The notes under the pieces: model-generated
What the model was told of the DNA's origin: nothing
What the model saw: the letters and a program-made list of their open reading frames with translations, nothing else
Database searches by the model: none
Part shown: positions 1-64,000 of the stretch, piece by piece
Position numbering within the stretch: position 1 is the stretch's first letter
Layout of the letters: each line of letters begins with the position of its first letter
DNA from: Kushneria aurantia DSM 21353
Lineage (GTDB): Bacteria > Pseudomonadota > Gammaproteobacteria > Pseudomonadales > Halomonadaceae
Reading direction: 5' to 3'
Length of the DNA: 64,000 nt
NCBI RefSeq assembly: GCF_000382245.1
Contig: NZ_KB907863.1
Location: 99,340 to 163,339, forward strand
Program-made: the position numbers and the translations under genes

Positions 1-2
1 CG

Positions 3-845
3 AAATGTTTCGACACGTTAAACCACGACCTGATTATCCGCCAGTTCCGCCAAAGGATCACGGACGGCAGTGTGTTGTCGCTGCTGCGCCAGTGCCTGGA
101 AAGCGGCGTGATGGTGGGTGACCACCTTGAAGAGACGGCGCTGGGCAGCCCTCAGGGCGGCGTGATCAGTCCGCTGATCGCCAACGTCTACCTGGACGCC
201 TTCGACCAGTTCATGAAAGCGCGGGGTCATCGAATCGTCCGCTACGCGGACGATATCCTGATCCTGTGCGGCTCACAGGCTGGAGCGGAGAATGCGTTGA
301 GGGTAGCCCAGGGCTATCTGGAGGGTGAACTGAAGCTGACAGTTAACGCCACCAAAACCCACATCGCGCACAGCGATGAGGGGGTCAAGTTCCTGGGCGT
401 GGTGATCCACACCAGGTACACCCGCATCCAGGAAAAGAAGGTGGTGAAGCTCAAGCAGAAAGTGAAAGCGTTGACGAAGCGCAATCGAAGGGCGGGACTG
501 GCGGAGACCATCCGCGAGCTAAATCCTGTACTGAGAGGCTTCGCCAATTACTTCCGGGTAGCGAACTGCGCACGGGTGCTAAAACAGATGATGAGCTGGA
601 TCAGGCGACGACTTCGTTGTCTCCAGCTCAAACAGTGGAAGAAGCCGAGTCGGCTGCATCGAAGGCTTAAACAGCTGGGCTACCGCCCGCCGTTCAAGTT
701 TATCAAGATGCAAAGCTGGCGAAACGCGGCGTCACCGCTGGCCCATCTGGCGATACCCAACGCCTACCTGCATGACGATCTGAGGTTGCTGGACTTAACC
801 CAGGTCAAAACGGGCATCACTGTCCTCGAGTTCGGGGTAAGTTAA
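3..845 (+). CDS. ltrA: Group II intron reverse transcriptase/maturase, C-terminal part
   Basis: The frame is open from the window edge, so the N-terminus is missing. Visible in order are the RT palm block beginning KCFDTLNHD, the GSPQGGVISPLIANVYLD block, the catalytic YADDILIL motif with its Asp pair, and a thumb/maturase (domain X) region with the typical RGFANYFRVANCA stretch. The protein reverse-transcribes the intron RNA and helps it fold and splice. The polypeptide ends shortly after domain X with no HNH endonuclease. The part seen is intact, with no stop or frameshift. The product class is certain; the intron subclass is not. Confidence 0.93.
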   Translation, partial: KCFDTLNHDLIIRQFRQRITDGSVLSLLRQCLESGVMVGDHLEETALGSPQGGVISPLIANVYLDAFDQFMKARGHRIVRYADDILILCGSQAGAENALRVAQGYLEGELKLTVNATKTHIAHSDEGVKFLGVVIHTRYTRIQEKKVVKLKQKVKALTKRNRRAGLAETIRELNPVLRGFANYFRVANCARVLKQMMSWIRRRLRCLQLKQWKKPSRLHRRLKQLGYRPPFKFIKMQSWRNAASPLAHLAIPNAYLHDDLRLLDLTQVKTGITVLEFGVS

Positions 846-851
846 TGGCAT

Positions 852-922
852 GAGCCGTATACGTGGCCCGTATGTACGGTTCTGTGAGAGGGATGAGGCG
901 GTAACGCCTCACCCTACTCGAT
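852..922 (+). ncRNA. Group II intron domains V and VI
   Basis: Domain V runs about 852-883: GAGCCGTAT on the 5' side pairs with GTACGGTTC on the 3' side, the catalytic hairpin of group II introns. Domain VI follows: GAG (886-888), A889 and GGG (890-892) pair with CCC (912-914), T915 and CTC (917-919), and an inner stem TGAGGCG/CGCCTCA is closed by a GTAA tetraloop. A916 is left bulged six bases from the 3' end, the position expected for the branch-point adenosine. Confidence 0.85.
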
Positions 923-954
923 TTCGTCTGTATAGGGGTCGTTTAATCGAACCA

Positions 955-983
955 TTGCCATGCCGGAAAGGTCAGCGTATAAA
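955..983 (+). promoter_or_regulatory. Predicted sigma-70 promoter of the PIN toxin-antitoxin pair
   Basis: TTGCCA (955-960) and TATAAA (978-983) are separated by 17 bases, each matching the consensus at five of six positions. The promoter lies 38 bases before the antitoxin start. Three TAAACA repeats follow the -10 box (about 979-1001) and could be operator or leader sequence. Confidence 0.55.
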
Positions 984-1020
984 CACATAAACAAATAAAC
1001 ACCTATCGCGGGAGATCATC

Positions 1021-1260
1021 ATGGAAACCGTTCGCTGGAACGTCGCCGTCTCGGCTGACACCGACCAGTCGCTGCGCATGTTTCTTGCCAGCCAGGGCGG
1101 TGGCCGGAAAGGCGACCTGTCGCGCTTCATCGAGGAAGCTGTACGCGCCCACATCCTGGAGTTGAGTGCCGAGCAGGCCAAGGCCGCCAACGCCCACCTG
1201 AGCGAGACAGCGGTGGCGGACGCGATTGACGAAGCGCTCACCTGGGCGCGTAAACGCTGA
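1021..1260 (+). CDS. Probable antitoxin of a PIN-domain toxin pair
   Basis: This 79-residue protein sits directly before a PIN-domain toxin gene and shares a stop/start overlap (TGATG) with it, so the two are translationally coupled. An N-terminal beta stretch (VRWNVAVSADTDQSLRMFL) followed by helices with DLSRFIEEAV suggests a ribbon-helix-helix-like DNA-binding fold; the C-terminal half would be the toxin-neutralising helix. A GGGAG ribosome site lies six bases before the ATG. The role is inferred mainly from position and size. Antitoxins of this kind usually repress their own promoter, here the one at 955-983. Confidence 0.75.
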   Translation: METVRWNVAVSADTDQSLRMFLASQGGGRKGDLSRFIEEAVRAHILELSAEQAKAANAHLSETAVADAIDEALTWARKR

Positions 1261-1670
1261 TGCGGGTCGTACTGGATAGCAACATTCTGTTCAGTGCCCT
1301 GATTTCGCCTCACAGCGCGCCCGATGCGATCTACCGGGCCTGGCGAGCGGCACGCTTCGAGGTGATCACCTCGCGCATGCAGCTCGATGAAATCCGCCGG
1401 GCCAGCCGCTACCCCAAACTCCAGGCCATTCTCCAGCCCGCCAGGGTTGGCACCATGATCAACAACCTGCAAAGGGCTGTGGTACTGGAGCGTCTGGGCA
1501 TTGAGGCCGAAGCCGACGATCCGGACGACGCCTTTCTGCTGGCCATGGCCGTCGAAGGCGAGGCAGACTACCTGGTGACCGGGGATCGTCGCGCCGGTCT
1601 GTTGCAACGAGGTCACGTCGGGCGCACGCGAATCGTCACGCCTGCCCGGTTCTGTGCCGAGGTGCTGTGA
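1260..1670 (+). CDS. PIN-domain ribonuclease toxin
   Basis: A 136-residue PIN-fold protein of the 'putative toxin component, PIN family' type. The acidic metal-binding residues are in place: D6 in VVLDSNILFSAL, E44 in QLDEIRR, D87/D90 in ADDPDDAFLLAMA, and D109 in LVTGDRR. Such toxins cut RNA when the antitoxin is lost. It is complete and begins one base inside the antitoxin stop codon. Directly after its stop lies the tail of an unrelated hydrolase gene, which suggests the module was inserted there. Confidence 0.85.
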   Translation: MRVVLDSNILFSALISPHSAPDAIYRAWRAARFEVITSRMQLDEIRRASRYPKLQAILQPARVGTMINNLQRAVVLERLGIEAEADDPDDAFLLAMAVEGEADYLVTGDRRAGLLQRGHVGRTRIVTPARFCAEVL

Positions 1671-1672
1671 TC

Positions 1673-1771
1673 GATACCGGTTGGCTTTCTGACGCACCTC
1701 ACGGACTCAACTTCACCCACGCCGACGAGCTCAACAGGCTGCTTATCGACTTCCTGGGTGACGATCGCTGA
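1673..1771 (+). pseudogene. C-terminal remnant of an alpha/beta hydrolase gene
   Basis: About 32 codons in frame end at TGA 1769-1771 and read ...PHGLNFTHADELNRLLIDFL.... This resembles the last stretch of alpha/beta-fold hydrolases, including the catalytic-triad His in an HGLNFTHA context and the closing helix. No start codon or upstream part of such a gene is present; the PIN toxin gene ends directly before it. I read it as the stump of a gene displaced by insertion of the toxin-antitoxin module and/or the intron. The family call rests on this short motif only. Confidence 0.5.
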
Positions 1772-1857
1772 AAAACGGGATCGCCGGGGTGTTATGATGC
1801 CGTCACTCCGGCGCGCTGAACAGCGTGTCTCTCGTCCAACGATGATGGATCAAGGTC

Positions 1858-2313
1858 ATGAGTGAGCTGAGAACCACCCTGGTACAGGCCGATCTGCGCT
1901 GGGAGGAGATCGACACCAACTGCCAGCTGCTTGACGAGTGGCTGCAGGACATCACCGCAAGCGATCTGCTCGTGCTGCCCGAGATGTTCGCCACCGGATT
2001 CACCATGGCGCCGGAACGCATGGCCGAGACCATGGCAGAGAGCCGCGCGGTGGCCTGGATGCAGCGCACCGCCGAGTCGCACGACGCCGTTGTAACCGGC
2101 AGCGTGGCGATCAGAGAGAATGGCCATCATTTCAACCGGCTGATCTGGGCACGCCCGGACGGCAGTATGGTCACCTACGACAAGCGCCATCTATTCCGCA
2201 TGGGCGAGGAGAACGACCACTACGCCGCCGGCAATCAGCGCTGTATCGTCGAACTCAACGGCTTCCTTCCTGCCCACATGGACGCCGACCGTTTTAACCT
2301 GGTCGTCGACTGA
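1858..2313 (+). pseudogene. Truncated omega-amidase (nitrilase superfamily), lacks catalytic Cys
   Basis: The 151 residues match the N-terminal half of YafV/Nit2-type omega-amidases, which are usually about 260 residues and hydrolyse alpha-ketoglutaramate-type amides. The catalytic Glu (E42 in VLPEMFATGF) and Lys (K109 in YDKRHLF) are present. Similarity stops after about residue 136, just before the segment that should carry the nucleophilic Cys; the last 15 residues (LPAHMDADRFNLVVD) look unrelated. With a Glu-Lys-Cys triad needed for chemistry, the product should be inactive. The break looks like a deletion or recombination junction near 2265-2275. Confidence 0.75.
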
Positions 2314-2319
2314 AGCGGC

Positions 2320-3927
2320 TCACCCACCACTCCCCGCAGGATAAAACGCCGCCGCTACCAGACTCTGCGTGTAGGGGTGGCGGGGGCGCTCGATGGCTTC
2401 AAGAGCCTCACCCTGTTCGACCACCGCGCCCTCCTTCAGCACGATGACGCGATGCGCCATCGCCTTCACCACTGCCAGATCGTGGCTGATGAAGAGATAG
2501 CCCAGTCCGCGTTCGTGCTGCAGGCGGCGCAGCAGTTCGATCAGCTGACGCTGCACGCTGCGGTCCAGCGACGAAGTGGGCTCATCAAGTACCAGCACTT
2601 CGGGGTCGAGAATCAGCGCCCGGGCCAGGGCAATGCGAGCGCGCTGGCCGCCGGAAAACTCGTGCGGGTAGCGCGCCAGCTGGGCGGCGTCGATACCGGT
2701 CGCCGCCAGAGTCTCGGTGACGCGCTTGCGTACCTCATCGTCGCTCAGTTCAGGGCGGTGATAGCGCAGCCCCTCGCTGACGATATCGATCACCATCATG
2801 CGCGGCGACAACGAGCCGAAGGGGTCCTGAAAGACCACCTGAGCGTGGCGGCGCCTGGCGCGCAGTGCACTGCCGGAGAGGCGGTCAAGGCGCTCCTCGC
2901 CGAGGGTAATCTCGCCCTCGGCGCTGATCAGGCGCAGCAGCGCCTGGCTCAGGGTGCTCTTGCCGGAGCCTGATTCGCCGACAATTCCCAGCGTCTCGCC
3001 GCGCCGCAGTTCCAATGACAGCGGCGCTACCGCCACGAAGGGCGGCGGACGACGCCCCAGCAGCGGCCGCGGGCGGGGGAAAGTGACCGATAGTTCACGC
3101 GCCGACAGCACTACTGGCGCGTTCCCGACCAGCGGCGCCGGTACACCGCTCGGTTCGGCCTCGATCAGCTCGCGGGTATAGAGACTCACCGGACGGTCGA
3201 ACACCTCACGCGTCGCACCGCTCTCCTGCAGCCGCCCCTGATGCATGACGCAGACCCGGTCCGCCCAGCGCCGTACCAGGTTGAGATCGTGGGTGATCAG
3301 CAGCAGCGCCATGCCCAGCTCAGCGGAGAGTTCGCGCAGTAGAGCGAGAATCTCTCCGGCGACGGTGACGTCCAGGGCGGCAGTGGGCTCGTCGGCGATC
3401 AGCAGCCGCGGCCGGTTGGCAATGGCGATGGCGATCACTACCCGCTGGCGCTGACCACCGGAAAGCTCGTGCGGCCAGGCGTCGATCAGCTGTTCGGGAC
3501 GCGGTAGCCTGACCTGCGTCATAAGCGCCAGTACGCGCTCGCGAAGGCGCCGGCCACGCAGGTTCTGATGTAGTCGCAGTGCCTCGCCGATCTGGCGCCC
3601 CACCCGGTGCAACGGATTTAGCGCGCTCATCGGCTCCTGAAACACCACGCCTACGGCGCCGCCGTGCAACTGCTGCCAGTCGCGCTTGCCCAGCCGACTC
3701 AAATCGCGCTCTTCCAGCCAGCGCCCACCACGCACGCTGATGCCGGGTGGAGTCAGATTGATCGCCGCCATCGCCGTCAGTGTCTTGCCGGAGCCGGACT
3801 CGCCCACCAGTGCCAGGGTCTCGCCGGCCGCCAGCTCGAGACTGACCCCCTTGACCAGCGGCGTGTCGCCGGCACTGACCTGCAGTTTTTCCAGTGCCAG
3901 CAACGGCACCCCGGTTTTCTCGCTCAT
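2320..3927 (-). CDS. yejF: Oligopeptide ABC transporter, fused double ATP-binding protein
   Basis: At 535 residues this carries two ABC ATPase domains in tandem, each with Walker A ([16 protein letters not shown]), signature ([16 protein letters not shown]) and Walker B ([16 protein letters not shown]). That is the architecture of YejF, which powers the YejABEF peptide importer (also the microcin C uptake route in enteric bacteria). It is the last gene of the minus-strand run gloB-yejA-yejB-yejE-yejF and overlaps yejE by four bases (ATGA). Oligopeptide-binding domains at the ends of the ATPase modules are consistent with the family. Confidence 0.93.
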
Positions 3928-4991
3928 GCGCCGCCTCCCGCCACCGCGCCGGCGGGTAGCGCGGTATGACGCGGATCGAAGGCGTCGCGCAGTCCCTCAC
4001 CGATAAACACCAACAGCGACAGCATGATCGCCAGCGTCATGAAGGCGGTAATGCCCAGCCAGGGCGCCTGCAGATTGTTCTTGCCCTGGGCGACCAGCTC
4101 CCCCAGCGAGGGCGCCCCCGGCGGCAGACCGAAGCCGAGAAAATCAAGCGCGGTGAGAGTGGTAATGGCGCCGGTGAATATGAAAGGCAGAAAGGTGAGG
4201 GTAGAGACCATGGCGTTGGGCAGCACATGGCGCCACATGATCAGCCGCGCCGGCAGTCCCATGGCGCGGGCGGCACGCACATAGTCGAGATTACGCGCGC
4301 GCAGGAACTCGGCGCGCACGATATCCACCAGCCCCAGCCACGAAAAGGCCACCATGATCAGCGCCAGCCACCATACGCTGGGCACCACCAGGCTCGACAG
4401 GATAATCAGGATGAACAGCATCGGCAGCCCCGACCACAGCTCGATTACCCGCTGGCCGACCAGGTCCACCCTGCCGCCGAAGTAGCCCTGCAGGGCGCCG
4501 ATCAGCACGCCGATCAGCACCGAGCCGGCGGTCACCAGCGCTGCAAACAGCACCGACAGGCGAAAGCCGTAGATCACCCGCGCCAGCACATCGCGCCCCT
4601 GGTCGTCGGTGCCCAGCCAGTGGGTCAGGCCGGGCGCCGCCGGTGCCGGGGTGTTGAGGGCCATGTCGATGGTGTCATAGGAGAACGGGATCGGTGCGCG
4701 GATCAGCCAGCCGTGTTCGCGAATCAGCGCGATCACCGCCGGGTCGCTGTACAGCGCGGTGGTAGGTAAAAAGCCGCCGAAAACGGTTTCCGGGTAGTCG
4801 AACAGCAGCGGCCAGTACCACTGACCGTTAAAGCGCACTACCAGCGGCACATCGTTGGCGATCAGCTCGGCAAAAAGCGTGATGCCGAACAGCAGCAGAA
4901 ACAGCCAGCCGGCCACCACCGCACGCCGGTTGGCGCGAAAGGCAGCGAGGCGGCGGCGGGTGATCGGCGACAGGGGGCGACGTGCGAACAT
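3924..4991 (-). CDS. yejE: Oligopeptide ABC transporter permease, YejE type
   Basis: A 355-residue inner-membrane permease. The N-terminus has a basic stretch, one membrane segment (VVAGWLFLLLFGITLFAELI) and a periplasmic loop with LIREHGWLIRAPIPFSYDTI, typical of YejE. The C-terminal half has five predicted membrane helices and the permease EAA loop around ARAMGLPARLIMWRHVLPNA, which contacts the ATPase. The length fits E. coli YejE (about 340). It overlaps yejF by four bases and lies four bases after yejB, so the genes are coupled. Confidence 0.93.
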   Translation of the reverse strand: MFARRPLSPITRRRLAAFRANRRAVVAGWLFLLLFGITLFAELIANDVPLVVRFNGQWYWPLLFDYPETVFGGFLPTTALYSDPAVIALIREHGWLIRAPIPFSYDTIDMALNTPAPAAPGLTHWLGTDDQGRDVLARVIYGFRLSVLFAALVTAGSVLIGVLIGALQGYFGGRVDLVGQRVIELWSGLPMLFILIILSSLVVPSVWWLALIMVAFSWLGLVDIVRAEFLRARNLDYVRAARAMGLPARLIMWRHVLPNAMVSTLTFLPFIFTGAITTLTALDFLGFGLPPGAPSLGELVAQGKNNLQAPWLGITAFMTLAIMLSLLVFIGEGLRDAFDPRHTALPAGAVAGGGA

Positions 4992-4995
4992 GGTG

Positions 4996-6066
4996 TCAGC
5001 TCTCCCGCCTTTCGAAATCGATACGTGGGTCGATCGCCACGTAGGTGAGATCGGAGATCAGTTTCAGCACCAGACCGATCAGGGTAAACAGAAACAGCGT
5101 GCCGAAGATGACCGGATAGTCACGCTGCAGCACCGCCTCATAGCCCAGCAGGCCGAGACCGTCGAGGGAGAAGAGCACCTCGATCAGCAGTGCGCCGGTA
5201 AAAAAGATGCCGATCAGCGCCGAGGGCAGCCCGGCAATCACGATCAGCATGGCGTTACGGAACACATGGCCGTAAAGCTGGCGTCGTTCGGAAGCACCCT
5301 TGGCGCGGGCGGTCAGCACATACTGCTTGTGAATCTCGTCGAGAAAGCTGTTTTTGGTCAGAAAGGTGAGGGTGGCGAAGCTGCCGATCGACAGTGCCAG
5401 CACCGGCAGGGTGATGTGCCAGAAGTAGTCGCCCACCTTGCCCAGCGGCGACAGCGCGTCGAAGTCGGGCGACACCAGCCCGCGCAGCGGAAACCAGTCC
5501 AGATAGCTGCCGCCGGCAAAGACCACGATCAAAAGCAGCGCGAACAGAAACCCCGGCACCGCATAGCCCACCACCACCAGCGCCGAGCTCCAGATATCGA
5601 AGCGGCTGCCGTGGCGCACCGCCTTGAAGATGCCCAGCGGCAGCGAAATCAGATAGACCAGCAGAGTGCTCCACAGCCCCAGCGATATGGAGACCGGCAG
5701 ACGCTCGACGATCAGCTCTGTGACACTGCCACCGCGAAAGAAGCTGTCGCCGAAATCGAAGCGTGCGTAGTTGCCTACCATCAGCATGAAACGCTGCCAC
5801 AAAGGCTGATCGAAACCGAACTGCTGCTCCAGCTGTTCGACGTAGGCCTGATCGATGCCGCGGGTGCCGCGCTGCGCCTCGCCACTGGCGACGATGCCAT
5901 CGCTGTTGCCGCCCAGGGTGGCGCCGGCGCTGACGCCTTCGATGCGCGACAGCATCTGCTCCACCGGACCGCCCGGCGCCGCCTGTACGATCAGAAAATT
6001 GAGCAACAGCACCGCAATCAGGGTAGGGATCATCAGCAGCAGACGGATGACGATATAGCGGGCCAT
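4996..6066 (-). CDS. yejB: Oligopeptide ABC transporter permease, YejB type
   Basis: A 356-residue permease of the DppB/OppB/YejB family. It starts with the family N-terminus [20 protein letters not shown], has a long periplasmic loop (about residues 35-110) and then a five-helix core with the EAA loop [20 protein letters not shown]. It pairs with YejE to form the membrane channel. The start lies one base after the yejA stop, as expected for a single operon. No defects are seen. Confidence 0.93.
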
Positions 6067-6067
6067 G

Positions 6068-7939
6068 TCACTCCTCCTGCGCGGCTTCGATGTCGGCGGC
6101 GGCGTTCGGTATCACCCACCAGCTGTCGAGGTCGAGACCGTAAGCCGGTTCACGCTCGGGCTGGCCAAACTTTTTCCAGTAAGCGAGCCGGATCACCGGG
6201 CTGTGGTACTGCAAAATGACATAGAAACTCCAGCGCAGCACCCTATCCAGCGCCCGGGTAGCGGTATTGAGCGCCTCGCGGGTATTGGCGGCGATGATTT
6301 TGTTCACCAGATCGTCGACCGCCGGGCTCTGAATGCCGGCAAGATTGCGGCTGCCGGGACGTTCGGCAAATTCGCTGGTCCAGTATTCACGCTGTTCGTT
6401 GCCGGGATTGTTGCTCTGGGCGATCATCGCAGTGGTCATGTCGAAGTCGAACTGACGCAGGCGCACGATATACTGGCTGGGGTCGACCACGCGCAGATTG
6501 ACCTCGATACCCAGCCGCGCCAGATTGCGCACCAGCGGCAGTGCCACACGCTCGAGGCCGCCGTCGTAGAGCAGCAGTTCGAAGGCCAGCGGCGCACCGG
6601 TTGCCGTATCGATCATGCGATTGTTGCGCACCTCATAACCCGCTTCACGCAGCAGCGATAGCGCCTTTTTGAGGCGTGGCCGTAACCCTTCGGGCTCGTC
6701 GACGGGCAGCGGCTGATCGAACACCTCGGGTGGCAACTCATCGCGCCATGGCGTCAGCAGGGCACGTTCGGCGGGGCCGGGCAGTCCTTCGGCGGCCATC
6801 GGTGAGTTGTCGAAATAGCCCCTGGTGCGGGCGTACTGGCCGTAAAAGAGATTACGATTGAGCCACTCGAAATCGAACGCCAGCCCCAGTGCCTCGCGTA
6901 CCCGGCGGTCCTTGAAGACCCCGCGGCGCAGGTTCATGACGAAAGCCTGCATCGGCGCCGGGGTATGGTCCTCGATTTCGGCGCGCTCGATCAGCCCGCG
7001 GCGGGCGGCGGGAAAGTCGTAGCCGGTCGCCCAGGTACCGGCGCTGTTCTCAATGCGCAGATCGACTCGCCCGGAGCGAAAGGCGGCCATCGCCACGCTG
7101 GGCTCGCGGTAGTAGTCGAAGACGCGACGGGCGATATTGTAACGGCCGACATTGACCGGCAGATCGGCACCCCAGTAATCGTCGACGTGTCGATAGACGA
7201 TGCGCTGGCCCGGCTCGACCGCGTCAATGCGATACGGCCCGGAGCCCATCAACGGCTTGAGCGTGGGTGACTCGAAATCCCGCGCAGCCAGATCCTCGGC
7301 CGACAGCACCGGCATCTGACCCACGATCAGCGGTAGCTCGCGGGAGCTGTTGTCAGCGAAGTCGAAGCGTACCGTGAAAGGGGAGACCAGCGTCAACTCG
7401 GTCACCTCGGCCCAGTAACCGCGATAAAGCGGCGAGCCGTGCTCGCGCAGGGTTTCAAAGGTGGCGATGACATCCTCGGCGGTGACCGGTGAACCGTCGT
7501 GAAAACGGGCGCGGGAGTCGATGTCGATCTCCATCCAGCGCCGCTGCGGGTCGAGGCGAATGCCGGATGCGAGCAGCCCGTACATGGTGAAGGGCTCGTC
7601 GGGGGAGTTGACCATCAGCGAGTCGTAGGGCAATCCGCCGAAGGCGTTGAGGCCGGCCGCCGCGCTGCCGCGCACGATGAAGGGGTTGAGAGAGTCAAAA
7701 CCGCCACTCGCCGCACGCACCATCTCGCCACCCTGTGGTGCCTGTGGGTTGACCCATGGAAAGTGGTCGAAGTCTGCCGGTAGTTCGGGCTCGCCGTAAA
7801 GCGACAGGCCATGAACGGTAGGCACCTCGTCGGGCACCGCCGCAAACGTGGTTGGCGTCGTTGTAATGAGCAATGCGGCCAGTGCAGCGGCCAGTATCGA
7901 TGCCCTGGAGATTGGCGACGACAGACGAGCGATCTGCAT
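6068..7939 (-). CDS. yejA: Extracellular peptide-binding protein, YejA type
   Basis: The 623-residue protein begins with a signal peptide (about residues 1-33, a hydrophobic core ending in TTFAAVPDE) and continues as an SBP_bac_5 binding protein. Hallmarks are [20 protein letters not shown] near the N-terminus, FDSLNPFI, and the C-terminal [19 protein letters not shown]. It delivers peptides to the YejBE channel. The length agrees with E. coli YejA (about 600). The ATG follows the gloB stop by three bases, so transcription may begin upstream of gloB. Confidence 0.92.
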
Positions 7940-7942
7940 CGT

Positions 7943-8710
7943 TCAGAAGCGATCCTTCCAGGCGCGCAGGGTGGCAAAAGTCGTCGCAGCGTCGCCGCTT
8001 TCGCCGTGGGCAGCGGCAGCCTGCTGTACGCCCTCGAGGTGCGCGCGCATGAAGGGGTTGATGGCTTTCTCGCGGCCAATATTGCTGGGCAGGGTGGGGC
8101 GGTTCATGTCGCGGGCCCGCTGGCACTCCGCGAAGAGTTCATCGCGCAGCGCGTTGTCGGGCTCGGCGGCGCGGGCAAACTTCAGGTTGGCCAGGGTATA
8201 TTCGTGGGCACCGAACACCAGCGTATCGTCGTCGAGCGCTGCAAAGCGCGACAGGGCTGTAAACATCTGTTCGGGCGTGCCCTCGAACAGCCGTCCGCAG
8301 CCGCCGCAAAAGAGGGTATCGGCGCAGAACAGCAGCGAGGGTGTGCCGCTGGAGAGATAGGACACATGATCCAGCGTATGCCCCGGCGTCTCCATCACCT
8401 CGAACTGACGTCCCAGCAGGCGGAAGCTGTCGCCCTCGCGCACGGTCTCGTCAATTGCGGCGATACGTGGGTTGTCGGGGCCGATCACCCGGGCGCCGTA
8501 GCGCGCCTTGAGCGCCTCGACGCCGCCGGTGTGATCATGATGGTGATGGGTAATCAGAATGGCTTCCAGCCCTGATCCCTGCTTGTCGAGATAGTCGATG
8601 ACCGGCTGCGCCTCGCCCGGATCCACGACCACCACGGCGCCGATACTGTCCTGCTGCATGACCCAGATATAATTGTCCTGCAACGCCGGTAGTGGTTTAA
8701 CGGTCAACAT
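7943..8710 (-). CDS. gloB: Hydroxyacylglutathione hydrolase (glyoxalase II)
   Basis: This binuclear metallo-hydrolase cleaves S-D-lactoylglutathione to D-lactate and glutathione, the second step of methylglyoxal detoxification. The metal-binding motif THHHHDHTGG, the GHTLDH motif and the C-terminal substrate-binding part are present. I start it at ATG 8710 (MLTVKPLPALQDNYIW), preceded by a GAGG site, rather than at an upstream in-frame codon; this gives 255 residues, the usual length. It is divergent from yafS, as in other gammaproteobacteria, and here leads into the yej operon. Confidence 0.94.
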   Translation of the reverse strand: MLTVKPLPALQDNYIWVMQQDSIGAVVVVDPGEAQPVIDYLDKQGSGLEAILITHHHHDHTGGVEALKARYGARVIGPDNPRIAAIDETVREGDSFRLLGRQFEVMETPGHTLDHVSYLSSGTPSLLFCADTLFCGGCGRLFEGTPEQMFTALSRFAALDDDTLVFGAHEYTLANLKFARAAEPDNALRDELFAECQRARDMNRPTLPSNIGREKAINPFMRAHLEGVQQAAAAHGESGDAATTFATLRAWKDRF

Positions 8711-8773
8711 GACATCCTCGAAAGCGTCGAAAGGTGTTCTCAAAAGCGCTAACCATGCGACCAGGGGGCCTGC

Positions 8774-9598
8774 ATGTCAAACGATCACGCGACCGATGCG
8801 CGCTTCTCACAGCGCCTGGCGGCCGGACGGCACTACTGGCAGAGCCCGCGCGGCCAGCGACAGTGGCGCGCCGAGCGAAGCGGCCTCGCAGAGGTAATAG
8901 CACGCTGTGGCGGTCAGCAGGCGCTGGAGCTGGGGTTTGCCCCTACGCTGCTGTCGCAGTCACCGATACGCCACTGCATGCGCTGGGCCGAGGCAATCGA
9001 CAGCGCCGAGCAGGCCGCGACGCTGGTCTGCCGCCCCGACGCGCTGCCGTTGGCCGACGAGTCGCTGGATCTCACGCTGGTGCATCATCTGCTGGAGATT
9101 GCCCCCGACCCCAAAAGCCTGCTGCGCGAAGCCGCGCGGGTGACCAACGACAGCGGCCGACTGCTGGTGATTGGCTGGCATCCGCTGGGTATCTCCGGCC
9201 CGCGGCGGCTGTTCAGGCGGCCCTGCGGATTTCACCACAGCGGCGAGTGGATCAGCGTGCACCGCATGCGCGACTGGCTGGGCTTTGTCGATTTCGAAAT
9301 CGAGCGCCTCGGCTACAGCGGCTATCTGCCCTTCGACAATACCCCCGAGTGGTTGGCAATGGAGAAGTGGGGACAGCGCTATAACCTGCCGCTGGGGCGC
9401 GCCTGGATGATCAGCGCCAGGCGGCGCGGCTGCCGCATGATTCCCCTGCGTCGCCGCTTCAACCCCGGCGCCATTCTTGGTGCCCGCCAGGCGGGCCTTG
9501 CTGCCGTGGGGCGCTGGCCGGCGCTCGATGAACGAGCCGCAGGCGCCGCCCGGGTCGCCAGCGTGCGCTTCAGCGCCAATGACGAGCCGGCCCCTTGA
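8774..9598 (+). CDS. yafS: SAM-dependent methyltransferase, YafS type
   Basis: A 274-residue class I methyltransferase-like protein. The motif I region is degenerate (QALELGFAPTL), but the DALPLADESLDLTLVHHLLE segment and the later GRLLVIGWHPLG strand are typical. Its place between gloB and rnhA matches yafS in E. coli and Pseudomonas. The substrate is not known. A weak glycine-rich SAM loop leaves some doubt about activity. The start ATG lies 63 bases from the divergent gloB start. Confidence 0.8.
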   Translation: MSNDHATDARFSQRLAAGRHYWQSPRGQRQWRAERSGLAEVIARCGGQQALELGFAPTLLSQSPIRHCMRWAEAIDSAEQAATLVCRPDALPLADESLDLTLVHHLLEIAPDPKSLLREAARVTNDSGRLLVIGWHPLGISGPRRLFRRPCGFHHSGEWISVHRMRDWLGFVDFEIERLGYSGYLPFDNTPEWLAMEKWGQRYNLPLGRAWMISARRRGCRMIPLRRRFNPGAILGARQAGLAAVGRWPALDERAAGAARVASVRFSANDEPAP

Positions 9599-9683
9599 GC
9601 GTTGAAATGGCGTTCCACAGCGGCCGCCGCGGCCGGTATTATGGGAGCACTTTTTATCTCCTTATCCCCCGGCGAGGCTGCCC

Positions 9684-10154
9684 GTGTGCGAAGAAACATC
9701 CCGGTCCGAAGTCATCATTTATACCGACGGCGGCTGTCGCGGCAACCCCGGCCCGGGCGGCTGGGGCGCCGTGCTGCGCAGCGGCGATCATGAAAAACAG
9801 CTCAACGGCGGCGAGGCCGATACCACCAACAACCGCATGGAGCTGACCGCTGCCATCGAAGCGCTGCGGGCCCTTAACAAGCCCTGCCGAGTGGCACTGT
9901 GGACCGATTCGCAGTATCTGCGCCAGGGCATTACCCAGTGGATTCATGGCTGGGTCAAAAAGGGCTGGAAGACCGCCGCCAAAAAGCCGGTCAAGAACGC
10001 CGAGCTGTGGCAGGCGCTGCTGGAACAGACCCGCCGCCACGAGGTCGAATGGCACTGGGTCAAGGGCCACGCCGGCCACGAGGGCAACGAGCTGGCCGAT
10101 CAGCTCGCCAACCGGGCGATGGATGAACTGAAAGCCGGAGAGCCGACATCATGA
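9684..10154 (+). CDS. rnhA: Ribonuclease HI
   Basis: This cleaves the RNA strand of RNA-DNA hybrids, removing primers and R-loops. The four catalytic acids are seen at D15 ([11 protein letters not shown]), E53 (NNRMELTA), D75 (TDSQY) and D139 (NELADQLA), with the basic handle near [15 protein letters not shown] use GTG 9684 because a GGCGAGG ribosome site lies seven bases upstream; the 156-residue product fits the family. The stop overlaps the dnaQ start by four bases (ATGA). In E. coli rnhA and dnaQ are divergent; here they are co-directional. Confidence 0.96.
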
Positions 10155-10924
10155 GACAGATCATTCTGGATACCGAGACCACCGGTATCGAGGTGCGCGA
10201 CGGCCACCGCCTGATCGAGATCGGCGGCGTCGAGGTCATTAACCGGCGCCTGACCGGCCGTCACTACCACCAGTACATCAATCCCGAGCGCGACATCGAG
10301 CCCGAAGCGATCGAAGTGCACGGCATCACCGACGCGCGGGTTGCCAACGAGCCGGTATTCGCCGAGATCGCCGAAGACTTCTGGGCGTTCGTGCGCGGCG
10401 CCGAGCTGGTGATTCACAACGCCCCCTTCGACGTCGGTTTCCTCGACAGCGAGTTCCAGCGCCTGGGGCGCGACGACCTCGGCCCGATCGCATCGGGCTG
10501 CCGGGTGCTGGATACCCTGAAGATGGCACGTGACCGTCATCCGGGGCAGCGCAACAATCTCGATGCCCTGTGCAAGCGCTACGATATCGACAACGGCCAC
10601 CGCGAGCTGCACGGCGCCCTGCTCGACGCCGAGATTCTGGCCGATGTCTATCTCGCCATGACCGGCGGTCAGACCGCGTTGACGCTGGGTGCCGAGGGGC
10701 ACAGTAACAGCGAAGAGAACAACACGCAGCAGAGCGGCGGCTTCGCTATCCGTCGTCTTGGTGCCGGCCGGCCACGCCTGCGAGTGATCAACGCCAGCGA
10801 CGCCGAACTTGAGGCGCATCAGCGCAAGCTGGCCGGACTGCGCGAACACAGCGGCGCCTGTTTGTGGGATAACCTGGAAGAGAACCCCGGCGAAGCCGCT
10901 ACCGCGGAGCAGCGCGGTGCTTGA
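10151..10924 (+). CDS. dnaQ: DNA polymerase III epsilon subunit (proofreading exonuclease)
   Basis: A 257-residue 3'-5' exonuclease of the DEDDh type. Exo I is DTETTGIE (D8, E10), exo II is [12 protein letters not shown], and exo III is [17 protein letters not shown]. The C-terminal tail after about residue 185 is the segment that binds the polymerase alpha subunit; it includes the [20 protein letters not shown] stretch. It starts inside the rnhA stop codon and its own end overlaps nudC, so three genes are translationally linked. Confidence 0.96.
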
Positions 10925-11693
10925 GCGAGACCTCGCGGGCCTCGCCGACTGCCGCGCGGGCTATTTGATCCGGGTAGGCGAGGAGGGCGTTGCCGACAAC
11001 GGTCAGGGCGGTATCGTCCAGTCCCCGGATCGCTGGCCGCAGGGTGCTATCGCACTGGGCCGCTGGCAGGGCGAGCCGCTGGCCGTCATCGCCGAAACCG
11101 GCGAGGCGCACTGGCCGACACCGCGGGAGTGGCTGGCAAGGCTCGACGAGCGCGATTTCGCGCTGATCTCCACCGCCCTGCAGGTGGTGCGCTGGGCGCG
11201 CGACCACCGCTTCTGCGGCCGCTGCGGCGGCGCCATGCGCCAGCGCCCGGGCGAATTCATGATGCAGTGCACGAAGTGCGGCTTGCGCAGCTATCCGCGC
11301 ATTTCGCCCTGCATTATTACCCTGGTGACCTGGCGTGACCGGCTGCTGCTGGCGCGCAGCCCGCGCTTTGCCGCCGGGCGCTTCTCGACGCTTGCCGGCT
11401 TCATCGAGCCCGGTGAATCCGCCGAGGAGGCGGTGCGCCGTGAAGTGCTTGAAGAAGTCGGGGTACAGGTGGGGCGCATCAGCTACTATCGCAGCCAGTC
11501 CTGGCCGATGCCCCACTCGTTGATGCTGGGCTTTTACGCCGAAGCCGCCAGCCGCGAACTACGCGTCGATGGTGTCGAGATCGAGGCAGCGGACTGGTTC
11601 GACGCCAACACGCTGCCCGGTCTGCCGCCGTCCTACTCGATCTCGCGCGGGCTGATCGAAAACTTCCTGCGGGGCACGGCGCGCCGTGAATAG
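10917..11693 (+). CDS. nudC: NADH pyrophosphatase / NAD-cap hydrolase
   Basis: A Nudix enzyme that splits NADH and removes NAD caps from RNA. A four-Cys zinc ribbon (CGRCGG and CTKCG) is followed by the Nudix box beginning GFIEPGESAEEAVRREVLEE and the NADH-family motif SQSWPMPHSLM. I choose GTG 10917, with GGAG seven bases upstream, over an earlier in-frame codon inside dnaQ; this gives 258 residues like E. coli NudC. It overlaps the end of dnaQ by eight bases. Confidence 0.93.
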   Translation: MLERDLAGLADCRAGYLIRVGEEGVADNGQGGIVQSPDRWPQGAIALGRWQGEPLAVIAETGEAHWPTPREWLARLDERDFALISTALQVVRWARDHRFCGRCGGAMRQRPGEFMMQCTKCGLRSYPRISPCIITLVTWRDRLLLARSPRFAAGRFSTLAGFIEPGESAEEAVRREVLEEVGVQVGRISYYRSQSWPMPHSLMLGFYAEAASRELRVDGVEIEAADWFDANTLPGLPPSYSISRGLIENFLRGTARRE

Positions 11694-11699
11694 CGCCGC

Positions 11700-12023
11700 T
11701 CAGCTGCCGTCGCGGCGACGGAACAGCCGCGTCATTCTCGCTGCCAGCATGATGTCGCCCCGGGCTCTGAGCTTGCCTGACATGACCGCCTGCATGCCGC
11801 TCAACTCCTTGTTCATCAGCCGTTCGAGCGTGTTTCTGGAGGCCATCAGGGTCACCGAAGGGGAGTCGTGAACCCCCTCCTCGATTTCAAGGTGGCCGTA
11901 GTGAATGGCCAGAAAATAGCGAGGCCCTTCGTCGAGTTCGAGCTGCAGCACTTCGTTGACATCACGAGCGGCTTCGGCATCAAAGCGTTCGTGAAGTCTG
12001 GCCATCAGCGGCGCATTATCCAT
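11700..12023 (-). CDS. SCP2 sterol-binding domain protein
   Basis: A protein of about 107 residues consisting of a single SCP2-like domain. The motif ...FLAIHYGHLEIEEGVHDSP... and the C-terminal LSGMQAVMSGKLRARGDIMLA are typical of small bacterial SCP2 proteins, which bind hydrophobic ligands; the ligand is unknown. Two ATGs stand in tandem. The second (12023) is better spaced from the AGAGG site. It converges on nudC with a six-base gap. Confidence 0.82.
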   Translation of the reverse strand: MDNAPLMARLHERFDAEAARDVNEVLQLELDEGPRYFLAIHYGHLEIEEGVHDSPSVTLMASRNTLERLMNKELSGMQAVMSGKLRARGDIMLAARMTRLFRRRDGS

Positions 12024-12162
12024 CATTATCCTCTGTTCTCTACCCGAGCGCCGTCATTCTAGCAGCCACCGCGACAGCAGCAGAAATTCGTCTGTTGGCC
12101 TGCGCGAGCCCGGGCCGTTTCAGCCACCGCAGTTTTTCAGCAGCAAGAAGGGAGAAGGCAAC

Positions 12163-13206
12163 GTGATCGAATGGTTTTCCGACTATGCCCTGTTTCTGGC
12201 GCAGTGCATGACCGTCGTGGCAGCAGTAGCGGCGGTCGCCGTGATTATCGCCAAAAGCCGTAACCAACATCAGCAACGCGGCGGCCGCCTGCAGATTCGC
12301 GACCGCGGCGAGCATTTCCGCCGCCACCGTGAAGCGCTGGAAGATGCCAGCCACGCGGCGGGCGCGCAGAGCAAACGCATCAAGGCGCGTCACAAAGCGC
12401 GTAAAGCGCAGCGCAAGACGGAAAGCCGACAGCAAGAAGCACGTCGGCCGGTGATCTGGGTGCTGGACTTCAACGGCGATCTGCGCGCGTCTCGATTACC
12501 CGCCTTCACCGAGGAGATATCGGCCATTCTACTGGCTGCGGAAGAGGGCGACAGGGTGCTGCTGCGGCTGGAGTCCGGCGGCGGGCTGGTACATGCCTAC
12601 GGCCTGGCCGGCGCGCAGCTCGACCGTCTGCGCCAGGCAGGACTGGAGCTGACCGTCAGCGTCGACCGGGTCGCCGCCAGTGGCGGCTACATGATGGCAT
12701 GCTGTGCCGATCGGCTGTTGGCCGCCCCCTTTGCGGTTATTGGCTCGATCGGCGTGGTCGCCCAGATTCCCAACCTGCATCGCTTTCTGAAAAAGAACGA
12801 TGTCGACGTCGAAGTCATGACCGCCGGACGCCACAAGCGCACCCTGACGCTACTGGGCGAGAACAGCGAAGAGGGGCGTCGGAAATTTCTGGAAGACCTC
12901 GAACAGACCCACGAGCTTTTCAAGTCGTGGGTAAGCGAGCGCCGCCCGCAACTGGATATCGAAGCCGTCAGCGAAGGCGAAATATGGTACGGCCAGCGGG
13001 CGCTGGAGCGGGCGTTGATCGATGAGGTCACTACCAGCGATAGCTGGCTGCAAACGTGCAGCGAGCAGTGGCGGATACTGGAAGTATCGCTCAAGCCGCA
13101 GCGCTCGCTGGCCGAGCGCCTCGGTCGTGGCAGCAGCGCCGCTCTCGAGCGAGGCATCGACAGCGCAATCGAGCGCCTCGCGCGGCTACGTTTCGAAAAG
13201 CAGTAG
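12163..13206 (+). CDS. sohB: Inner-membrane serine protease SohB
   Basis: A 347-residue S49-family peptidase anchored by an N-terminal membrane helix (about residues 8-31). The catalytic Ser is S173 in VAASGGYMMA and the general-base Lys is K225 in AGRHKRTLTL, the Ser/Lys dyad of SppA/SohB. The N-terminal charged linker (about 32-95) is typical of SohB. The start is GTG 12163, preceded by a strong AAGGGAGAAGG site. It is presumed to degrade membrane or periplasmic peptides. Confidence 0.92.
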   Translation: MIEWFSDYALFLAQCMTVVAAVAAVAVIIAKSRNQHQQRGGRLQIRDRGEHFRRHREALEDASHAAGAQSKRIKARHKARKAQRKTESRQQEARRPVIWVLDFNGDLRASRLPAFTEEISAILLAAEEGDRVLLRLESGGGLVHAYGLAGAQLDRLRQAGLELTVSVDRVAASGGYMMACCADRLLAAPFAVIGSIGVVAQIPNLHRFLKKNDVDVEVMTAGRHKRTLTLLGENSEEGRRKFLEDLEQTHELFKSWVSERRPQLDIEAVSEGEIWYGQRALERALIDEVTTSDSWLQTCSEQWRILEVSLKPQRSLAERLGRGSSAALERGIDSAIERLARLRFEKQ

Positions 13207-13221
13207 CGGCATGCCCCGCGT

Positions 13222-13539
13222 TCAGGCCCTGGCCAGTCGGGACAGCGTATCGATGACCGCTTCGGCCTGGCCGCCACAGAGCGAATAGTAAATGACCTGG
13301 GAGCTGCGCCGCGTACTGACCAACGATTCGCGGCGCAGTACGGCCAGATGCTGTGACAGGGCCGATTGACTGAGATCGAGCCGGCTGTTGAGCTGAGAAA
13401 CGGACATTTCGCCGGCTCTCAGCAGGCACAGAATGCGCAGACGATTTTCGTTGGCCATCGCCTTGAGAAGAGGGGTCGAATCGAGAATACCCGCATCGCA
13501 CTCCCCTGATGCGAACGGCATAGCGGCGGCTTGATTCAT
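13222..13539 (-). CDS. ArsR-family transcriptional regulator
   Basis: A 105-residue winged-helix regulator: LLKAMANENRLRILCLLRAGE, then a recognition helix in LSQSALSQHLAVLRRESLV and the wing RRSSQVIYYSL. I start it at ATG 13539 because GAGGTG lies six bases upstream; a longer open frame runs into the AT-rich upstream region without a convincing start. C38 matches the first redox Cys of SqrR/BigR-type persulfide sensors, but the second, near the C-terminus, is absent, so the ligand cannot be predicted. No typical target gene is adjacent. Confidence 0.85.
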   Translation of the reverse strand: MNQAAAMPFASGECDAGILDSTPLLKAMANENRLRILCLLRAGEMSVSQLNSRLDLSQSALSQHLAVLRRESLVSTRRSSQVIYYSLCGGQAEAVIDTLSRLARA

Positions 13540-14010
13540 TGCATACACCTCATTGAAAGCTTCACTCCCCGGTATTGCGATATCTGCACCCTGTGGCGCC
13601 GGAAGGGCAGGCGCTTGCTGACAGAGGCTATCGGTCGATAGATCGGAAGCAGGGATATCGCTATTTTTAATAGTTTTCGATAATAGAAAGAGCATCACAA
13701 CAACTAACTGAGCTAAAGTTTAAACACAAAAAGTAACCTCTTAACCAGTGGAATTTAAATGCATCAATTATTTATTAGCACGCTTAATATATTATTGTTA
13801 ATTAAATCTCCGGGATAACGCATTCGATGAGGACATTGAGTCGGCCACTGGCCGCGCGGGCCAGCGACCCGCTTTTCCGACATGCTGGGTACGGATTTTT
13901 CCATCACGGTCGGTCCGTCTATCCTGTCACCTGAACGACCGGTGTGATCGACACACCATGAACGGGCTTGTCGCCCCCTTGAACGATATGAACTCAACGG
14001 TAGAAATGGC
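13540..14010. other. 471-base intergenic region with an AT-rich core
   Basis: No gene is supported here. The stretch from about 13660 to 13810 is strikingly AT-rich for this genome and contains three 8-base AT palindromes: GTTTAAAC at 13718, ATTTAAAT at 13753 and TTAATTAA at 13798. It probably holds the control region of the ArsR-type gene and perhaps of ybfF. The remainder (13811-14010) has ordinary GC, with a GC-rich inverted repeat around GGCCACTGGCC, and no clear promoter. Confidence 0.6.
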
Positions 14011-14835
14011 ATGACTAAAGCGCTCAACTATCGCGACTCAGGCGCGATCGAGACCGGGGCCAGCCCACTGGTGGTACTCCATGGTCTGTTTGGCAGCGCC
14101 GACAACTGGCGCTCGCATATTCGTCAATGGCAGGGCAACCGTCGCGTGATTGCCGTCGATCTGCGCAACCACGGTCAGTCGCCGCATATCGACGGCATGA
14201 GCTACCAGGCCATGGCAGAAGATGTCGTCGCCGTCATGGACCGACTGGATATCGAAAAATTCGACCTACTCGGCCACTCGATGGGCGGCAAGGTGGCGAT
14301 GACGCTGGCACGCCGGCATCCCGAGCGGGTAGCCCGGCTGGTCGTGGCGGATGTCGCCCCCATTGCCTACGAACACGGCCACGACGATATTTTTCGCGCC
14401 CATCGGCTGGTCGAGGATGCCATGCCCGAGTCGCGACGCGAAGCGGACGAGGCGATGGCGGAAGCGGTCGATGACCGCATGACGCGTCAGTTCCTCGCCA
14501 CCAATCTGGTGCGCGACGACCAGGGCGTGCTCGTCTGGCGTGTGGGACTCGACGAGATCGAGGCAGGCTACGCCGATATTGCCGCAGCGCCGGGAGGCGA
14601 ATCAGCCTGGGAAGGACCGGCCCTGTTACTGCGCGGCGAGCGTTCGCATTACGTTCCCGACAGCGTGCTGGAAGCGGTGCGTGCCGTACTGCCGCAGGTG
14701 CGCATCGAAACCATTGCCGATGCCGGTCACTGGCTGCACGCCGAACAGCCCGAGGCGTTCATGCGCGCGGTCAACGCCTTTCTGAACCAGGACCAGCGCG
14801 CCCCCCTCGGCGTCGTTACGCCGCCGGCTCGATAA
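14011..14835 (+). CDS. ybfF: Alpha/beta hydrolase, YbfF-type esterase
   Basis: A 274-residue alpha/beta-fold esterase. It has the oxyanion motif VVLHGLFGSADNW, the nucleophile elbow LLGHSMGGKVAM (Ser), an acid in the LRGERSHYVPD region and the catalytic His in DAGHWLHAEQP. YbfF enzymes act on short-chain acyl esters and acyl-CoA; the physiological substrate is not settled. The gene converges with the exonuclease/GIY-YIG gene and the two overlap by 20 bases at their 3' ends. Confidence 0.88.
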   Translation: MTKALNYRDSGAIETGASPLVVLHGLFGSADNWRSHIRQWQGNRRVIAVDLRNHGQSPHIDGMSYQAMAEDVVAVMDRLDIEKFDLLGHSMGGKVAMTLARRHPERVARLVVADVAPIAYEHGHDDIFRAHRLVEDAMPESRREADEAMAEAVDDRMTRQFLATNLVRDDQGVLVWRVGLDEIEAGYADIAAAPGGESAWEGPALLLRGERSHYVPDSVLEAVRAVLPQVRIETIADAGHWLHAEQPEAFMRAVNAFLNQDQRAPLGVVTPPAR

Positions 14836-16378
14836 CGTCGATATTATCGGGTTGGTCGTGCAGAAAACGGGTCAGAATCTTGTAGGTATCCACGTCAAAA
14901 GCGACCTGTTGAGCCTCCGGCTGTTCGTCCGGATGCGCCACGCTGCCGAGATAACACCAGTGATCCACCAGGTGATAGACCGCTTCGCCGTCGGCTGCAC
15001 ATTCGCGAAACGCGACCCGCCCGCGCCAGGGCCAGCTCTGCACCCGCAGCCGCTCCAGCGCCTCGCGAGCCCGTCTTTCGTGTACATCAAGGCTCTCTTC
15101 GCCGCAGCAGGCACCGCGACAGCGCTTGATCTGATAGGCGAAGCAGCGTCCGCTGCCGCGCTCCAGCCCCATCACCCGCGGGCAGAGGGCATGCTGCTCG
15201 ACGATCGACGACAGTGCCCTGGTGGCTTCCTTGCGGGAACGGAACATGCCGTAAAGCGGCCCGCCGCTCAGGAAATGCTGCATAAATGCCTGCGCGAGCG
15301 AATCGCTTCGTTGCGTGGTACTCGAAAAATCGCCTAACCTCATGTTATGTCTCGTTTTCTGCGTTCCATGCGCCTCGCGCTTCATCTCGCTCGTCGATTT
15401 ATTCAGCGCTTTCCCCATGCTGTTGAGCGTCTCCTGACCCACCAGTACGGGCGCCGTCGTGCCATGCGGCCACTGCCAGCTGGTCAGCGCGCCGCGCCGG
15501 CGCAGTCGACGGTTGTGGATCGGCGTCAACTGCTTGATGAGCCGCGCTTCGAGAAGCTGAGCACCCAGGTCACCGGCGGTTTCTATCCAGTCGAGATCGC
15601 GAATCTGCTGGCAGAGCTTCATCTCCCGGTCGCTGGCATGATCGCTGCTGAAATGATCCAGCACGCGCGAGCGCAGATTGACGCTCTTGCCGACATACAG
15701 TGGCAGCTTGTTATGACCGTAAAACAGGTACACGCCGGGGCGCGCCGGTAGCTCATCCAGCAGGCCGGGATCGAGGTCGGCAGGCAGGCTGCGGCGACGC
15801 TGCTGATCCGCCACCAGTCGCTCGATCAGATCGACATCGTGGTGGCCGGCCCAGTACTGCCATAGCGAGACAAGCGTCTGTGCATCTCCCAACGCTCGGT
15901 GGCGCGGCGGATGACAGGGCAGTCCGTGGCGCTCGATCAGTGCGTCGAGACCGTGGCGAGCGTGCTCGGGATCGAGCGCGCGCGACAGCTTGAGGGTACA
16001 GATCACCCGTCGTCGAAAGGGGCGCTCAAGGCGGCGAAATTCGTTGCGCAGGAAGCTGTAATCGAAGCGGGCATTATGCGCTACCAGCGGGTCTTCACCC
16101 AGCCATTCGGCAAAATCGTCGGCGACCGCAGCAAAGCCCGGTGCGCCAGCCACCATGGCATTATCAATGCCGGTCAGTGCGGCAATGCGCGCGGGAATAT
16201 CGGTTTGCGGATCGATCAGGCGGGTGAAACGATCGACAATTTCACCGTCGACTACACGTAGCGCGGCGATTTCGGTAATACGGTCGCGCGTAGCGCGAGT
16301 GCCGGTGGTTTCCAGATCGATGAAGACCAGTGGCGTATCCGCCAGCGGGGCGTGAGCGCCGAGAACCGCAGACGACAT
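14816..16378 (-). CDS. DnaQ-like exonuclease fused to a UvrC/Cho-type GIY-YIG nuclease
   Basis: A 520-residue two-domain nuclease. Residues about 15-180 are a DEDDh exonuclease: D21 and E23 in FIDLETTGTR, D106 in HNARFDYSFL, and H160/D165 in RHRALGDA. Residues about 209-295 are a GIY-YIG domain (GVYLFY, LYVGKS, and E278 in LLEARLIK) as in UvrC and Cho. Between GIY-YIG and the C-terminal Cys-containing region is a polar stretch (about 312-368) rich in Ser, Thr and Lys that looks unlike the rest. Such fusions are widespread in proteobacteria, and a DNA-repair role is assumed. Confidence 0.88.
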   Translation of the reverse strand: MSSAVLGAHAPLADTPLVFIDLETTGTRATRDRITEIAALRVVDGEIVDRFTRLIDPQTDIPARIAALTGIDNAMVAGAPGFAAVADDFAEWLGEDPLVAHNARFDYSFLRNEFRRLERPFRRRVICTLKLSRALDPEHARHGLDALIERHGLPCHPPRHRALGDAQTLVSLWQYWAGHHDVDLIERLVADQQRRRSLPADLDPGLLDELPARPGVYLFYGHNKLPLYVGKSVNLRSRVLDHFSSDHASDREMKLCQQIRDLDWIETAGDLGAQLLEARLIKQLTPIHNRRLRRRGALTSWQWPHGTTAPVLVGQETLNSMGKALNKSTSEMKREAHGTQKTRHNMRLGDFSSTTQRSDSLAQAFMQHFLSGGPLYGMFRSRKEATRALSSIVEQHALCPRVMGLERGSGRCFAYQIKRCRGACCGEESLDVHERRAREALERLRVQSWPWRGRVAFRECAADGEAVYHLVDHWCYLGSVAHPDEQPEAQQVAFDVDTYKILTRFLHDQPDNIDVIEPAA

Positions 16379-16393
16379 GGCACTCCTTTTTTG

Positions 16394-16846
16394 TCAGCGC
16401 TCGTCCGGGTGCTGGACGCCAGAAGGAATCAGATGCGGGTTTTCATCCAGAAAGCGGTGCATGGCCGCAACCGTTTCATCGCTGCAGTGGTGTTCAATGC
16501 CTTCGGAGTCGGCCCGCGCAATGCTTTCCGGCACCCCCAGCGCACGCAGCGCCTGCAGTACCACCCGATGTCGCGACGCGACCTTGTCGGCCAGCTGCTC
16601 GCCCTGCTCGGTCAAAAAGATACCGCGGTAGGGGCGGGCATTGACCAGTCCGTCGCGTTTCAGGCGAGCGATCACCTTGGAAACAGCCGCAGGGCTGACG
16701 CCGAAGCGCTCGGCCAGATCGCTGGCGCGCGCCTCACCCAGATGCCGGTGCAGATGGGCGATTTCTTCCACATAATCCTCGACCAGTTCGCGTTGATGGT
16801 CCTGGCGAACGCGTTCGAAGTGTTCGTGGTGGGAAGGTGATGGCAT
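16394..16846 (-). CDS. mntR: Manganese-responsive regulator MntR
   Basis: A 150-residue DtxR-family regulator. The winged helix (about residues 20-85) has the recognition segment VSPAAVSKVIARLKRDGLV, and the C-terminal dimer/metal part includes EGIEHHCSDETV. The length and the short His-rich N-terminus match gammaproteobacterial MntR. It would repress manganese importers when Mn(II) is ample. No mntH or other manganese transporter is next to it here. An AGAGAG site precedes the ATG by four bases. Confidence 0.85.
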   Translation of the reverse strand: MPSPSHHEHFERVRQDHQRELVEDYVEEIAHLHRHLGEARASDLAERFGVSPAAVSKVIARLKRDGLVNARPYRGIFLTEQGEQLADKVASRHRVVLQALRALGVPESIARADSEGIEHHCSDETVAAMHRFLDENPHLIPSGVQHPDER

Positions 16847-16946
16847 GAGTCTCTCTTGATCGATCGCCTGTATGCGCTCAACGTAACACAGAAAAGTTGA
16901 CCGTTATAATAAGGAATGCAAATGCCGATGCGGCCACGAATGGCGG

Positions 16947-17951
16947 TCAGCGCGCCGCGCTGTCGCGCTCGGTATTGACGTCCTCGGCGAGCTGCGACAC
17001 CGGCGTCAGCGAGTCGATGGCACCGCGTTCAAACAGAAACTGTTCAAACTGCCGATAGCGGCCGGTGTCCAGCGCCGCCGGACGCAGCGCAAAACGTGGC
17101 AGGCTGGCCTGCCAGGCGCGCCGGTTGACCTCGTTGTCGAGGGTGGGGTCGTAACCCTTGAAGACCTCCCAGCCCTCGTCAGGGTGGTTGATTATCCACA
17201 TTGTGGCCTGCTCGACTGCGGCCAGAAAGCGGGAAATGGCTTCACGTCGCTGCTCCAGGCCGTTCCGGTTGGCGATGAAGATCAGCTCGTCATAGAGGGG
17301 AATGCCCTGCTCCTCGATAAAGAAAGGGCGACCCTCGACGCCCTCCTGCGCCAGCTGCGCCGGCTCGAAGTTGCGAAAGGCGCCCGTCACCGCATCCACG
17401 CGGCCGCTGATCAGCGCCGGCGTCAGGGCGAAGTTGACGTTGACCGGTTCAATATCGTCCATGCTCAAACCGGCGTTATTCAGCATCGCCTCGAGCAGCA
17501 CCTCCTCGACGCCGCCTACCGAGTAGCCCACCTTTTTGCCCTTCAGATCGCTGAACTGCTCGATGTCGCTGTCGGCACGCACCATCAGCACGTTGAGCGG
17601 CGTGGCGATCAGGGTGCCGACGCGTTTGACCGGCAGCCCCTGGTCGACCTGCAGATGTAGCTGTGGCTGGTAACTGAGCGCCAGATCCTCACGGCCGGCG
17701 GCCACCAGCTTGGGCGGCGCGGTGGGGTCGGCGGGCGCCGAGATATTCACTTCAAGGCCACGATCGGCGAAAAATCCCTTCTCCTGCGCCACGATGATCG
17801 GAGCGTGAGTCGGGTTGACGTACCAGTCGAGCATCAGGTTCAGCGTCTCGGCAGGTGGCGGCGACAGGGGATCGCCGCTCTCCTCGGCAAAGGCACCGGC
17901 CGGCAGCAGCGTCACCAGCAGAGTGGTCAGTAGTATGCGCATCTTGTTCAT
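16947..17951 (-). CDS. thiY: Thiamine-precursor ABC transporter, substrate-binding protein (ThiY-like)
   Basis: A periplasmic NMT1/THI5-like binding protein with an N-terminal signal peptide (about residues 1-22, ending ...AGAFA). LMLDWYVNPTHAPIIVAQEK is the hallmark of pyrimidine-precursor binders. I use ATG 17951, seven bases after GGAG, instead of an earlier in-frame codon, giving 334 residues. It is the third gene of thiZ-thiX-thiY, whose TPP riboswitch points to uptake of a thiamine pyrimidine precursor such as HMP or formylaminopyrimidine. The exact ligand is inferred. Confidence 0.87.
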   Translation of the reverse strand: MNKMRILLTTLLVTLLPAGAFAEESGDPLSPPPAETLNLMLDWYVNPTHAPIIVAQEKGFFADRGLEVNISAPADPTAPPKLVAAGREDLALSYQPQLHLQVDQGLPVKRVGTLIATPLNVLMVRADSDIEQFSDLKGKKVGYSVGGVEEVLLEAMLNNAGLSMDDIEPVNVNFALTPALISGRVDAVTGAFRNFEPAQLAQEGVEGRPFFIEEQGIPLYDELIFIANRNGLEQRREAISRFLAAVEQATMWIINHPDEGWEVFKGYDPTLDNEVNRRAWQASLPRFALRPAALDTGRYRQFEQFLFERGAIDSLTPVSQLAEDVNTERDSAAR

Positions 17952-17982
17952 TTTGAATCTCCATCGACAGAGCGAAACAGGG

Positions 17983-18753
17983 TCAGGGCGGCGCCGCGCC
18001 ACCCTCGCGAAGGCGGTCGGGTTGCCAGGGCATCAGTGTCCGGCAGAGCCGGTCGACGCCGAAGTAGAGGGTGACGGTCATCACCACCAGCACCGCGAGG
18101 GCGGCAAACATCAGATCGGTCTGCATGCGGCCGTTGGCCTGCAGCATCAGGTAACCCAGCCCGGCGCTGGAGCCCACCCACTCGCCGATGATGGCACCGA
18201 TCGGCGCGGCGGTCGCGGCCATGCGCAACCCCGAGGCGAGCGCCGGCAGGGCCGCAGGCAGCTGCACGCGCAGCAGTCGGCGCGCCGGCGAGGCCCCCAT
18301 GGTGCGGGCCAGATCGAGCCAGCCGGGCTCGGTCTGACGCAGGCCGTCGTAGCAGGTCGAAGCCACCGGGAAATAGATGATCAGGGTCGCCATCACCACC
18401 TTTGATCCCGGCCCGTAACCGAACCACAGCACCAGAAGCGGTGCGATCGCGAAGACCGGAATCGCCTGGCTTATCAGTAACAGCGGCAATACCGTGGCGC
18501 GCAGAAACTGCCAGCGCGACAGCACAAGGGCGGTCGCGACGCCGAGCAGGCTGCCGCAGACGAAGCCGGCCAGAATCTCGCCCAGAGTGATCAGACCATG
18601 CTCGACAAGCAGCTCGGCCCGCGCGATCAGAGTCTCCAAAACCGCCACCGGTGACGGCAGCATATAGCGCGGTACGCCGGCCAGTGTCACCAGTTGCCAG
18701 AGTACCATCAGCACCGCAGTGGCCAGCAGCAAACGCCCCAGCGCGCGGGTCAT
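17983..18753 (-). CDS. thiX: Thiamine-precursor ABC transporter permease (ThiX-like)
   Basis: A 256-residue permease of the SsuC/TauC/ThiX family with about six membrane helices. The EAA loop that contacts the ATPase is seen in ARTMGASPARRLLRVQLPAA, followed by GLRMAATAAPIGAIIGEWVG, typical of the ThiX subgroup. It overlaps the ATPase gene by four bases (ATGA) and lies 31 bases before thiY. Confidence 0.88.
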   Translation of the reverse strand: MTRALGRLLLATAVLMVLWQLVTLAGVPRYMLPSPVAVLETLIARAELLVEHGLITLGEILAGFVCGSLLGVATALVLSRWQFLRATVLPLLLISQAIPVFAIAPLLVLWFGYGPGSKVVMATLIIYFPVASTCYDGLRQTEPGWLDLARTMGASPARRLLRVQLPAALPALASGLRMAATAAPIGAIIGEWVGSSAGLGYLMLQANGRMQTDLMFAALAVLVVMTVTLYFGVDRLCRTLMPWQPDRLREGGAAPP

Positions 18754-19532
18754 GCGGCCACCTCGTCGAGCATCGCCAGCAGCCGGGCGTGGTTATTGCT
18801 CATGGCGGGGGTCGCGGGATCACGCGGCGCCGGCTGTGAGGGCACGTCAAGACTGTCGAGCCGTGCCGGCGTACCACGCATGACCAGGATCTGATTCGCC
18901 ATGCGCAATGCCTCCAGCGGATCATGGGTGACCATGACCACCCGACGCCCGGCCAGCAGCCGATGGGCGAGAGCGTGCAGGTCCAGCCGGGTAAGGGCAT
19001 CGAGCGCCGCGAAGGGCTCATCCATCAGCACCAGCGGTGCCGATTCGTAGAGCGTGCGGGCCAGCGCCACCCGGGAACGCTCGCCGCCGGAGAGGGTTTG
19101 CGGGTAGCGGCGCGCCGTATGGCCCAGCCCCACCTGTTCGAGCAGCGCCATGGCACGTTCGCGATCGGCGCGCTCGCCGCGCATCGCGGCACCCAGCGAG
19201 ACGTTATCGATCACCCGCCGCCACGGCAGTAGCAGATCCTGCTGGGCCATCCAGGCCACTCGCAGATTCAGCGGTTGTCCGGCCCCATTGCCAACGCTCA
19301 GGGAAGCATCGGGCGCTACCGGCAGGCCGGCGATCATACGCAGCAACGAACTCTTGCCACAGCCGCTGCGTCCCAGCAGACAGGTCCAGCCGTGGGCCGG
19401 CAGCGTCATCGACAGGCCATCGAAAAGGCAGTGCTCGGTGAAGGCGAGACGCGCCGCCTCGATCCGCAGGACGCCGTCGTCGCAGTCCTGCAGGGTGTTG
19501 TTCGACGTCTGCCGGCTGGATGAAGATGGCAT
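18750..19532 (-). CDS. thiZ: Thiamine-precursor ABC transporter ATP-binding protein (ThiZ-like)
   Basis: An ABC ATPase with Walker A GRSGCGKSS, Q-loop WMAQQDLLLPW, signature LSGGERSRV and Walker B LVLMDEPFAALD. The open frame extends up to 19691, but that part is the TPP riboswitch and cannot be coding. Candidate starts are ATG 19544 and ATG 19532; I prefer 19532 because a run of G lies six bases before it. The ATG at 19544 lies in a CCCCATGGGG stem that may belong to the switch's expression platform. Confidence 0.85.
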   Translation of the reverse strand: MPSSSSRQTSNNTLQDCDDGVLRIEAARLAFTEHCLFDGLSMTLPAHGWTCLLGRSGCGKSSLLRMIAGLPVAPDASLSVGNGAGQPLNLRVAWMAQQDLLLPWRRVIDNVSLGAAMRGERADRERAMALLEQVGLGHTARRYPQTLSGGERSRVALARTLYESAPLVLMDEPFAALDALTRLDLHALAHRLLAGRRVVMVTHDPLEALRMANQILVMRGTPARLDSLDVPSQPAPRDPATPAMSNNHARLLAMLDEVAA

Positions 19533-19570
19533 TCGGGCCCCCATGGGGCGAAGGGCACGCCGCAGCGCGA

Positions 19571-19702
19571 TTCGAAATCCCTCCGCCGGTACAAACCGGA
19601 TCAGGTGACGGACAGCGCGGCAGGGCAGGCGTACTGCGCGGCGCTGTCTTGCGGGTTGTGGCAGAACCACTCTCGGCATCCAGGGATGCACCCCGTTCGA
19701 AT
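19571..19702 (-). promoter_or_regulatory. TPP riboswitch (THI element)
   Basis: Read on the minus strand, the conserved parts appear in order: GGGGTGC (19694-19688), a CCGAGAG segment of the CUGAGA box, ACCCG, then CACCTGATCCGGTTTGTACC and GGAGGGA. The terminal stem P1 is formed by ATTCGAA at the 5' end and TTCGAAT at the 3' end. It binds thiamine pyrophosphate and would turn off the downstream transporter. A Shine-Dalgarno-blocking hairpin around the CCCCATGGGG stretch (19540-19549) is a plausible switch. Confidence 0.93.
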
Positions 19703-19841
19703 GGCACTGATTCTACTGGCCGGAAGGCGCCACCACCAGGGCTTTCCGTCGGCGCATTTCAGGCCTTGAGAAAGCACTTTGGCATCAGCGTGTTATTCTC
19801 GATAAACGGTCAAAAGGTTGTCATCGGATCAGAGGCGCATC

Positions 19842-20693
19842 ATGCAGCCACCGCAGGAGCTTACCCAACGCCTGTCGTTTTTTCTCGATCGCCAGCTGGT
19901 GGCACAGCCGCTGGCCTTCGAGGATGCCTCCAACTGGCGCTGGAAAAGCGAATCGCTGTCGCCGGAGATGATCCGCATGGCCCGTACTGATCGCCGTGAC
20001 CCTTTCTGGCACGGGCTGGACAGCCTGTTTGGCTTCGATCGCTGGCAGCATGCCGAAAACCTCACCCGACTGGCGGGTAGCCTGCCGCCCCGTCTTCCCC
20101 TGCTGCCGCTTCCCATGACATGGCTGGGGCGGCTGCAGGAAGCGCCGATCTGGAGCCTGCCCTGGCGCTCCGGGCGCACTGCCACCATGAACGGCCGTCT
20201 CGCCACGCTGCTGGGCGAACAGCTCGGTCGTCTGCACGCTGAACCGGTTTCCGGCTGGGGCCACCCGCTGTCCGAAGTTCGCTCACTGGAGAGCTGGCCA
20301 CAGCAGCTGGCGCAGTATCTCGAGCGCCACCTGCCGGCGTCCGTGCGCCGCGAACTGCCCGAGCGCGTGCCCATCCCCGAGCGTGCCGTCTGGTGCCTGC
20401 CCGATCTGCGCGCCGATCAGTTCATCGAGGCCGCGACCGACTGGTGCTGGACCGACTGGGAGGCACTGGTGTGGGCGCCACTGGAGCTGGATTGGACGCT
20501 GATCGAGCTGCTGCTGAACGAGAACGGGCAACAGCAGGCCTTCATGGCACGCTACTGGCACTTCGGTGAGCCGGTGTCGATCGCCGCCCATCGCAGCAGC
20601 TGCCGGGCGCTATTGTGGAGCTTCAACTGTTTCGGGCCCTGCGACTGGGAGGCGGTCCGCGACGCCCCGCGCTGGCTCGGCTATAACGGCTGA
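19842..20693 (+). CDS. Uncharacterised protein, possibly kinase-like (APH) fold
   Basis: I do not recognise a named family with certainty. The 283-residue protein starts at ATG 19842, six bases after AGAGG. The segment LGEQLGRLHAEPVSGWGHPL resembles the N-lobe/C-lobe helix of aminoglycoside-phosphotransferase-like kinases, and WTDWEALVWAPLELDWTLIE could correspond to the metal-binding Asp strand. The usual HGDLHPGN catalytic loop is not seen, so it may be a degenerate kinase or something else. No signal peptide or membrane segment is apparent. It stands alone between the thi operon and cvrA. Confidence 0.6.
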   Translation: MQPPQELTQRLSFFLDRQLVAQPLAFEDASNWRWKSESLSPEMIRMARTDRRDPFWHGLDSLFGFDRWQHAENLTRLAGSLPPRLPLLPLPMTWLGRLQEAPIWSLPWRSGRTATMNGRLATLLGEQLGRLHAEPVSGWGHPLSEVRSLESWPQQLAQYLERHLPASVRRELPERVPIPERAVWCLPDLRADQFIEAATDWCWTDWEALVWAPLELDWTLIELLLNENGQQQAFMARYWHFGEPVSIAAHRSSCRALLWSFNCFGPCDWEAVRDAPRWLGYNG

Positions 20694-20781
20694 AGAGCGC
20701 ACGATGACAGCCCGCCTTGCATAGAAGAATGCGCTAATTCGTGCCAGACTTGTTATTACAAAAGGTTATGAAAGAAACGAC

Positions 20782-22491
20782 GTGATCGATTTCAACAGCA
20801 TCTTTCTGATCGGCGGCCTGTTGGTGGCGTTGAGCATTCTCGCCAGCCGTGTTTCGGCACGTGCCGGTCTACCGCTACTGCCGCTTTTCATGGGGATCGG
20901 CATGATCGCCGGTGTCGATGGGCTGGGGCTGGTCGATTTCGAGGACTATTCGCTGGCCTATCTGGTCGGCCAGCTGGCGCTGGCGATGATCCTGCTCGAC
21001 GGCGGTCTGCGTACCCGGATGAACACCTTTCGCGTCGGCCTGCGCCCGGCGCTGTCGCTGGCCACCCTGGGGGTCTTTCTGACCAGCGGCATTACCGGGC
21101 TGTTCGCCATGTGGGTGTTCGATCTCAGCCTGCTGCAGGGCCTGCTGGTCGGCGCTATCGTCGGCTCTACCGACGCCGCGGCGGTCTTTTCGATGCTCAG
21201 TGGGCAGGGCGTCCACCTCAACGAGCGCGTGGGGGCGACGCTCGAGATCGAGTCGGGTACCAACGACCCGATGGCGATCTTTCTGACCCTGATCCTGTCG
21301 CAGACTCTGACCGGCGGGGTATCGGGGTTCGAAGAAACGCTTTTGATGTTTATCGAGCAGTTTGCCATCGGTGCGCTGGCCGGTATCGGCAGCGGCTGGC
21401 TGCTGGGGCGGCTGCTGCGCTGGCTCGATCTGGCACCGGGGCTCTACTCGCTGCTCGCCGCGGCCCTCGGCTTCAGCGTTTTTGCCATTACCAACATTCT
21501 GGGAGGCAGCGGCTTTCTGGCCATCTACCTGGCCGGGGTGATGATCGGCAACATTCGCGGCAAGCACCTCGAATTCATTCTGCCGGTACATGACGGTCTC
21601 GCCTGGCTGAGCCAGATCGGCCTGTTTCTGACCCTGGGGCTGCTGGTGACGCCCAGCGAGATGATCGACTACGCCTGGTCGAGCGTGGCGGTCGCGGTCG
21701 TGCTGATCTTCGTGGCACGGCCGCTGTCGGTGGTGCTGGGGCTCAAGCCGTTTTTCGGCTTTCGCTGGCGCGAACTGGCGTTTATCTCCTGGGTCGGGCT
21801 GCGTGGCGCGGTACCGATCGTGCTGGCGATCTTTCCGGTTATCGCCGGGGTGCAGAACGCGGCGCTGTATTTCAACGTGGCCTTCTTCGTGGTGCTGATC
21901 TCGCTGATGCTGCAGGGTACCACCCTGACGCACATGGCGCGCTGGCTCAAGGTCGAGGTGCCGGCCGACACCTCGCCGTCGCGGCGGCGGCTGCTGGGTA
22001 TTCTGCCGCAGGATGACTACGAGATGTTTGTCTATGAGGTGGACAGCAGGCGCGTCGAGGATACGCCGCTGCGCATGCTGCGCTTTCCTTCCGGTGCGGT
22101 GGTGTCCGCCATCTTTCGCGACCACATGATGCTGCATCCCAGTGGCAGTACCCGGTTGCAACAGGGCGACGTGGCCTGCGTGATCGCCCGCACCGGTGAC
22201 CTGCCGGCGATCAACCGGCTGTTCAACGGCGATGCCGAACTCAAGCGCGAGCGCGACTTTTTCGGCGCCTTTGCGCTCTCCGGCGATGCCGGCATGGGCG
22301 ATGTCGCCGACGCCTACGGCCTGACGCTATCACGCTGGGAGCGCGAGGAGGCGCTGGGCGCCTTCATTGCCAGGCGTGTGGGCGGCTATCCGGTAGTGGG
22401 TGACGACGTCGACTGGCACGGCATTCACTGGGTGGTGCAGGAAGTGGACGGCAACCGGGTCATCAGGGTGGGGATTCGCCTGCACGGCTGA
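20782..22491 (+). CDS. cvrA: Potassium/proton antiporter CvrA (NhaP2)
   Basis: A 569-residue CPA1-type antiporter. The first ~385 residues form about 12 membrane helices and include the ion-binding GSTDAAAVFSML and ESGTNDPMAIFLTL motifs (ND pair). The cytoplasmic C-terminal part (about 400-569) contains a TrkA-C-like regulatory domain (PLRMLRFPSGAVVSAIFRDH). It exports K+ in exchange for H+ and helps adjust osmolarity and cell volume, which fits a halophile. The start is GTG 20782; the ribosome site is weak (AAAGAAA). Confidence 0.92.
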   Translation: MIDFNSIFLIGGLLVALSILASRVSARAGLPLLPLFMGIGMIAGVDGLGLVDFEDYSLAYLVGQLALAMILLDGGLRTRMNTFRVGLRPALSLATLGVFLTSGITGLFAMWVFDLSLLQGLLVGAIVGSTDAAAVFSMLSGQGVHLNERVGATLEIESGTNDPMAIFLTLILSQTLTGGVSGFEETLLMFIEQFAIGALAGIGSGWLLGRLLRWLDLAPGLYSLLAAALGFSVFAITNILGGSGFLAIYLAGVMIGNIRGKHLEFILPVHDGLAWLSQIGLFLTLGLLVTPSEMIDYAWSSVAVAVVLIFVARPLSVVLGLKPFFGFRWRELAFISWVGLRGAVPIVLAIFPVIAGVQNAALYFNVAFFVVLISLMLQGTTLTHMARWLKVEVPADTSPSRRRLLGILPQDDYEMFVYEVDSRRVEDTPLRMLRFPSGAVVSAIFRDHMMLHPSGSTRLQQGDVACVIARTGDLPAINRLFNGDAELKRERDFFGAFALSGDAGMGDVADAYGLTLSRWEREEALGAFIARRVGGYPVVGDDVDWHGIHWVVQEVDGNRVIRVGIRLHG

Positions 22492-22574
22492 AAGAACGTG
22501 CGACAAGGCGTTTGCAGAGCAGGCGCCGTGAACAGACCCCGCAGCTCACGGGGTCCGTCAAAAGCGAACTGATG

Positions 22575-22826
22575 TCAGTTCACCACCTTCCACTTGTTGT
22601 TCTTCTGCGAAGTGTCGGGCAGCGGCTCATTGTCATAGTCGAGCACGATGCGTGTCGATTCGTCGAGCAGATCGCCCTGCGGCGTGCACTCCTGAAACTC
22701 GCCGATGAATCCCGGGCGCTGACCGGCCTCGTAAAGCCCCGGACGGCTGTTGCGGTCGTATTCGTTTTCGCGGTCCATGTTGCCCCTGGTGAAACCGCGT
22801 CCACTATCCCCCTGGCCGTTGCTCAT
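22575..22826 (-). CDS. Small acidic hypothetical protein
   Basis: An 83-residue protein without a recognised domain. It starts at ATG 22826, with AAGGAG six bases upstream, which is a strong site and supports real translation. The sequence is polar and rich in Gly, Asp, Glu, Asn and Arg (MSNGQGDSGRGFTRG..., EYDRNSRPGLYEAGQRPGF) and probably partly disordered. It ends in NNKWKVVN. It converges with cvrA; an imperfect terminator-like hairpin (GACCCCG/CGGGGTC, 22535-22555) lies between the two. Confidence 0.65.
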   Translation of the reverse strand: MSNGQGDSGRGFTRGNMDRENEYDRNSRPGLYEAGQRPGFIGEFQECTPQGDLLDESTRIVLDYDNEPLPDTSQKNNKWKVVN

Positions 22827-23007
22827 CTCGCACTCCTTTTGCAGTGAAATCGCGCTGTTAATGAGACTAGACAAGCACTTTCGATGCTGCAACAGTAACG
22901 ATATTGGTCACCGGAGATGATGGTCAGTAGCAATACTTCACGGCCCTTTGTCTAAACCTGCCGCGGAACACAACACAAGAATTACAACTCCTGAACGGAG
23001 CAGCATC

Positions 23008-23625
23008 ATGATCGATTTATGGGTATTCATCCCCGCGTCCTTCGCGCTCAACCTTGCCTTCGGGCCCAACAACCTGATTGCCATGACCCATGGTGCCCAG
23101 AGAAGCATTACCTTCGCCGCTGTCGCCAGTATCGCGCGGCTTGCCGCCTTCGTTCCCATGATTGCGGCGAGCGCTCTTGGGTTGGGAGTGCTGCTGTCGG
23201 CCTCGGCAACGCTATTCACTATCGTCAAGATTGTCGGCGCGGCCTATCTCGTATGGATGGGAATAAAGCTTCTGCGCTCAACCCCCTCGGCGGCGGTGGA
23301 TCATGAACATCTGAAACCGTCATTGGCAATGGCCTTCAGGAGAGAAGCCCTGATTGCGATCAGCAACCCCAAGGCCATCCTGATCTTCGCCGCTTTCTTT
23401 CCCCAGTTTGTCGACACCTCGAACTACTGGCTGAGCTATGCCGTTCTGGGGCTGATATTTGTTCTGCTCGAAGCGGTGGCGATTCTGATCTATGCCGCCG
23501 TCGGCCGTTTCGCAGCGGCTTTCGCATCGACAAGGCTGCACTGGTTTCAGCGCGCCTCGGGTGGCGGCATGATCGTTTTCGGCATGCTGCTTCTTTTCAG
23601 CCGCCAGCCGCGCGGGGCGGTGTGA
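23008..23625 (+). CDS. LysE/RhtB-family amino acid exporter
   Basis: A 205-residue inner-membrane protein with about six hydrophobic helices. The family signature FGPNNLIAMTHGAQ near the N-terminus (usually GPxxL), the VWMGIKLLRS loop and the NPKAILIFAAFFPQF motif are all present. ATG 23008 has GGAG seven bases upstream, whereas an earlier in-frame codon does not. Members export basic amino acids, homoserine or threonine; the substrate is not predictable here. Confidence 0.88.
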   Translation: MIDLWVFIPASFALNLAFGPNNLIAMTHGAQRSITFAAVASIARLAAFVPMIAASALGLGVLLSASATLFTIVKIVGAAYLVWMGIKLLRSTPSAAVDHEHLKPSLAMAFRREALIAISNPKAILIFAAFFPQFVDTSNYWLSYAVLGLIFVLLEAVAILIYAAVGRFAAAFASTRLHWFQRASGGGMIVFGMLLLFSRQPRGAV

Positions 23626-23706
23626 GGAGACGGCAAGTGGCCCAAAATACGTCGCAACCCGCTACATCAGAACCACGCCTACCAGATATCAGAGAGTTAT
23701 ATCGCC

Positions 23707-23733
23707 ACATGGCCCGGCATTACCGGGCCATGT
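23707..23733. terminator. Perfect hairpin between LysE and the AbiEii-like gene
   Basis: ACATGGCCCGG (23707-23717) pairs perfectly with CCGGGCCATGT (23723-23733) across a five-base loop. Only a short T run follows on the plus strand. It separates two convergent genes and probably ends transcription from one or both sides. Confidence 0.55.
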
Positions 23734-23734
23734 T

Positions 23735-24418
23735 TCAGGGGGAGGGTGGACAATCGAGCAGCTTCGGTATGCGATCAATCAGTCCTTCGTCCATATGCAT
23801 CCTGTTGAGGCAATGCTTGAGATGATCCCTGTTGCAGACCATTGCGGACGACATACGGAAGGCCTTGACAACATGCTCACCGTAGGCCGTCCTGACCTTC
23901 GCCCATGCCGCATCCGGGATGGCGCCCCAGTGGTCAATCATCATCGCAAGGTCGATGATGTCGCGGCTCATGGTGGATTTGTCCAACCCACGATCGGCGT
24001 TGGCAAGCAGCTTTTCCGCGTACATGTCTTCACGCGAGAGGGTGGGCACCTGAAAAACAGGGTGAGGGCAGCCCTGTATTTCAATCCGGGCTTCACTGAC
24101 GATCTCAACCTTGACAGGGACTCCGTCAACGTCAAGGACCGTGCGAATGCCATAGCGGTCTGCCCGCACTTCACGAAGATATGAGAGTGGCGCTTCAAGC
24201 AATGCCCCGAGACTGTCCTGCGAAATGATGTTTCGCAGCAGGCGATAGCCTTGCCTGGAAGCGCACAGGAAATCAATGTCGAATGATTCTCTGTATTCGA
24301 CGAGCGACAGCACAATGGCTGTCCCACCACCGAAATAGCATTCTGCCCGGCTCAGAAGATCGCAATTGAAGGCGTGGAGTATCTTTTCGATACGTTGATG
24401 ATGCGGACGCTCAAACAT
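23735..24418 (-). CDS. Nucleotidyltransferase, AbiEii/AbiGii toxin-like
   Basis: A 227-residue protein with the minimal nucleotidyltransferase core: GGGTAIVLSLVEYRESFDIDF gives the glycine loop (30-33) and the two metal-binding Asp residues (D47, D49). Later EDMYAEKLLAN and SRDIIDLAMM are typical of the AbiEii/DUF1814 family. In type IV toxin-antitoxin systems such enzymes add nucleotides to tRNA and act in phage abortive infection. The upstream gene overlaps it by eight bases. The toxin role is inferred from family and context. Confidence 0.82.
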   Translation of the reverse strand: MFERPHHQRIEKILHAFNCDLLSRAECYFGGGTAIVLSLVEYRESFDIDFLCASRQGYRLLRNIISQDSLGALLEAPLSYLREVRADRYGIRTVLDVDGVPVKVEIVSEARIEIQGCPHPVFQVPTLSREDMYAEKLLANADRGLDKSTMSRDIIDLAMMIDHWGAIPDAAWAKVRTAYGEHVVKAFRMSSAMVCNRDHLKHCLNRMHMDEGLIDRIPKLLDCPPSP

Positions 24419-24614
24419 TCATCACGCCCCTTCCGTACAGCGCTGTAAGCCGCTCGATCAAGTGGCGCTCGCTGGATGTTAGCCGCGCTTCATCAACGAA
24501 GTGCCAGTTCCGCTCATAAAGGGCGAAGGCTTCCTCTTCCTCGACGAAATCCTCATCCCTTCGATTCCATGCGAGCAATTTAAGCTGCGGGTAATCTGAC
24601 AGCTGAATCTGCAT
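24411..24614 (-). CDS. Small partner of the AbiEii-like protein (putative antitoxin)
   Basis: A 67-residue protein starting MQIQLSDYPQLKLLAWNRR and ending LIERLTALYGRGVMNV. It overlaps the AbiEii-like gene by eight bases, so the two are coupled. It is acidic in the centre (DFVEEEEAFALYERNW). It is too short for the usual AbiEi winged-helix antitoxin and I see no known domain. The frame stays open upstream to 24833, but that part looks non-coding. The start at 24614 is uncertain because no well-placed ribosome site is seen. Confidence 0.6.
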   Translation of the reverse strand: MQIQLSDYPQLKLLAWNRRDEDFVEEEEAFALYERNWHFVDEARLTSSERHLIERLTALYGRGVMNV

Positions 24615-24831
24615 GGCGAACCCGTCCTCTTCCGGCCCCACCGCCTGTCCGGCAGCGTGGAGCATACTGTATCGCGCGGCTTGCCGCGCAACGCTCCTCG
24701 GATCATCTCGCGCCTCGCCAAAGGCGGCACATCGGCCAGTATATACTTTTTTCCAACCGCCCAGCCCCGCGAGCCGGTGTGAGGGAAACGGCATACCACA
24801 AGTAACCCGGAAAGCGGGGCGCCACAAACAC

Positions 24832-24859
24832 AAAAACCAGCCATAAGCGGCTGGTTTTT
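24832..24859 (-). terminator. Intrinsic terminator of tRNA-Ser
   Basis: An 11-bp stem, AAAAACCAGCC (24832-24842) with GGCTGGTTTTT (24849-24859), has a six-base loop. On the minus strand it follows the tRNA 3' end by about nine bases and ends in a T run. The symmetry means it could also work from the other side. Confidence 0.8.
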
Positions 24860-24868
24860 AAAAAGAAG

Positions 24869-24959
24869 TGGCGGAGAGACAGGGATTCGAACCCTGGAAG
24901 GGCTACAAACCCTTGGCGGTTTTCAAGACCGCTGCAATCGACCACTCTGCCATCTCTCC
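24869..24959 (-). tRNA. tRNA-Ser(UGA)
   Basis: The 91-base minus-strand sequence folds as a class II tRNA. The acceptor stem GGAGAGA pairs with TCTCTCC, followed by G and an encoded CCA. The anticodon loop CTTGAAA carries TGA (reading UCA codons), a long variable arm lies around AAGGGTTTGTAGCCCTT, and the T arm contains GGTTCGAATCC. An AbiEii-like pair lies directly downstream; tRNA genes are common integration targets. Confidence 0.97.
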
Positions 24960-25100
24960 GTGGGGCCGGCATGTTATCAGTCTGGTTTCGCAGGTCAAGG
25001 ACTTAAGTCGCGCCAAAGGGTGGGGACTTGCAGCCGATCGCCGCTGCCCCCATTCTTTATAGCAACCTTCAAAACTCAAGCTTAAAGCCGGGAGTCGTCA

Positions 25101-25769
25101 ATGGTCGATCGTACTTACGGAGTCTCGCAGACTACCTCTTCGCAAAGCGTCGATGCTCACAAGGTATTGCGCAACACCTACATGCTGCTTGCCATGACGC
25201 TGCTGTTTTCTGCGGTAACGGCGGGTGCCGCCATGGCGATGGGCGTTGCGCAGATGAACGTCTTCATCTTCCTCATCGGCGCCTACGGCCTGATGTTTCT
25301 GGTCCACAAGACCGCCAACTCGGCGATGGGATTGCTGGCCACCTTCGCCTTTACCGGCTTCATGGGCTTTACCCTGGGGCCGATTCTGAGCGCCTACCTG
25401 ACGCTCTCCAACGGTCCGCAGTTGATCATGACCGCACTGGGCATGACGGCAGCCACCTTTGTTGGCCTGTCGGCGGTAGCGCTGATCACCCGCAAGGACT
25501 TCAGCTTCCTCGCCAACTTCATCATGGCCGGTGCGATCGTGCTGGTGGTGGCCATGGTGGTGGCAATGATCTTTAACATCTCCGGGCTGGCGCTGGCCGT
25601 TTCGGCAGGCTTCGTGCTGTTCTCCTCGGCACTGATCCTTTATGAGACCAGCCAGATCATTCATGGCGGCCAGACCAACTATATCCTCGCCACCATCAGC
25701 CTCTACGTGGCGATCTATAACCTCTTCATCAGCCTGCTGTCGCTGCTGGGTATGGCCGGCGACGACTGA
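25101..25769 (+). CDS. yccA: Bax inhibitor-1/YccA family membrane protein
   Basis: A 222-residue inner-membrane protein with about seven hydrophobic segments and the family motif around SSALILYETSQIIHGGQTNY, plus NYILATISLYVAIYNLFI near the C-terminus. E. coli YccA is a substrate and modulator of the FtsH protease. The ATG follows AAGCCGGGAG by eight bases. A good intrinsic terminator follows at 25821. Confidence 0.9.
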   Translation: MVDRTYGVSQTTSSQSVDAHKVLRNTYMLLAMTLLFSAVTAGAAMAMGVAQMNVFIFLIGAYGLMFLVHKTANSAMGLLATFAFTGFMGFTLGPILSAYLTLSNGPQLIMTALGMTAATFVGLSAVALITRKDFSFLANFIMAGAIVLVVAMVVAMIFNISGLALAVSAGFVLFSSALILYETSQIIHGGQTNYILATISLYVAIYNLFISLLSLLGMAGDD

Positions 25770-25820
25770 GGCAGGGCGAGCCCGGCGGCGGACGGTCGGC
25801 GGCGCTTCTGTTATCATGCT

Positions 25821-25850
25821 ACCCCGCTTTGATAGCGGGGTTTTCTTTTG
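25821..25850 (+). terminator. Intrinsic terminator after yccA
   Basis: ACCCCGC (25821-25827) pairs with GCGGGGT (25835-25841) across a seven-base loop and is followed by TTTCTTTT. It ends yccA transcription shortly before the tus operon. Confidence 0.85.
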
Positions 25851-25895
25851 TCGGCGGCATACGCCGTCGCCGTACAGCCGCAGGGGAGTTTGCCC

Positions 25896-26303
25896 ATGGC
25901 CGCAGCCGGCCTGAGCTATGCGCTACTGGTGCAGGGGTCGCCCTACAGCCGTCAGCCGGCGCACAGCGCGCTGCGCTTTGCCGAGGCGCTGCCCGACCAG
26001 GGCCACAGGCTGGCCTGCGTGTTTTTCTATCATGACGGCGTTTATAACGCCGCTGCCATGATGTCGCCGCCGCCCGATGAACCGCATCTGCTCATGCGCT
26101 GGCGCGCCCTGCACGACGCGCAGCAGTGCGAACTGCTGGTGTGTGTGGCTTCCGCCTTACGCCGCGGACTGCTCGATGACGGTGAGGCGCAACGCCACGG
26201 CTTCGAGCACGCCAGCCTGGCCTCCCCCTTTGAGCTGACCGGCCTGGGCCAGCTGATCGAAGCGGCACAGCGCCATGATCGGCTGATCACCTTTGGCCCC
26301 TGA
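25896..26303 (+). CDS. tusD: Sulfurtransferase complex subunit TusD
   Basis: First gene of tusDCBE, which relays sulfur from IscS/TusA to MnmA for 2-thiouridine in tRNA wobble positions. The 135-residue DsrE-family protein carries the sulfur-accepting Cys at C83 in ELLVCVASALRRG, the position of the active Cys in E. coli TusD. ATG 25896 is preceded by GGGGAG with seven bases spacing. TusC follows 21 bases later. Confidence 0.92.
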   Translation: MAAAGLSYALLVQGSPYSRQPAHSALRFAEALPDQGHRLACVFFYHDGVYNAAAMMSPPPDEPHLLMRWRALHDAQQCELLVCVASALRRGLLDDGEAQRHGFEHASLASPFELTGLGQLIEAAQRHDRLITFGP

Positions 26304-26324
26304 CGGTCAACTCCGGAGAGCAGG

Positions 26325-26678
26325 ATGAGCGACAGGAGTATGCTGGTGCTGATTCGTCAGCCGCCCCACGGCAGCAGCCGGCTGCGCGAAGGAATCGAAG
26401 CGGCGCTGGTCGGCGCTGCGCTGGGCACACCGCCTACGGTGCTGTTCAGCGGTGACGGCGTACTGGCGCTGCTGCGCAATCAACACGCCGGCGCGCTGGA
26501 GCAGAAGGGCACCGCCGGCATGATCGCGGGCATGACGATGTATGATATCGAGCCGCTCTATTACGACGCCGTGTCACTCACCGAACGTGGTCTGACGCCG
26601 GAGCGGCTGGTCGAGGGCTGCGAAGCGGCCGACAGTGCCGTCCTGATTGATCGCCACGACGTGGTATTGAGCTTTTAG
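26325..26678 (+). CDS. tusC: Sulfurtransferase complex subunit TusC
   Basis: A 117-residue DsrF-type subunit. Typical stretches are LVLIRQPPHGSSRLREGIEAAL at the N-terminus and FSGDGVLALLRNQ in the middle. It forms the TusBCD hexamer with its neighbours. It lies between tusD and tusB with short gaps (21 and 9 bases), so it is part of one transcript. Confidence 0.9.
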   Translation: MSDRSMLVLIRQPPHGSSRLREGIEAALVGAALGTPPTVLFSGDGVLALLRNQHAGALEQKGTAGMIAGMTMYDIEPLYYDAVSLTERGLTPERLVEGCEAADSAVLIDRHDVVLSF

Positions 26679-26687
26679 GAAGCTGCC

Positions 26688-26984
26688 ATGAGCACTCTGC
26701 ACCTGGTCAACCACTCCGCGTTCACCAGCCGCGTGCTGGAAGAGGTGCGTCATGCTGCACAGGAGGGCGACGCCATCATGCTGATCGAGGATGGCGTTTA
26801 CTCTGCACTGGGCGCCGATATCATGCCGTTTGCACCGCGCGTATCGGTCTACCTGCTGACCGAGGACGCCCGTGCCCGGGGGCTCGACGCAGACGGCATT
26901 ACCTCGGCGAGCGTCAGACCGGTCGATGTCGCCGGCTTCGTGAACCTGACCGCCGAGCACGATCGCACCCTGAGCTGGTCCTGA
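26688..26984 (+). CDS. tusB: Sulfurtransferase complex subunit TusB
   Basis: A 98-residue DsrH-type protein with the family opening LHLVNHSAFTSRVLEEVRH and central DAIMLIEDGVYSALG. It completes the TusBCD ring. The gene is followed by tusE after 17 bases. Confidence 0.9.
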   Translation: MSTLHLVNHSAFTSRVLEEVRHAAQEGDAIMLIEDGVYSALGADIMPFAPRVSVYLLTEDARARGLDADGITSASVRPVDVAGFVNLTAEHDRTLSWS

Positions 26985-27001
26985 GCCTCGAGAGATCTTC
27001 A

Positions 27002-27352
27002 ATGAGCGAGCATGACAACGCCTCGATACGACACGATAGTGACCCGGTGGCGCTGGACGGCGACGGTCATCTCGAACACTTCGACGACTGGAGCCCGGCC
27101 GTCGCCAACTGGCTTGCCGAGCGGGAAGGGCGCGAGCTGAGCGATGACCACTGGGAAATTCTCTATCTGCTGCGCGATTTCTATACCCGCTTTGACATGG
27201 CGCCGGCAATGCGTGCGCTGGTCAAGGCGACGCGCCAGCAGCTGGGCGAAAAGAAGGGCAGCTCGATCTATCTGATGCGGCTCTTCCCGGACAGCCCGGC
27301 GCGCGTGGCGGCGCGGCTGGCCGGCCTGCCACGCCCTACCAACTGCCTCTGA
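27002..27352 (+). CDS. tusE: Sulfur carrier TusE (DsrC family)
   Basis: A 116-residue DsrC-family protein. The C-terminal arm ends PRPTNCL with the sulfur-carrying penultimate Cys (C115); the core contains SDDHWEILYLLRDFY. It takes persulfide sulfur from TusBCD and hands it to MnmA. The second, inner Cys found in dissimilatory DsrC is absent, which fits the TusE role. The N-terminus is a little longer than in E. coli. Confidence 0.93.
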   Translation: MSEHDNASIRHDSDPVALDGDGHLEHFDDWSPAVANWLAEREGRELSDDHWEILYLLRDFYTRFDMAPAMRALVKATRQQLGEKKGSSIYLMRLFPDSPARVAARLAGLPRPTNCL

Positions 27353-27372
27353 TTCACTATTACCGAGCGGCC

Positions 27373-27963
27373 ATGAACTTTCTCGCCCACGCTCGACTGG
27401 CGCAGCACGGCAGTGATGATTTTCTGTTCGGCAATCTGATCGCCGATGGCCTCAAGGGACCGGTTCCCGCCGGCCTTGCACTGCAAACCGCCCTCGGCGT
27501 GCGCTTTCATCGCCGCCTCGATGCGCTGATCGACCGCGACGCCATTACCCGGGCGCTGCACGCCCGTGCCCCTCGCCCGCAGCGCCGGGTAACGGGTATT
27601 GCGCTGGATATCGTGTGGGATCACTTTCTCGCCCGGCGGCAGCACGATAGCGCCCTCAATGAGCGGATCTACCGGCTGCTGGCGCACCGCGAGGCGGAGA
27701 TTCCGCCGCGCCAACAGCGGCTTTTCCACTGCCTGCGCCAGCAGCGCTGGCTGGAAGCCTACGCCGATTTCGACTTCACCTGCCATGCAGTGGCGGGCGT
27801 CGGTCAGCGCCTGAGCGGGCGCAACTTGCTTGCCGAGCTGACGCCCTGGCTTTATCGAGAATATGACCTGCTGGAGGCAAGCTTTGTGGCGCTCTGGCCG
27901 CGCATGGAAGATCACGCCCGCCAACAGCGCGGCGCTTTCAGGCCTCCAGGCGCAGACAGCTGA
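27373..27963 (+). CDS. acpH: Acyl carrier protein phosphodiesterase
   Basis: AcpH removes the phosphopantetheine arm from ACP. The 196-residue protein has the family opening MNFLAHARLA, then FGNLIADGLKG, FHRRLDALID and VTGIALDIVWDHFLAR, carrying the metal-binding His and Asp residues of this HD-like fold. It follows tusE by 20 bases and converges on moeA; their 3' ends overlap by 26 bases. Confidence 0.9.
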   Translation: MNFLAHARLAQHGSDDFLFGNLIADGLKGPVPAGLALQTALGVRFHRRLDALIDRDAITRALHARAPRPQRRVTGIALDIVWDHFLARRQHDSALNERIYRLLAHREAEIPPRQQRLFHCLRQQRWLEAYADFDFTCHAVAGVGQRLSGRNLLAELTPWLYREYDLLEASFVALWPRMEDHARQQRGAFRPPGADS

Positions 27964-29134
27964 CGATGTCGCCGACGCTGACACTGCTGTTGGCCGGAAT
28001 GACCGCCAGCGCATCGGCCTGCACACAGGAGCGCAGTATCGAGGAGTCCTGGTCGGCAAAGGCATGGGCGTGATACTCGCCGCCTTCGAAGGTGAGGGCG
28101 ACGCGCATGTAGTGGCTGCGCGCCGCGGTGGTGGTGTCAAAAGCGGCGCGGGCGCTGATTCGCGGCAGCTCGCTCATCGCCGCGGCGCCCTGTAGCGCCC
28201 CCAGCAGCGGGCGCAGGAAAAGCCAGGCGCCAACGAAGGCAGATACCGGATTGCCTGCCAGTCCCACAAAGCGCGTGTCGCCAATTCGCCCCAGCGCCAG
28301 CGGCTTGCCGGGACGAATCGACAGGCGCCACAAATCGAGTTGGCCCAGCTGTTCGAGGGCATCGCGGACGTGATCCGCTTCGCCCACGGATACGCCGCCG
28401 GTGGTCACTACCACATCAGTTTCTGCAGCGGCGCGTGCCAGCGCCTCGCGAGTCGCCTGAGAGGTATCCGCCACGTGCTCGACCCGCGTCAGCTCGGCGC
28501 CAAAGCGCGGCAGCAGGTCGCTCAGCATGAAGCGATTGCTGTTGTAGATCTGCCCCGGCGCCAGCGTCTCACCGGGCATTTTAAGCTCATCACCGGTGGA
28601 GAGCAGGGCGATACGCGGGCGCCGGGTAACCGCGACCTCGGCAATCCCCTGGCCGGCGATAAAGCCAAGCGCCGCGCTGTTGAGCCTTGTGCCGGCCTCG
28701 ATCAGCGTCTCACCGCAGGTAATCTCGCGGCCGCGGGTGCGTACGCTGTTACCCTGCGCCAGCGGCGCCGGAATATAGACCCCATCGTCGCGCGACTCGA
28801 CCTGCTCCTGCATGACGACGCTATCGGCGCCCGCCGGCAGTGGCGCGCCGGTGAAGATGCGCGCGCAGCTGTTTGCCGCCAGCGGTGCGGCGGCGTCACC
28901 GGCCATGATGCGCTGGCTGACCGGCAGCACCCGGCCGGCATCGGCAGCGCGCAGGGCGTAGCCATCCATGGCGCTGTTATCGAAAGGTGGCGTGTCGAGC
29001 TGCGCTGTCAGCGTCTCGGCCAGTACGCGGCCGGCGGCCATTGCCAGCGAAACTCGCTCCGTGCTCAGCGGCGCAACGTCGGCAAGCAGCGCCGCCAGCG
29101 CCTGCTCGAGCGTATGCATGTCACTATCCGCCAT
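27938..29134 (-). CDS. moeA: Molybdopterin molybdotransferase
   Basis: A 398-residue MoeA that inserts molybdate into adenylated molybdopterin. Characteristic are the N-terminal DTPPFDNSAMDGYALRAAD, the GAPLPAGADSVVMQE block, and the MoCF domain with ALLSTGDEL, QIYNSNRFML and TTGGVSVGEADHV. The start overlaps the moaB end by 11 bases. A later ATG at 29119 is an alternative start. Confidence 0.94.
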   Translation of the reverse strand: MADSDMHTLEQALAALLADVAPLSTERVSLAMAAGRVLAETLTAQLDTPPFDNSAMDGYALRAADAGRVLPVSQRIMAGDAAAPLAANSCARIFTGAPLPAGADSVVMQEQVESRDDGVYIPAPLAQGNSVRTRGREITCGETLIEAGTRLNSAALGFIAGQGIAEVAVTRRPRIALLSTGDELKMPGETLAPGQIYNSNRFMLSDLLPRFGAELTRVEHVADTSQATREALARAAAETDVVVTTGGVSVGEADHVRDALEQLGQLDLWRLSIRPGKPLALGRIGDTRFVGLAGNPVSAFVGAWLFLRPLLGALQGAAAMSELPRISARAAFDTTTAARSHYMRVALTFEGGEYHAHAFADQDSSILRSCVQADALAVIPANSSVSVGDIVSCLRLEA

Positions 29135-29651
29135 GCTGGCCCCGCCCGGGGATCACCAGGTTGGCAAAGTTGCATGGCTTGTGACGACTGTCGAGCTGCT
29201 CGGCGAGGATACCGTCCCAACCGGTGCGGCAGGCCCCGGTAGAACCGGGCAGGCAGAACACCACAGTGCCGTTGGCAAGCCCCCCGAGTGCACGACTCTG
29301 CACCGTGGAGCTGCCCAGCTCGCGCCATGAAAGGTGGCGAAACAGCTCGCCGAAGCCTTCGATGTGGCTGTCGAGCAGCACGCTCACCGCCTCCGGCGTC
29401 GAATCCCGACCGGTAAAGCCGGTGCCGCCGGTAGTCAGCACGACCTGCACTGCGTCGTCAGCGATCAGTTGCGCCACTTCGGCGCGGATCCGGTAGAGAT
29501 CGTCGCGGATAATACGACGAAAAACGCAGCGATGGCCGGCACTCTGCAGTCGTTCGACCAGCAGATCGCCGGAGCGGTCGTTGCTTTCATCGCGCGTGTC
29601 GGAAATGGTCACAACCGCCACCGACAGTGAAATCATCGCCTCATCGCTCAC
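29124..29651 (-). CDS. moaB: Molybdenum cofactor biosynthesis protein MoaB/MogA family
   Basis: A 175-residue MoCF-fold protein with VTISDTRDESNDRSGD, VLTTGGTGFTGRDSTPEA and VFCLPGSTGACRTGWDGIL, characteristic of MoaB, which adenylates molybdopterin. I place the start at GTG 29651, because it overlaps the stop of the preceding gene as GTGA, a common coupling signal; ATG 29636 is the alternative. It forms a three-gene run with the DUF1244 gene and moeA. Confidence 0.9.
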   Translation of the reverse strand: MSDEAMISLSVAVVTISDTRDESNDRSGDLLVERLQSAGHRCVFRRIIRDDLYRIRAEVAQLIADDAVQVVLTTGGTGFTGRDSTPEAVSVLLDSHIEGFGELFRHLSWRELGSSTVQSRALGGLANGTVVFCLPGSTGACRTGWDGILAEQLDSRHKPCNFANLVIPGRGQHGG

Positions 29652-29989
29652 GTTGTGCTCTGCTCCTGCGCTGGCTGCTGCGCTTTTTTCGCCTGCTGAC
29701 GCGCCTCCAGCGCGCGCAGCTGCTCGTCGGTTGCCTCGGCCTGATAATGAGCCTTCCATTCGCTGTAGGGCATGCCGTAGACATACTCCCGAGCGCTTTC
29801 CGGTTCGAGCTCGATGTCGCGCTCAGCGGCGGCGCCGGCCAACCATTTCGACAGACAGTTGCGGCAGAAATCGGCCAGGATCATCAGATCGATGTTCTGC
29901 ACATCGCGGTTGTCATCGAGATGGCGCAGCAGGCGGCGAAAGGCGGCCGCCTCCAGCTCGATACGGGTCTGGTCGTCGAGATGATCCAT
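29648..29989 (-). CDS. DUF1244 family protein
   Basis: A 113-residue protein of the DUF1244 family. The domain covers about residues 5-100, with the conserved FCRNCLSKW motif (a CxxC pair) and YVYGMPYSEWKAHYQ. The function is unknown. ATG 29989 has GGAG six bases upstream; the open frame above it is not convincing. The C-terminal tail is a charged and Gln-rich helix. It overlaps moaB by four bases. Confidence 0.85.
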   Translation of the reverse strand: MDHLDDQTRIELEAAAFRRLLRHLDDNRDVQNIDLMILADFCRNCLSKWLAGAAAERDIELEPESAREYVYGMPYSEWKAHYQAEATDEQLRALEARQQAKKAQQPAQEQSTT

Positions 29990-30050
29990 GGATAGCTCCC
30001 AATATTGAAAAAGTCCGGTGTCGATGAACAAAGGACAGGGTCGAGCGCCT

Positions 30051-30683
30051 TCAGGTGCCCTCACCGGGAGCGCACACGGACAGCACCAGGGCGTCCTCTT
30101 CGCTGCGCGACACCTTGGCGTGCCCCATGTCGCTGTCGAAGTAGAGACTATCGCCGGCCTCGAGGGCAAGCGGCTCATAGTCTTCGCTGTAAAACAGAAT
30201 GCTGCCCTCCAGCACCATCAGAAACTCCTCACCACCGTGGCGCACCCAGTCACTGAAGGCCTCGATACTGCGCGCCCGCACCCGGGTCTTGAAAGGCGTC
30301 ATCAGCTTTGGCATACGCTGAGCGCCGAGCAGTTCGTGTTCATAGGTCGGGGTAGGGTGGCGCTGCCCCTGACCGCACCGGGTCAGATCGCGCCGACCGT
30401 TGCCACGCGGCGGCTGCGACGGACGCTTGAGTAGCTGGGGCAGGTCGATATCGAGCCCGATCACCAGCTTCTGGACGACCACGAAACTGGGCGAGATCTG
30501 GTCGTTTTCGATCCTGGAAAGCGTTGAGCGCGCCACACCGGTGCGCCGACTGACCTCCTCGAGGGTCCAGCGCCGGGTGCGGCGAATGCCACGCAGTCGC
30601 TCCCCCAGTCGCAGCGGCTCGACAAAAGGTGCTTCGTCCCGGGCTATCTGAACGGCCCGGTGGGGATTTTCGGAGTCGGTCAT
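30051..30683 (-). CDS. XRE-family regulator with C-terminal cupin domain
   Basis: A 210-residue regulator. Residues about 26-80 form an XRE helix-turn-helix (LRGIRRTRRWTLEEVSRRTG, VARSTLSRIENDQISPS), and about 125-208 a cupin sensor domain (GGEEFLMVLEGSILFY, LEAGDSLYFDSDMGHAKV). Such regulators usually sense a small metabolite and control a neighbouring gene. It is divergent from proVWX, and inverted repeats overlap the predicted proV promoter, so it may control betaine uptake; that is an inference. The start is ATG 30683. Confidence 0.85.
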   Translation of the reverse strand: MTDSENPHRAVQIARDEAPFVEPLRLGERLRGIRRTRRWTLEEVSRRTGVARSTLSRIENDQISPSFVVVQKLVIGLDIDLPQLLKRPSQPPRGNGRRDLTRCGQGQRHPTPTYEHELLGAQRMPKLMTPFKTRVRARSIEAFSDWVRHGGEEFLMVLEGSILFYSEDYEPLALEAGDSLYFDSDMGHAKVSRSEEDALVLSVCAPGEGT

Positions 30684-30791
30684 GGGGCCGAACCTGATCG
30701 CATATAGGGCTATCCTGGCACAGCCCGGCGGTCGGGCACAGCGCCCATGAACCTTATCCCGGTACAGGCTCGCGATTTTAATCAAACGCCC

Positions 30792-30826
30792 TTATGATTG
30801 ATGCGTAAATCATAAAAACCTATGAT
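30792..30826 (+). promoter_or_regulatory. Predicted proV promoter with overlapping inverted repeat
   Basis: TTGATG (30798-30803) and TATGAT (30821-30826) are 17 bases apart, a good sigma-70 pair. An inverted repeat TTATGATT (30792-30799) / AATCATAA (30808-30815) covers the -35 box and spacer, and a further ATGAT follows in the -10. This is the layout of a repressor operator. It lies 112 bases before the proV start. Confidence 0.55.
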
Positions 30827-30938
30827 ATCTGACGATTTGAAAACAAAAGTTACTGCAGTGTCACAGGGTGAACAGCCATAAGTCGCTGATATATCCCGAC
30901 TGTGAACCAATCGCCGCAGACACAGGAATCGGACAAGA

Positions 30939-32138
30939 ATGAGCGATGAAAAGGCCATCAAGATTCGGGTCAAGGGCCTTACCAAGGTGTTCGGCGACAA
31001 CCCGGAAAAAGCGATCAAGCTGCGCGATGAGGGTTACGGGCGTACCGAGATACTCAAGCAGAGCGGCCAGACGCTGGGGCTCTCCAACATCGATTTCGAT
31101 GTCTACGAGGGCGAGCTGCTGGTCATCATGGGCCTGTCGGGGTCGGGCAAATCGACCTTGATCCGCTGTCTCAACCGTCTTATCGAGCCCACCGAGGGCG
31201 ATATCGTGATCGACGGTGAAAATATCCCCACTCTCGATGAAAAGGCGCTGCGCGAATGCCGCCGTCGTCACTTCTCGATGGTGTTTCAGCACTTCGCGCT
31301 GTTTCCTCACCGTAGCGTGCGCCGCAACGCCGAATATGGCCTCGAGGTGCGCGGCGTTGACAGCCAGGAGCGTCACAAAAAAGCCGACGATGCGCTCAAG
31401 CAGGTGGGCCTGGAGGGCTGGGAGGACGCCATGCCCAGCCAGCTCTCCGGCGGCATGCAGCAGCGCGTGGGGCTGGCCCGAGCGCTGGCCAACGACGCCA
31501 GCGTGCTGCTGATGGACGAGGCCTTTTCGGCGCTCGACCCGCTGATCAAACGTGAAATGCAGCAGGAACTGATCGAGCTGCAGGAGCGCACCCGCAAGAC
31601 CACCATCTTCATCACCCACGACCTTGACGAGGCGATCAACATCGCCGATCGCATCGTGCTGCTCAAGGATGGTGAAGTGGTCCAGATCGGCACGCCCGAG
31701 CAGATTCTCACCGCCCCTGCGGATGACTATGTCGCCCGCTTCGTCGAAGGCGTCGACATGACCCGTATCCTGACTGCCGAAGCGGCCATGAAGCCGGTGC
31801 GCGCCACCGCCCGCGACGATGACGGTCCGCGCACGGCGCTCTACAAGATGCGTGAAAACAGCCTCGAATCGATCTACGTGGTAGACAGCGAACGGCGGCT
31901 TCTGGGCATCGTCACCGCCGAACAGCTGGGCAAGGCGGAGGGCGTGGAGTCGATTCGCGACCTGGTCGACAGCGACTGCCCCAAAGTCGGTCCCGACGAA
32001 CCTCTTCAGGCGCTTTTCGGCATGTTCGAGCAGCGTAACTACCCGATTGCGGTAATTGATGAGCAGGCGCGTCTCAAGGGCGTGGTAGTCAGGGGTGCCG
32101 TGATCGAACAGCTCGCCAGAGCGGGAGACAAATCATGA
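30939..32138 (+). CDS. proV: Glycine betaine/proline ABC transporter ATP-binding protein
   Basis: A 399-residue ProV. Walker A is GLSGSGKST (residues 65-73), the signature [15 protein letters not shown], and Walker [13 protein letters not shown]. Two CBS repeats occupy the C-terminal ~120 residues ([20 protein letters not shown] and [19 protein letters not shown]), the ionic-strength sensor of osmotically gated importers. It drives uptake of betaine-type compatible solutes. The stop overlaps the proW start as ATGA. Confidence 0.94.
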
Positions 32139-32962
32139 ATTTCGATGTGCCCAGAATACCGCTGGGGGACTGGATCGAGGCCGGCCTCGACTTTTTTACC
32201 GACCACTTCTCGGGGCTGACCCGCGGCTTCTCCTCCTTCACGCGTGGCGGTATTTCGCTGCTCAATGACGGTCTGATGTGGGTCAACCCCTGGCTGATTA
32301 TCCTCGCCGTCTGTCTGCTCTGCTGGCGTGCCGGCGGTGTCAAACTGGCCGTCTTCGCCCTGCTGGGGCTGGGGCTGATTCTCAATCTGGGGCTGTGGGA
32401 TCCGATGATCCAGACCCTGACGCTGGTGTTGATCGCCACTCTGCTCGCCATCGTCATTGCGCTGCCGACGGGCATACTGGCGGCGCTTTCGGAGCGTTTC
32501 TACCGCATTATCATGCCGGTGCTGGATTTCATGCAGACCATGCCGGCCTTCGTCTATCTGATTCCGGCCATTCCGTTTTTCGGTATCGGCGCGGTGGCGG
32601 GCATTTTTGCCACGGTCATCTTCTCCATGCCACCGGCAATCCGCTTTACCGCCCTGGGCATTCGTCAGGTGCCCGGCGAGCTGATGGAAGCGGCCGACGC
32701 CTACGGCTCCACCCGCAGCCAGAAGCTTTTCAAGCTGCAGCTGCCGCTGTCGCTGCCCACCATCATGGCGGGTATCAACCAGACCATCATGCTGGCGCTG
32801 TCGATGGTCGTGATCGCCGCCATGATCGGCGCCGATGGTCTGGGGACCGAAGTGTGGCGTGCCATTCAACGTCTACAGCCGGGTGCCGGTTTCGAGGCGG
32901 GTATTGCCGTGGTCATTCTGGCCATGCTGCTCGACCGTCTCACCCAGGCGCTGCGCCGCTAG
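32135..32962 (+). CDS. proW: Glycine betaine/proline ABC transporter permease
   Basis: A 275-residue permease with about six membrane helices and the family block MPVLDFMQTMPAFVYLIPAI. The EAA loop is in EAADAYGSTRSQKLFKLQLP. It is shorter at the N-terminus than E. coli ProW, as in many ProW/OpuAB proteins. Coupled to proV by a four-base overlap and followed by two binding-protein genes. Confidence 0.94.
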   Translation: MNFDVPRIPLGDWIEAGLDFFTDHFSGLTRGFSSFTRGGISLLNDGLMWVNPWLIILAVCLLCWRAGGVKLAVFALLGLGLILNLGLWDPMIQTLTLVLIATLLAIVIALPTGILAALSERFYRIIMPVLDFMQTMPAFVYLIPAIPFFGIGAVAGIFATVIFSMPPAIRFTALGIRQVPGELMEAADAYGSTRSQKLFKLQLPLSLPTIMAGINQTIMLALSMVVIAAMIGADGLGTEVWRAIQRLQPGAGFEAGIAVVILAMLLDRLTQALRR

Positions 32963-33087
32963 CGCCAGCTCGGCTGACATTACATGCCGAAGTGCCGGTC
33001 GGCGCTTCGGATGTCACCCGCTACCCCGATCTGGTGGTGGATTACACGAGCCTGCCAGGCAGGCCTTGCAATAAAGAGGGGACTTGT

Positions 33088-33990
33088 ATGACTTTCAGCA
33101 TTTCCGCCAAGCGTCATTCACTCACCCGCGCCGTGGCCATGGGCGCGGCACTGACCGCCGGACTGGGCGTCAGCGCAGCGGCCACCGCCGAGCAGAACCA
33201 GGGCAGCATCAGTCTGGCCTATGTCGAGTGGTCCGACGCCGTGGCGTCTACCAATGTCGTACGGTCGGTACTCGAGGATGCCGGCTACGATGTCAGCACC
33301 TCGTCGCTCTCCGCCGCCGCCATGTGGCAGGCGATTGCCACCGGCGATGCCGATGCCATGGTCGCCGCCTGGCTGCCCACCACCCATGAAAGTTACTACG
33401 AGCGGCTGAAGGACCAGGTGGTCGATCTGGGCCCCAATTTCGAGGGGACCAAGCTGGGCCTGGTCGTGCCGGACTATGTGACCGATGTCACTTCGATCGG
33501 CGATCTGGCCGATCACGCCGGCGAGTTCGATAACCGTATCGTAGGCATCGACCCGGGTGCCGGCATCATGTCGACCACTGAAGAGGCGATGGAAGCCTAC
33601 GATCTCACCGACATGAACCTGGTCAGCGGCAGCGGTGCCACCATGACCGCCGCGCTGGGCAGCGCGATCAACAACGAAGAGCCGATCGTGGTCACCGGCT
33701 GGACGCCGCACTGGATGTTTGCCCGCTGGGACGTGCACTATCTCGACGATCCGAAAGATGCTTATGGCGGCGCCGAGCACATCGACACCGTCGTGCGCCA
33801 GGGGCTGCAGGAGGACATGCCGGTTGCGGCCTGTATCCTGGATAATTTCCACTGGGATTCCGAAAGCATCGGCGAGGTCATGCTGTTGAATCAGCAGGAA
33901 GGTAGCGATCCCTATGAAAACGCCAGGCAGTGGGTCAACAACCACCCGGACGTGGTCAGTGAGTGGACTTCGGGCTGCTCGCAGAGCTAA
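33088..33990 (+). CDS. proX: Glycine betaine ABC transporter substrate-binding protein (copy 1)
   Basis: A 300-residue OpuAC/ProX-type periplasmic binding protein. A Sec signal peptide ends about residue 34 (SAAATAEQ). The mature part begins SISLAYVEWSDAVASTNVV and carries GWTPHWMFARWDVHYLDDP, whose Trp residues form the quaternary-amine cage of this family. Two Cys (in VAACILDNF and SGCSQS) could form a disulfide. The ATG follows AAAGAGGGG by six bases. A terminator-like hairpin separates it from a paralogue. Confidence 0.92.
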   Translation: MTFSISAKRHSLTRAVAMGAALTAGLGVSAAATAEQNQGSISLAYVEWSDAVASTNVVRSVLEDAGYDVSTSSLSAAAMWQAIATGDADAMVAAWLPTTHESYYERLKDQVVDLGPNFEGTKLGLVVPDYVTDVTSIGDLADHAGEFDNRIVGIDPGAGIMSTTEEAMEAYDLTDMNLVSGSGATMTAALGSAINNEEPIVVTGWTPHWMFARWDVHYLDDPKDAYGGAEHIDTVVRQGLQEDMPVAACILDNFHWDSESIGEVMLLNQQEGSDPYENARQWVNNHPDVVSEWTSGCSQS

Positions 33991-34018
33991 GTCGCACAGG
34001 GTTATTTCATGACCTGCT

Positions 34019-34060
34019 ATCGGCCGGCCTCCGATTACCGGGGGCCGGCCGATTTTATGT
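34019..34060 (+). terminator. Hairpin between the two proX genes
   Basis: ATCGGCCGGCC (34019-34029) pairs perfectly with GGCCGGCCGAT (34043-34053), followed by TTTATGTTTT. This should reduce read-through into the second binding-protein gene or protect the upstream message. Confidence 0.72.
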
Positions 34061-34088
34061 TTTATCCGAACATGACAGGAAGCATCAC

Positions 34089-34973
34089 ATGAATTTCAGG
34101 GCTTCAAACGGCTATTCGCTGATCGGTGCATTCGCGTTCGCTGCGCTGACAGGCGCTAATCCGGCCTCGGCCGAAGCGCGCGACAACAGCATCAATCTGG
34201 CCTATGTCGAGTGGCCGGATGCCATTGTCTCTACCAACGTCATGCGCGTGGTGCTGGAAGACGCCGGCTTCGAGGTCGAGACGTCACTGCTGTCGGCTGC
34301 GGCAATGTGGCAGGCCGTCGCCAGCGGCGAGGCCGACGCCATGGTCGATGCCTGGTTGCCGACCACCCAGCAGGAATACTACCAGCGTCACGAGGATCAG
34401 GTCGTCGACCTGGGCGCCAATCTCGACGGCACCCGGCAGGGGCTGGTGGTACCGGACTACGTCGACAACGTCGCCTCGATCGGCGATCTTGCCGATCACG
34501 CCGGCGAATTCGACGACCGTATCGTGGGCATCGACCCCGGCGACGGCATTATGCAGAGAACCGAGGCGGCCATGGCGACGTATGGTCTTGCCGACATGAA
34601 CCTCGTCGGCGTCAGCGATGCCACCATGATCGACGCACTCGAAAGCGCGATCGATAGCAACGAAGCGATCGTGGTCACCGGCTGGACGCCGCACTGGATG
34701 TTCGCCCGCTGGGATCTGCGCTACCTCGACGACCCCGAACACGCCTACGGCGGCGCCGAGCAGATCCACACCATCGTACGCCAGGGGCTGCGCGAGGAGA
34801 TGCCGGTGGCGACCTGTATTCTCGACAACTTTCAGTGGACGCCGGAGACGATCAACCAGGCGATGCTCATGAATCAGCAGGAGGACGCCACCGCCTACGA
34901 CAATGCCCGGCAGTGGGTCAATAATCACCAGGATGTGGTCAGTGCGTGGACGCAGGGCTGCGCGCAGGAATGA
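34089..34973 (+). CDS. Glycine betaine ABC transporter substrate-binding protein (copy 2)
   Basis: A 294-residue paralogue of the preceding ProX with the same domain order and a signal peptide ending near NPASAEAR. INLAYVEWPDAIVSTNVMR and GWTPHWMFARWDLRYLDDP align residue by residue with copy 1, and both Cys are kept. The mature parts look roughly three-quarters identical by eye, so this is a tandem duplication with some divergence. AGGAAG precedes the ATG. It may bind the same or a slightly different solute through the single ProVW. Confidence 0.9.
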   Translation: MNFRASNGYSLIGAFAFAALTGANPASAEARDNSINLAYVEWPDAIVSTNVMRVVLEDAGFEVETSLLSAAAMWQAVASGEADAMVDAWLPTTQQEYYQRHEDQVVDLGANLDGTRQGLVVPDYVDNVASIGDLADHAGEFDDRIVGIDPGDGIMQRTEAAMATYGLADMNLVGVSDATMIDALESAIDSNEAIVVTGWTPHWMFARWDLRYLDDPEHAYGGAEQIHTIVRQGLREEMPVATCILDNFQWTPETINQAMLMNQQEDATAYDNARQWVNNHQDVVSAWTQGCAQE

Positions 34974-34995
34974 AAGACAGCGAAAAAGCCGTCAA

Positions 34996-35030
34996 CACAA
35001 CGGCCGGCTCGTCATGAGCCGACCGTTGTG
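34996..35030. terminator. Hairpin after the second proX
   Basis: CACAACGG (34996-35003) pairs with CCGTTGTG (35023-35030), with an inner CGGCTC/GAGCCG stem and one mismatch. It lies between convergent proX2 and pdxH. The T tract is weak on the plus strand; the minus strand continues to GGCTTTTTCG. Confidence 0.65.
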
Positions 35031-35077
35031 CGCGTTTCTGTCGCATCGGAGGCCGCATTGGAGAGAGAGTGGGCCGC

Positions 35078-35722
35078 TCAGGGCGCCAAACGGCTCTTGA
35101 GCCAGCTTTTTTCGGTGCTGCGCCAGCGGTAGCGGATGCGGTCGTGCAAACGGCTGGCCTGGCCCTGCCAGAACTCCATCATCTCCGGTATCACCCGGTA
35201 GCCACCCCAGTGTGGCGGACGCTCCACCTCGCGGTTGTCGTAGGCGCTCTCGAAGCGTCGGGTACGGTCATTGAGCCACTGGCGGTCGGGAATCTCGACG
35301 CTCTGCTGTGAAATCCATGCGCCCAACTGGCTATTACGCGGTCGCGAGTGGAAGTAGGCATCCGACTGATCGGCGCTGACCTGCTCCACGCGTCCCTCGA
35401 CACGCACCTGACGCTGCAATCCGGGCCACCAGAATACCAGCGCCGCATTGGGACGGTTGGCCAGCTCACTGCCCTTGTGACTCTGGTAGCCGGTATAGAA
35501 CACCAGACCGTGCTCGTCGAAGTCCTTGAGCAGCACAATGCGGGCGTGCGGCATGCCGCTGTTGTCGGCGGTCGCCAGGGTCATGACGTTGGCGTCGTCG
35601 CGGTCGCTCTCGACGGCGGCATTGAGCCACTCGGAAAACAGCGGCCAGGGCGTTTCCGGGGTGTTGTCGTGGTCCAGAAATTCGCCGGTGTAGTCACGTC
35701 GGATGTCGGAAAGATTGCTCAT
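35078..35722 (-). CDS. pdxH: Pyridoxamine 5'-phosphate oxidase
   Basis: A 214-residue FMN enzyme that makes pyridoxal phosphate, the cofactor used for example by EctB in this window. Family motifs include MTLATADNSGMPHARIVLLK, FYTGYQSHKGSEL, SRPRNSQLGAW and the C-terminal WQGQASRLHDRIRY. ATG 35722 follows an AAGGAAA site by seven bases; upstream codons lack support. Confidence 0.94.
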   Translation of the reverse strand: MSNLSDIRRDYTGEFLDHDNTPETPWPLFSEWLNAAVESDRDDANVMTLATADNSGMPHARIVLLKDFDEHGLVFYTGYQSHKGSELANRPNAALVFWWPGLQRQVRVEGRVEQVSADQSDAYFHSRPRNSQLGAWISQQSVEIPDRQWLNDRTRRFESAYDNREVERPPHWGGYRVIPEMMEFWQGQASRLHDRIRYRWRSTEKSWLKSRLAP

Positions 35723-35786
35723 GAGTGGTTTCCTTGATGCTCCCGAGGCTGACTGACGCCTCTTGTCATGATCGGCACGGCACGGA

Positions 35787-36179
35787 TCAGGAGTCGGCGG
35801 CCTGCCAGCGATGAATCCAGCGACAATAGCTGAGGGCAAAGAGTCCCAGCGCCAGCGCCGCCAGGGCTTCCAGCATGCCCAGCCACCAGAGGCCGGGCAG
35901 CAGCAGCAGTGTCGCACCCTGCACCAGATAGAGCAGGCTGACAAAGGCCAGCCAGCCATAACCGCGGCGACGCTCGGAAGTCAGTACCAGCCCCAGCAGT
36001 ACCAGTGGCAGCACGCGAATGACCACCGGCAGCGCCGAATCGGTGCCGCCCGCGTTGGCCAGTGCCATACCACTGATGATGGTGATCACCAGCAGTACTG
36101 CCCAACTGGTCGTGACCACACGCCGCGCATACAGACGGGCGCGCTCGGCGCCGTAACGGGCCTGAAAATCACCGAACAC
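35787..36179 (-). CDS. DUF2069 membrane protein
   Basis: A 130-residue inner-membrane protein with four hydrophobic helices and the DUF2069 pattern (LLGLVLTSERRRGYGWLAFV). The function is unknown. It starts with GTG 36179, two bases after the wrbA stop; the wrbA-DUF2069 pair is also common in Pseudomonas and relatives. Confidence 0.85.
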   Translation of the reverse strand: MFGDFQARYGAERARLYARRVVTTSWAVLLVITIISGMALANAGGTDSALPVVIRVLPLVLLGLVLTSERRRGYGWLAFVSLLYLVQGATLLLLPGLWWLGMLEALAALALGLFALSYCRWIHRWQAADS

Positions 36180-36181
36180 GC

Positions 36182-36868
<687 letters not shown>

Positions 36869-37002
36869 TCAGTATCGCCGCTTGCTCACTGGCGTTGGCT
36901 CGGAGGCTCGGCTGGCGCCATGTTATTGAGTATACTGTGTTGCTACGTTCGATTGCGGCTCGAGCGCTCGCCCATCAATCATTATAGAGAAGTGATTCCG
37001 GC

Positions 37003-38247
37003 ATGCGCTCCTTCAAAAACTACATCAACAAGCTGAAAACGATCCCTCTGGCGCAAAGAGCACACTCGGGCAGCGTGGTCAGACTGGTCACGCTGTTCAA
37101 GCGTTTCAGACAGCACGCCGGCCTGCAGACTGCCGCAGCATTGACCTACACCACCCTGTTTGCCGTGGTGCCGCTGACCACGGTGAGCTGGGCACTGTTT
37201 TCCGCGATACCCGAATTTCAGCCCGCCGGCGACAGCATTCAGGAGTTCGTCTTTCGCCAGTTCGTACCCGAGACCGGTCAGGTGGTGCTGGACGCACTGC
37301 GCGGTTTCGGCCAACAGGCACGCGGTTTGACCATCGTCGGCGTGGTCTTTCTGTTGATCACCTCGATCATGATGATGATTACCGTCGAGACGGCGCTCAA
37401 CCGCATCTGGGAAGCGCGTCATAACCGTCGTGGGCTGCGCTCCTTTCTCACCTGGTGGGCGGTGCTGACGCTGGGGCCTCTGCTGATCGGCAGCGGTTTC
37501 ATCCTCTCCTCCTGGTTGACCTCGCTGACGCTGCTCAGCGACGCCGCCGCCTGGCTCGGCGCCGGTGATCTGCTGTTGCACTTTCTGCCGCCGCTTTTGA
37601 GTTTCGTTGCCTTTTTGCTGGTGTTCATCGCCGTCCCCAATGCCCGGGTGCGGCTCTCCCACGCTGCCGCCGGCGCGGCGCTGGTATCGGTGGCGCTGGA
37701 GCTGGCCAAATGGGGCTTCTCTATCTTCGTCGCCAATTTTCCCTCCTACCAGGTGATTTATGGCGCTTTCGCCGCGGTACCGCTGTTTCTGCTGTGGATC
37801 TTTCTGAGCTGGGCGATCATTTTACTGGGGGCCGAACTGACGGCGCTGCTGGGCGAGTCGGAGCGCGCCGACTGGCGGCGCTGGCCGCCGTTCTGGCAGA
37901 CCATCGGCATTCTCCATCTGCTTGACCGAACCTGGCGCAGCGGCAGCGGCGCGGTACCTGCCGCCGACATTCGCCGTCGGCTGGGCGGCCACTATCACCG
38001 CCTGCTCGAACCGCTTGTCGAAGCGGGCTGGGTGGCGATCAGCGAGGAGGACGAGTGGTTGCTGGCCGCCTCGCTTGAGCACCTCGATCTCGACAGGTTG
38101 ATCGACATCCTGCCCTGGCCACCACAGGCGGAGCAGGCGCCACCGGCCTACAGGGCGTTTGCCGAGCATATTGAAGAGGCCAACCAGCAGTATCGTCAGA
38201 GCCTGAAAACCCCGCTTGGCGCGCTACTGGTTGCAAGCGAGTCGTGA
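37003..38247 (+). CDS. yihY: YihY/BrkB-family inner-membrane protein
   Basis: A 414-residue protein of the YihY (UPF0761) family. About six membrane helices span residues 40-280, with the family stretches TAAALTYTTLFAVVPL and NFPSYQVIYGAFAAVPLFLLW. The soluble C-terminal ~130 residues (from about 285) resemble a winged helix and are present in the longer members. The function is unknown; earlier naming as ribonuclease BN is wrong. Confidence 0.88.
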   Translation: MRSFKNYINKLKTIPLAQRAHSGSVVRLVTLFKRFRQHAGLQTAAALTYTTLFAVVPLTTVSWALFSAIPEFQPAGDSIQEFVFRQFVPETGQVVLDALRGFGQQARGLTIVGVVFLLITSIMMMITVETALNRIWEARHNRRGLRSFLTWWAVLTLGPLLIGSGFILSSWLTSLTLLSDAAAWLGAGDLLLHFLPPLLSFVAFLLVFIAVPNARVRLSHAAAGAALVSVALELAKWGFSIFVANFPSYQVIYGAFAAVPLFLLWIFLSWAIILLGAELTALLGESERADWRRWPPFWQTIGILHLLDRTWRSGSGAVPAADIRRRLGGHYHRLLEPLVEAGWVAISEEDEWLLAASLEHLDLDRLIDILPWPPQAEQAPPAYRAFAEHIEEANQQYRQSLKTPLGALLVASES

Positions 38248-38397
38248 GACGCCAACAATACAGCTGACACCTGAAAGAGGGAGGACTACCGCCAATCCAG
38301 AATAAAGCAACGCTCTGACCAACACGCTCCGCAAGCCACGCGGGAAGTTTTTTGATCAGTGTGCATATCCGCCGCCGATATGCGAGGAGAGAGCCCG

Positions 38398-38994
38398 ATG
38401 AGTGCCAGCCAGTGTGATGAGCAGCTTTTTTATCGCGAAATGGCCGATGTCGTGCCGCTTGAAAAAGGGCGCAACCGCGCCGACACCGAATCCCCTCAAC
38501 GCCCCCCCAGCGAAGCCCAGCTGGCGCGACGTGCCAGCGCTCAGGACGGCGAGGGCGAGAGCAACTTTCTCTCCGATGAGTTTGTCGAACTGCTCCCTCC
38601 GCATGACCCTGTCGAGTTCCGTCGCGACGGCATCCAGACCGGTGTGATCGACAGGCTGCGCGACGGCGGCTACCGGGTCGACTCCCAGCTCAATCTACTC
38701 AAAAGGCCGGTGGCCGAGTGCCGGCGCGAGCTGTTTCGCTTTATTCGCGAGGCCCGCGAGCATGATCTGCGCTGCGTGATGCTGATCCACGGTCGCGGCA
38801 AGAGCGACGACAGCCACGCCAACGTGGTGCGCTCCTACGTCATGCGCTGGCTGTCGCAGTTCGACGAGGTGCAGGCCTTTGCCAGCGCCCAGCCGCGCCA
38901 CGGCGGCATTGGTGCCACCTATGTGATGCTCAGAAAGAGCGACCGCGCTCGTCAGCGCAACCGTGAACTGCACCAGCGGCGGCGGGCGCCGTAA
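38398..38994 (+). CDS. smrA: Smr-domain endonuclease SmrA
   Basis: A 198-residue protein with a disordered N-terminal half and a C-terminal Smr domain (about 90-190): VIDRLRDGGYRVDSQLNLLK, CVMLIHGRGKSDDSHANVV and QPRHGGIGATYVMLRK. The HGRGKS and GGxGATYV motifs are diagnostic of proteobacterial SmrA. These proteins nick DNA or bind nucleic acids. ATG 38398 is preceded by GGAGAG at seven bases. Confidence 0.9.
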   Translation: MSASQCDEQLFYREMADVVPLEKGRNRADTESPQRPPSEAQLARRASAQDGEGESNFLSDEFVELLPPHDPVEFRRDGIQTGVIDRLRDGGYRVDSQLNLLKRPVAECRRELFRFIREAREHDLRCVMLIHGRGKSDDSHANVVRSYVMRWLSQFDEVQAFASAQPRHGGIGATYVMLRKSDRARQRNRELHQRRRAP

Positions 38995-39050
38995 CGGGCA
39001 TATCGAGGGCTCGCTGCCAGCACTCACATTCCACCGGAACCACGAATGAT

Positions 39051-39305
39051 ATGCCATTGAATCACCGTCGTCCTCGATGGACTCGATTGCTGAAAACGGC
39101 ACTGACGCCTTTGGATGAGAAGCACACGCCCAGGAGGTGGAAGTTCGCTGATATCACTCTGGATATGCTCGACCGTGGCGGCGTCACAGTCGTATGTCTC
39201 AGTATTGTTGGCGGTGCCATTGCAGGAGATATCCTGCAGGTCAATGCATTCTGGGGCATGGCCGCCGGCGTCGCGGTGCTGACGCTGGTCATCTATGTAG
39301 GCTAA
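39051..39305 (+). CDS. Small membrane protein, unknown
   Basis: An 84-residue protein with a basic, soluble N-terminus (MPLNHRRPRWTRLLKTALTP) and two hydrophobic helices at the end (GGVTVVCLSIVGGAIAGDIL and GMAAGVAVLTLVIYVG). No family is recognised. The ribosome site is weak. A second small membrane-protein gene starts 39 bases after it, which supports both being real. Confidence 0.55.
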   Translation: MPLNHRRPRWTRLLKTALTPLDEKHTPRRWKFADITLDMLDRGGVTVVCLSIVGGAIAGDILQVNAFWGMAAGVAVLTLVIYVG

Positions 39306-39344
39306 AACTCTATATGACTCGGGCCCGAGGGCCGGGAGATGGCA

Positions 39345-39503
39345 ATGACGTTTTATATCATGCTGACCGTAATGGTAATGCTCGCCGCTCTGTTGGCCGG
39401 GTGGATCGGGCTGACCGAAAGGGTACGCAAGCTGCGCGAAGGTCGTCCCGTCAGTAAGTGGCTGCGCTGGTTTGATAACCTGATGGGATATGGTCCTACC
39501 TGA
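39345..39503 (+). CDS. 52-residue single-span membrane protein
   Basis: A short open frame with GGGAG six bases before ATG 39345 and an intrinsic terminator 33 bases after its stop. The product starts MTFYIMLTVMVMLAALLAGW, one membrane helix, followed by a basic amphipathic tail (TERVRKLREGRPVSKWLRWF). The architecture suggests a small regulatory or structural membrane peptide. No homologue is recognised. It may be co-transcribed with the preceding small gene. Confidence 0.55.
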   Translation: MTFYIMLTVMVMLAALLAGWIGLTERVRKLREGRPVSKWLRWFDNLMGYGPT

Positions 39504-39535
39504 GAGCCCCTCCATACTGCCGATCACGCACTAAT

Positions 39536-39566
39536 GAGGGCCGCCCGCAAGGGGCAGCCCTCTTTT
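39536..39566 (+). terminator. Intrinsic terminator between the small membrane proteins and metH
   Basis: GAGGGC (39536-39541) pairs with GCCCTC (39557-39562), with an inner GCCC/GGGC pairing, followed by TTTTGCTT. It ends plus-strand transcription; the convergent metH gene ends 50 bases later. Confidence 0.8.
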
Positions 39567-39616
39567 GCTTGTGCGAGACAGGTGCTTGTGCGAGACAGAA
39601 AGGGAGCGGTGGCCCT

Positions 39617-43324
<3,708 letters not shown>

Positions 43325-43505
43325 GAGGGTCGTCTCCGGATCCTGTCGAGCCAAAAGCGGGGATGTAAAAAGGGAGGCATTCTAGCAAATCGCGCCTCGC
43401 GCGGGGCGCAGTCGCCGCAAGAAAGTGTTTCAGCTACAACATGAATGGCACTACCGACAGCGGTTCATCGCGCCAGACGGCTTATCCCGAGTATTGCACT
43501 CGGAT

Positions 43506-43534
43506 TTGTTTGATGGCGACGGCTGGCATAAAAT
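43506..43534 (+). promoter_or_regulatory. Predicted sigma-70 promoter of nfuA
   Basis: TTGTTT (43506-43511) and TAAAAT (43529-43534) are separated by 17 bases. The -10 matches the consensus at five of six positions. It lies 34 bases before the nfuA ATG, giving a short leader with a GAGG ribosome site. No IscR-like site is evident. Confidence 0.5.
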
Positions 43535-43568
43535 GGTGTGCAGATATTCAGTGTCAATGAGGTCTTCA

Positions 43569-44156
43569 ATGAGTCAGGCCATCGAATTTACCGACAGTGC
43601 CCAGGAGTACCTGGCCGACCTGCTATCGCGTCAGGAGGTCGAGGGCATTGGCGTGCGCGTTTTCATCACTCAGCCAGGCACGCCTCATGCCGAGACCTGC
43701 CTTGCCTACTGCCGGCCCGGCGAGGAGGAGGAGAGCGACGAAGTACTGACGCTGTCGCGATTCAATGTTTTCCTGGAAAAGCACAGCGTCGGCTTTCTGG
43801 AAGATGCGGTGGTGGACTTCAACGCCGACCGCATGGGCGGCCAGCTCACCATCAAGGCGCCCAACGCCAAGATGCCGCAGGTGAGCGCCGACAGCCCGCT
43901 GGAAGATCGCGTCAACTACATCCTGTACAGCGAGATCAACCCCGGCCTGGCGGCCCACGGCGGCGAAATTCGGCTGATGCACATGACCGAAGACAACGTT
44001 GCCGTGCTGATGTTCGGCGGCGGCTGTCAGGGCTGCGCGGCGGTGGATGTCACTCTCAAGCAGGGCGTCGAGCGCACCCTGATCGAGCGTATTCCCGAAC
44101 TGACGGCAATCCGCGACGTGACCGACCACACCGATACCACCAACGCCTACTACTGA
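43569..44156 (+). CDS. nfuA: Fe-S biogenesis protein NfuA
   Basis: A 195-residue Fe-S carrier. The N-terminal A-type-like domain (residues 1-90) lacks the three functional Cys, and the C-terminal Nfu domain holds the cluster-binding pair C153/C156 in [12 protein letters not shown]. It delivers 4Fe-4S clusters under oxidative stress or iron shortage. ATG 43569 follows GAGG by six bases. SufE lies about 4.5 kb downstream but is not part of this transcript. Confidence 0.95.
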
Positions 44157-44200
44157 GGCGACAGGGCGGTTGCTTCTGCATAAAAATCCCGGCATCTGCG

Positions 44201-44232
44201 TAATGCCAGTCAGTTAACGCTGACTGGCATTA
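44201..44232. terminator. Perfect 13-bp hairpin between nfuA and the Doc-like gene
   Basis: TAATGCCAGTCAG (44201-44213) pairs perfectly with CTGACTGGCATTA (44220-44232) across a TTAACG loop. It lies between convergent genes and is a probable bidirectional terminator, though the T tract is poor. Confidence 0.6.
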
Positions 44233-44247
44233 TCGCCCTGGCGGGGT

Positions 44248-44697
44248 TTATCCATCGCCTTCATTATCCGGGATGAACGGCCTGCTCCACTGGGCCAGCC
44301 AGTCAGCGTATTCATCCTTATCGTATTCGTGGATAGCCAGCCCCACATACATACTGATCACTTCATCGCTGGGGGCGGTTAATTCCCAGCCGTTGAGATC
44401 AAGGAAGCGATACACCGCATCTGCTGCAGTTCGCTTGTTGGCATTGGCAAAGGGGTGGCTTTGCACGAGCGCTTCACCCAAAGCAGCAGCCATGCTGAAA
44501 ATGTCTTCGCTCTGTGTGTAATAAAGCGTCAGAGATGGGCGCTGACAAGCGCTTTCAAGCGCGCCCTGATGGATCACAGAATGATGCTCGCCCGGGGTAA
44601 GGGCGAGCATTTGCTGGTTGATTTCGATAACGTCGCGAGGAAAGAGAAACCGGAATTTTTCAGGGCAACCCTGGTTGTCTTCATCTTCCTTCGGCAT
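44248..44697 (-). CDS. Doc-type (Fic-fold) toxin
   Basis: A 149-residue Fic/Doc-fold protein. The core motif QSHPFANANKRTAADAVYRF fits the Doc consensus HxFx(N/D)(A/G)NKR rather than the AMP-transferring Fic form (GNGR), suggesting a kinase that phosphorylates EF-Tu. An upstream VIHQGALESACQRP helix and a C-terminal helix (EVISMYVGLAIHEYDKDEYA) complete the fold. A small gene ends six bases before its start. Activity is inferred from the motif. Confidence 0.82.
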   Translation of the reverse strand: MPKEDEDNQGCPEKFRFLFPRDVIEINQQMLALTPGEHHSVIHQGALESACQRPSLTLYYTQSEDIFSMAAALGEALVQSHPFANANKRTAADAVYRFLDLNGWELTAPSDEVISMYVGLAIHEYDKDEYADWLAQWSRPFIPDNEGDG

Positions 44698-44703
44698 GAA
44701 AGA

Positions 44704-44874
44704 TCACACCTTTGCCAGCTCTTCATAGGCACTGCGATAGCGTTGCAGCGAGCGCTCGCCCGCGTTCTTGAACTGCTGTTCGCGATTTCCGGTACGCGGG
44801 CTGGCCGTACTGCGCTCACCCTCACTGCGCCGCTTGATGCGGAGACGAGAGTCTTTTTGCGGTGCCATACCCAT
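44704..44874 (-). CDS. Small basic partner protein of the Doc-like toxin (putative antitoxin)
   Basis: A 56-residue protein starting MGMAPQKDSRLRIKRRSEGE and ending LQRYRSAYEELAKV. ATG 44874 has a perfect GGAGG six bases upstream. It is very rich in Arg, Lys and Ser, with a probable C-terminal amphipathic helix that could cap the toxin's active site. It does not look like Phd, whose N-terminal DNA-binding fold is absent. The role as antitoxin is inferred only from order, spacing and size. Confidence 0.6.
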   Translation of the reverse strand: MGMAPQKDSRLRIKRRSEGERSTASPRTGNREQQFKNAGERSLQRYRSAYEELAKV

Positions 44875-45153
44875 AGGTAACCTCCAGTTCGTGTTACGGC
44901 TGACGCAGGCTTGCATCAAGCCGTTTAGCGGTTTCGCCGCTTTATTTGCAAAGCATGTACGCTTCGCAAAGTCGCGCGTTCAAATGCCGCTGCTCTAGAT
45001 GTCAAATCTGGCTGGCATACCAGCCCCACGTGACGCTTTTCATCATGGCACTATATCGGCTGGATAACCAACCTCTGAATATTTGCAAGACGGCATCTGC
45101 CGGGATTTTTGCGTCGTGCACCGCCAGGTGCAGTCGGCGCTATTCCGTCGCTC

Positions 45154-46119
45154 TCAGTAAACGAAGGGCGGCATGGGGGCCTTCGACAGGCGCTCCTGCA
45201 GTACCCGAACCTCGGTACGCAGGCGGGTCAGCTCCTGCTCGCGCTCGCCCAGAGTGCGGCTGTGCTGCTCCTCGCGGGCGCGGCTCTCCTGTAACGCCTT
45301 CTCATGGTGGCGGCTCTGCTGACCGAGATCGCGCACCTTGCGCTCCTCCTCCTGCAGCAGGCGACGCTGCTCCTCGATCTGCGCCGTCATCTTCTCGATA
45401 CGCTCATCGAACTGCTCCTGGCGACGGCGTGACTGCTTCTCGAGATCCTGCTTTTCATTACGAGCGCCATCGAGCAGTTGCATCAGGCGGTTTTCGGCAC
45501 TCTCGTGGCGCGACTCCTCCTGCGCCAGGCGCCGCTTGTGGGCCTGATCGCGGGACTCCAGCGCCTGATGATGCTCGCGCTCCGTGCGATCGCGCTCTTC
45601 GCTCAGCGCGCTGATCTGTTTGTCGCGCATGGCCAGTCGCGCATCGCGCTCCTCGAGCTGGTTGCGCAGCTGTGCCGCCTCGCTCTCCAGCCGCGCCAGC
45701 GCCGAGGTCTTTTCTTCCAGCCGCGCGGCAGTGCTGTCGAGGCGCTCTCCCAGCGCCTCCAGACGCTGTTCGGTATCCTCCACGCGCCGCTGCGCCTGGC
45801 GGGTCTGCTCCTGCGCCTCCTCGACCTGCTCATCCGACTGCTGACGATAGAAGGAGAGGGCGCTGGTAGCCTCCTCCTGGGCCTGCTGCCAGAGGCCGGC
45901 CAGTGCCTCGTGAAGGCGCTCCGGCACGGCCTGCGGCAAGGGGGTGTCGCGATTTTCATCGCGCCTTGAGCGCCATTCGCGCAGGTGATCGCTGATGGTA
46001 GTGAAACTGCCGGTACCCAACACTTCGCGGATGCGCTGAACGCTGGGTGCGTCGCCGCGCTGTATCAGCGACTCGATCGCTCTCTGCACATCCTCGTACT
46101 GCACGCCATTTCGCGCCAT
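45154..46119 (-). CDS. KfrA-like DNA-binding coiled-coil protein
   Basis: A 321-residue protein. The N-terminal ~75 residues are a KfrA_N helix-turn-helix domain (VQRAIESLIQRGDAPSVQRI, TGSFTTISDHLREWRSRR). From about residue 85 to 310 it is one long coiled coil of Glu, Gln and Arg heptads, ending in APMPPFVY. Plasmid KfrA binds its own promoter and forms filaments that help partition. Here the gene is chromosomal and divergent from a tyrosine recombinase. ATG 46119 follows GGGGAGG by five bases. Confidence 0.85.
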   Translation of the reverse strand: MARNGVQYEDVQRAIESLIQRGDAPSVQRIREVLGTGSFTTISDHLREWRSRRDENRDTPLPQAVPERLHEALAGLWQQAQEEATSALSFYRQQSDEQVEEAQEQTRQAQRRVEDTEQRLEALGERLDSTAARLEEKTSALARLESEAAQLRNQLEERDARLAMRDKQISALSEERDRTEREHHQALESRDQAHKRRLAQEESRHESAENRLMQLLDGARNEKQDLEKQSRRRQEQFDERIEKMTAQIEEQRRLLQEEERKVRDLGQQSRHHEKALQESRAREEQHSRTLGEREQELTRLRTEVRVLQERLSKAPMPPFVY

Positions 46120-46444
46120 GACGGCCTCCCCGATAACGCGTTCCCTGTGCTCCCTCATTGCTGGCTGCCGCTGTTGTTGTGGCTGTGGCTGTTGTTATGG
46201 GTGACAGCAGCGCCTTGTAGCGGCGAGGGCAGTGTGATTTCACATTTTAACCCGTTGGCAACAAAAAAGACAGCAATTACATACGTTCATAATACGTAAT
46301 TTTTATTACACTTTAGGCTAAAAATTCATGATTACGCGGCTTATCATGATTTTTAGCCCATTATGCTGTTAATATCCATCGCGGCAAACGGGACTTTGGG
46401 CGGATAGGCGGCATCAGCCGGCCGCCATGGGAGAAAATCGCGGT
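46120..46444. other. 325-base divergent control region of the KfrA-like and recombinase genes
   Basis: No gene is supported. The part from 46230 to 46380 is AT-rich and contains short palindromic pieces (ACATACGTTCATAATACGTAA and GTAATTTTTATTAC) and the large inverted repeat described separately. It should hold both divergent promoters and may hold KfrA-binding sites or a recombination site. Confidence 0.6.
46316..46358. repeat. Large inverted repeat upstream of the tyrosine recombinase
   Basis: GGCTAAAAATTCATGAT (46316-46332) and ATCATGATTTTTAGCC (46343-46358) are inverted copies differing by a single extra T, with a 10-base spacer TACGCGGCTT. Two ~16-bp arms around a short spacer resemble both an operator and a tyrosine-recombinase core site. 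Confidence 0.7.
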
Positions 46445-47611
46445 ATGGCAGGACCTCTTCAGATCGAAAAAGACAGCGTCGCCATGGGGCGAGGAGAAGC
46501 GCTCGCCTCCGTCGACGGGGCGCTGATCAAGGCGCGCAGTGATCGCGAGGCGGTCGCCCTGTGGCTTGCCGAGTATGCCCATGCGCCACAGACCTTTCGT
46601 CACTACCGCAAGGAGGCCGAGCGGCTGCTGCTGTGGCTGGAGTCGCACGGTGAACGTCTTGGCGATCTGAATCGACCCAGACTCGAACAGTTCGACCGCT
46701 TTCTGGCCGATCCACGCCCGCGACACGACTGGGTCGGCCCGCCGCGGCCGCGCCACTCGCCGCAGTGGCGCCCCTTTCGCCGCCCGCTGAGCGCCGCCAG
46801 CCGACGTCAGAGCCTGGTGATTTTGCAGAGCATGCTGGGCTGGCTGGTCGAGGCGGGCTGGCTGACTCATAATCCCTTTCGACTGATGCGCGACAAGCGT
46901 CGCCGCCTCGATAACCGCAGTGACGGCGTCGAGCGCTACATCGAGCGCGACCTGTGGCAGCGCTGCTGGCAGCAGCTCGACGCCTCGGCCCCCGCGGATG
47001 CCACGGCCCGGCAGTGTTTTGAAACGGAGCGCCGCCGTTTTCTGTTTGCTTTCGCCTATCTGCTGGCGCCGCGGGTAAGCGAAATGAGTGCGGCGCGCAT
47101 GAACGACTTTCTTCGTCGCGAGGGCCGCTGGTGGTGGCAGGTCACCGGCAAGGGGGGCAGGGCGGCACGAGTGCCGGTGCCCGATGCCATGTGCGCGGCG
47201 CTGACTCGCTGGCGCGAAGCGCTGGCACTGACCGGCCTGCCCGACGAAGAGGAGCATACGCCGCTGCTGCGCGCCCTCGATGGCCGTCGCGGGCTGGGCG
47301 ACAACCAGCTCTACCGGCTGATTCGCGGCGTGTTTACCGAACTGGCCGAGACCCTTGACGATGGCAGCGAGCGAGGCCGCGCACAGGCGCGCACTCTGCG
47401 CCGCGCCACACCTCACTGGCTGCGCCACACGGCACTGACACACCAGGCGCAGCAGGGCGTCGAGCTACGTTACCTGGCACGCAGTGCACGCCACTCGCGG
47501 CTGGAAACCACCGCCCGCTACCTGCATGCCGAAGCCGAGGAGTGGCACGACCAGGTCAATCATCATCGCCTGGAGGGTGCAAAAATTCCTCCGAAGGGAG
47601 CGCCAGAGTAG
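46445..47611 (+). CDS. Tyrosine recombinase/integrase
   Basis: A 388-residue tyrosine recombinase. The N-terminal SAM-like core-binding domain covers about 30-145 (EYAHAPQTFRHYRKEAERLL). The catalytic set is complete: R210 in LAPRVSEM, K236 in VTGKGGRAAR, H324 and R327 in PHWLRHTALTH, H350 in ARSARHSRLET, and the nucleophile Y359 in ARYLHAE. No typical phage or island cargo is adjacent. ATG 46445 is chosen after GGGAG (11 bases away); 46427 and 46484 are alternatives. Confidence 0.88.
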   Translation: MAGPLQIEKDSVAMGRGEALASVDGALIKARSDREAVALWLAEYAHAPQTFRHYRKEAERLLLWLESHGERLGDLNRPRLEQFDRFLADPRPRHDWVGPPRPRHSPQWRPFRRPLSAASRRQSLVILQSMLGWLVEAGWLTHNPFRLMRDKRRRLDNRSDGVERYIERDLWQRCWQQLDASAPADATARQCFETERRRFLFAFAYLLAPRVSEMSAARMNDFLRREGRWWWQVTGKGGRAARVPVPDAMCAALTRWREALALTGLPDEEEHTPLLRALDGRRGLGDNQLYRLIRGVFTELAETLDDGSERGRAQARTLRRATPHWLRHTALTHQAQQGVELRYLARSARHSRLETTARYLHAEAEEWHDQVNHHRLEGAKIPPKGAPE

Positions 47612-48576
47612 TGAAGAGTATCGCCATTATGGGCTGCCGCCATCCCCACTGGAGCGACTATGTCGCCCGAATTCTAGCGACCCCGGGAGTCCGACTGTCC
47701 CATCTACATGATCGTGATGGCGAAGCGCTGGCTGACGCCCTGAAAGATACCGCGACCATTCGGTTTGATCCTGCGCAACCCAACGAGGGCATTTCCGCTT
47801 TTTTACTGATGAGTGAAACCTCCTTACACGTCGCCGATGCGCTGTGCCTGCTGGGCTGGCGACGACCTCTCTTTATTGAAAAACCGCTGGCTGCGAGTCG
47901 TCATGAGGTTCGCACACTGGCGCAAGCCATCCATGCTGCCGAGGTGCCATTTCATACCGGCTTCTTTCTGAGAAGGGAGCCAACCCTGTGCAGGGCGCGG
48001 CAACTGATTGTCGGCGGACAGCTGGGTACCCTTCACTATGTCAGAGTACGCTTCAGTCATGGGGGTATGCGCAGTGGCTGGCTGCGCGACAGCTGGGTAG
48101 CCGACCCTCATTTTGCCGGCCATGGAGCTTTTGGCGATCTGGCTATTCACTGCATCGACCTGATGCACTGGTGGGGGATAGCGCCTCTCGAACCGGAAAG
48201 AGCCGCTTTATGTCATATCTTCAAGGGGCCGGGCGATGACTCGGGGGTCGGCTGGCTGAATCATCCCAATGGCGTCGCGATCGTCGAGGCGGGCTGGGCA
48301 GCCGGTGATTGGCCCATGCTGGATATCGAGCTGCATGGCAGTCTGGGGGCACTACGTACTCGCGATCGTGATCTCGAGGTGCATTTCAACAACGCTCGCC
48401 ATAGCGAGAAGCTGGGCACCCTCAAACCCGACGCCGGCGAGGGACTCAAGCCCTTTCTGCATGGCCTTGTCAGTGGAGACTGGTCGGAGTGCGTTGATAT
48501 CGACCAGGCTGTCAGGGCCAATCAGGTCATTCTGGATCTGCTCGACGCAGACGTCACGCCGTCCCAACCGCTATAA
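47611..48576 (+). CDS. Gfo/Idh/MocA-family oxidoreductase
   Basis: A 321-residue NAD(P)-dependent dehydrogenase-like protein. The N-terminal Rossmann part starts KSIAIMGCRHPHWSDYVARIL and the family EKP motif is in LFIEKPLAASRHE. The C-terminal sheet domain includes GAFGDLAIHCIDLMHWWG, with the active-site DLAIH motif. The canonical GxGxxG loop is altered, so cofactor use is unclear. The GTG start overlaps the recombinase stop by one base, an unusual pairing. The substrate is unknown. Confidence 0.8.
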   Translation: MKSIAIMGCRHPHWSDYVARILATPGVRLSHLHDRDGEALADALKDTATIRFDPAQPNEGISAFLLMSETSLHVADALCLLGWRRPLFIEKPLAASRHEVRTLAQAIHAAEVPFHTGFFLRREPTLCRARQLIVGGQLGTLHYVRVRFSHGGMRSGWLRDSWVADPHFAGHGAFGDLAIHCIDLMHWWGIAPLEPERAALCHIFKGPGDDSGVGWLNHPNGVAIVEAGWAAGDWPMLDIELHGSLGALRTRDRDLEVHFNNARHSEKLGTLKPDAGEGLKPFLHGLVSGDWSECVDIDQAVRANQVILDLLDADVTPSQPL

Positions 48577-48622
48577 TGGCCGTTTTTTCCGGACCATTTG
48601 CAAGCCGAACAGTGGAGCGAAC

Positions 48623-49042
48623 ATGACCCCGTCAGCGCAGGCGCAGCAGGAGCTGCTCGAAGAGTTCGACATGTTCGATAACTGGATGGATCGCTACCAG
48701 TACATCATCGATCTGGGCAAACTGCTGCCGGCGTTTCCCGAGGAGTGGAAAAACAGCGAGACCCGCGTCGACGGCTGTCAATCCAACGTCTGGCTGCACA
48801 GCGAGATGCGCGGCGAGGCGCTACACTTCGACGCCATCTCCGATGCCGCCATCGTCTCCGGGCTGATCGCCATTCTGATGCGTATCTATAACGACCGGCC
48901 GCCGCAGGAGATCGTCGATACGCCACCCGACTTCTTCGCCGAACTGGGGCTCGACCAGCATCTTTCGCCCACCCGCAGCAACGGGCTGCACGCCATGCTT
49001 GAGCGCATCAAAACCAGTGCGCAGCGCGAAGTGATGGGCTGA
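48623..49042 (+). CDS. sufE: Cysteine desulfuration protein SufE
   Basis: A 139-residue sulfur acceptor for SufS in Fe-S assembly. C52 in RVDGCQSNVWL is the conserved persulfide-carrying Cys. It opens with the family helix FDNWMDRYQYIIDLGKLLP. ATG 48623 is preceded by GGAG at five bases. It is not in a suf operon here and abuts the convergent yidD gene with no gap. Confidence 0.93.
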   Translation: MTPSAQAQQELLEEFDMFDNWMDRYQYIIDLGKLLPAFPEEWKNSETRVDGCQSNVWLHSEMRGEALHFDAISDAAIVSGLIAILMRIYNDRPPQEIVDTPPDFFAELGLDQHLSPTRSNGLHAMLERIKTSAQREVMG

Positions 49043-49381
49043 TCAGCGCCGCCTGCCGCTTTTATTGGCACAGCAGGAAGCCTTGTCGCTCTCGTCGGCG
49101 CAGCATTCACGGGGCGCCGGCGGCACCGGGTCGACACCGCCGGCGCACAGCGGGTGGCAGCGCAGAATACGCCTGAGCGCCAGCCAGCCGCCGCGCAGCG
49201 GGCCGTGTAGCTGAATCGCCTCGATGGCGTAGCTGGAACAGCTGGGCCAGAAGCGACAGCGCGGCCCAAGCAGCGGACTGATAAAAAGCTGATAGCCGCG
49301 CAGCAGGCCGATCAGCAGTAGGCGCAGGAGGGCGGCGAGGGCGCCGCCGACAGACCGCAGTGCTTCAGTGATGCGACCCAT
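49043..49381 (-). CDS. yidD: Membrane protein insertion efficiency factor YidD
   Basis: A 112-residue YidD: an amphipathic membrane helix ([20 protein letters not shown]), then [15 protein letters not shown] and a [17 protein letters not shown] motif, assisting YidC-dependent insertion. It is not in its usual place next to rnpA and yidC, but overlaps hisI by 17 bases. After residue 90 it has a Cys-rich extension with two CC pairs ([17 protein letters not shown]), which the core family does not need and which could bind metal. Confidence 0.9.
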
Positions 49382-49817
49382 AGAGCTCTTCGGCCGTCAT
49401 CAGCGGCGCCGTTGCGACGCGCGCGCGGTCGCTCTCAAGCGCGGTATAAAAGCAGCTGCGCCGCCCGGTGTGGCAGGCGGGGCCGGTCTGATCGACCTTC
49501 AACAGCAGGGTATCGCCATCGCAGTCCAGAAAGGCATCTCGCAGCAGCTGCACCTGGCCCGAGGATTCGCCCTTGCGCCATGCCTTGTCCCGCGAGCGCG
49601 ACCAGTAGCAGACTCGCCCGCTGGCCAGTGTTTCTTCCAGAGCGGCCCGGTTCATCCACGCCATCATCAGTACTTCACCGCTATCAAACTGCTGGGCGAT
49701 GGCCGGTATCAGACCCTCGCTGTTCCAGCGCGCGGCATCGAGCAGGTCGGCGAGTGCCACGTCATGACCCGGCGCGGCGTTTTCAAGTTCTTTCATCAGC
49801 GGATTGACGCTGCTCAC
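49365..49817 (-). CDS. hisI: Phosphoribosyl-AMP cyclohydrolase
   Basis: A 150-residue stand-alone HisI, which opens the purine ring of PR-AMP in histidine synthesis. The metal motifs are intact: D98, D100 and D102 with C99 in [10 protein letters not shown], and C115 and C122 in [10 protein letters not shown]. The start is GTG 49817 after GGAG at eight bases. No other his gene is nearby (hisE usually follows); instead it sits between pyrC and yidD in a run beginning with zur. Confidence 0.92.
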
Positions 49818-49847
49818 GGTGGCGTCTCCAGAATCGTTTAAAACTGT

Positions 49848-51182
49848 TTATCGGCGGTCGTAGGTGAGGCGTTGACCGGCCGGGGCAGCACACAGCTGCG
49901 TGCCATCCCATACCCTGACGCCGTTGACCAGGGTCAGCTCGACCGCGCCCTTTAGCGTCGTCCCCTCGAAGGGGCTCCAGCCACACTTGTAGCGCAATCC
50001 ACTGCGCTGTACCTCGACACTTTTCTCCATATCGACCAGCACCAGGTCGGCGGCATAGCCTTCACGAATAAAGCCGCGGCGCTCGAGCTCAAAGCGCTTC
50101 GCCGGATTGTGGCAGGCCTTCTCCACAATGGTAGTCAACTCGAAGTGGCCGGCGTTGACCTGCGTCAGCAGCGAGGGCAGGGCATGCTGCACCAGCGGCA
50201 TACCGGAGGGCGCGCCGAAGTAGGGCGCCTGTTTCTCTTCAAGGGTATGGGGTGCGTGATCGGTGGCAATAACGTCGATACGGCCTTCATTAACCGCACG
50301 GCGAATGGCGTCGCGGTCGGCGGCGGTCTTGATCGCCGGATTGCACTTGATGAAGCTGCCAAGGCGCTCATAGTCGGCATCGCTGAACCATAGATGATGG
50401 ACGCAGGCCTCGGCAGTGATCAGTTTGCCGTCGATGGGACCGGGCTCGAACAGCGCCATCTCCTCGAGCGTGGTCAGGTGCAGCACGTGCAGGCGGGCAT
50501 GGTGCTTGCGCGCCAGCTCGATCGCGAGGCTGGAGCTCTTGTAGCACGCCTCACGGGAGCGAATCTCGCCGTGCAGCGCGAAGGGTACATCGTCGCCGTA
50601 ACGGGCACGCGCCCGAGCCTCGGCGCGTTGAATCATGGGCGTATCCTCGCAGTGCGTCGCCACTGGAATGGCGGCATTGGCAAAGATAGCGTCCAGTGTA
50701 TCTGCCTCATCGACCAGCATGTTGCCGGTGGAAGCGCCCATGAAAATCTTGATGCCGCAGGTCGTCTGCGGATCGAGCGCCTTGATGGCTTCGAGATTGT
50801 CGTTGCTGGCGCCGTGGTAGAAAGCGTAGTTGGCGTGGGAGCGCCCCCTCGCCAGCGCATATTTGGCCTCCAGACTGTCGCTGTCGAGCGTCGGCGGCTT
50901 GACGTTGGGCATCTCCATGTAGCTGGTGATGCCGCCGGCCACGGCAGCGGCCGACTCACTGGCGATGTCAGCCTTGTGGGTCAAACCCGGCTCACGAAAA
51001 TGTACCTGGTCGTCGATCATGCCGGGCAGCAGATGGCGCCCACGGGCATCGACCGTTTCCCGCGCGTTGCGCTCGAGCTGCGGTGCCAGCGCTTCAATGC
51101 GGCCATCGCGGATGCCCACGTCAAGCGGGGTAATGGCGCCTTCGTTGACAACACGAGCGTTGACGATCAGCAGATCGAACAT
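49848..51182 (-). CDS. pyrC: Dihydroorotase (class I type, QxH variant)
   Basis: A 444-residue amidohydrolase that interconverts carbamoyl-aspartate and dihydroorotate. The REPG substrate motif (HFREPGL), H177 in ATHCED, H235 in LHVLHLTT and D308 in IATDHAPH are present. The first metal-binding HxH, expected in DxHVHxREPG, reads D-Q-V-H, so Q59 replaces a zinc-binding His. K145 in GIKIFMGAST may be the bridging residue. It lies 30 bases before hisI and 30 bases after zur, all on one strand. Confidence 0.88.
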   Translation of the reverse strand: MFDLLIVNARVVNEGAITPLDVGIRDGRIEALAPQLERNARETVDARGRHLLPGMIDDQVHFREPGLTHKADIASESAAAVAGGITSYMEMPNVKPPTLDSDSLEAKYALARGRSHANYAFYHGASNDNLEAIKALDPQTTCGIKIFMGASTGNMLVDEADTLDAIFANAAIPVATHCEDTPMIQRAEARARARYGDDVPFALHGEIRSREACYKSSSLAIELARKHHARLHVLHLTTLEEMALFEPGPIDGKLITAEACVHHLWFSDADYERLGSFIKCNPAIKTAADRDAIRRAVNEGRIDVIATDHAPHTLEEKQAPYFGAPSGMPLVQHALPSLLTQVNAGHFELTTIVEKACHNPAKRFELERRGFIREGYAADLVLVDMEKSVEVQRSGLRYKCGWSPFEGTTLKGAVELTLVNGVRVWDGTQLCAAPAGQRLTYDRR

Positions 51183-51212
51183 GAAAACATCCTTATGGCA
51201 ATAGAACCCGGG

Positions 51213-51692
51213 TCAGTGACTGGTCGCCGCTGTATCGACCGATTGGCAACGCTGACATAGACCGGAAAGCTCAATGGTCTGACGCTCGATGGTAAAGCCG
51301 CGATCGGTGGCGCTGCTTTCGAGCTGCTGCATGATGGCGTGGTCATGAATCTCTTCGACCAGGCCACAGTGGCGACAGATCATCAGTTGAAAGCCGCGCG
51401 CATGATCCGGACAGGGGCAAGCCACGTAAGCGTTGAGCGACTCGATGCGGTGAACCAGCCCCTGTTCGAGAAGGAAATCGAGGGCCCGGTACACCGTGGG
51501 CGGCCGCGCCGAGGCGTGCTCGCTGGAGAGCAGGTCCAAAAGCTCATAAGCCTTGAGACCGCTGGCGTGCTCGCTGATCATCTCGAAAACGCGACGACGA
51601 ATGGGCGTAAAGCGCGCATCGTTGTCGCGACAGCGCGTTTCGGCCATTCGCAGCAGACTGGACACATCGGGCATCGGGGAAAATCTCGTCAT
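51213..51692 (-). CDS. zur: Zinc uptake regulator Zur (Fur family)
   Basis: A 159-residue Fur-family repressor. The winged helix is about residues 27-85 (PIRRRVFEMISEHASGLKAY, RPPTVYRALDFLLEQGLVHR). The structural zinc site is formed by C106/C109 (ICRHCG) and C146/C149 (LCQRCQ), and the sensory region holds H81, a CPCPDH segment and E-rich residues after the CxxC, as in Zur rather than Fur. M1 or M7 (51674) may be the start. It heads the run zur-pyrC-hisI-yidD. Confidence 0.88.
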   Translation of the reverse strand: MTRFSPMPDVSSLLRMAETRCRDNDARFTPIRRRVFEMISEHASGLKAYELLDLLSSEHASARPPTVYRALDFLLEQGLVHRIESLNAYVACPCPDHARGFQLMICRHCGLVEEIHDHAIMQQLESSATDRGFTIERQTIELSGLCQRCQSVDTAATSH

Positions 51693-51809
51693 GAATAGCG
51701 CGCAGTAAATCTGCCTTCATGGTAACGCCAATGCGAAACAGCCGCACCTCGAGAGCGGGGATCACAAGCAAAAACGGATCGATCAGGATACGGCTCAACC
51801 CATATTTAA

Positions 51810-51825
51810 CATAATATATATTATG
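51810..51825. promoter_or_regulatory. 16-bp perfect AT palindrome upstream of zur
   Basis: CATAATATATATTATG is perfectly self-complementary and lies 118 bases before the zur start. Fur-family operators are AT-rich palindromes of this size, and the ATAATAT/ATATTAT halves resemble Zur-box halves only loosely. It may be an autoregulatory Zur site or simply the promoter's AT-rich core. Confidence 0.45.
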
Positions 51826-51898
51826 CGCAATACTGGCATATCCTGTTCGGTCGAGGCCTTTGCAAAGTATTATCCTTTACTGTCTTGTATTGTCTTGC

Positions 51899-52171
51899 CT
51901 ACTCGCGGAAAAGATCAGCGTGGCTACCAGTACGAGCCACGTGCAGTTCGTCATCCGCTACGCAATACAGCAGCAACCAGTCGGGTTCGATGTGGGCATC
52001 TCGGTAGCCCTTCCAGTCCCCTCGTAACGGGTGATCCTGATAGGCATCCGGCAAGGGAGCTTGCTCAAGCAGTAGGCCCAGGAGTCGCCGTAGTTTCTCC
52101 ATGTCCTTACCGCGCTTCTGGACCCGCTTTACATCTCGCTTGAACTGACTGGAACGGACTGGGGTTAGCAT
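51899..52171 (-). CDS. yafQ: YafQ-family mRNA interferase toxin
   Basis: A 90-residue RelE-superfamily toxin of the YafQ branch: SSQFKRDVKRVQKRGKDMEK, PLPDAYQDHPLRGDWKGYRD, HIEPDWLLLYCVADDELHVA and the terminal TGSHADLF. The YafQ-type catalytic His and Asp residues (DHPLRG, HIEPDW, SHADLF) are kept. It cuts mRNA on the ribosome. Its ATG overlaps the antitoxin stop by one base. Confidence 0.92.
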   Translation of the reverse strand: MLTPVRSSQFKRDVKRVQKRGKDMEKLRRLLGLLLEQAPLPDAYQDHPLRGDWKGYRDAHIEPDWLLLYCVADDELHVARTGSHADLFRE

Positions 52172-52428
52172 CAGATGCCCAGGTCCTCGAACAGCGCATC
52201 CGCGCTATCAAAGCGCTTACCCTTGCCGGCTTCCAACTCGCCCAGGGCCTTGGCCGTGGTGGCATTTGGCATCTGCACGGCAAACGGCAGGCACTTCTCG
52301 TCGGCGATCCGCAGCATCAGCAGGCGTATGGCGTCAGACACGGACAGGCCCATGGCCTCCAGGGCAGCGGTAGCTCGCTCTTTGGTTTCGGCATCGATAC
52401 GGGCCCGAACGACAGCATCAGCACTCAT
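52171..52428 (-). CDS. dinJ: DinJ/RelB-family antitoxin
   Basis: An 85-residue antitoxin. The N-terminal ribbon-helix-helix (VVRARIDAETKERATAALEA, GLSVSDAIRLLMLRI) binds DNA, and the C-terminal stretch (TAKALGELEAGKGKRFDSAD) wraps the toxin. It precedes yafQ and probably represses the operon at the 26-bp palindrome lying 20 bases upstream. Confidence 0.92.
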   Translation of the reverse strand: MSADAVVRARIDAETKERATAALEAMGLSVSDAIRLLMLRIADEKCLPFAVQMPNATTAKALGELEAGKGKRFDSADALFEDLGI

Positions 52429-52448
52429 GATTTTTCCCTCTCTATCGT

Positions 52449-52474
52449 GGCTACAATGTAGCTACATTGTAGCC
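52449..52474. promoter_or_regulatory. 26-bp perfect palindrome, probable DinJ-YafQ operator
   Basis: The half-site GGCTACAATGTAG is followed at once by its exact inverse, giving a perfect 26-bp palindrome. It also contains two direct CTACA(A/T)TGTAG units. It lies just upstream of dinJ, where such antitoxins bind. Confidence 0.75.
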
Positions 52475-52564
52475 GGGCTACGCCACCTTGTCATCAACGA
52501 TATCGACACGGCCAACGCTTCCTCGTGCTGTGGCGGTGCCGTGCGGGCGTATACCGACACAACG

Positions 52565-52594
52565 CAAAACCCCGCGCCGGTGCGCGGGGTTTTG
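52565..52594. terminator. Bidirectional terminator after ectC
   Basis: CAAAACCCCGCGC (52565-52577) pairs perfectly over 13 bp with GCGCGGGGTTTTG (52582-52594) across a CGGT loop. A-rich and T-rich stem ends make it work both ways; on the minus strand it terminates ectABC 45 bases after ectC. Confidence 0.88.
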
Positions 52595-52638
52595 TGATTC
52601 TGTCGATCAATCAGCCCTGACAGAGCCAAAGGTCGATA

Positions 52639-53031
52639 TCACTCGGAAGCGGCATAGGAACCGTCCGGCTGGTGCACCTCGCGCCCGGTGACCGGCGGAT
52701 TGAAGACGCAGGCCACGGTCATGCCTTTTTCCTTGCCGCGCAGCCAGTGCTCGTCATGTTGATCGAGCAGGTACATGTCGCCGGCTTTGATGGTGTGCAC
52801 CTTGCCGTCGGCAATGGTTTCGACTTCACCTTCACCTTCGTAGCAGAACACCGCCTCGATGTGGTTCTTGTAGTGAATGTGCGTTTCGGTGCCCGGCTTG
52901 ATGCGGGTGATATGAAAGGAGAAGCCGCAGTTGTCATCGGCCAGCATCAGACGCGTGCTGTCCCAGTTGCCGTTTTCGGCTTCAACGAAACGCTCTGTCT
53001 TGCGGCACTCTTCGAGATTGCGAACGATCAT
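52639..53031 (-). CDS. ectC: Ectoine synthase
   Basis: A 130-residue cupin enzyme that cyclises N-gamma-acetyl-diaminobutyrate to ectoine. Family motifs are [57 protein letters not shown] and [13 protein letters not shown]. It is the third gene of ectABC, 89 bases after ectB. The length equals known EctC proteins. Confidence 0.97.
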
Positions 53032-53120
53032 AAGCTCTAGTCCTTGTGGCTATAAAAGTTGCTGTAACCGTATACCAGAATGGGCGGATGAACTCTGCCA
53101 TCCATCCGCCGCAAAAACGC

Positions 53121-54389
<1,269 letters not shown>

Positions 54390-54505
54390 TCAAATACCTC
54401 CATTGACGAGAGAGCCTCTGGCAGGATCGAGGCAGGATATTGGAAAAACACTATCGACGCTTCGAGCAGACACTTCGAAACGACGACAAGGCTATTGATC
54501 GACGC

Positions 54506-55078
54506 TCAGATCTGATTAGGGTCGAAAGGCCCGATACGCACCAGATTTTCCGGGTCGTGCTCGCCACCGAGCTGCTCTTCGGAAAAGTACTCGCGGCTGT
54601 TGAGCGGTGCCTGCCAGCGCTGTGCCAGGCGTTTGAAAAGCCCCCAGGACGCTTCATTATCGGGGGTGATGGTGGTTTCCAGATGGCGCACATCGGCCTG
54701 GTGTTCACGCTTGAGTACCGTTTCGACCAGCTTGCGCGCCAGCCCGGTCCCCCTGGCCTTCTCGCCCACGGCAACCTGCCAGAGAAAAAACGTATCCGGC
54801 GCGTTGGTTTTGACATAGCCGGAAACGAAGCCGACGATTTCGCCGTCAGAAAGTGTCGCCACGGCACAGCGGTCACGAAACTGAGTGGCCAGCAGCAGAT
54901 AGGCGTAAGCAGAATTGACATCCAGCGGCGGGCAGGCCTTGATCAGCTCGTAGATGCCCCAGCCGTCATCGGTACCGGGCGGACGAATCATGATGGGCGT
55001 TTCACCCTCCACGATCATCTCGGCCACTTCAGGCCGGCTGACATCGGATGAAGCGGTAGTCGTCTGATTGGTCGTCAT
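54506..55078 (-). CDS. ectA: Diaminobutyrate acetyltransferase
   Basis: A 190-residue GNAT acetyltransferase that N-gamma-acetylates diaminobutyrate. DDGWGIYELIKACPPLDVNS, FLWQVAVGEKARGTGLARKL (acetyl-CoA loop) and the C-terminal SREYFSEEQLGGEHDPENLV match Halomonas EctA closely. I prefer ATG 55078 over ATG 55090, because the predicted -10 box lies only 19 bases upstream of 55090. First gene of ectABC. Confidence 0.95.
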   Translation of the reverse strand: MTTNQTTTASSDVSRPEVAEMIVEGETPIMIRPPGTDDGWGIYELIKACPPLDVNSAYAYLLLATQFRDRCAVATLSDGEIVGFVSGYVKTNAPDTFFLWQVAVGEKARGTGLARKLVETVLKREHQADVRHLETTITPDNEASWGLFKRLAQRWQAPLNSREYFSEEQLGGEHDPENLVRIGPFDPNQI

Positions 55079-55108
55079 GATCTTTCGCATTCGGCGAATT
55101 AGTTGGCA

Positions 55109-55137
55109 AGAATAACAATATCTTATGTAACGATCAA
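55109..55137 (-). promoter_or_regulatory. Predicted ectA promoter
   Basis: On the minus strand TTGATC (55137-55132) and TATTCT (55114-55109) are 17 bases apart, each matching four of six consensus positions, in an AT-rich block. A weak sigma-70-like promoter of this kind is expected for an osmoregulated operon; sigma-S use cannot be excluded. Confidence 0.45.
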
Positions 55138-55253
55138 ATTATTTCATTATGGTTTAACGCCATGTCGATAATCTCTTTTTATTCTTCCTCCAACCTGCCG
55201 GGACGACGTAGCGCCCCGAACGACGCACAGCAGGCAGACTTATTATAGATGAA

Positions 55254-55367
55254 AAAAGGACCGCCCGCGGGCGGCCCTTCGAAAAGAACCGAGCATCGTC
55301 GGGCTCGGTAAAAAGCCGAGCATCGTCGGGCTCGGTAAAAAGCCGAGCATCGTCGTGTCGGGCTCAG
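55254..55367 (-). terminator. Tandem terminator array between gorA and ectA
   Basis: Two exact 27-bp copies (55289-55315 and 55316-55342) each form CCGAGC...GCTCGG hairpins followed on the minus strand by CTTTTT. A third, imperfect copy (from 55343) reaches into the gorA stop codon. A fourth GC-rich hairpin (CCGCCCGCGGGCGG, 55261-55274) with TCCTTTTTT follows. Together they should stop gorA transcripts very efficiently before the ectA promoter. Confidence 0.82.
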
Positions 55368-56725
55368 TGACGGGTCACGCTGCGCAGGGTCACGAACTCC
55401 TCGGCGCTGGTGGGGTGAACGCCAATCGTGTTGTCGAAATCGCGCTTGGTCAGTCCGGCACGCACGGCGATCCCCAGCCCCTGAATCAGCTCACCGGCTT
55501 CTTCACCAACCATGTGGGCACCCAGTACACGATCACTGGCGTCGTCCACCACCAGTTTCATCAGACAGCGCTCGTCGCTGCCGGAGAGGGTATGGCGCAT
55601 GGGTTTGAAGCTGGTGGTATAGACGCGAATCGTCGCACCGCGCTCGCGCGCCTCCTCCTCGGTCAGTCCAACCGTCCCCATGTTCGGATGGCAGAATACC
55701 GCCGTGGCGATGCTGTCATAGTCGATCGGCTCGGCTTCGCCGCTGCCGAAGTGCAGCTCGACCAGCCGCATGGCCTCCTCGAGCGCTACCGGCGTCAGCT
55801 CCGGCCCCTCGATGATATCGCCCAGCGCCAGCACCGAAGGCACCGATGTCTGGTAGCGGTCATCGACTTTCAGCTTGCCACTGTCCTCACGCTCGATGTC
55901 GAGGTTTTCAAGTCCCAGTCCTTCGAAATGGGGGCGCCGCCCGGTGGCGCCAAGGATAGCATCGACCTCGAGCTGCTGGCCGTTGCTGAGCGCCACATCA
56001 TAGACCTCGCCACGCTTTTCGACGCGCACGATGTTGGCCTCGAAATGCAGATTGACGCCCTTTTTGTGCATTTCATCGCGGATGAACTCGCGCTGCTCGA
56101 CATCAAAGCCGCGCAGAAACAGCGGGCCGCGGTAGGCCAGATGCGTCTCGGCGCCCAGACCGTTGAAAATACTGGCAAACTCCACTGCAATATAGCCACC
56201 GCCAATGACCAGAAACCGCTGCGGAAAGCGTTCCAGATCAAAAACGTGATCGGAATCGAGCACGTGTTCGCGACCCTCGAACTCGGGCATCCAGGGTTGG
56301 CCGCCGGTGGCGATGAGGATCTTTTCGGCACTGATGCGACGATTGTTAACGGTCACGGTGTGCGCGTCGACGATCTCGGCGCGACCGTTGATCAGCTCGA
56401 CGTCGGCATTGGTCAGCAGTTTTTCATAGATGCCATTGAGGCGGGCGATCTCGGCCTGCTTGTTGTCGCGCAGTACCGGCCAGTCGAAAGTCGGCTCTGC
56501 ACTGAACTGCCAACCGTAACCGCGACTCTCTTCGAAAGCGTCGTGAAAATGGGCCGCATAGGAGTAGAGCTTTTTGGGTACGCAGCCTACATTGACGCAG
56601 GTCCCCCCCAGATGGCGATCCTCGGCGATAGCCACTCGGGCCCCCTTCGAGGCGGCTGTGCGGGCAGCCCGAACGCCACCCGACCCGGCGCCGATAACGA
56701 AAAGGTCAACATCGTATTGCGACAC
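55364..56725 (-). CDS. gorA: Glutathione-disulfide reductase
   Basis: A 453-residue FAD enzyme that reduces glutathione disulfide with NADPH. FAD-binding GAGSGGVRAART, the redox disulfide GGTCVNVGCVPKK, the NAD(P) loop VIGGGYIAVEFA, the ALGDI motif and the C-terminal active-site GVHPTSAEEFV are present. The start is GTG 56725, with GGAG seven bases upstream; the longer upstream frame is unsupported. It supplies the glutathione used by GloB. Confidence 0.95.
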   Translation of the reverse strand: MSQYDVDLFVIGAGSGGVRAARTAASKGARVAIAEDRHLGGTCVNVGCVPKKLYSYAAHFHDAFEESRGYGWQFSAEPTFDWPVLRDNKQAEIARLNGIYEKLLTNADVELINGRAEIVDAHTVTVNNRRISAEKILIATGGQPWMPEFEGREHVLDSDHVFDLERFPQRFLVIGGGYIAVEFASIFNGLGAETHLAYRGPLFLRGFDVEQREFIRDEMHKKGVNLHFEANIVRVEKRGEVYDVALSNGQQLEVDAILGATGRRPHFEGLGLENLDIEREDSGKLKVDDRYQTSVPSVLALGDIIEGPELTPVALEEAMRLVELHFGSGEAEPIDYDSIATAVFCHPNMGTVGLTEEEARERGATIRVYTTSFKPMRHTLSGSDERCLMKLVVDDASDRVLGAHMVGEEAGELIQGLGIAVRAGLTKRDFDNTIGVHPTSAEEFVTLRSVTRH

Positions 56726-56916
56726 GTTTTGACTCCAGCTGAAAAGGGATGAAAAAGCGAGCGAAAACGGGGTTTTCGGATTTGTCGCGATGCTACCATA
56801 GTTGCACTTCGCTCGGCCCGGATGCCTCGCCAATCGACCCTATAGGCTGTCCATGATTACCCGACAGCATCCGGCAGCCGTTCCACACTGCGCCCTGTTA
56901 AAGAGAGCCCTTTATC

Positions 56917-57558
56917 ATGTGTGACGAGCACGATCATCGCAGTATCGCGCAGCTTTTGCAGCAGAACCGCGCCTGGTCCGAGCAGATGCAGCAAAAGGAT
57001 CCCGACTTCTTCAACCGTCTTTCGGAGCAGCAGAACCCCGACTACCTCTGGATCGGCTGCTCTGACAGCAGGGTGCCGGCCAACCAGATTATCGATCTGC
57101 CCCCGGGTGAGGTTTTCGTACACCGCAATGTCGCCAACCTGCTGCACCACAACGACCTCAACGCCCTGTCGGTGATTCAGTTCGCCGTCGAGGTGCTCAA
57201 GGTGCGTCACATCATGGTGGTAGGCCACTACGGCTGTGGCGGCGTCAAGGCAGCGGTGACCGGCGGCGACAACGGTATCGTCGACTACTGGCTCAACACG
57301 GTGCGTAACCTCTATCGCCAGCACGAAAGTGAACTGGCGGACCTGCCGATGGATCAGCAGGTCGATCGCATGTGTGAAATCAACGTCAGGTCGCAGGTCG
57401 CCAATCTCTGCCAGACCCGAATCGTCAAACGGGCCTGGGAGCGCGGCCAGCAGCTATCCGTCCACGGCTGGTGTTATAGCCTCAAGGATGGACTGGTCAA
57501 CGATCTGGAGTGCACGGTCAGCAGTTTTTCGCAGGCCGAGTCGTTGCCACACGCCTGA
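56917..57558 (+). CDS. can: Beta-type carbonic anhydrase
   Basis: A 213-residue zinc enzyme that interconverts CO2 and bicarbonate. The zinc ligands are C48, H104 and C107 with D50 (WIGCSDSRVPAN and VVGHYGCGGV). The length and sequence are like E. coli Can. It is divergent from gorA; the 191 bases between them hold the two starts and no further gene. Confidence 0.95.
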   Translation: MCDEHDHRSIAQLLQQNRAWSEQMQQKDPDFFNRLSEQQNPDYLWIGCSDSRVPANQIIDLPPGEVFVHRNVANLLHHNDLNALSVIQFAVEVLKVRHIMVVGHYGCGGVKAAVTGGDNGIVDYWLNTVRNLYRQHESELADLPMDQQVDRMCEINVRSQVANLCQTRIVKRAWERGQQLSVHGWCYSLKDGLVNDLECTVSSFSQAESLPHA

Positions 57559-57647
57559 AAGCCTTGAGCCGGTGCCGTCGAACTTGACGGCGTCCTGGCT
57601 GTCGGAGATAACAGATCTTCTCTACAAGGCAGGTGACCGGGGCTGTC

Positions 57648-58682
57648 ATGCCGCGCATCACGACTATCAAGGCCGATTTCCGCCCACCGCCCGGGCTGAC
57701 GCATCGACACGTGCAGACGCTGCTGCCGCTGCTGCTACCGCGCGCGCCGCTGCAGTTTGAAACCGAGCTACTGGCACTGCCCGACGGCGATGAAGTGGAG
57801 TTGTGCTGGGCAAATGGGGCACCAGAAGACGCTCGCGCACCGATCATGGTGCTTTTTCACGGTCTTGAAGGGTCGGTGTACTCACCCTACGCGCGAGCGC
57901 TGTCGAAAATGGCGATCGAGCGTGGCTGGCGCACGGTCGTGATGCATTTTCGCGGCTGCGGCCGAGTACCCAACCGGATGGCACGCAGCTACCACGCCGG
58001 CGACACCGCCGATGGCTGGTGGCTGCTGTCGACGCTCGGACGACGCTATCCCAACGCCCACAAGGTGGCCGTCGGGGTCTCGCTGGGGGCCAATATGCTG
58101 CTCAAGCTTGCCTCCGAACAGGGTGGCGACGGCCTCGATCTGGCGGGCGCCATCGCCATCAGCCCACCGCTGGACCTGGCCGCCTGCGCCGATGCCATCA
58201 ATCAGGGGTTTTCACGCTACTACCAGCGGCACATGCTGGCCTCGATGAAGCGCAAGGTTGCTGCCCATATTCGCGATGGCCGACTCGACCGCCCCGGCCT
58301 CGAGCAGCTGCGCCGGATCGATACCTTCTGGGCCTTCGACAACGAGGTCACCGCCCCACTGCACGGCTTTCGTTCCGCTACCGACTACTATCAGCGCGCC
58401 TCGGCGGGGCCGCTGCTCGATCGCATCGAACTGCCGACCCTGATTCTGCATGCCGCTGACGACCCCCTGATGCCAAATAATCTGTTCGATCGAGTCGCCA
58501 GACCCTCGCCGTCGGTACGCATCGAGCTGGCCGAGCACGGCGGCCATGTCGGCTTTATCGAAATGCGCCATGGGCTTTTGCGCTCCTGGCTGGCGCGGCG
58601 CGTGGGCGAACAGCTCGACAGCTGGCGCTATCTGCTGCCGGGCCAGACACGCCGCTCGGATATCGCCTCACCCATGCGATAG
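57648..58682 (+). CDS. yheT: YheT-type alpha/beta hydrolase
   Basis: A 344-residue hydrolase of the YheT/ABHD1-3 family. Motifs are LTHRHVQTLLPLLL near the N-terminus, VLFHGLEGSVYSPYARAL, the nucleophile region VAVGVSLGANMLLKLA, the acid in LHAADDPLMP and the His in EHGGHVGFIE. The substrate is unknown, perhaps lipid esters. The start may be ATG 57648 or GTG 57633. Confidence 0.88.
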   Translation: MPRITTIKADFRPPPGLTHRHVQTLLPLLLPRAPLQFETELLALPDGDEVELCWANGAPEDARAPIMVLFHGLEGSVYSPYARALSKMAIERGWRTVVMHFRGCGRVPNRMARSYHAGDTADGWWLLSTLGRRYPNAHKVAVGVSLGANMLLKLASEQGGDGLDLAGAIAISPPLDLAACADAINQGFSRYYQRHMLASMKRKVAAHIRDGRLDRPGLEQLRRIDTFWAFDNEVTAPLHGFRSATDYYQRASAGPLLDRIELPTLILHAADDPLMPNNLFDRVARPSPSVRIELAEHGGHVGFIEMRHGLLRSWLARRVGEQLDSWRYLLPGQTRRSDIASPMR

Positions 58683-58703
58683 CATCAAGGCCGGCGGGCT
58701 GTC

Positions 58704-59339
58704 TCAGGAGATCGGGCAGCTCACACCGGTTCCCTTGAGACCGCAGTAGCCCATGGGATTCTTGCTCAGGTACTGTTGGTGATACTCTTCGGCATAGTAG
58801 AAATGCTCGAGCGGTACGATCTCGGTAGTCACCTCTCCCCGTCCGGCACTCTCCAGCGCGCGGGCGTACTCGCTGCGGCTCTTCTCGGCGATATCACGCT
58901 GATGGTCGTTGTGTACCAGAATCAGCGAGCGATACTCATTGCCGATGTCGTTCCCCTGACGCATTCCCTGGGTCGGGTCGTGCGCCTCCCAGAACACCCG
59001 CAGCAGCTCCGGCAGGCCGATCTCGGTCGGATCGAACACGACTCTGACCACCTCGCCGTGGCCGGTTCTGCCGGTACAGACCTCCTTGTAGGTGGGGTTG
59101 GGCGTATAGCCCCCGGCATAGCCCACTGCCGTGAAGAGCACACCCGGCAATTCCCAGAAAAGACGCTCGGCGCCCCAGAAACAACCCAGCCCCAGCACGA
59201 TCTCATCGCACCCTTCGGGAGGCGGCGCGGTGATATCGCGCTCAAGGACATGATGAATGCCACTGATCGCCATAGGGGTATCGCGACCGGGCAGCGCTTC
59301 GGCCGTCGTCGGCATGCGCGTTCTATCGAATCCGAACAT
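58704..59339 (-). CDS. msrA: Peptide methionine sulfoxide reductase A
   Basis: A 211-residue MsrA that repairs S-methionine sulfoxide. The catalytic Cys is C53 in [34 protein letters not shown] and the C-terminal [15 protein letters not shown] with resolving Cys residues fit the E. coli type. ATG 59339, five bases after GGAG, gives the long N-terminal form typical of this group. It ends just after the convergent yheT. Confidence 0.95.
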
Positions 59340-59433
59340 GGTCACTCCGCCGGGACAGAAAAATAAAAGGCTATCAGGCTGTATCGGGCCGACCGAGGGC
59401 AAACACAAGCCCCCGGCCACACCAAAAGAGACG

Positions 59434-62400
59434 TTATTGACGCTCCCCGAGCGCAGGCGTCCGTCCCAGGCTGAAGGTATAGATCAGATCCACCGCCTGA
59501 TTGGCACCGGATACCGCCTGCAGGTAAAGGTCCTGCAGCAGACGATAGCGCAGCGTCAGCTCGGCGATCGGTGAGAACAGACCGACACCGTAGCTGACCC
59601 GGAGATCGTCGAACAGGTAGCCACTAACCACTACCTGACTTTCGTCACCGCTTCCCGAGGTATCCAGCGACAGATCCTCGATGCCGAAAGCCTGCCCCAA
59701 CTGGCCGATTGCCGCACCGCTGCGTGACAGTGACAAGCCGATCAGCGCCGAGGTCAGCATGCCATCACTGTCACCACTGGCGTCCGGTGCGCGACCGCGC
59801 AGCAGGTAGGAGAGCGCTCGGGTCTCGTTCATCGCCGGCTCTGAAAACACTTCCAGCTGCGGCTGATCGGCGGCGCCGGTAACCCGCAGTCCGGCAATGA
59901 CGTCATCCTGGGTCACGTCCGGATTGCGGATCGCCTCGATATCCAGATACGGCTGCCCCGGCGGGCCGCTGAACAGCACCTGACCGCGGCGGATCAAAAG
60001 ATCCTGTCCGAAGGCCTGAAAACGGCCATCGACCAGCGAGACATCGCCGAAAAGCTGCAGCGAACCGCTGCTCTGGCGTACGTCGAGACTGCCCCGAACG
60101 CCGGCGCTGAGCCCATAGGCCTGCAGCTGGACATCATCACCGATGATCAGGTTGACCGCCACGTTAACGTCCATGCCGGCCTGCTGCAGATCACTGGTAG
60201 TGGCCCAGTCGAACTGATCGTCGATACTGGTGCGGGCGGCACGCTCGACCGCCTGCTGCTGACGCGCCTCGTACTCCTCGCGGGTGACGATAACCTCATC
60301 ACTGGAGGGTTGAACTGTAGAAGGCGGTATCTGCCCTACCTCCAGTCGCGCCCAGGGAATGCGTACGTCACCAGTGATCGACAGCCGCGATGGATTGGCG
60401 ACGACCTCCAGATCAGGTGAGATGCGGATTCGACCGAACTGCGGCAGACGCACTTCCAATGGCGCATCGGCGCCGTCAAGCGCCATGCGGGCGCGCCAGC
60501 TGCCGGTAGTAGGCCAGCGGGCGTCGCCCGAGAGTCCCCAGCGTGTGCCATTGGCCTGCAGATACCCGTCAAGGGTGCCGCTGTCGCCGTTGAAATCCAT
60601 CGCCATACGAGCATCTTCCAGCGCTACCGGCAGCTGATCGCCCCCGGCGCTGACATCGCTCAATACCATGCTACCGTTGAGCTGTGGCGACTGCGCCGTA
60701 CCGGAGAGGCTGACATCACCATTGAGCTGGCCGGCAAGGCGGTCCAGTACGGCGACGAGCGGCGTATAGGGCGACAGTTGCAGACCGTCGACACGTAGTC
60801 GACCGGACAGCGAGCGCGCTCCCAGCGGGTCGCCAATATCCGCCTCCAACCGCAGGCGCCCGGCGTTCTGAAGCTGCAGGTCTAGATCGGCCTCGGCACG
60901 GGCGGATGTGGCATCGACGTTCAGCTGTAGCTGTAACTGCGGCAGCGCAAAAGGCTGCCCGTTGGCATTTTGACCGCTGATATCGGCCGTGCTGTCGAGC
61001 TGCGATACCAGCTGCCAGTTGGCCCCGCCGCGCGACCAGTCAAGATTGATGGTACCGCTCAGGTCACCGCCGACACGCCAGGGATCGGGCAGAAAGTCGT
61101 TGGCACTGGCCAGTGCCACCTCGGAAAGGCGCAGCCTCGCACTGCCACTCTGGGCGCTGGCGGTCAGCGGCTCGACGGCGCACAGGCGTCCGCCCTGCTG
61201 ACGTACCAGACAGAACGGCTGAGCGTTGAAGCGCGACTGATCGAGACGGGCATCGAAAGTGAAGGGGCTCTCCAGCGCGATGTCACCCGCCTGGCGCGTG
61301 CTGAGCGCAAGCGTATTGAGCGTGCCACGATAGCGCTGGCGACGCTGATCAAGCCCGCCCTGCAGCGCCAGCCGGGCGCGCTCCACCGGCATCCCCTCCC
61401 CGCCCTCGACCTGCAGTTCGAGGCGGTGCTGTCCGAGCCGGCCGTCGAGACTGGCGCTGACGCTTTCGACCTGCTGACCCGCAGCGGCAATACCGGTAGC
61501 GTTCAGCTCCAGACCGACTCGAGGGTCATCCAGGCCATCTGTGGTGACGGCAAGCTCCAGACTACCGATGTGATTGTCCTGAAAACGCAGCCCCTGGCCG
61601 CTGAGCCGAATATCGCTGTCCGGGCTTTCGAGGGTGCCGCCGAGACGAATTCGGCCGCTGGCGCTACCCCCCAACTGCGGCATGATGGTGCCCAGCGCCG
61701 GCGCCGCAAGATCGGCCTGTAGCGACAGCTGCTCGCCGATACGACCGCTGGCGTTGAGGCGGTTTTCGCCCTGGCGCAGATCGAGCCGGTCAATCTGCCA
61801 CTGCATGGCACTGTTGCCGGTAAACTGACCCTGCAGGGAAAGCGCACGCTGTTGCAGGGTGCCGTCGATGGCCAGCTGTGGCACCTCGACGCGCCAGCTG
61901 TCGGCGCCCATCAGATCGAAACGCACCCGGGTTTCGCCGTTGAGCCGGCCGTTGACAGCGTCGGTAAAGCGCGTCAGATCGAGCCGATCAAGACCCAGCG
62001 AGGCGTCGATGGCGAGACCGCCGTCCCAGCGCGCCGTACCACTGCTCTGCAGTTGCCCTTCACCGCTGGTAACGGTCAGCGGCGACCAGTTGAAGTGGCG
62101 CAGATCGCCGCTTCCCACGAGCGACACACCCAGCGGCTCGACCGTCGGACCCTCGGCATCGGCGGACAGGCTCAGGCGGTAATCGCGTAGCGAGCCCTCG
62201 GCATTGAAGGCGAGATTGTCGAGCTGCCACGCCTGCTCGTTGGCGTTCGGTGCGAGCGGCCAGCGCAGCGCAGGGGCATCGAGAGCCAGACGAAACGGCA
62301 GGTCCGGGGCCAGCAGATCGCTGTGTGCCTGCAGCCGGGCGGCTATCGGGCCAGTGGCGTCGATATCGAGGCTCAGATCGGCCAGCGAACCGTCGACACC

Positions 62401-63537
62401 GATAGCAAGACGCTCGCCGGGCAGCGGTGCGCCGCTCAGTTTGGCATTGGCCGACAACGTCAGCGGATAATCACCGCTCAGACCGGCCCGTGCCGTCATC
62501 GACAGCTGTGCCAGTGATGAATCCAGCTCGAAGCGGCTGAGTTCAACACTGGACTGGTCGGTTCGGGCCACCAGCGACAGCTGATTGACGGTCAGCGGCG
62601 TATCGCCGACCAGGTAGAGATTGCGGACGGTGAACTGCTCGATGTCCACATCCAGCGGCAGCGTTATGTCCGGCAAAACGATGCGTCCCTGATCGTCAAC
62701 TTGACCCCAGCTGCCGGCCAGCGGATTGGCCACCGACCGCTCGGCAAAAGCGGCAAGCTGTGCCAGGGGGCCGGGCGCGGCGACCCGTTCAGCGGCAGCC
62801 AGCGCTGCGGAATTCAGAGCAAAGGTGGTATCGCCGGCTGCCACCAGCGTTGGCGCGGGCGGTTTCACCACGCTCTCGGCCGCCTCGATAGCGCTTGCGC
62901 TGACAATCTCGGCGTTGGCGACACGGCGCGCAGTGCGCGTATCAACCGAACTCGCCAGCGGATCGGCATAGTCGAGCCCCGGCGTGCCCGGCAGTATCAC
63001 GCTGGTGTTGCGAAGCTCGGTAGGCGCGAGATTCAGCTGACTGCCTTCCAGAGTGGCGGCGCTGGTAAAGCGCCCCAACTGCAGCTGCGTGCCGTCGGCC
63101 AGGCGGACATCGATATCGGCCAGCGACAGCTCGCGCAGTTCGATCGGCAGCGGCGTTGCGAGCCGCCCCCCGCCGCTCTGCGTCTCCTGCGGCGCTGGCG
63201 CTGTGCTGTCGCCGGTATCATGCAGGCGCACCCTGACGCCCGCGGCGGCCAGTCGATCGATGCACAGCCGGCCGCCCAGCAGGCAGTCATCGGCCCACTG
63301 CAGCTCGAAGCGCCGCGCCGACAGCGTCAGCGCGGGGGTATTCACTTCCAGACCGTAGAGCGCGAAGTCGTCCAGTGGTGCGCCCTCGACCCGTTCGAAA
63401 GCGAGATAGCCACGGGACTGTGCCTGCTCCAGCAGCCACTGCGTTCCCCAGGGCGACAGCGCCGTGCCCGCCAGAGTGAGCACAAGCCCCAGCAGGGTCA
63501 GGGTCGACCACAGCATCGCACGAAGGATCAGTCTCAA
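59434..63537 (-). CDS. tamB: Translocation and assembly module subunit TamB
   Basis: A 1367-residue inner-membrane-anchored, periplasm-spanning protein: an N-terminal signal anchor (about residues 1-27), a long beta-rich AsmA/TamB repeat region with many LxLxA-type strands, and the C-terminal DUF490 domain (about 1000-1367), ending [15 protein letters not shown]. It is thought to carry lipids and to help TamA assemble outer-membrane proteins. It overlaps tamA by four bases; the start is TTG 63537, with ATG 63516 as the alternative. Confidence 0.93.
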
Positions 63538-64000
63538 AATTCCGGCCCTATCCCGAAGTGAATACGGAAGGCGTTGTCGTCGTCATCCAGGGGATGGGCG
63601 ATATCCAGTCTTATCGGCCCCACCGGCGAGATCCAGCGCACGCCGGCGCCGAAGCTCTTTTTCAGCTCGTCCGGCCCCCAGTCGTTGAAGGCGTTACCGG
63701 CATCGAAAAAGGTCGCCCCCCACCAGTCACCGGTCACACGGCGCTGATACTCGAGCGAGGTAACCAGCAGTTGCTCGCCGCCCAGCAGCTCACCGTCGTC
63801 GTTGCGCGGCGCAATGGTCTCGTAGTCGTAACCACGCACGCTGCGATCACCACCGGTGAAGAAACGCAGCGACGGCGGTATCTGACTGAAGTCATCGGTC
63901 AGGGTTGCCCCCAGAGTAGCGCGGCCGATAAAACGATTGTTGTCGCCCAGGCTTCTGATCCACTGGGTGTCGAGACGTGTGCGCAGAAAGTCGGCATCCG
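63534..64000 (-). CDS. tamA: Translocation and assembly module subunit TamA, C-terminal part
   Basis: The gene runs off the right edge; the C-terminal ~155 residues are seen. SLRFFTGGDRSVRGYDYE is the conserved loop/strand of Omp85 barrels (the L6 VRGY motif), and the end [27 protein letters not shown] is the last strands with the terminal Phe used as barrel signal. It forms the outer-membrane barrel that works with TamB. Confidence 0.93.
   Translation of the reverse strand, partial: DADFLRTRLDTQWIRSLGDNNRFIGRATLGATLTDDFSQIPPSLRFFTGGDRSVRGYDYETIAPRNDDGELLGGEQLLVTSLEYQRRVTGDWWGATFFDAGNAFNDWGPDELKKSFGAGVRWISPVGPIRLDIAHPLDDDDNAFRIHFGIGPEF

Follow-up and report, generated by a model that had tools for sequence, protein, structure and literature searches.

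A divergent KfrA-type gene and tyrosine recombinase flanking a conserved 28-bp core near dif: a putative second dif-like module at the chromosome terminus in Halomonadaceae

The gene pair analysed here, a KfrA-like coiled-coil gene divergent from a tyrosine recombinase gene, encloses a conserved 28-bp site close to the canonical dif of the chromosome (Table 1; the window is the whole 64-kb stretch of DNA that was studied). The site and the module to which it belongs are well supported. The present study leans towards the view that this is a resolution module of the Tn4651 kind, domesticated beside dif, that serves as a second dif-like system at the terminus in Halomonadaceae, its chromosomal role being read from its position. 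Specifically, an ancestral module, most likely from a plasmid or transposon, would have become a fixed Halomonadaceae locus beside dif. Its recombinase would bind both 11-bp arms of the core and exchange strands across the 6-bp spacer, and the KfrA-like protein would bind an ACGTAA box at a fixed distance on one side of the core, repress the divergent promoters and give the synapse its direction. A dimer of a chromosome or plasmid, in which two such sites stand in direct repeat, would then be resolved to monomers. Sister sites would remain together at the terminus until division, and there the module would act as a second dif-like system beside XerCD/dif. A more far-reaching form of this proposal, which we advance only tentatively, has two chromosome-resolution systems side by side: XerCD/dif and a domesticated transposon resolvase whose KfrA-type helper would replace FtsK directionality, with plasmids and some phages exploiting the second site and the KfrA-like protein having a terminus role of its own.

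Table 1. Features of the module and its surroundings, in window coordinates
Feature	Position	Strand	Details
KfrA-like gene, TnpT-like helper	45154..46119	-	321 aa; Pfam KfrA_N PF11740, E 1.5e-26, plus coiled coil
Accessory box region, TACGTAA-type, putative KfrA binding site	46278..46310		ACGTAA at 46294-46299, exactly 30 nt before the core
Inverted repeat as drawn in the first-pass annotation	46316-46358		17- and 16-nt arms (46316-46332, 46343-46358), one bulged base
28-bp core, putative crossover site	46324-46351	+	ATTCATGATTA / CGCGGC / TTATCATGATT, 11+6+11
Core, left arm	46324-46334		
Core, spacer	46335-46340		
Core, right arm	46341-46351		
Tyrosine recombinase gene	46427..47611	+	Pfam Phage_integrase, E 2.7e-14; 394 aa from first ATG (putative start)
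Canonical XerCD-type dif	51804..51831	-	ATTGCGCATAATATATATTATGTTAAAT; 5.5 kb from the core

Both genes are intact, and their Pfam matches bear out the first-pass annotation, which had recognised a KfrA_N coiled-coil gene and a complete recombinase. Residues R216, K242, H330, R333, H356 and Y365, which we take to be the catalytic set of tyrosine recombinases, are invariant in an alignment of 19 Halomonadaceae members. The recombinase is neither XerC nor XerD: it scores 64.6 and 41.6 bits against the respective profiles, far under the cut-offs of 335.15 and 329.6. Its predicted structure (mean pLDDT 75.2, pTM 0.53) was matched by Foldseek to XerD, Cre, lambda Int and XerH at query TM-scores of about 0.26-0.35, and matches at such low scores confirm only the fold class of the model. 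A defence-system library contained no match to the recombinase and gave weak, coiled-coil-like matches to KfrA. The gene order metH-nfuA-kfrA-rec-sufE-yidD-hisI-zur-dif is conserved at the locus. Between 39.6 and 54.4 kb of the window, neighbours identified with Pfam include methionine synthase, NifU-like, Fic, GFO/IDH oxidoreductase, SufE and YidD proteins, along with PRA-CH, an amidohydrolase that is presumably dihydroorotase, a Fur-family regulator, a YafQ-type toxin, ectoine synthase and a class-III aminotransferase; no transposase or mobile-element gene is among them. Three local features of this genome may be recorded separately. A Fic/DOC-family protein (44248-44697) lies between nfuA and kfrA and is absent at E 1e-6 from the other compared loci, the YafQ-type toxin gene (a Pfam assignment) and an upstream putative antitoxin ORF (51902-52428) adjoin dif, and a group II intron domain match is found at 850-922 (Rfam RF00029, 47.4 bits).

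The inverted arms recognised in the first-pass annotation do pair, with one bulge, and the unit that is conserved, the 28-bp core, is narrower than that repeat. The consensus ATTCAWGATTA-N6-TTATCWTGAAT occurs in nearly all of 30 compared relatives. With up to three mismatches, the family consensus, which was derived from the relatives together with this sequence, has one match in the window and none in 100 shuffles. A default-settings inverted-repeat search reported nothing between the genes because the arms are interrupted. Genome-wide, the core was found at two or fewer mismatches in 31 of 58 relatives, namely 30 of 37 Halomonadaceae and 1 of 21 others, and its reversed control in none of the 58. 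To this can be added 80 named Halomonadaceae loci, the 80 best among 459 located with the recombinase as query, and so all selected for possessing it: kfrA is divergent within 1.5 kb in 77 of these 80, and the core is present in 79. The non-divergent loci are L085, which lies at a contig end and is also the sole locus without a core, and L071 and L111, which have inserted genes. Information content is 1.77 bits per position in the arms and 1.17 in the spacer, against 0.39 in the 30 nt of downstream flank. Among the sequence comparisons, this conservation is the best evidence that the core exceeds chance, and it gives a positive outcome to the search for recurrence of pair and repeat that the first-pass annotation had proposed. 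Pairing of the arms scored 9.29 compared with 8.92 for shuffled partners, and pairing of the outer flanks 4.49 compared with 4.04 (flanks, 0/1000 shuffles); relatedness can cause a slight pairing excess of this sort in flanks or arms, and we claim no structure from it. A separate palindrome scan was a weak tool: a first positive control, on four Halomonadaceae loci, failed to return the known core, and a second returned it in three of four loci.

The accessory box keeps a nearly constant distance from the core. ACGTAA stands at exactly -30 in 52 of the 79 loci and at -29 in five, and ATGTAA stands at -30 in eight; 15 of the 79 have no ACGTAA within 110 nt upstream of the core. The distances from the site to both genes vary, unlike the box-core spacing, and this fixed spacing suggests that two proteins touch one another here or sit on one face of the helix.

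Gene loss within the family separates the two elements. A strong recombinase match, one each, is present in 32 of 37 family genomes (E 2.9e-85 or better), and kfrA is matched in 36. The recombinase has no match in G012, G025, G029 and G035 and a weak partial one in G032. The core (two or fewer mismatches) occurs in 30 of the 32 recombinase-bearing genomes versus none of the five recombinase-less ones; the remaining two bearers, G013 and G036, have a diverged palindrome in its place with both arms changed (ATTCACGGTAA..TAACCGTGAAT and TTTCACGGTAA..TAACCATGAAT). Four of the five recombinase-less genomes retain kfrA with TACGTAA-type boxes upstream (L141, L142, L143, L144), and G029 has neither. 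Thus, from the loss pattern in these five genomes, the core goes with the recombinase and the box with kfrA. Moreover, the core is kept with 0-1 mismatches in G022, Zymobacter, Halotalea and Modicisalibacter ilicicola, where other genes intervene between it and the recombinase, and so it is not merely the recombinase promoter. The inserted genes in these four split loci look cellular (presumably transport, siderophore-like and DUF488-like, judged by eye from the translations) and no second core borders them, which led us to reject the idea of mobile elements integrating into the core. Both genes are under purifying selection, with dN/dS of 0.06-0.18 for the recombinase and 0.015-0.20 for kfrA (13 pairs each), and both are less constrained than the nfuA and sufE controls (no higher than 0.07, 6 pairs). 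In the one recombinase-less pair of genomes that was compared (G012/G035), dN is 0.015, dS 0.66 and dN/dS about 0.02. Since strong selection persists there, kfrA probably has a recombinase-independent role near dif.

The core lies 43.6-49.0% of the chromosome from dnaA in eight of nine genomes with a chromosome-size contig. The ninth, G031, has it at 20.4%, and even so dif is 6.7 kb from the locus. Twelve of 13 genomes have a canonical dif (at most one mismatch); its distance from the core is 4.9-14.5 kb in 11 of them and 36.5 kb in G026. G030 has only an unrelated 3-mismatch match and a 4-mismatch candidate about 10 kb from the core. At two or fewer mismatches, dif occurs within about 10 kb on each side in 68 of the best 80 of 459 loci, 64 in a common orientation and four in the other. 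The zone of FtsK-directed recombination extends about 10 kb either side of dif (PMC5357621). Because gene order is conserved, the position was inherited and not repeatedly chosen, which weakens it as evidence; nearness to dif is inherited synteny, and the loci cannot be counted as independent cases of it. All 14 genomes searched have, in addition to the module recombinase, two full-length Xer-type genes, the better scoring 295-332 bits and the second 289-305; none of the 14 genomes has one that reaches the XerC cut-off of 335, and we infer the names XerC and XerD for them. With these genes and dif (12 of 13 genomes) in place, a second system is not needed, and the module would be an addition.

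Copies of the core also occur on plasmids. Of the 32 recombinase-bearing family genomes, 25 have a single core at two or fewer mismatches, two have none at that threshold (the diverged palindromes above) and five, G004, G005, G015, G026 and G033, have extra copies on six further contigs, all apart from the module contig. These contigs include pZB5060, three with Rep_3 initiators (G004, G015, G033) and one of 7.7 kb that is tandem-duplicated; the sixth, G004:C6, is a 36.6-kb contig that contains an integrase gene and may be chromosomal. Among plasmids, the core was located on pHAL40 (4.3 kb), on Zymobacter palmae pZB5060 (5.1 kb) and, in a shared segment, on pTHAF12_a and pTHAF12_c. A profile search of these four plasmids found no family recombinase on three and a weak, different recombinase match on pTHAF12_a (E 4.8e-6). 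When the plasmid-type core was compared with 72,556 plasmid records, eight matched, six of them from Halomonadaceae (two weak, E 0.6 and 7) and the others from Agrobacterium and Pseudomonas (both E 7). Five plasmid-type cores (L035-L038, L052) end the right arm in TGAGC, compared with TGAAT on chromosomes. The plasmid-type core loci have no TACGTAA-type box within 400 nt, so that the box is not always required if plasmid cores are used. Viral evidence is modest: the core pattern matches five IMG/VR contigs versus two for the reversed control, with near-perfect cores on three of the five (L051, L220, L222). The 42.8-kb sequence from which L051 was taken shows no match to the recombinase, the fetched stretches of L220-L223 match neither recombinase nor kfrA, and no match in named phages covered 80% of the core query. 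Copies of the core on plasmids and phage contigs recall cer and pdif, which parasitise XerCD; in the more far-reaching form of the proposal, the second site would be exploited as cer and IMEX elements exploit the first.

Such copies raise an alternative that we regard as unlikely, namely that this is a true resolution system which now resolves plasmid multimers, or excises integrated elements, and not chromosome dimers, its terminus position being accidental. The cores on small or mobilizable replicons (pHAL40, pZB5060, pTHAF12_a/_c, the two weakly matched Halomonas plasmids and the Rep_3 contigs of G004, G015 and G033) are what it would predict, and XerCD-type genes and dif already exist for the chromosome. 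However, it is difficult to see why 32 of 37 genomes would maintain a gene on the chromosome that serves plasmids, and 27 of the 32 bearers have no extra copy of the site (drafts may miss plasmids). Improbable, in our judgement, is a fossil in which the palindromes are mere operators of divergent promoters and the recombinase has lost its activity. Autoregulation of transcription is known for KfrA proteins (PMC7821693) and the box tracks kfrA, as such a scheme would have it; yet the catalytic residues are invariant, the recombinase dN/dS is low as given above, the core is kept where the recombinase gene lies kilobases off and is lost with the recombinase and not with kfrA, and bare cores occur on plasmids.

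The wider distribution of kfrA than of strong recombinase matches (36 against 32 of 37 genomes), together with its low dN/dS in the recombinase-less pair, could be taken to mean that the protein chiefly organises the DNA around dif and that the recombinase is an optional partner. We think this quite improbable as the main function, given that the 64-kb window contains a single box match and TACGTA is no commoner there than chance, so no spreading array is visible in it. The first-pass annotation had itself suggested a DNA inversion or phase-variation module, on the strength of inverted arms next to a recombinase, and this part of its proposal we reject as very improbable: the two arms make up one 28-bp site instead of two, only one core is present in 25 of 32 genomes, the extra copies in five lie on other contigs, none of them demonstrably chromosomal (though G004:C6 may be), and kfrA, core and recombinase keep one order and orientation in 77 of the best 80 of 459 loci. 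Its broader suggestion, that the locus is a chromosomal module for recombination in which a KfrA-like protein is the architectural or regulatory partner, is well supported; it had missed that dif lies at a distance of 5.5 kb, that TnpS/TnpT/rst offers a precedent and that an ACGTAA box at constant distance belongs to the unit. If the module is indeed a second dif-like system, the dimer-processing zone of a bacterial family contains a second resolution system of independent origin. This would bear on whether XerCD/FtsK has back-ups and on the restriction of dif function to the vicinity of the terminus, and would illustrate how the cointegrate-resolution module of a transposon can become a host function. 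In addition, the 28-bp core and its plasmid copies could be used directly in resolution assays and in building stable Halomonas vectors.

Distant homologues of the recombinase in other families bear on a related problem. What replaces dif/Xer in lineages of this type has been posed as a question (PMC2731167). An order-wide search (GTDB Pseudomonadales) with recombinase profile A1 gave matches with E of at most 1e-30 in 48 of 145 genomes, four of these Halomonadaceae, and in eight matched non-family genomes of one or two contigs the homologue lies 45.0-49.6% from dnaA. No XerD-type match at 1e-40 was found in 13 of 16 genomes tested, the exceptions being G073, G167 and G051; dif at two or fewer mismatches was found in G073 and G167 only, among 16 genomes of which 15 are common to the XerD set. 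Eleven of the 22 tree rows in the other-family clade described below were tested for XerD, and all eleven were without it. The pattern ATTTCCNNTAA-N6-TTANNGGAAAT, at two or fewer mismatches, occurs in 18 of 24 such genomes versus none of six comparison genomes, 16 of the 18 having palindromic arms by eye and 12 exact ones (candidate dif loci L192, L200, L206, L197-L199, L201, L212, L214-L216); its reversed control has matches in 6 of 30 genomes too. The palindromic match lies 47.3-49.9% from dnaA in the five genomes of one or two contigs that have one on the chromosome. None was seen on the chromosome in G041 and G177, and it is also absent from some others. In IMG/VR, 76 contigs (L224-L299) contain the strict palindrome and none its reversed control; 73 have the form ATTTCCGGTAA...TTACCGGAAAT, and these contigs are possible dif-mimic phages. 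A viral scan with the deep-branch form found none. By analogy with XerL in Legionellales, the terminal homologue and the palindrome are a candidate replacement for dif/Xer, and they suggest a candidate recombinase and a palindromic candidate dif for lineages in which no XerD was detected.

The Halomonadaceae recombinases form one clade (93/83) and 22 of 23 rows from other families another (100/100, on a long stem). Both arise, as do two plasmid lines, from a single unresolved fork (90/80), outside which a further pair of plasmid recombinases branches under midpoint rooting. The remaining row, G167, groups with the recombinase of a Halioglobus plasmid (100/100) and may, from its placement, be a transfer. 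The distant homologues in other families were not accepted as orthologues, the tree leaving it unsettled which line is nearest to which. For this reason a plasmid or transposon origin rests on layout as much as on the tree; mainly from the common layout, the module is likely to have derived from a mobile resolution module.

Two genes of pWW0 (NC_003350), annotated there as a DNA-binding protein and a site-specific integrase, were taken from their position to be TnpT and TnpS. As with TnpS/TnpT of Tn4651, the module has divergent genes with the site between them (here in 77 of the best 80 of 459 loci), and its KfrA_N helper is 32% identical to TnpT over about 208 residues (E 2e-15), a similarity that may be due in part to coiled coil. 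The rst site combines an accessory palindrome for TnpT with a core for TnpS (PMC4619425, PMC7157771). The likeness extends to its arrangement, in which the accessory palindrome is at the helper side (by scan) and a shorter core palindrome at the recombinase side (by eye; the scan missed it). TnpS itself, on a very long branch in the recombinase tree, gives no BLASTP alignment to the module recombinase (best E 0.79; the Pfam domain alone is common), and the two were on this basis not equated. Unlike Tn4651, moreover, the module is chromosomal, family-wide and beside dif, with different core and box sequences, no transposase among the Pfam-scanned neighbours (39.6-54.4 kb) and a fixed gene order. 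Plasmid pA81 has a KfrA_N gene, a ACGTAATACGT box, a palindrome and a related recombinase in the identical order, its palindrome being widest with a 10-nt spacer, unlike the core described here. The recombinases of pA81, of Cupriavidus pRK1-3 (beside a Tn3 transposase) and of Tn4401 (the tyrosine-type tnpR) are homologous to that of the module at 33-43% identity, but these belong to mobile elements that are not fixed and have core sequences of their own. A core on a Halioglobus plasmid, ATTCATGATTA-ACCCTA-TAATCATGAAT, resembles that of the module. KfrA of IncP-1 and IncU plasmids shares the KfrA_N domain and coiled coil, and KfrA-like N-domains in Halomonas spp. have already been mentioned, with no recombinase, site or dif in the available part of that source (PMC7783346). 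Among the literature matches listed, most subscription papers being outside their scope, titles and abstract openings describe neither a second recombinase near dif in Halomonas nor a KfrA-recombinase module, nor TnpS/TnpT relatives of this kind, which may nonetheless be published.

The other close parallel is with chromosome-resolution systems. Like XerCD/dif, the module has a 28-bp 11+6+11 site at the terminus, a tyrosine recombinase and copies of the site on plasmids, and like dif its site is single and chromosomal (at the terminus in 8 of 9 genomes, single-copy in 25 of 32). It differs in having one recombinase, near-palindromic arms and a KfrA-type helper. A single recombinase is also the rule in XerL/dif of Legionellales, XerS/difSL and XerH/difH; the arms are palindromic in XerL, a system to which we liken the module by description and not by sequence, and the site adjoins the gene in XerS and XerH, both as in the module (PMC9765430). 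Those systems, however, act in bacteria without XerCD, whereas the module in Halomonadaceae coexists with XerCD-type genes and dif.
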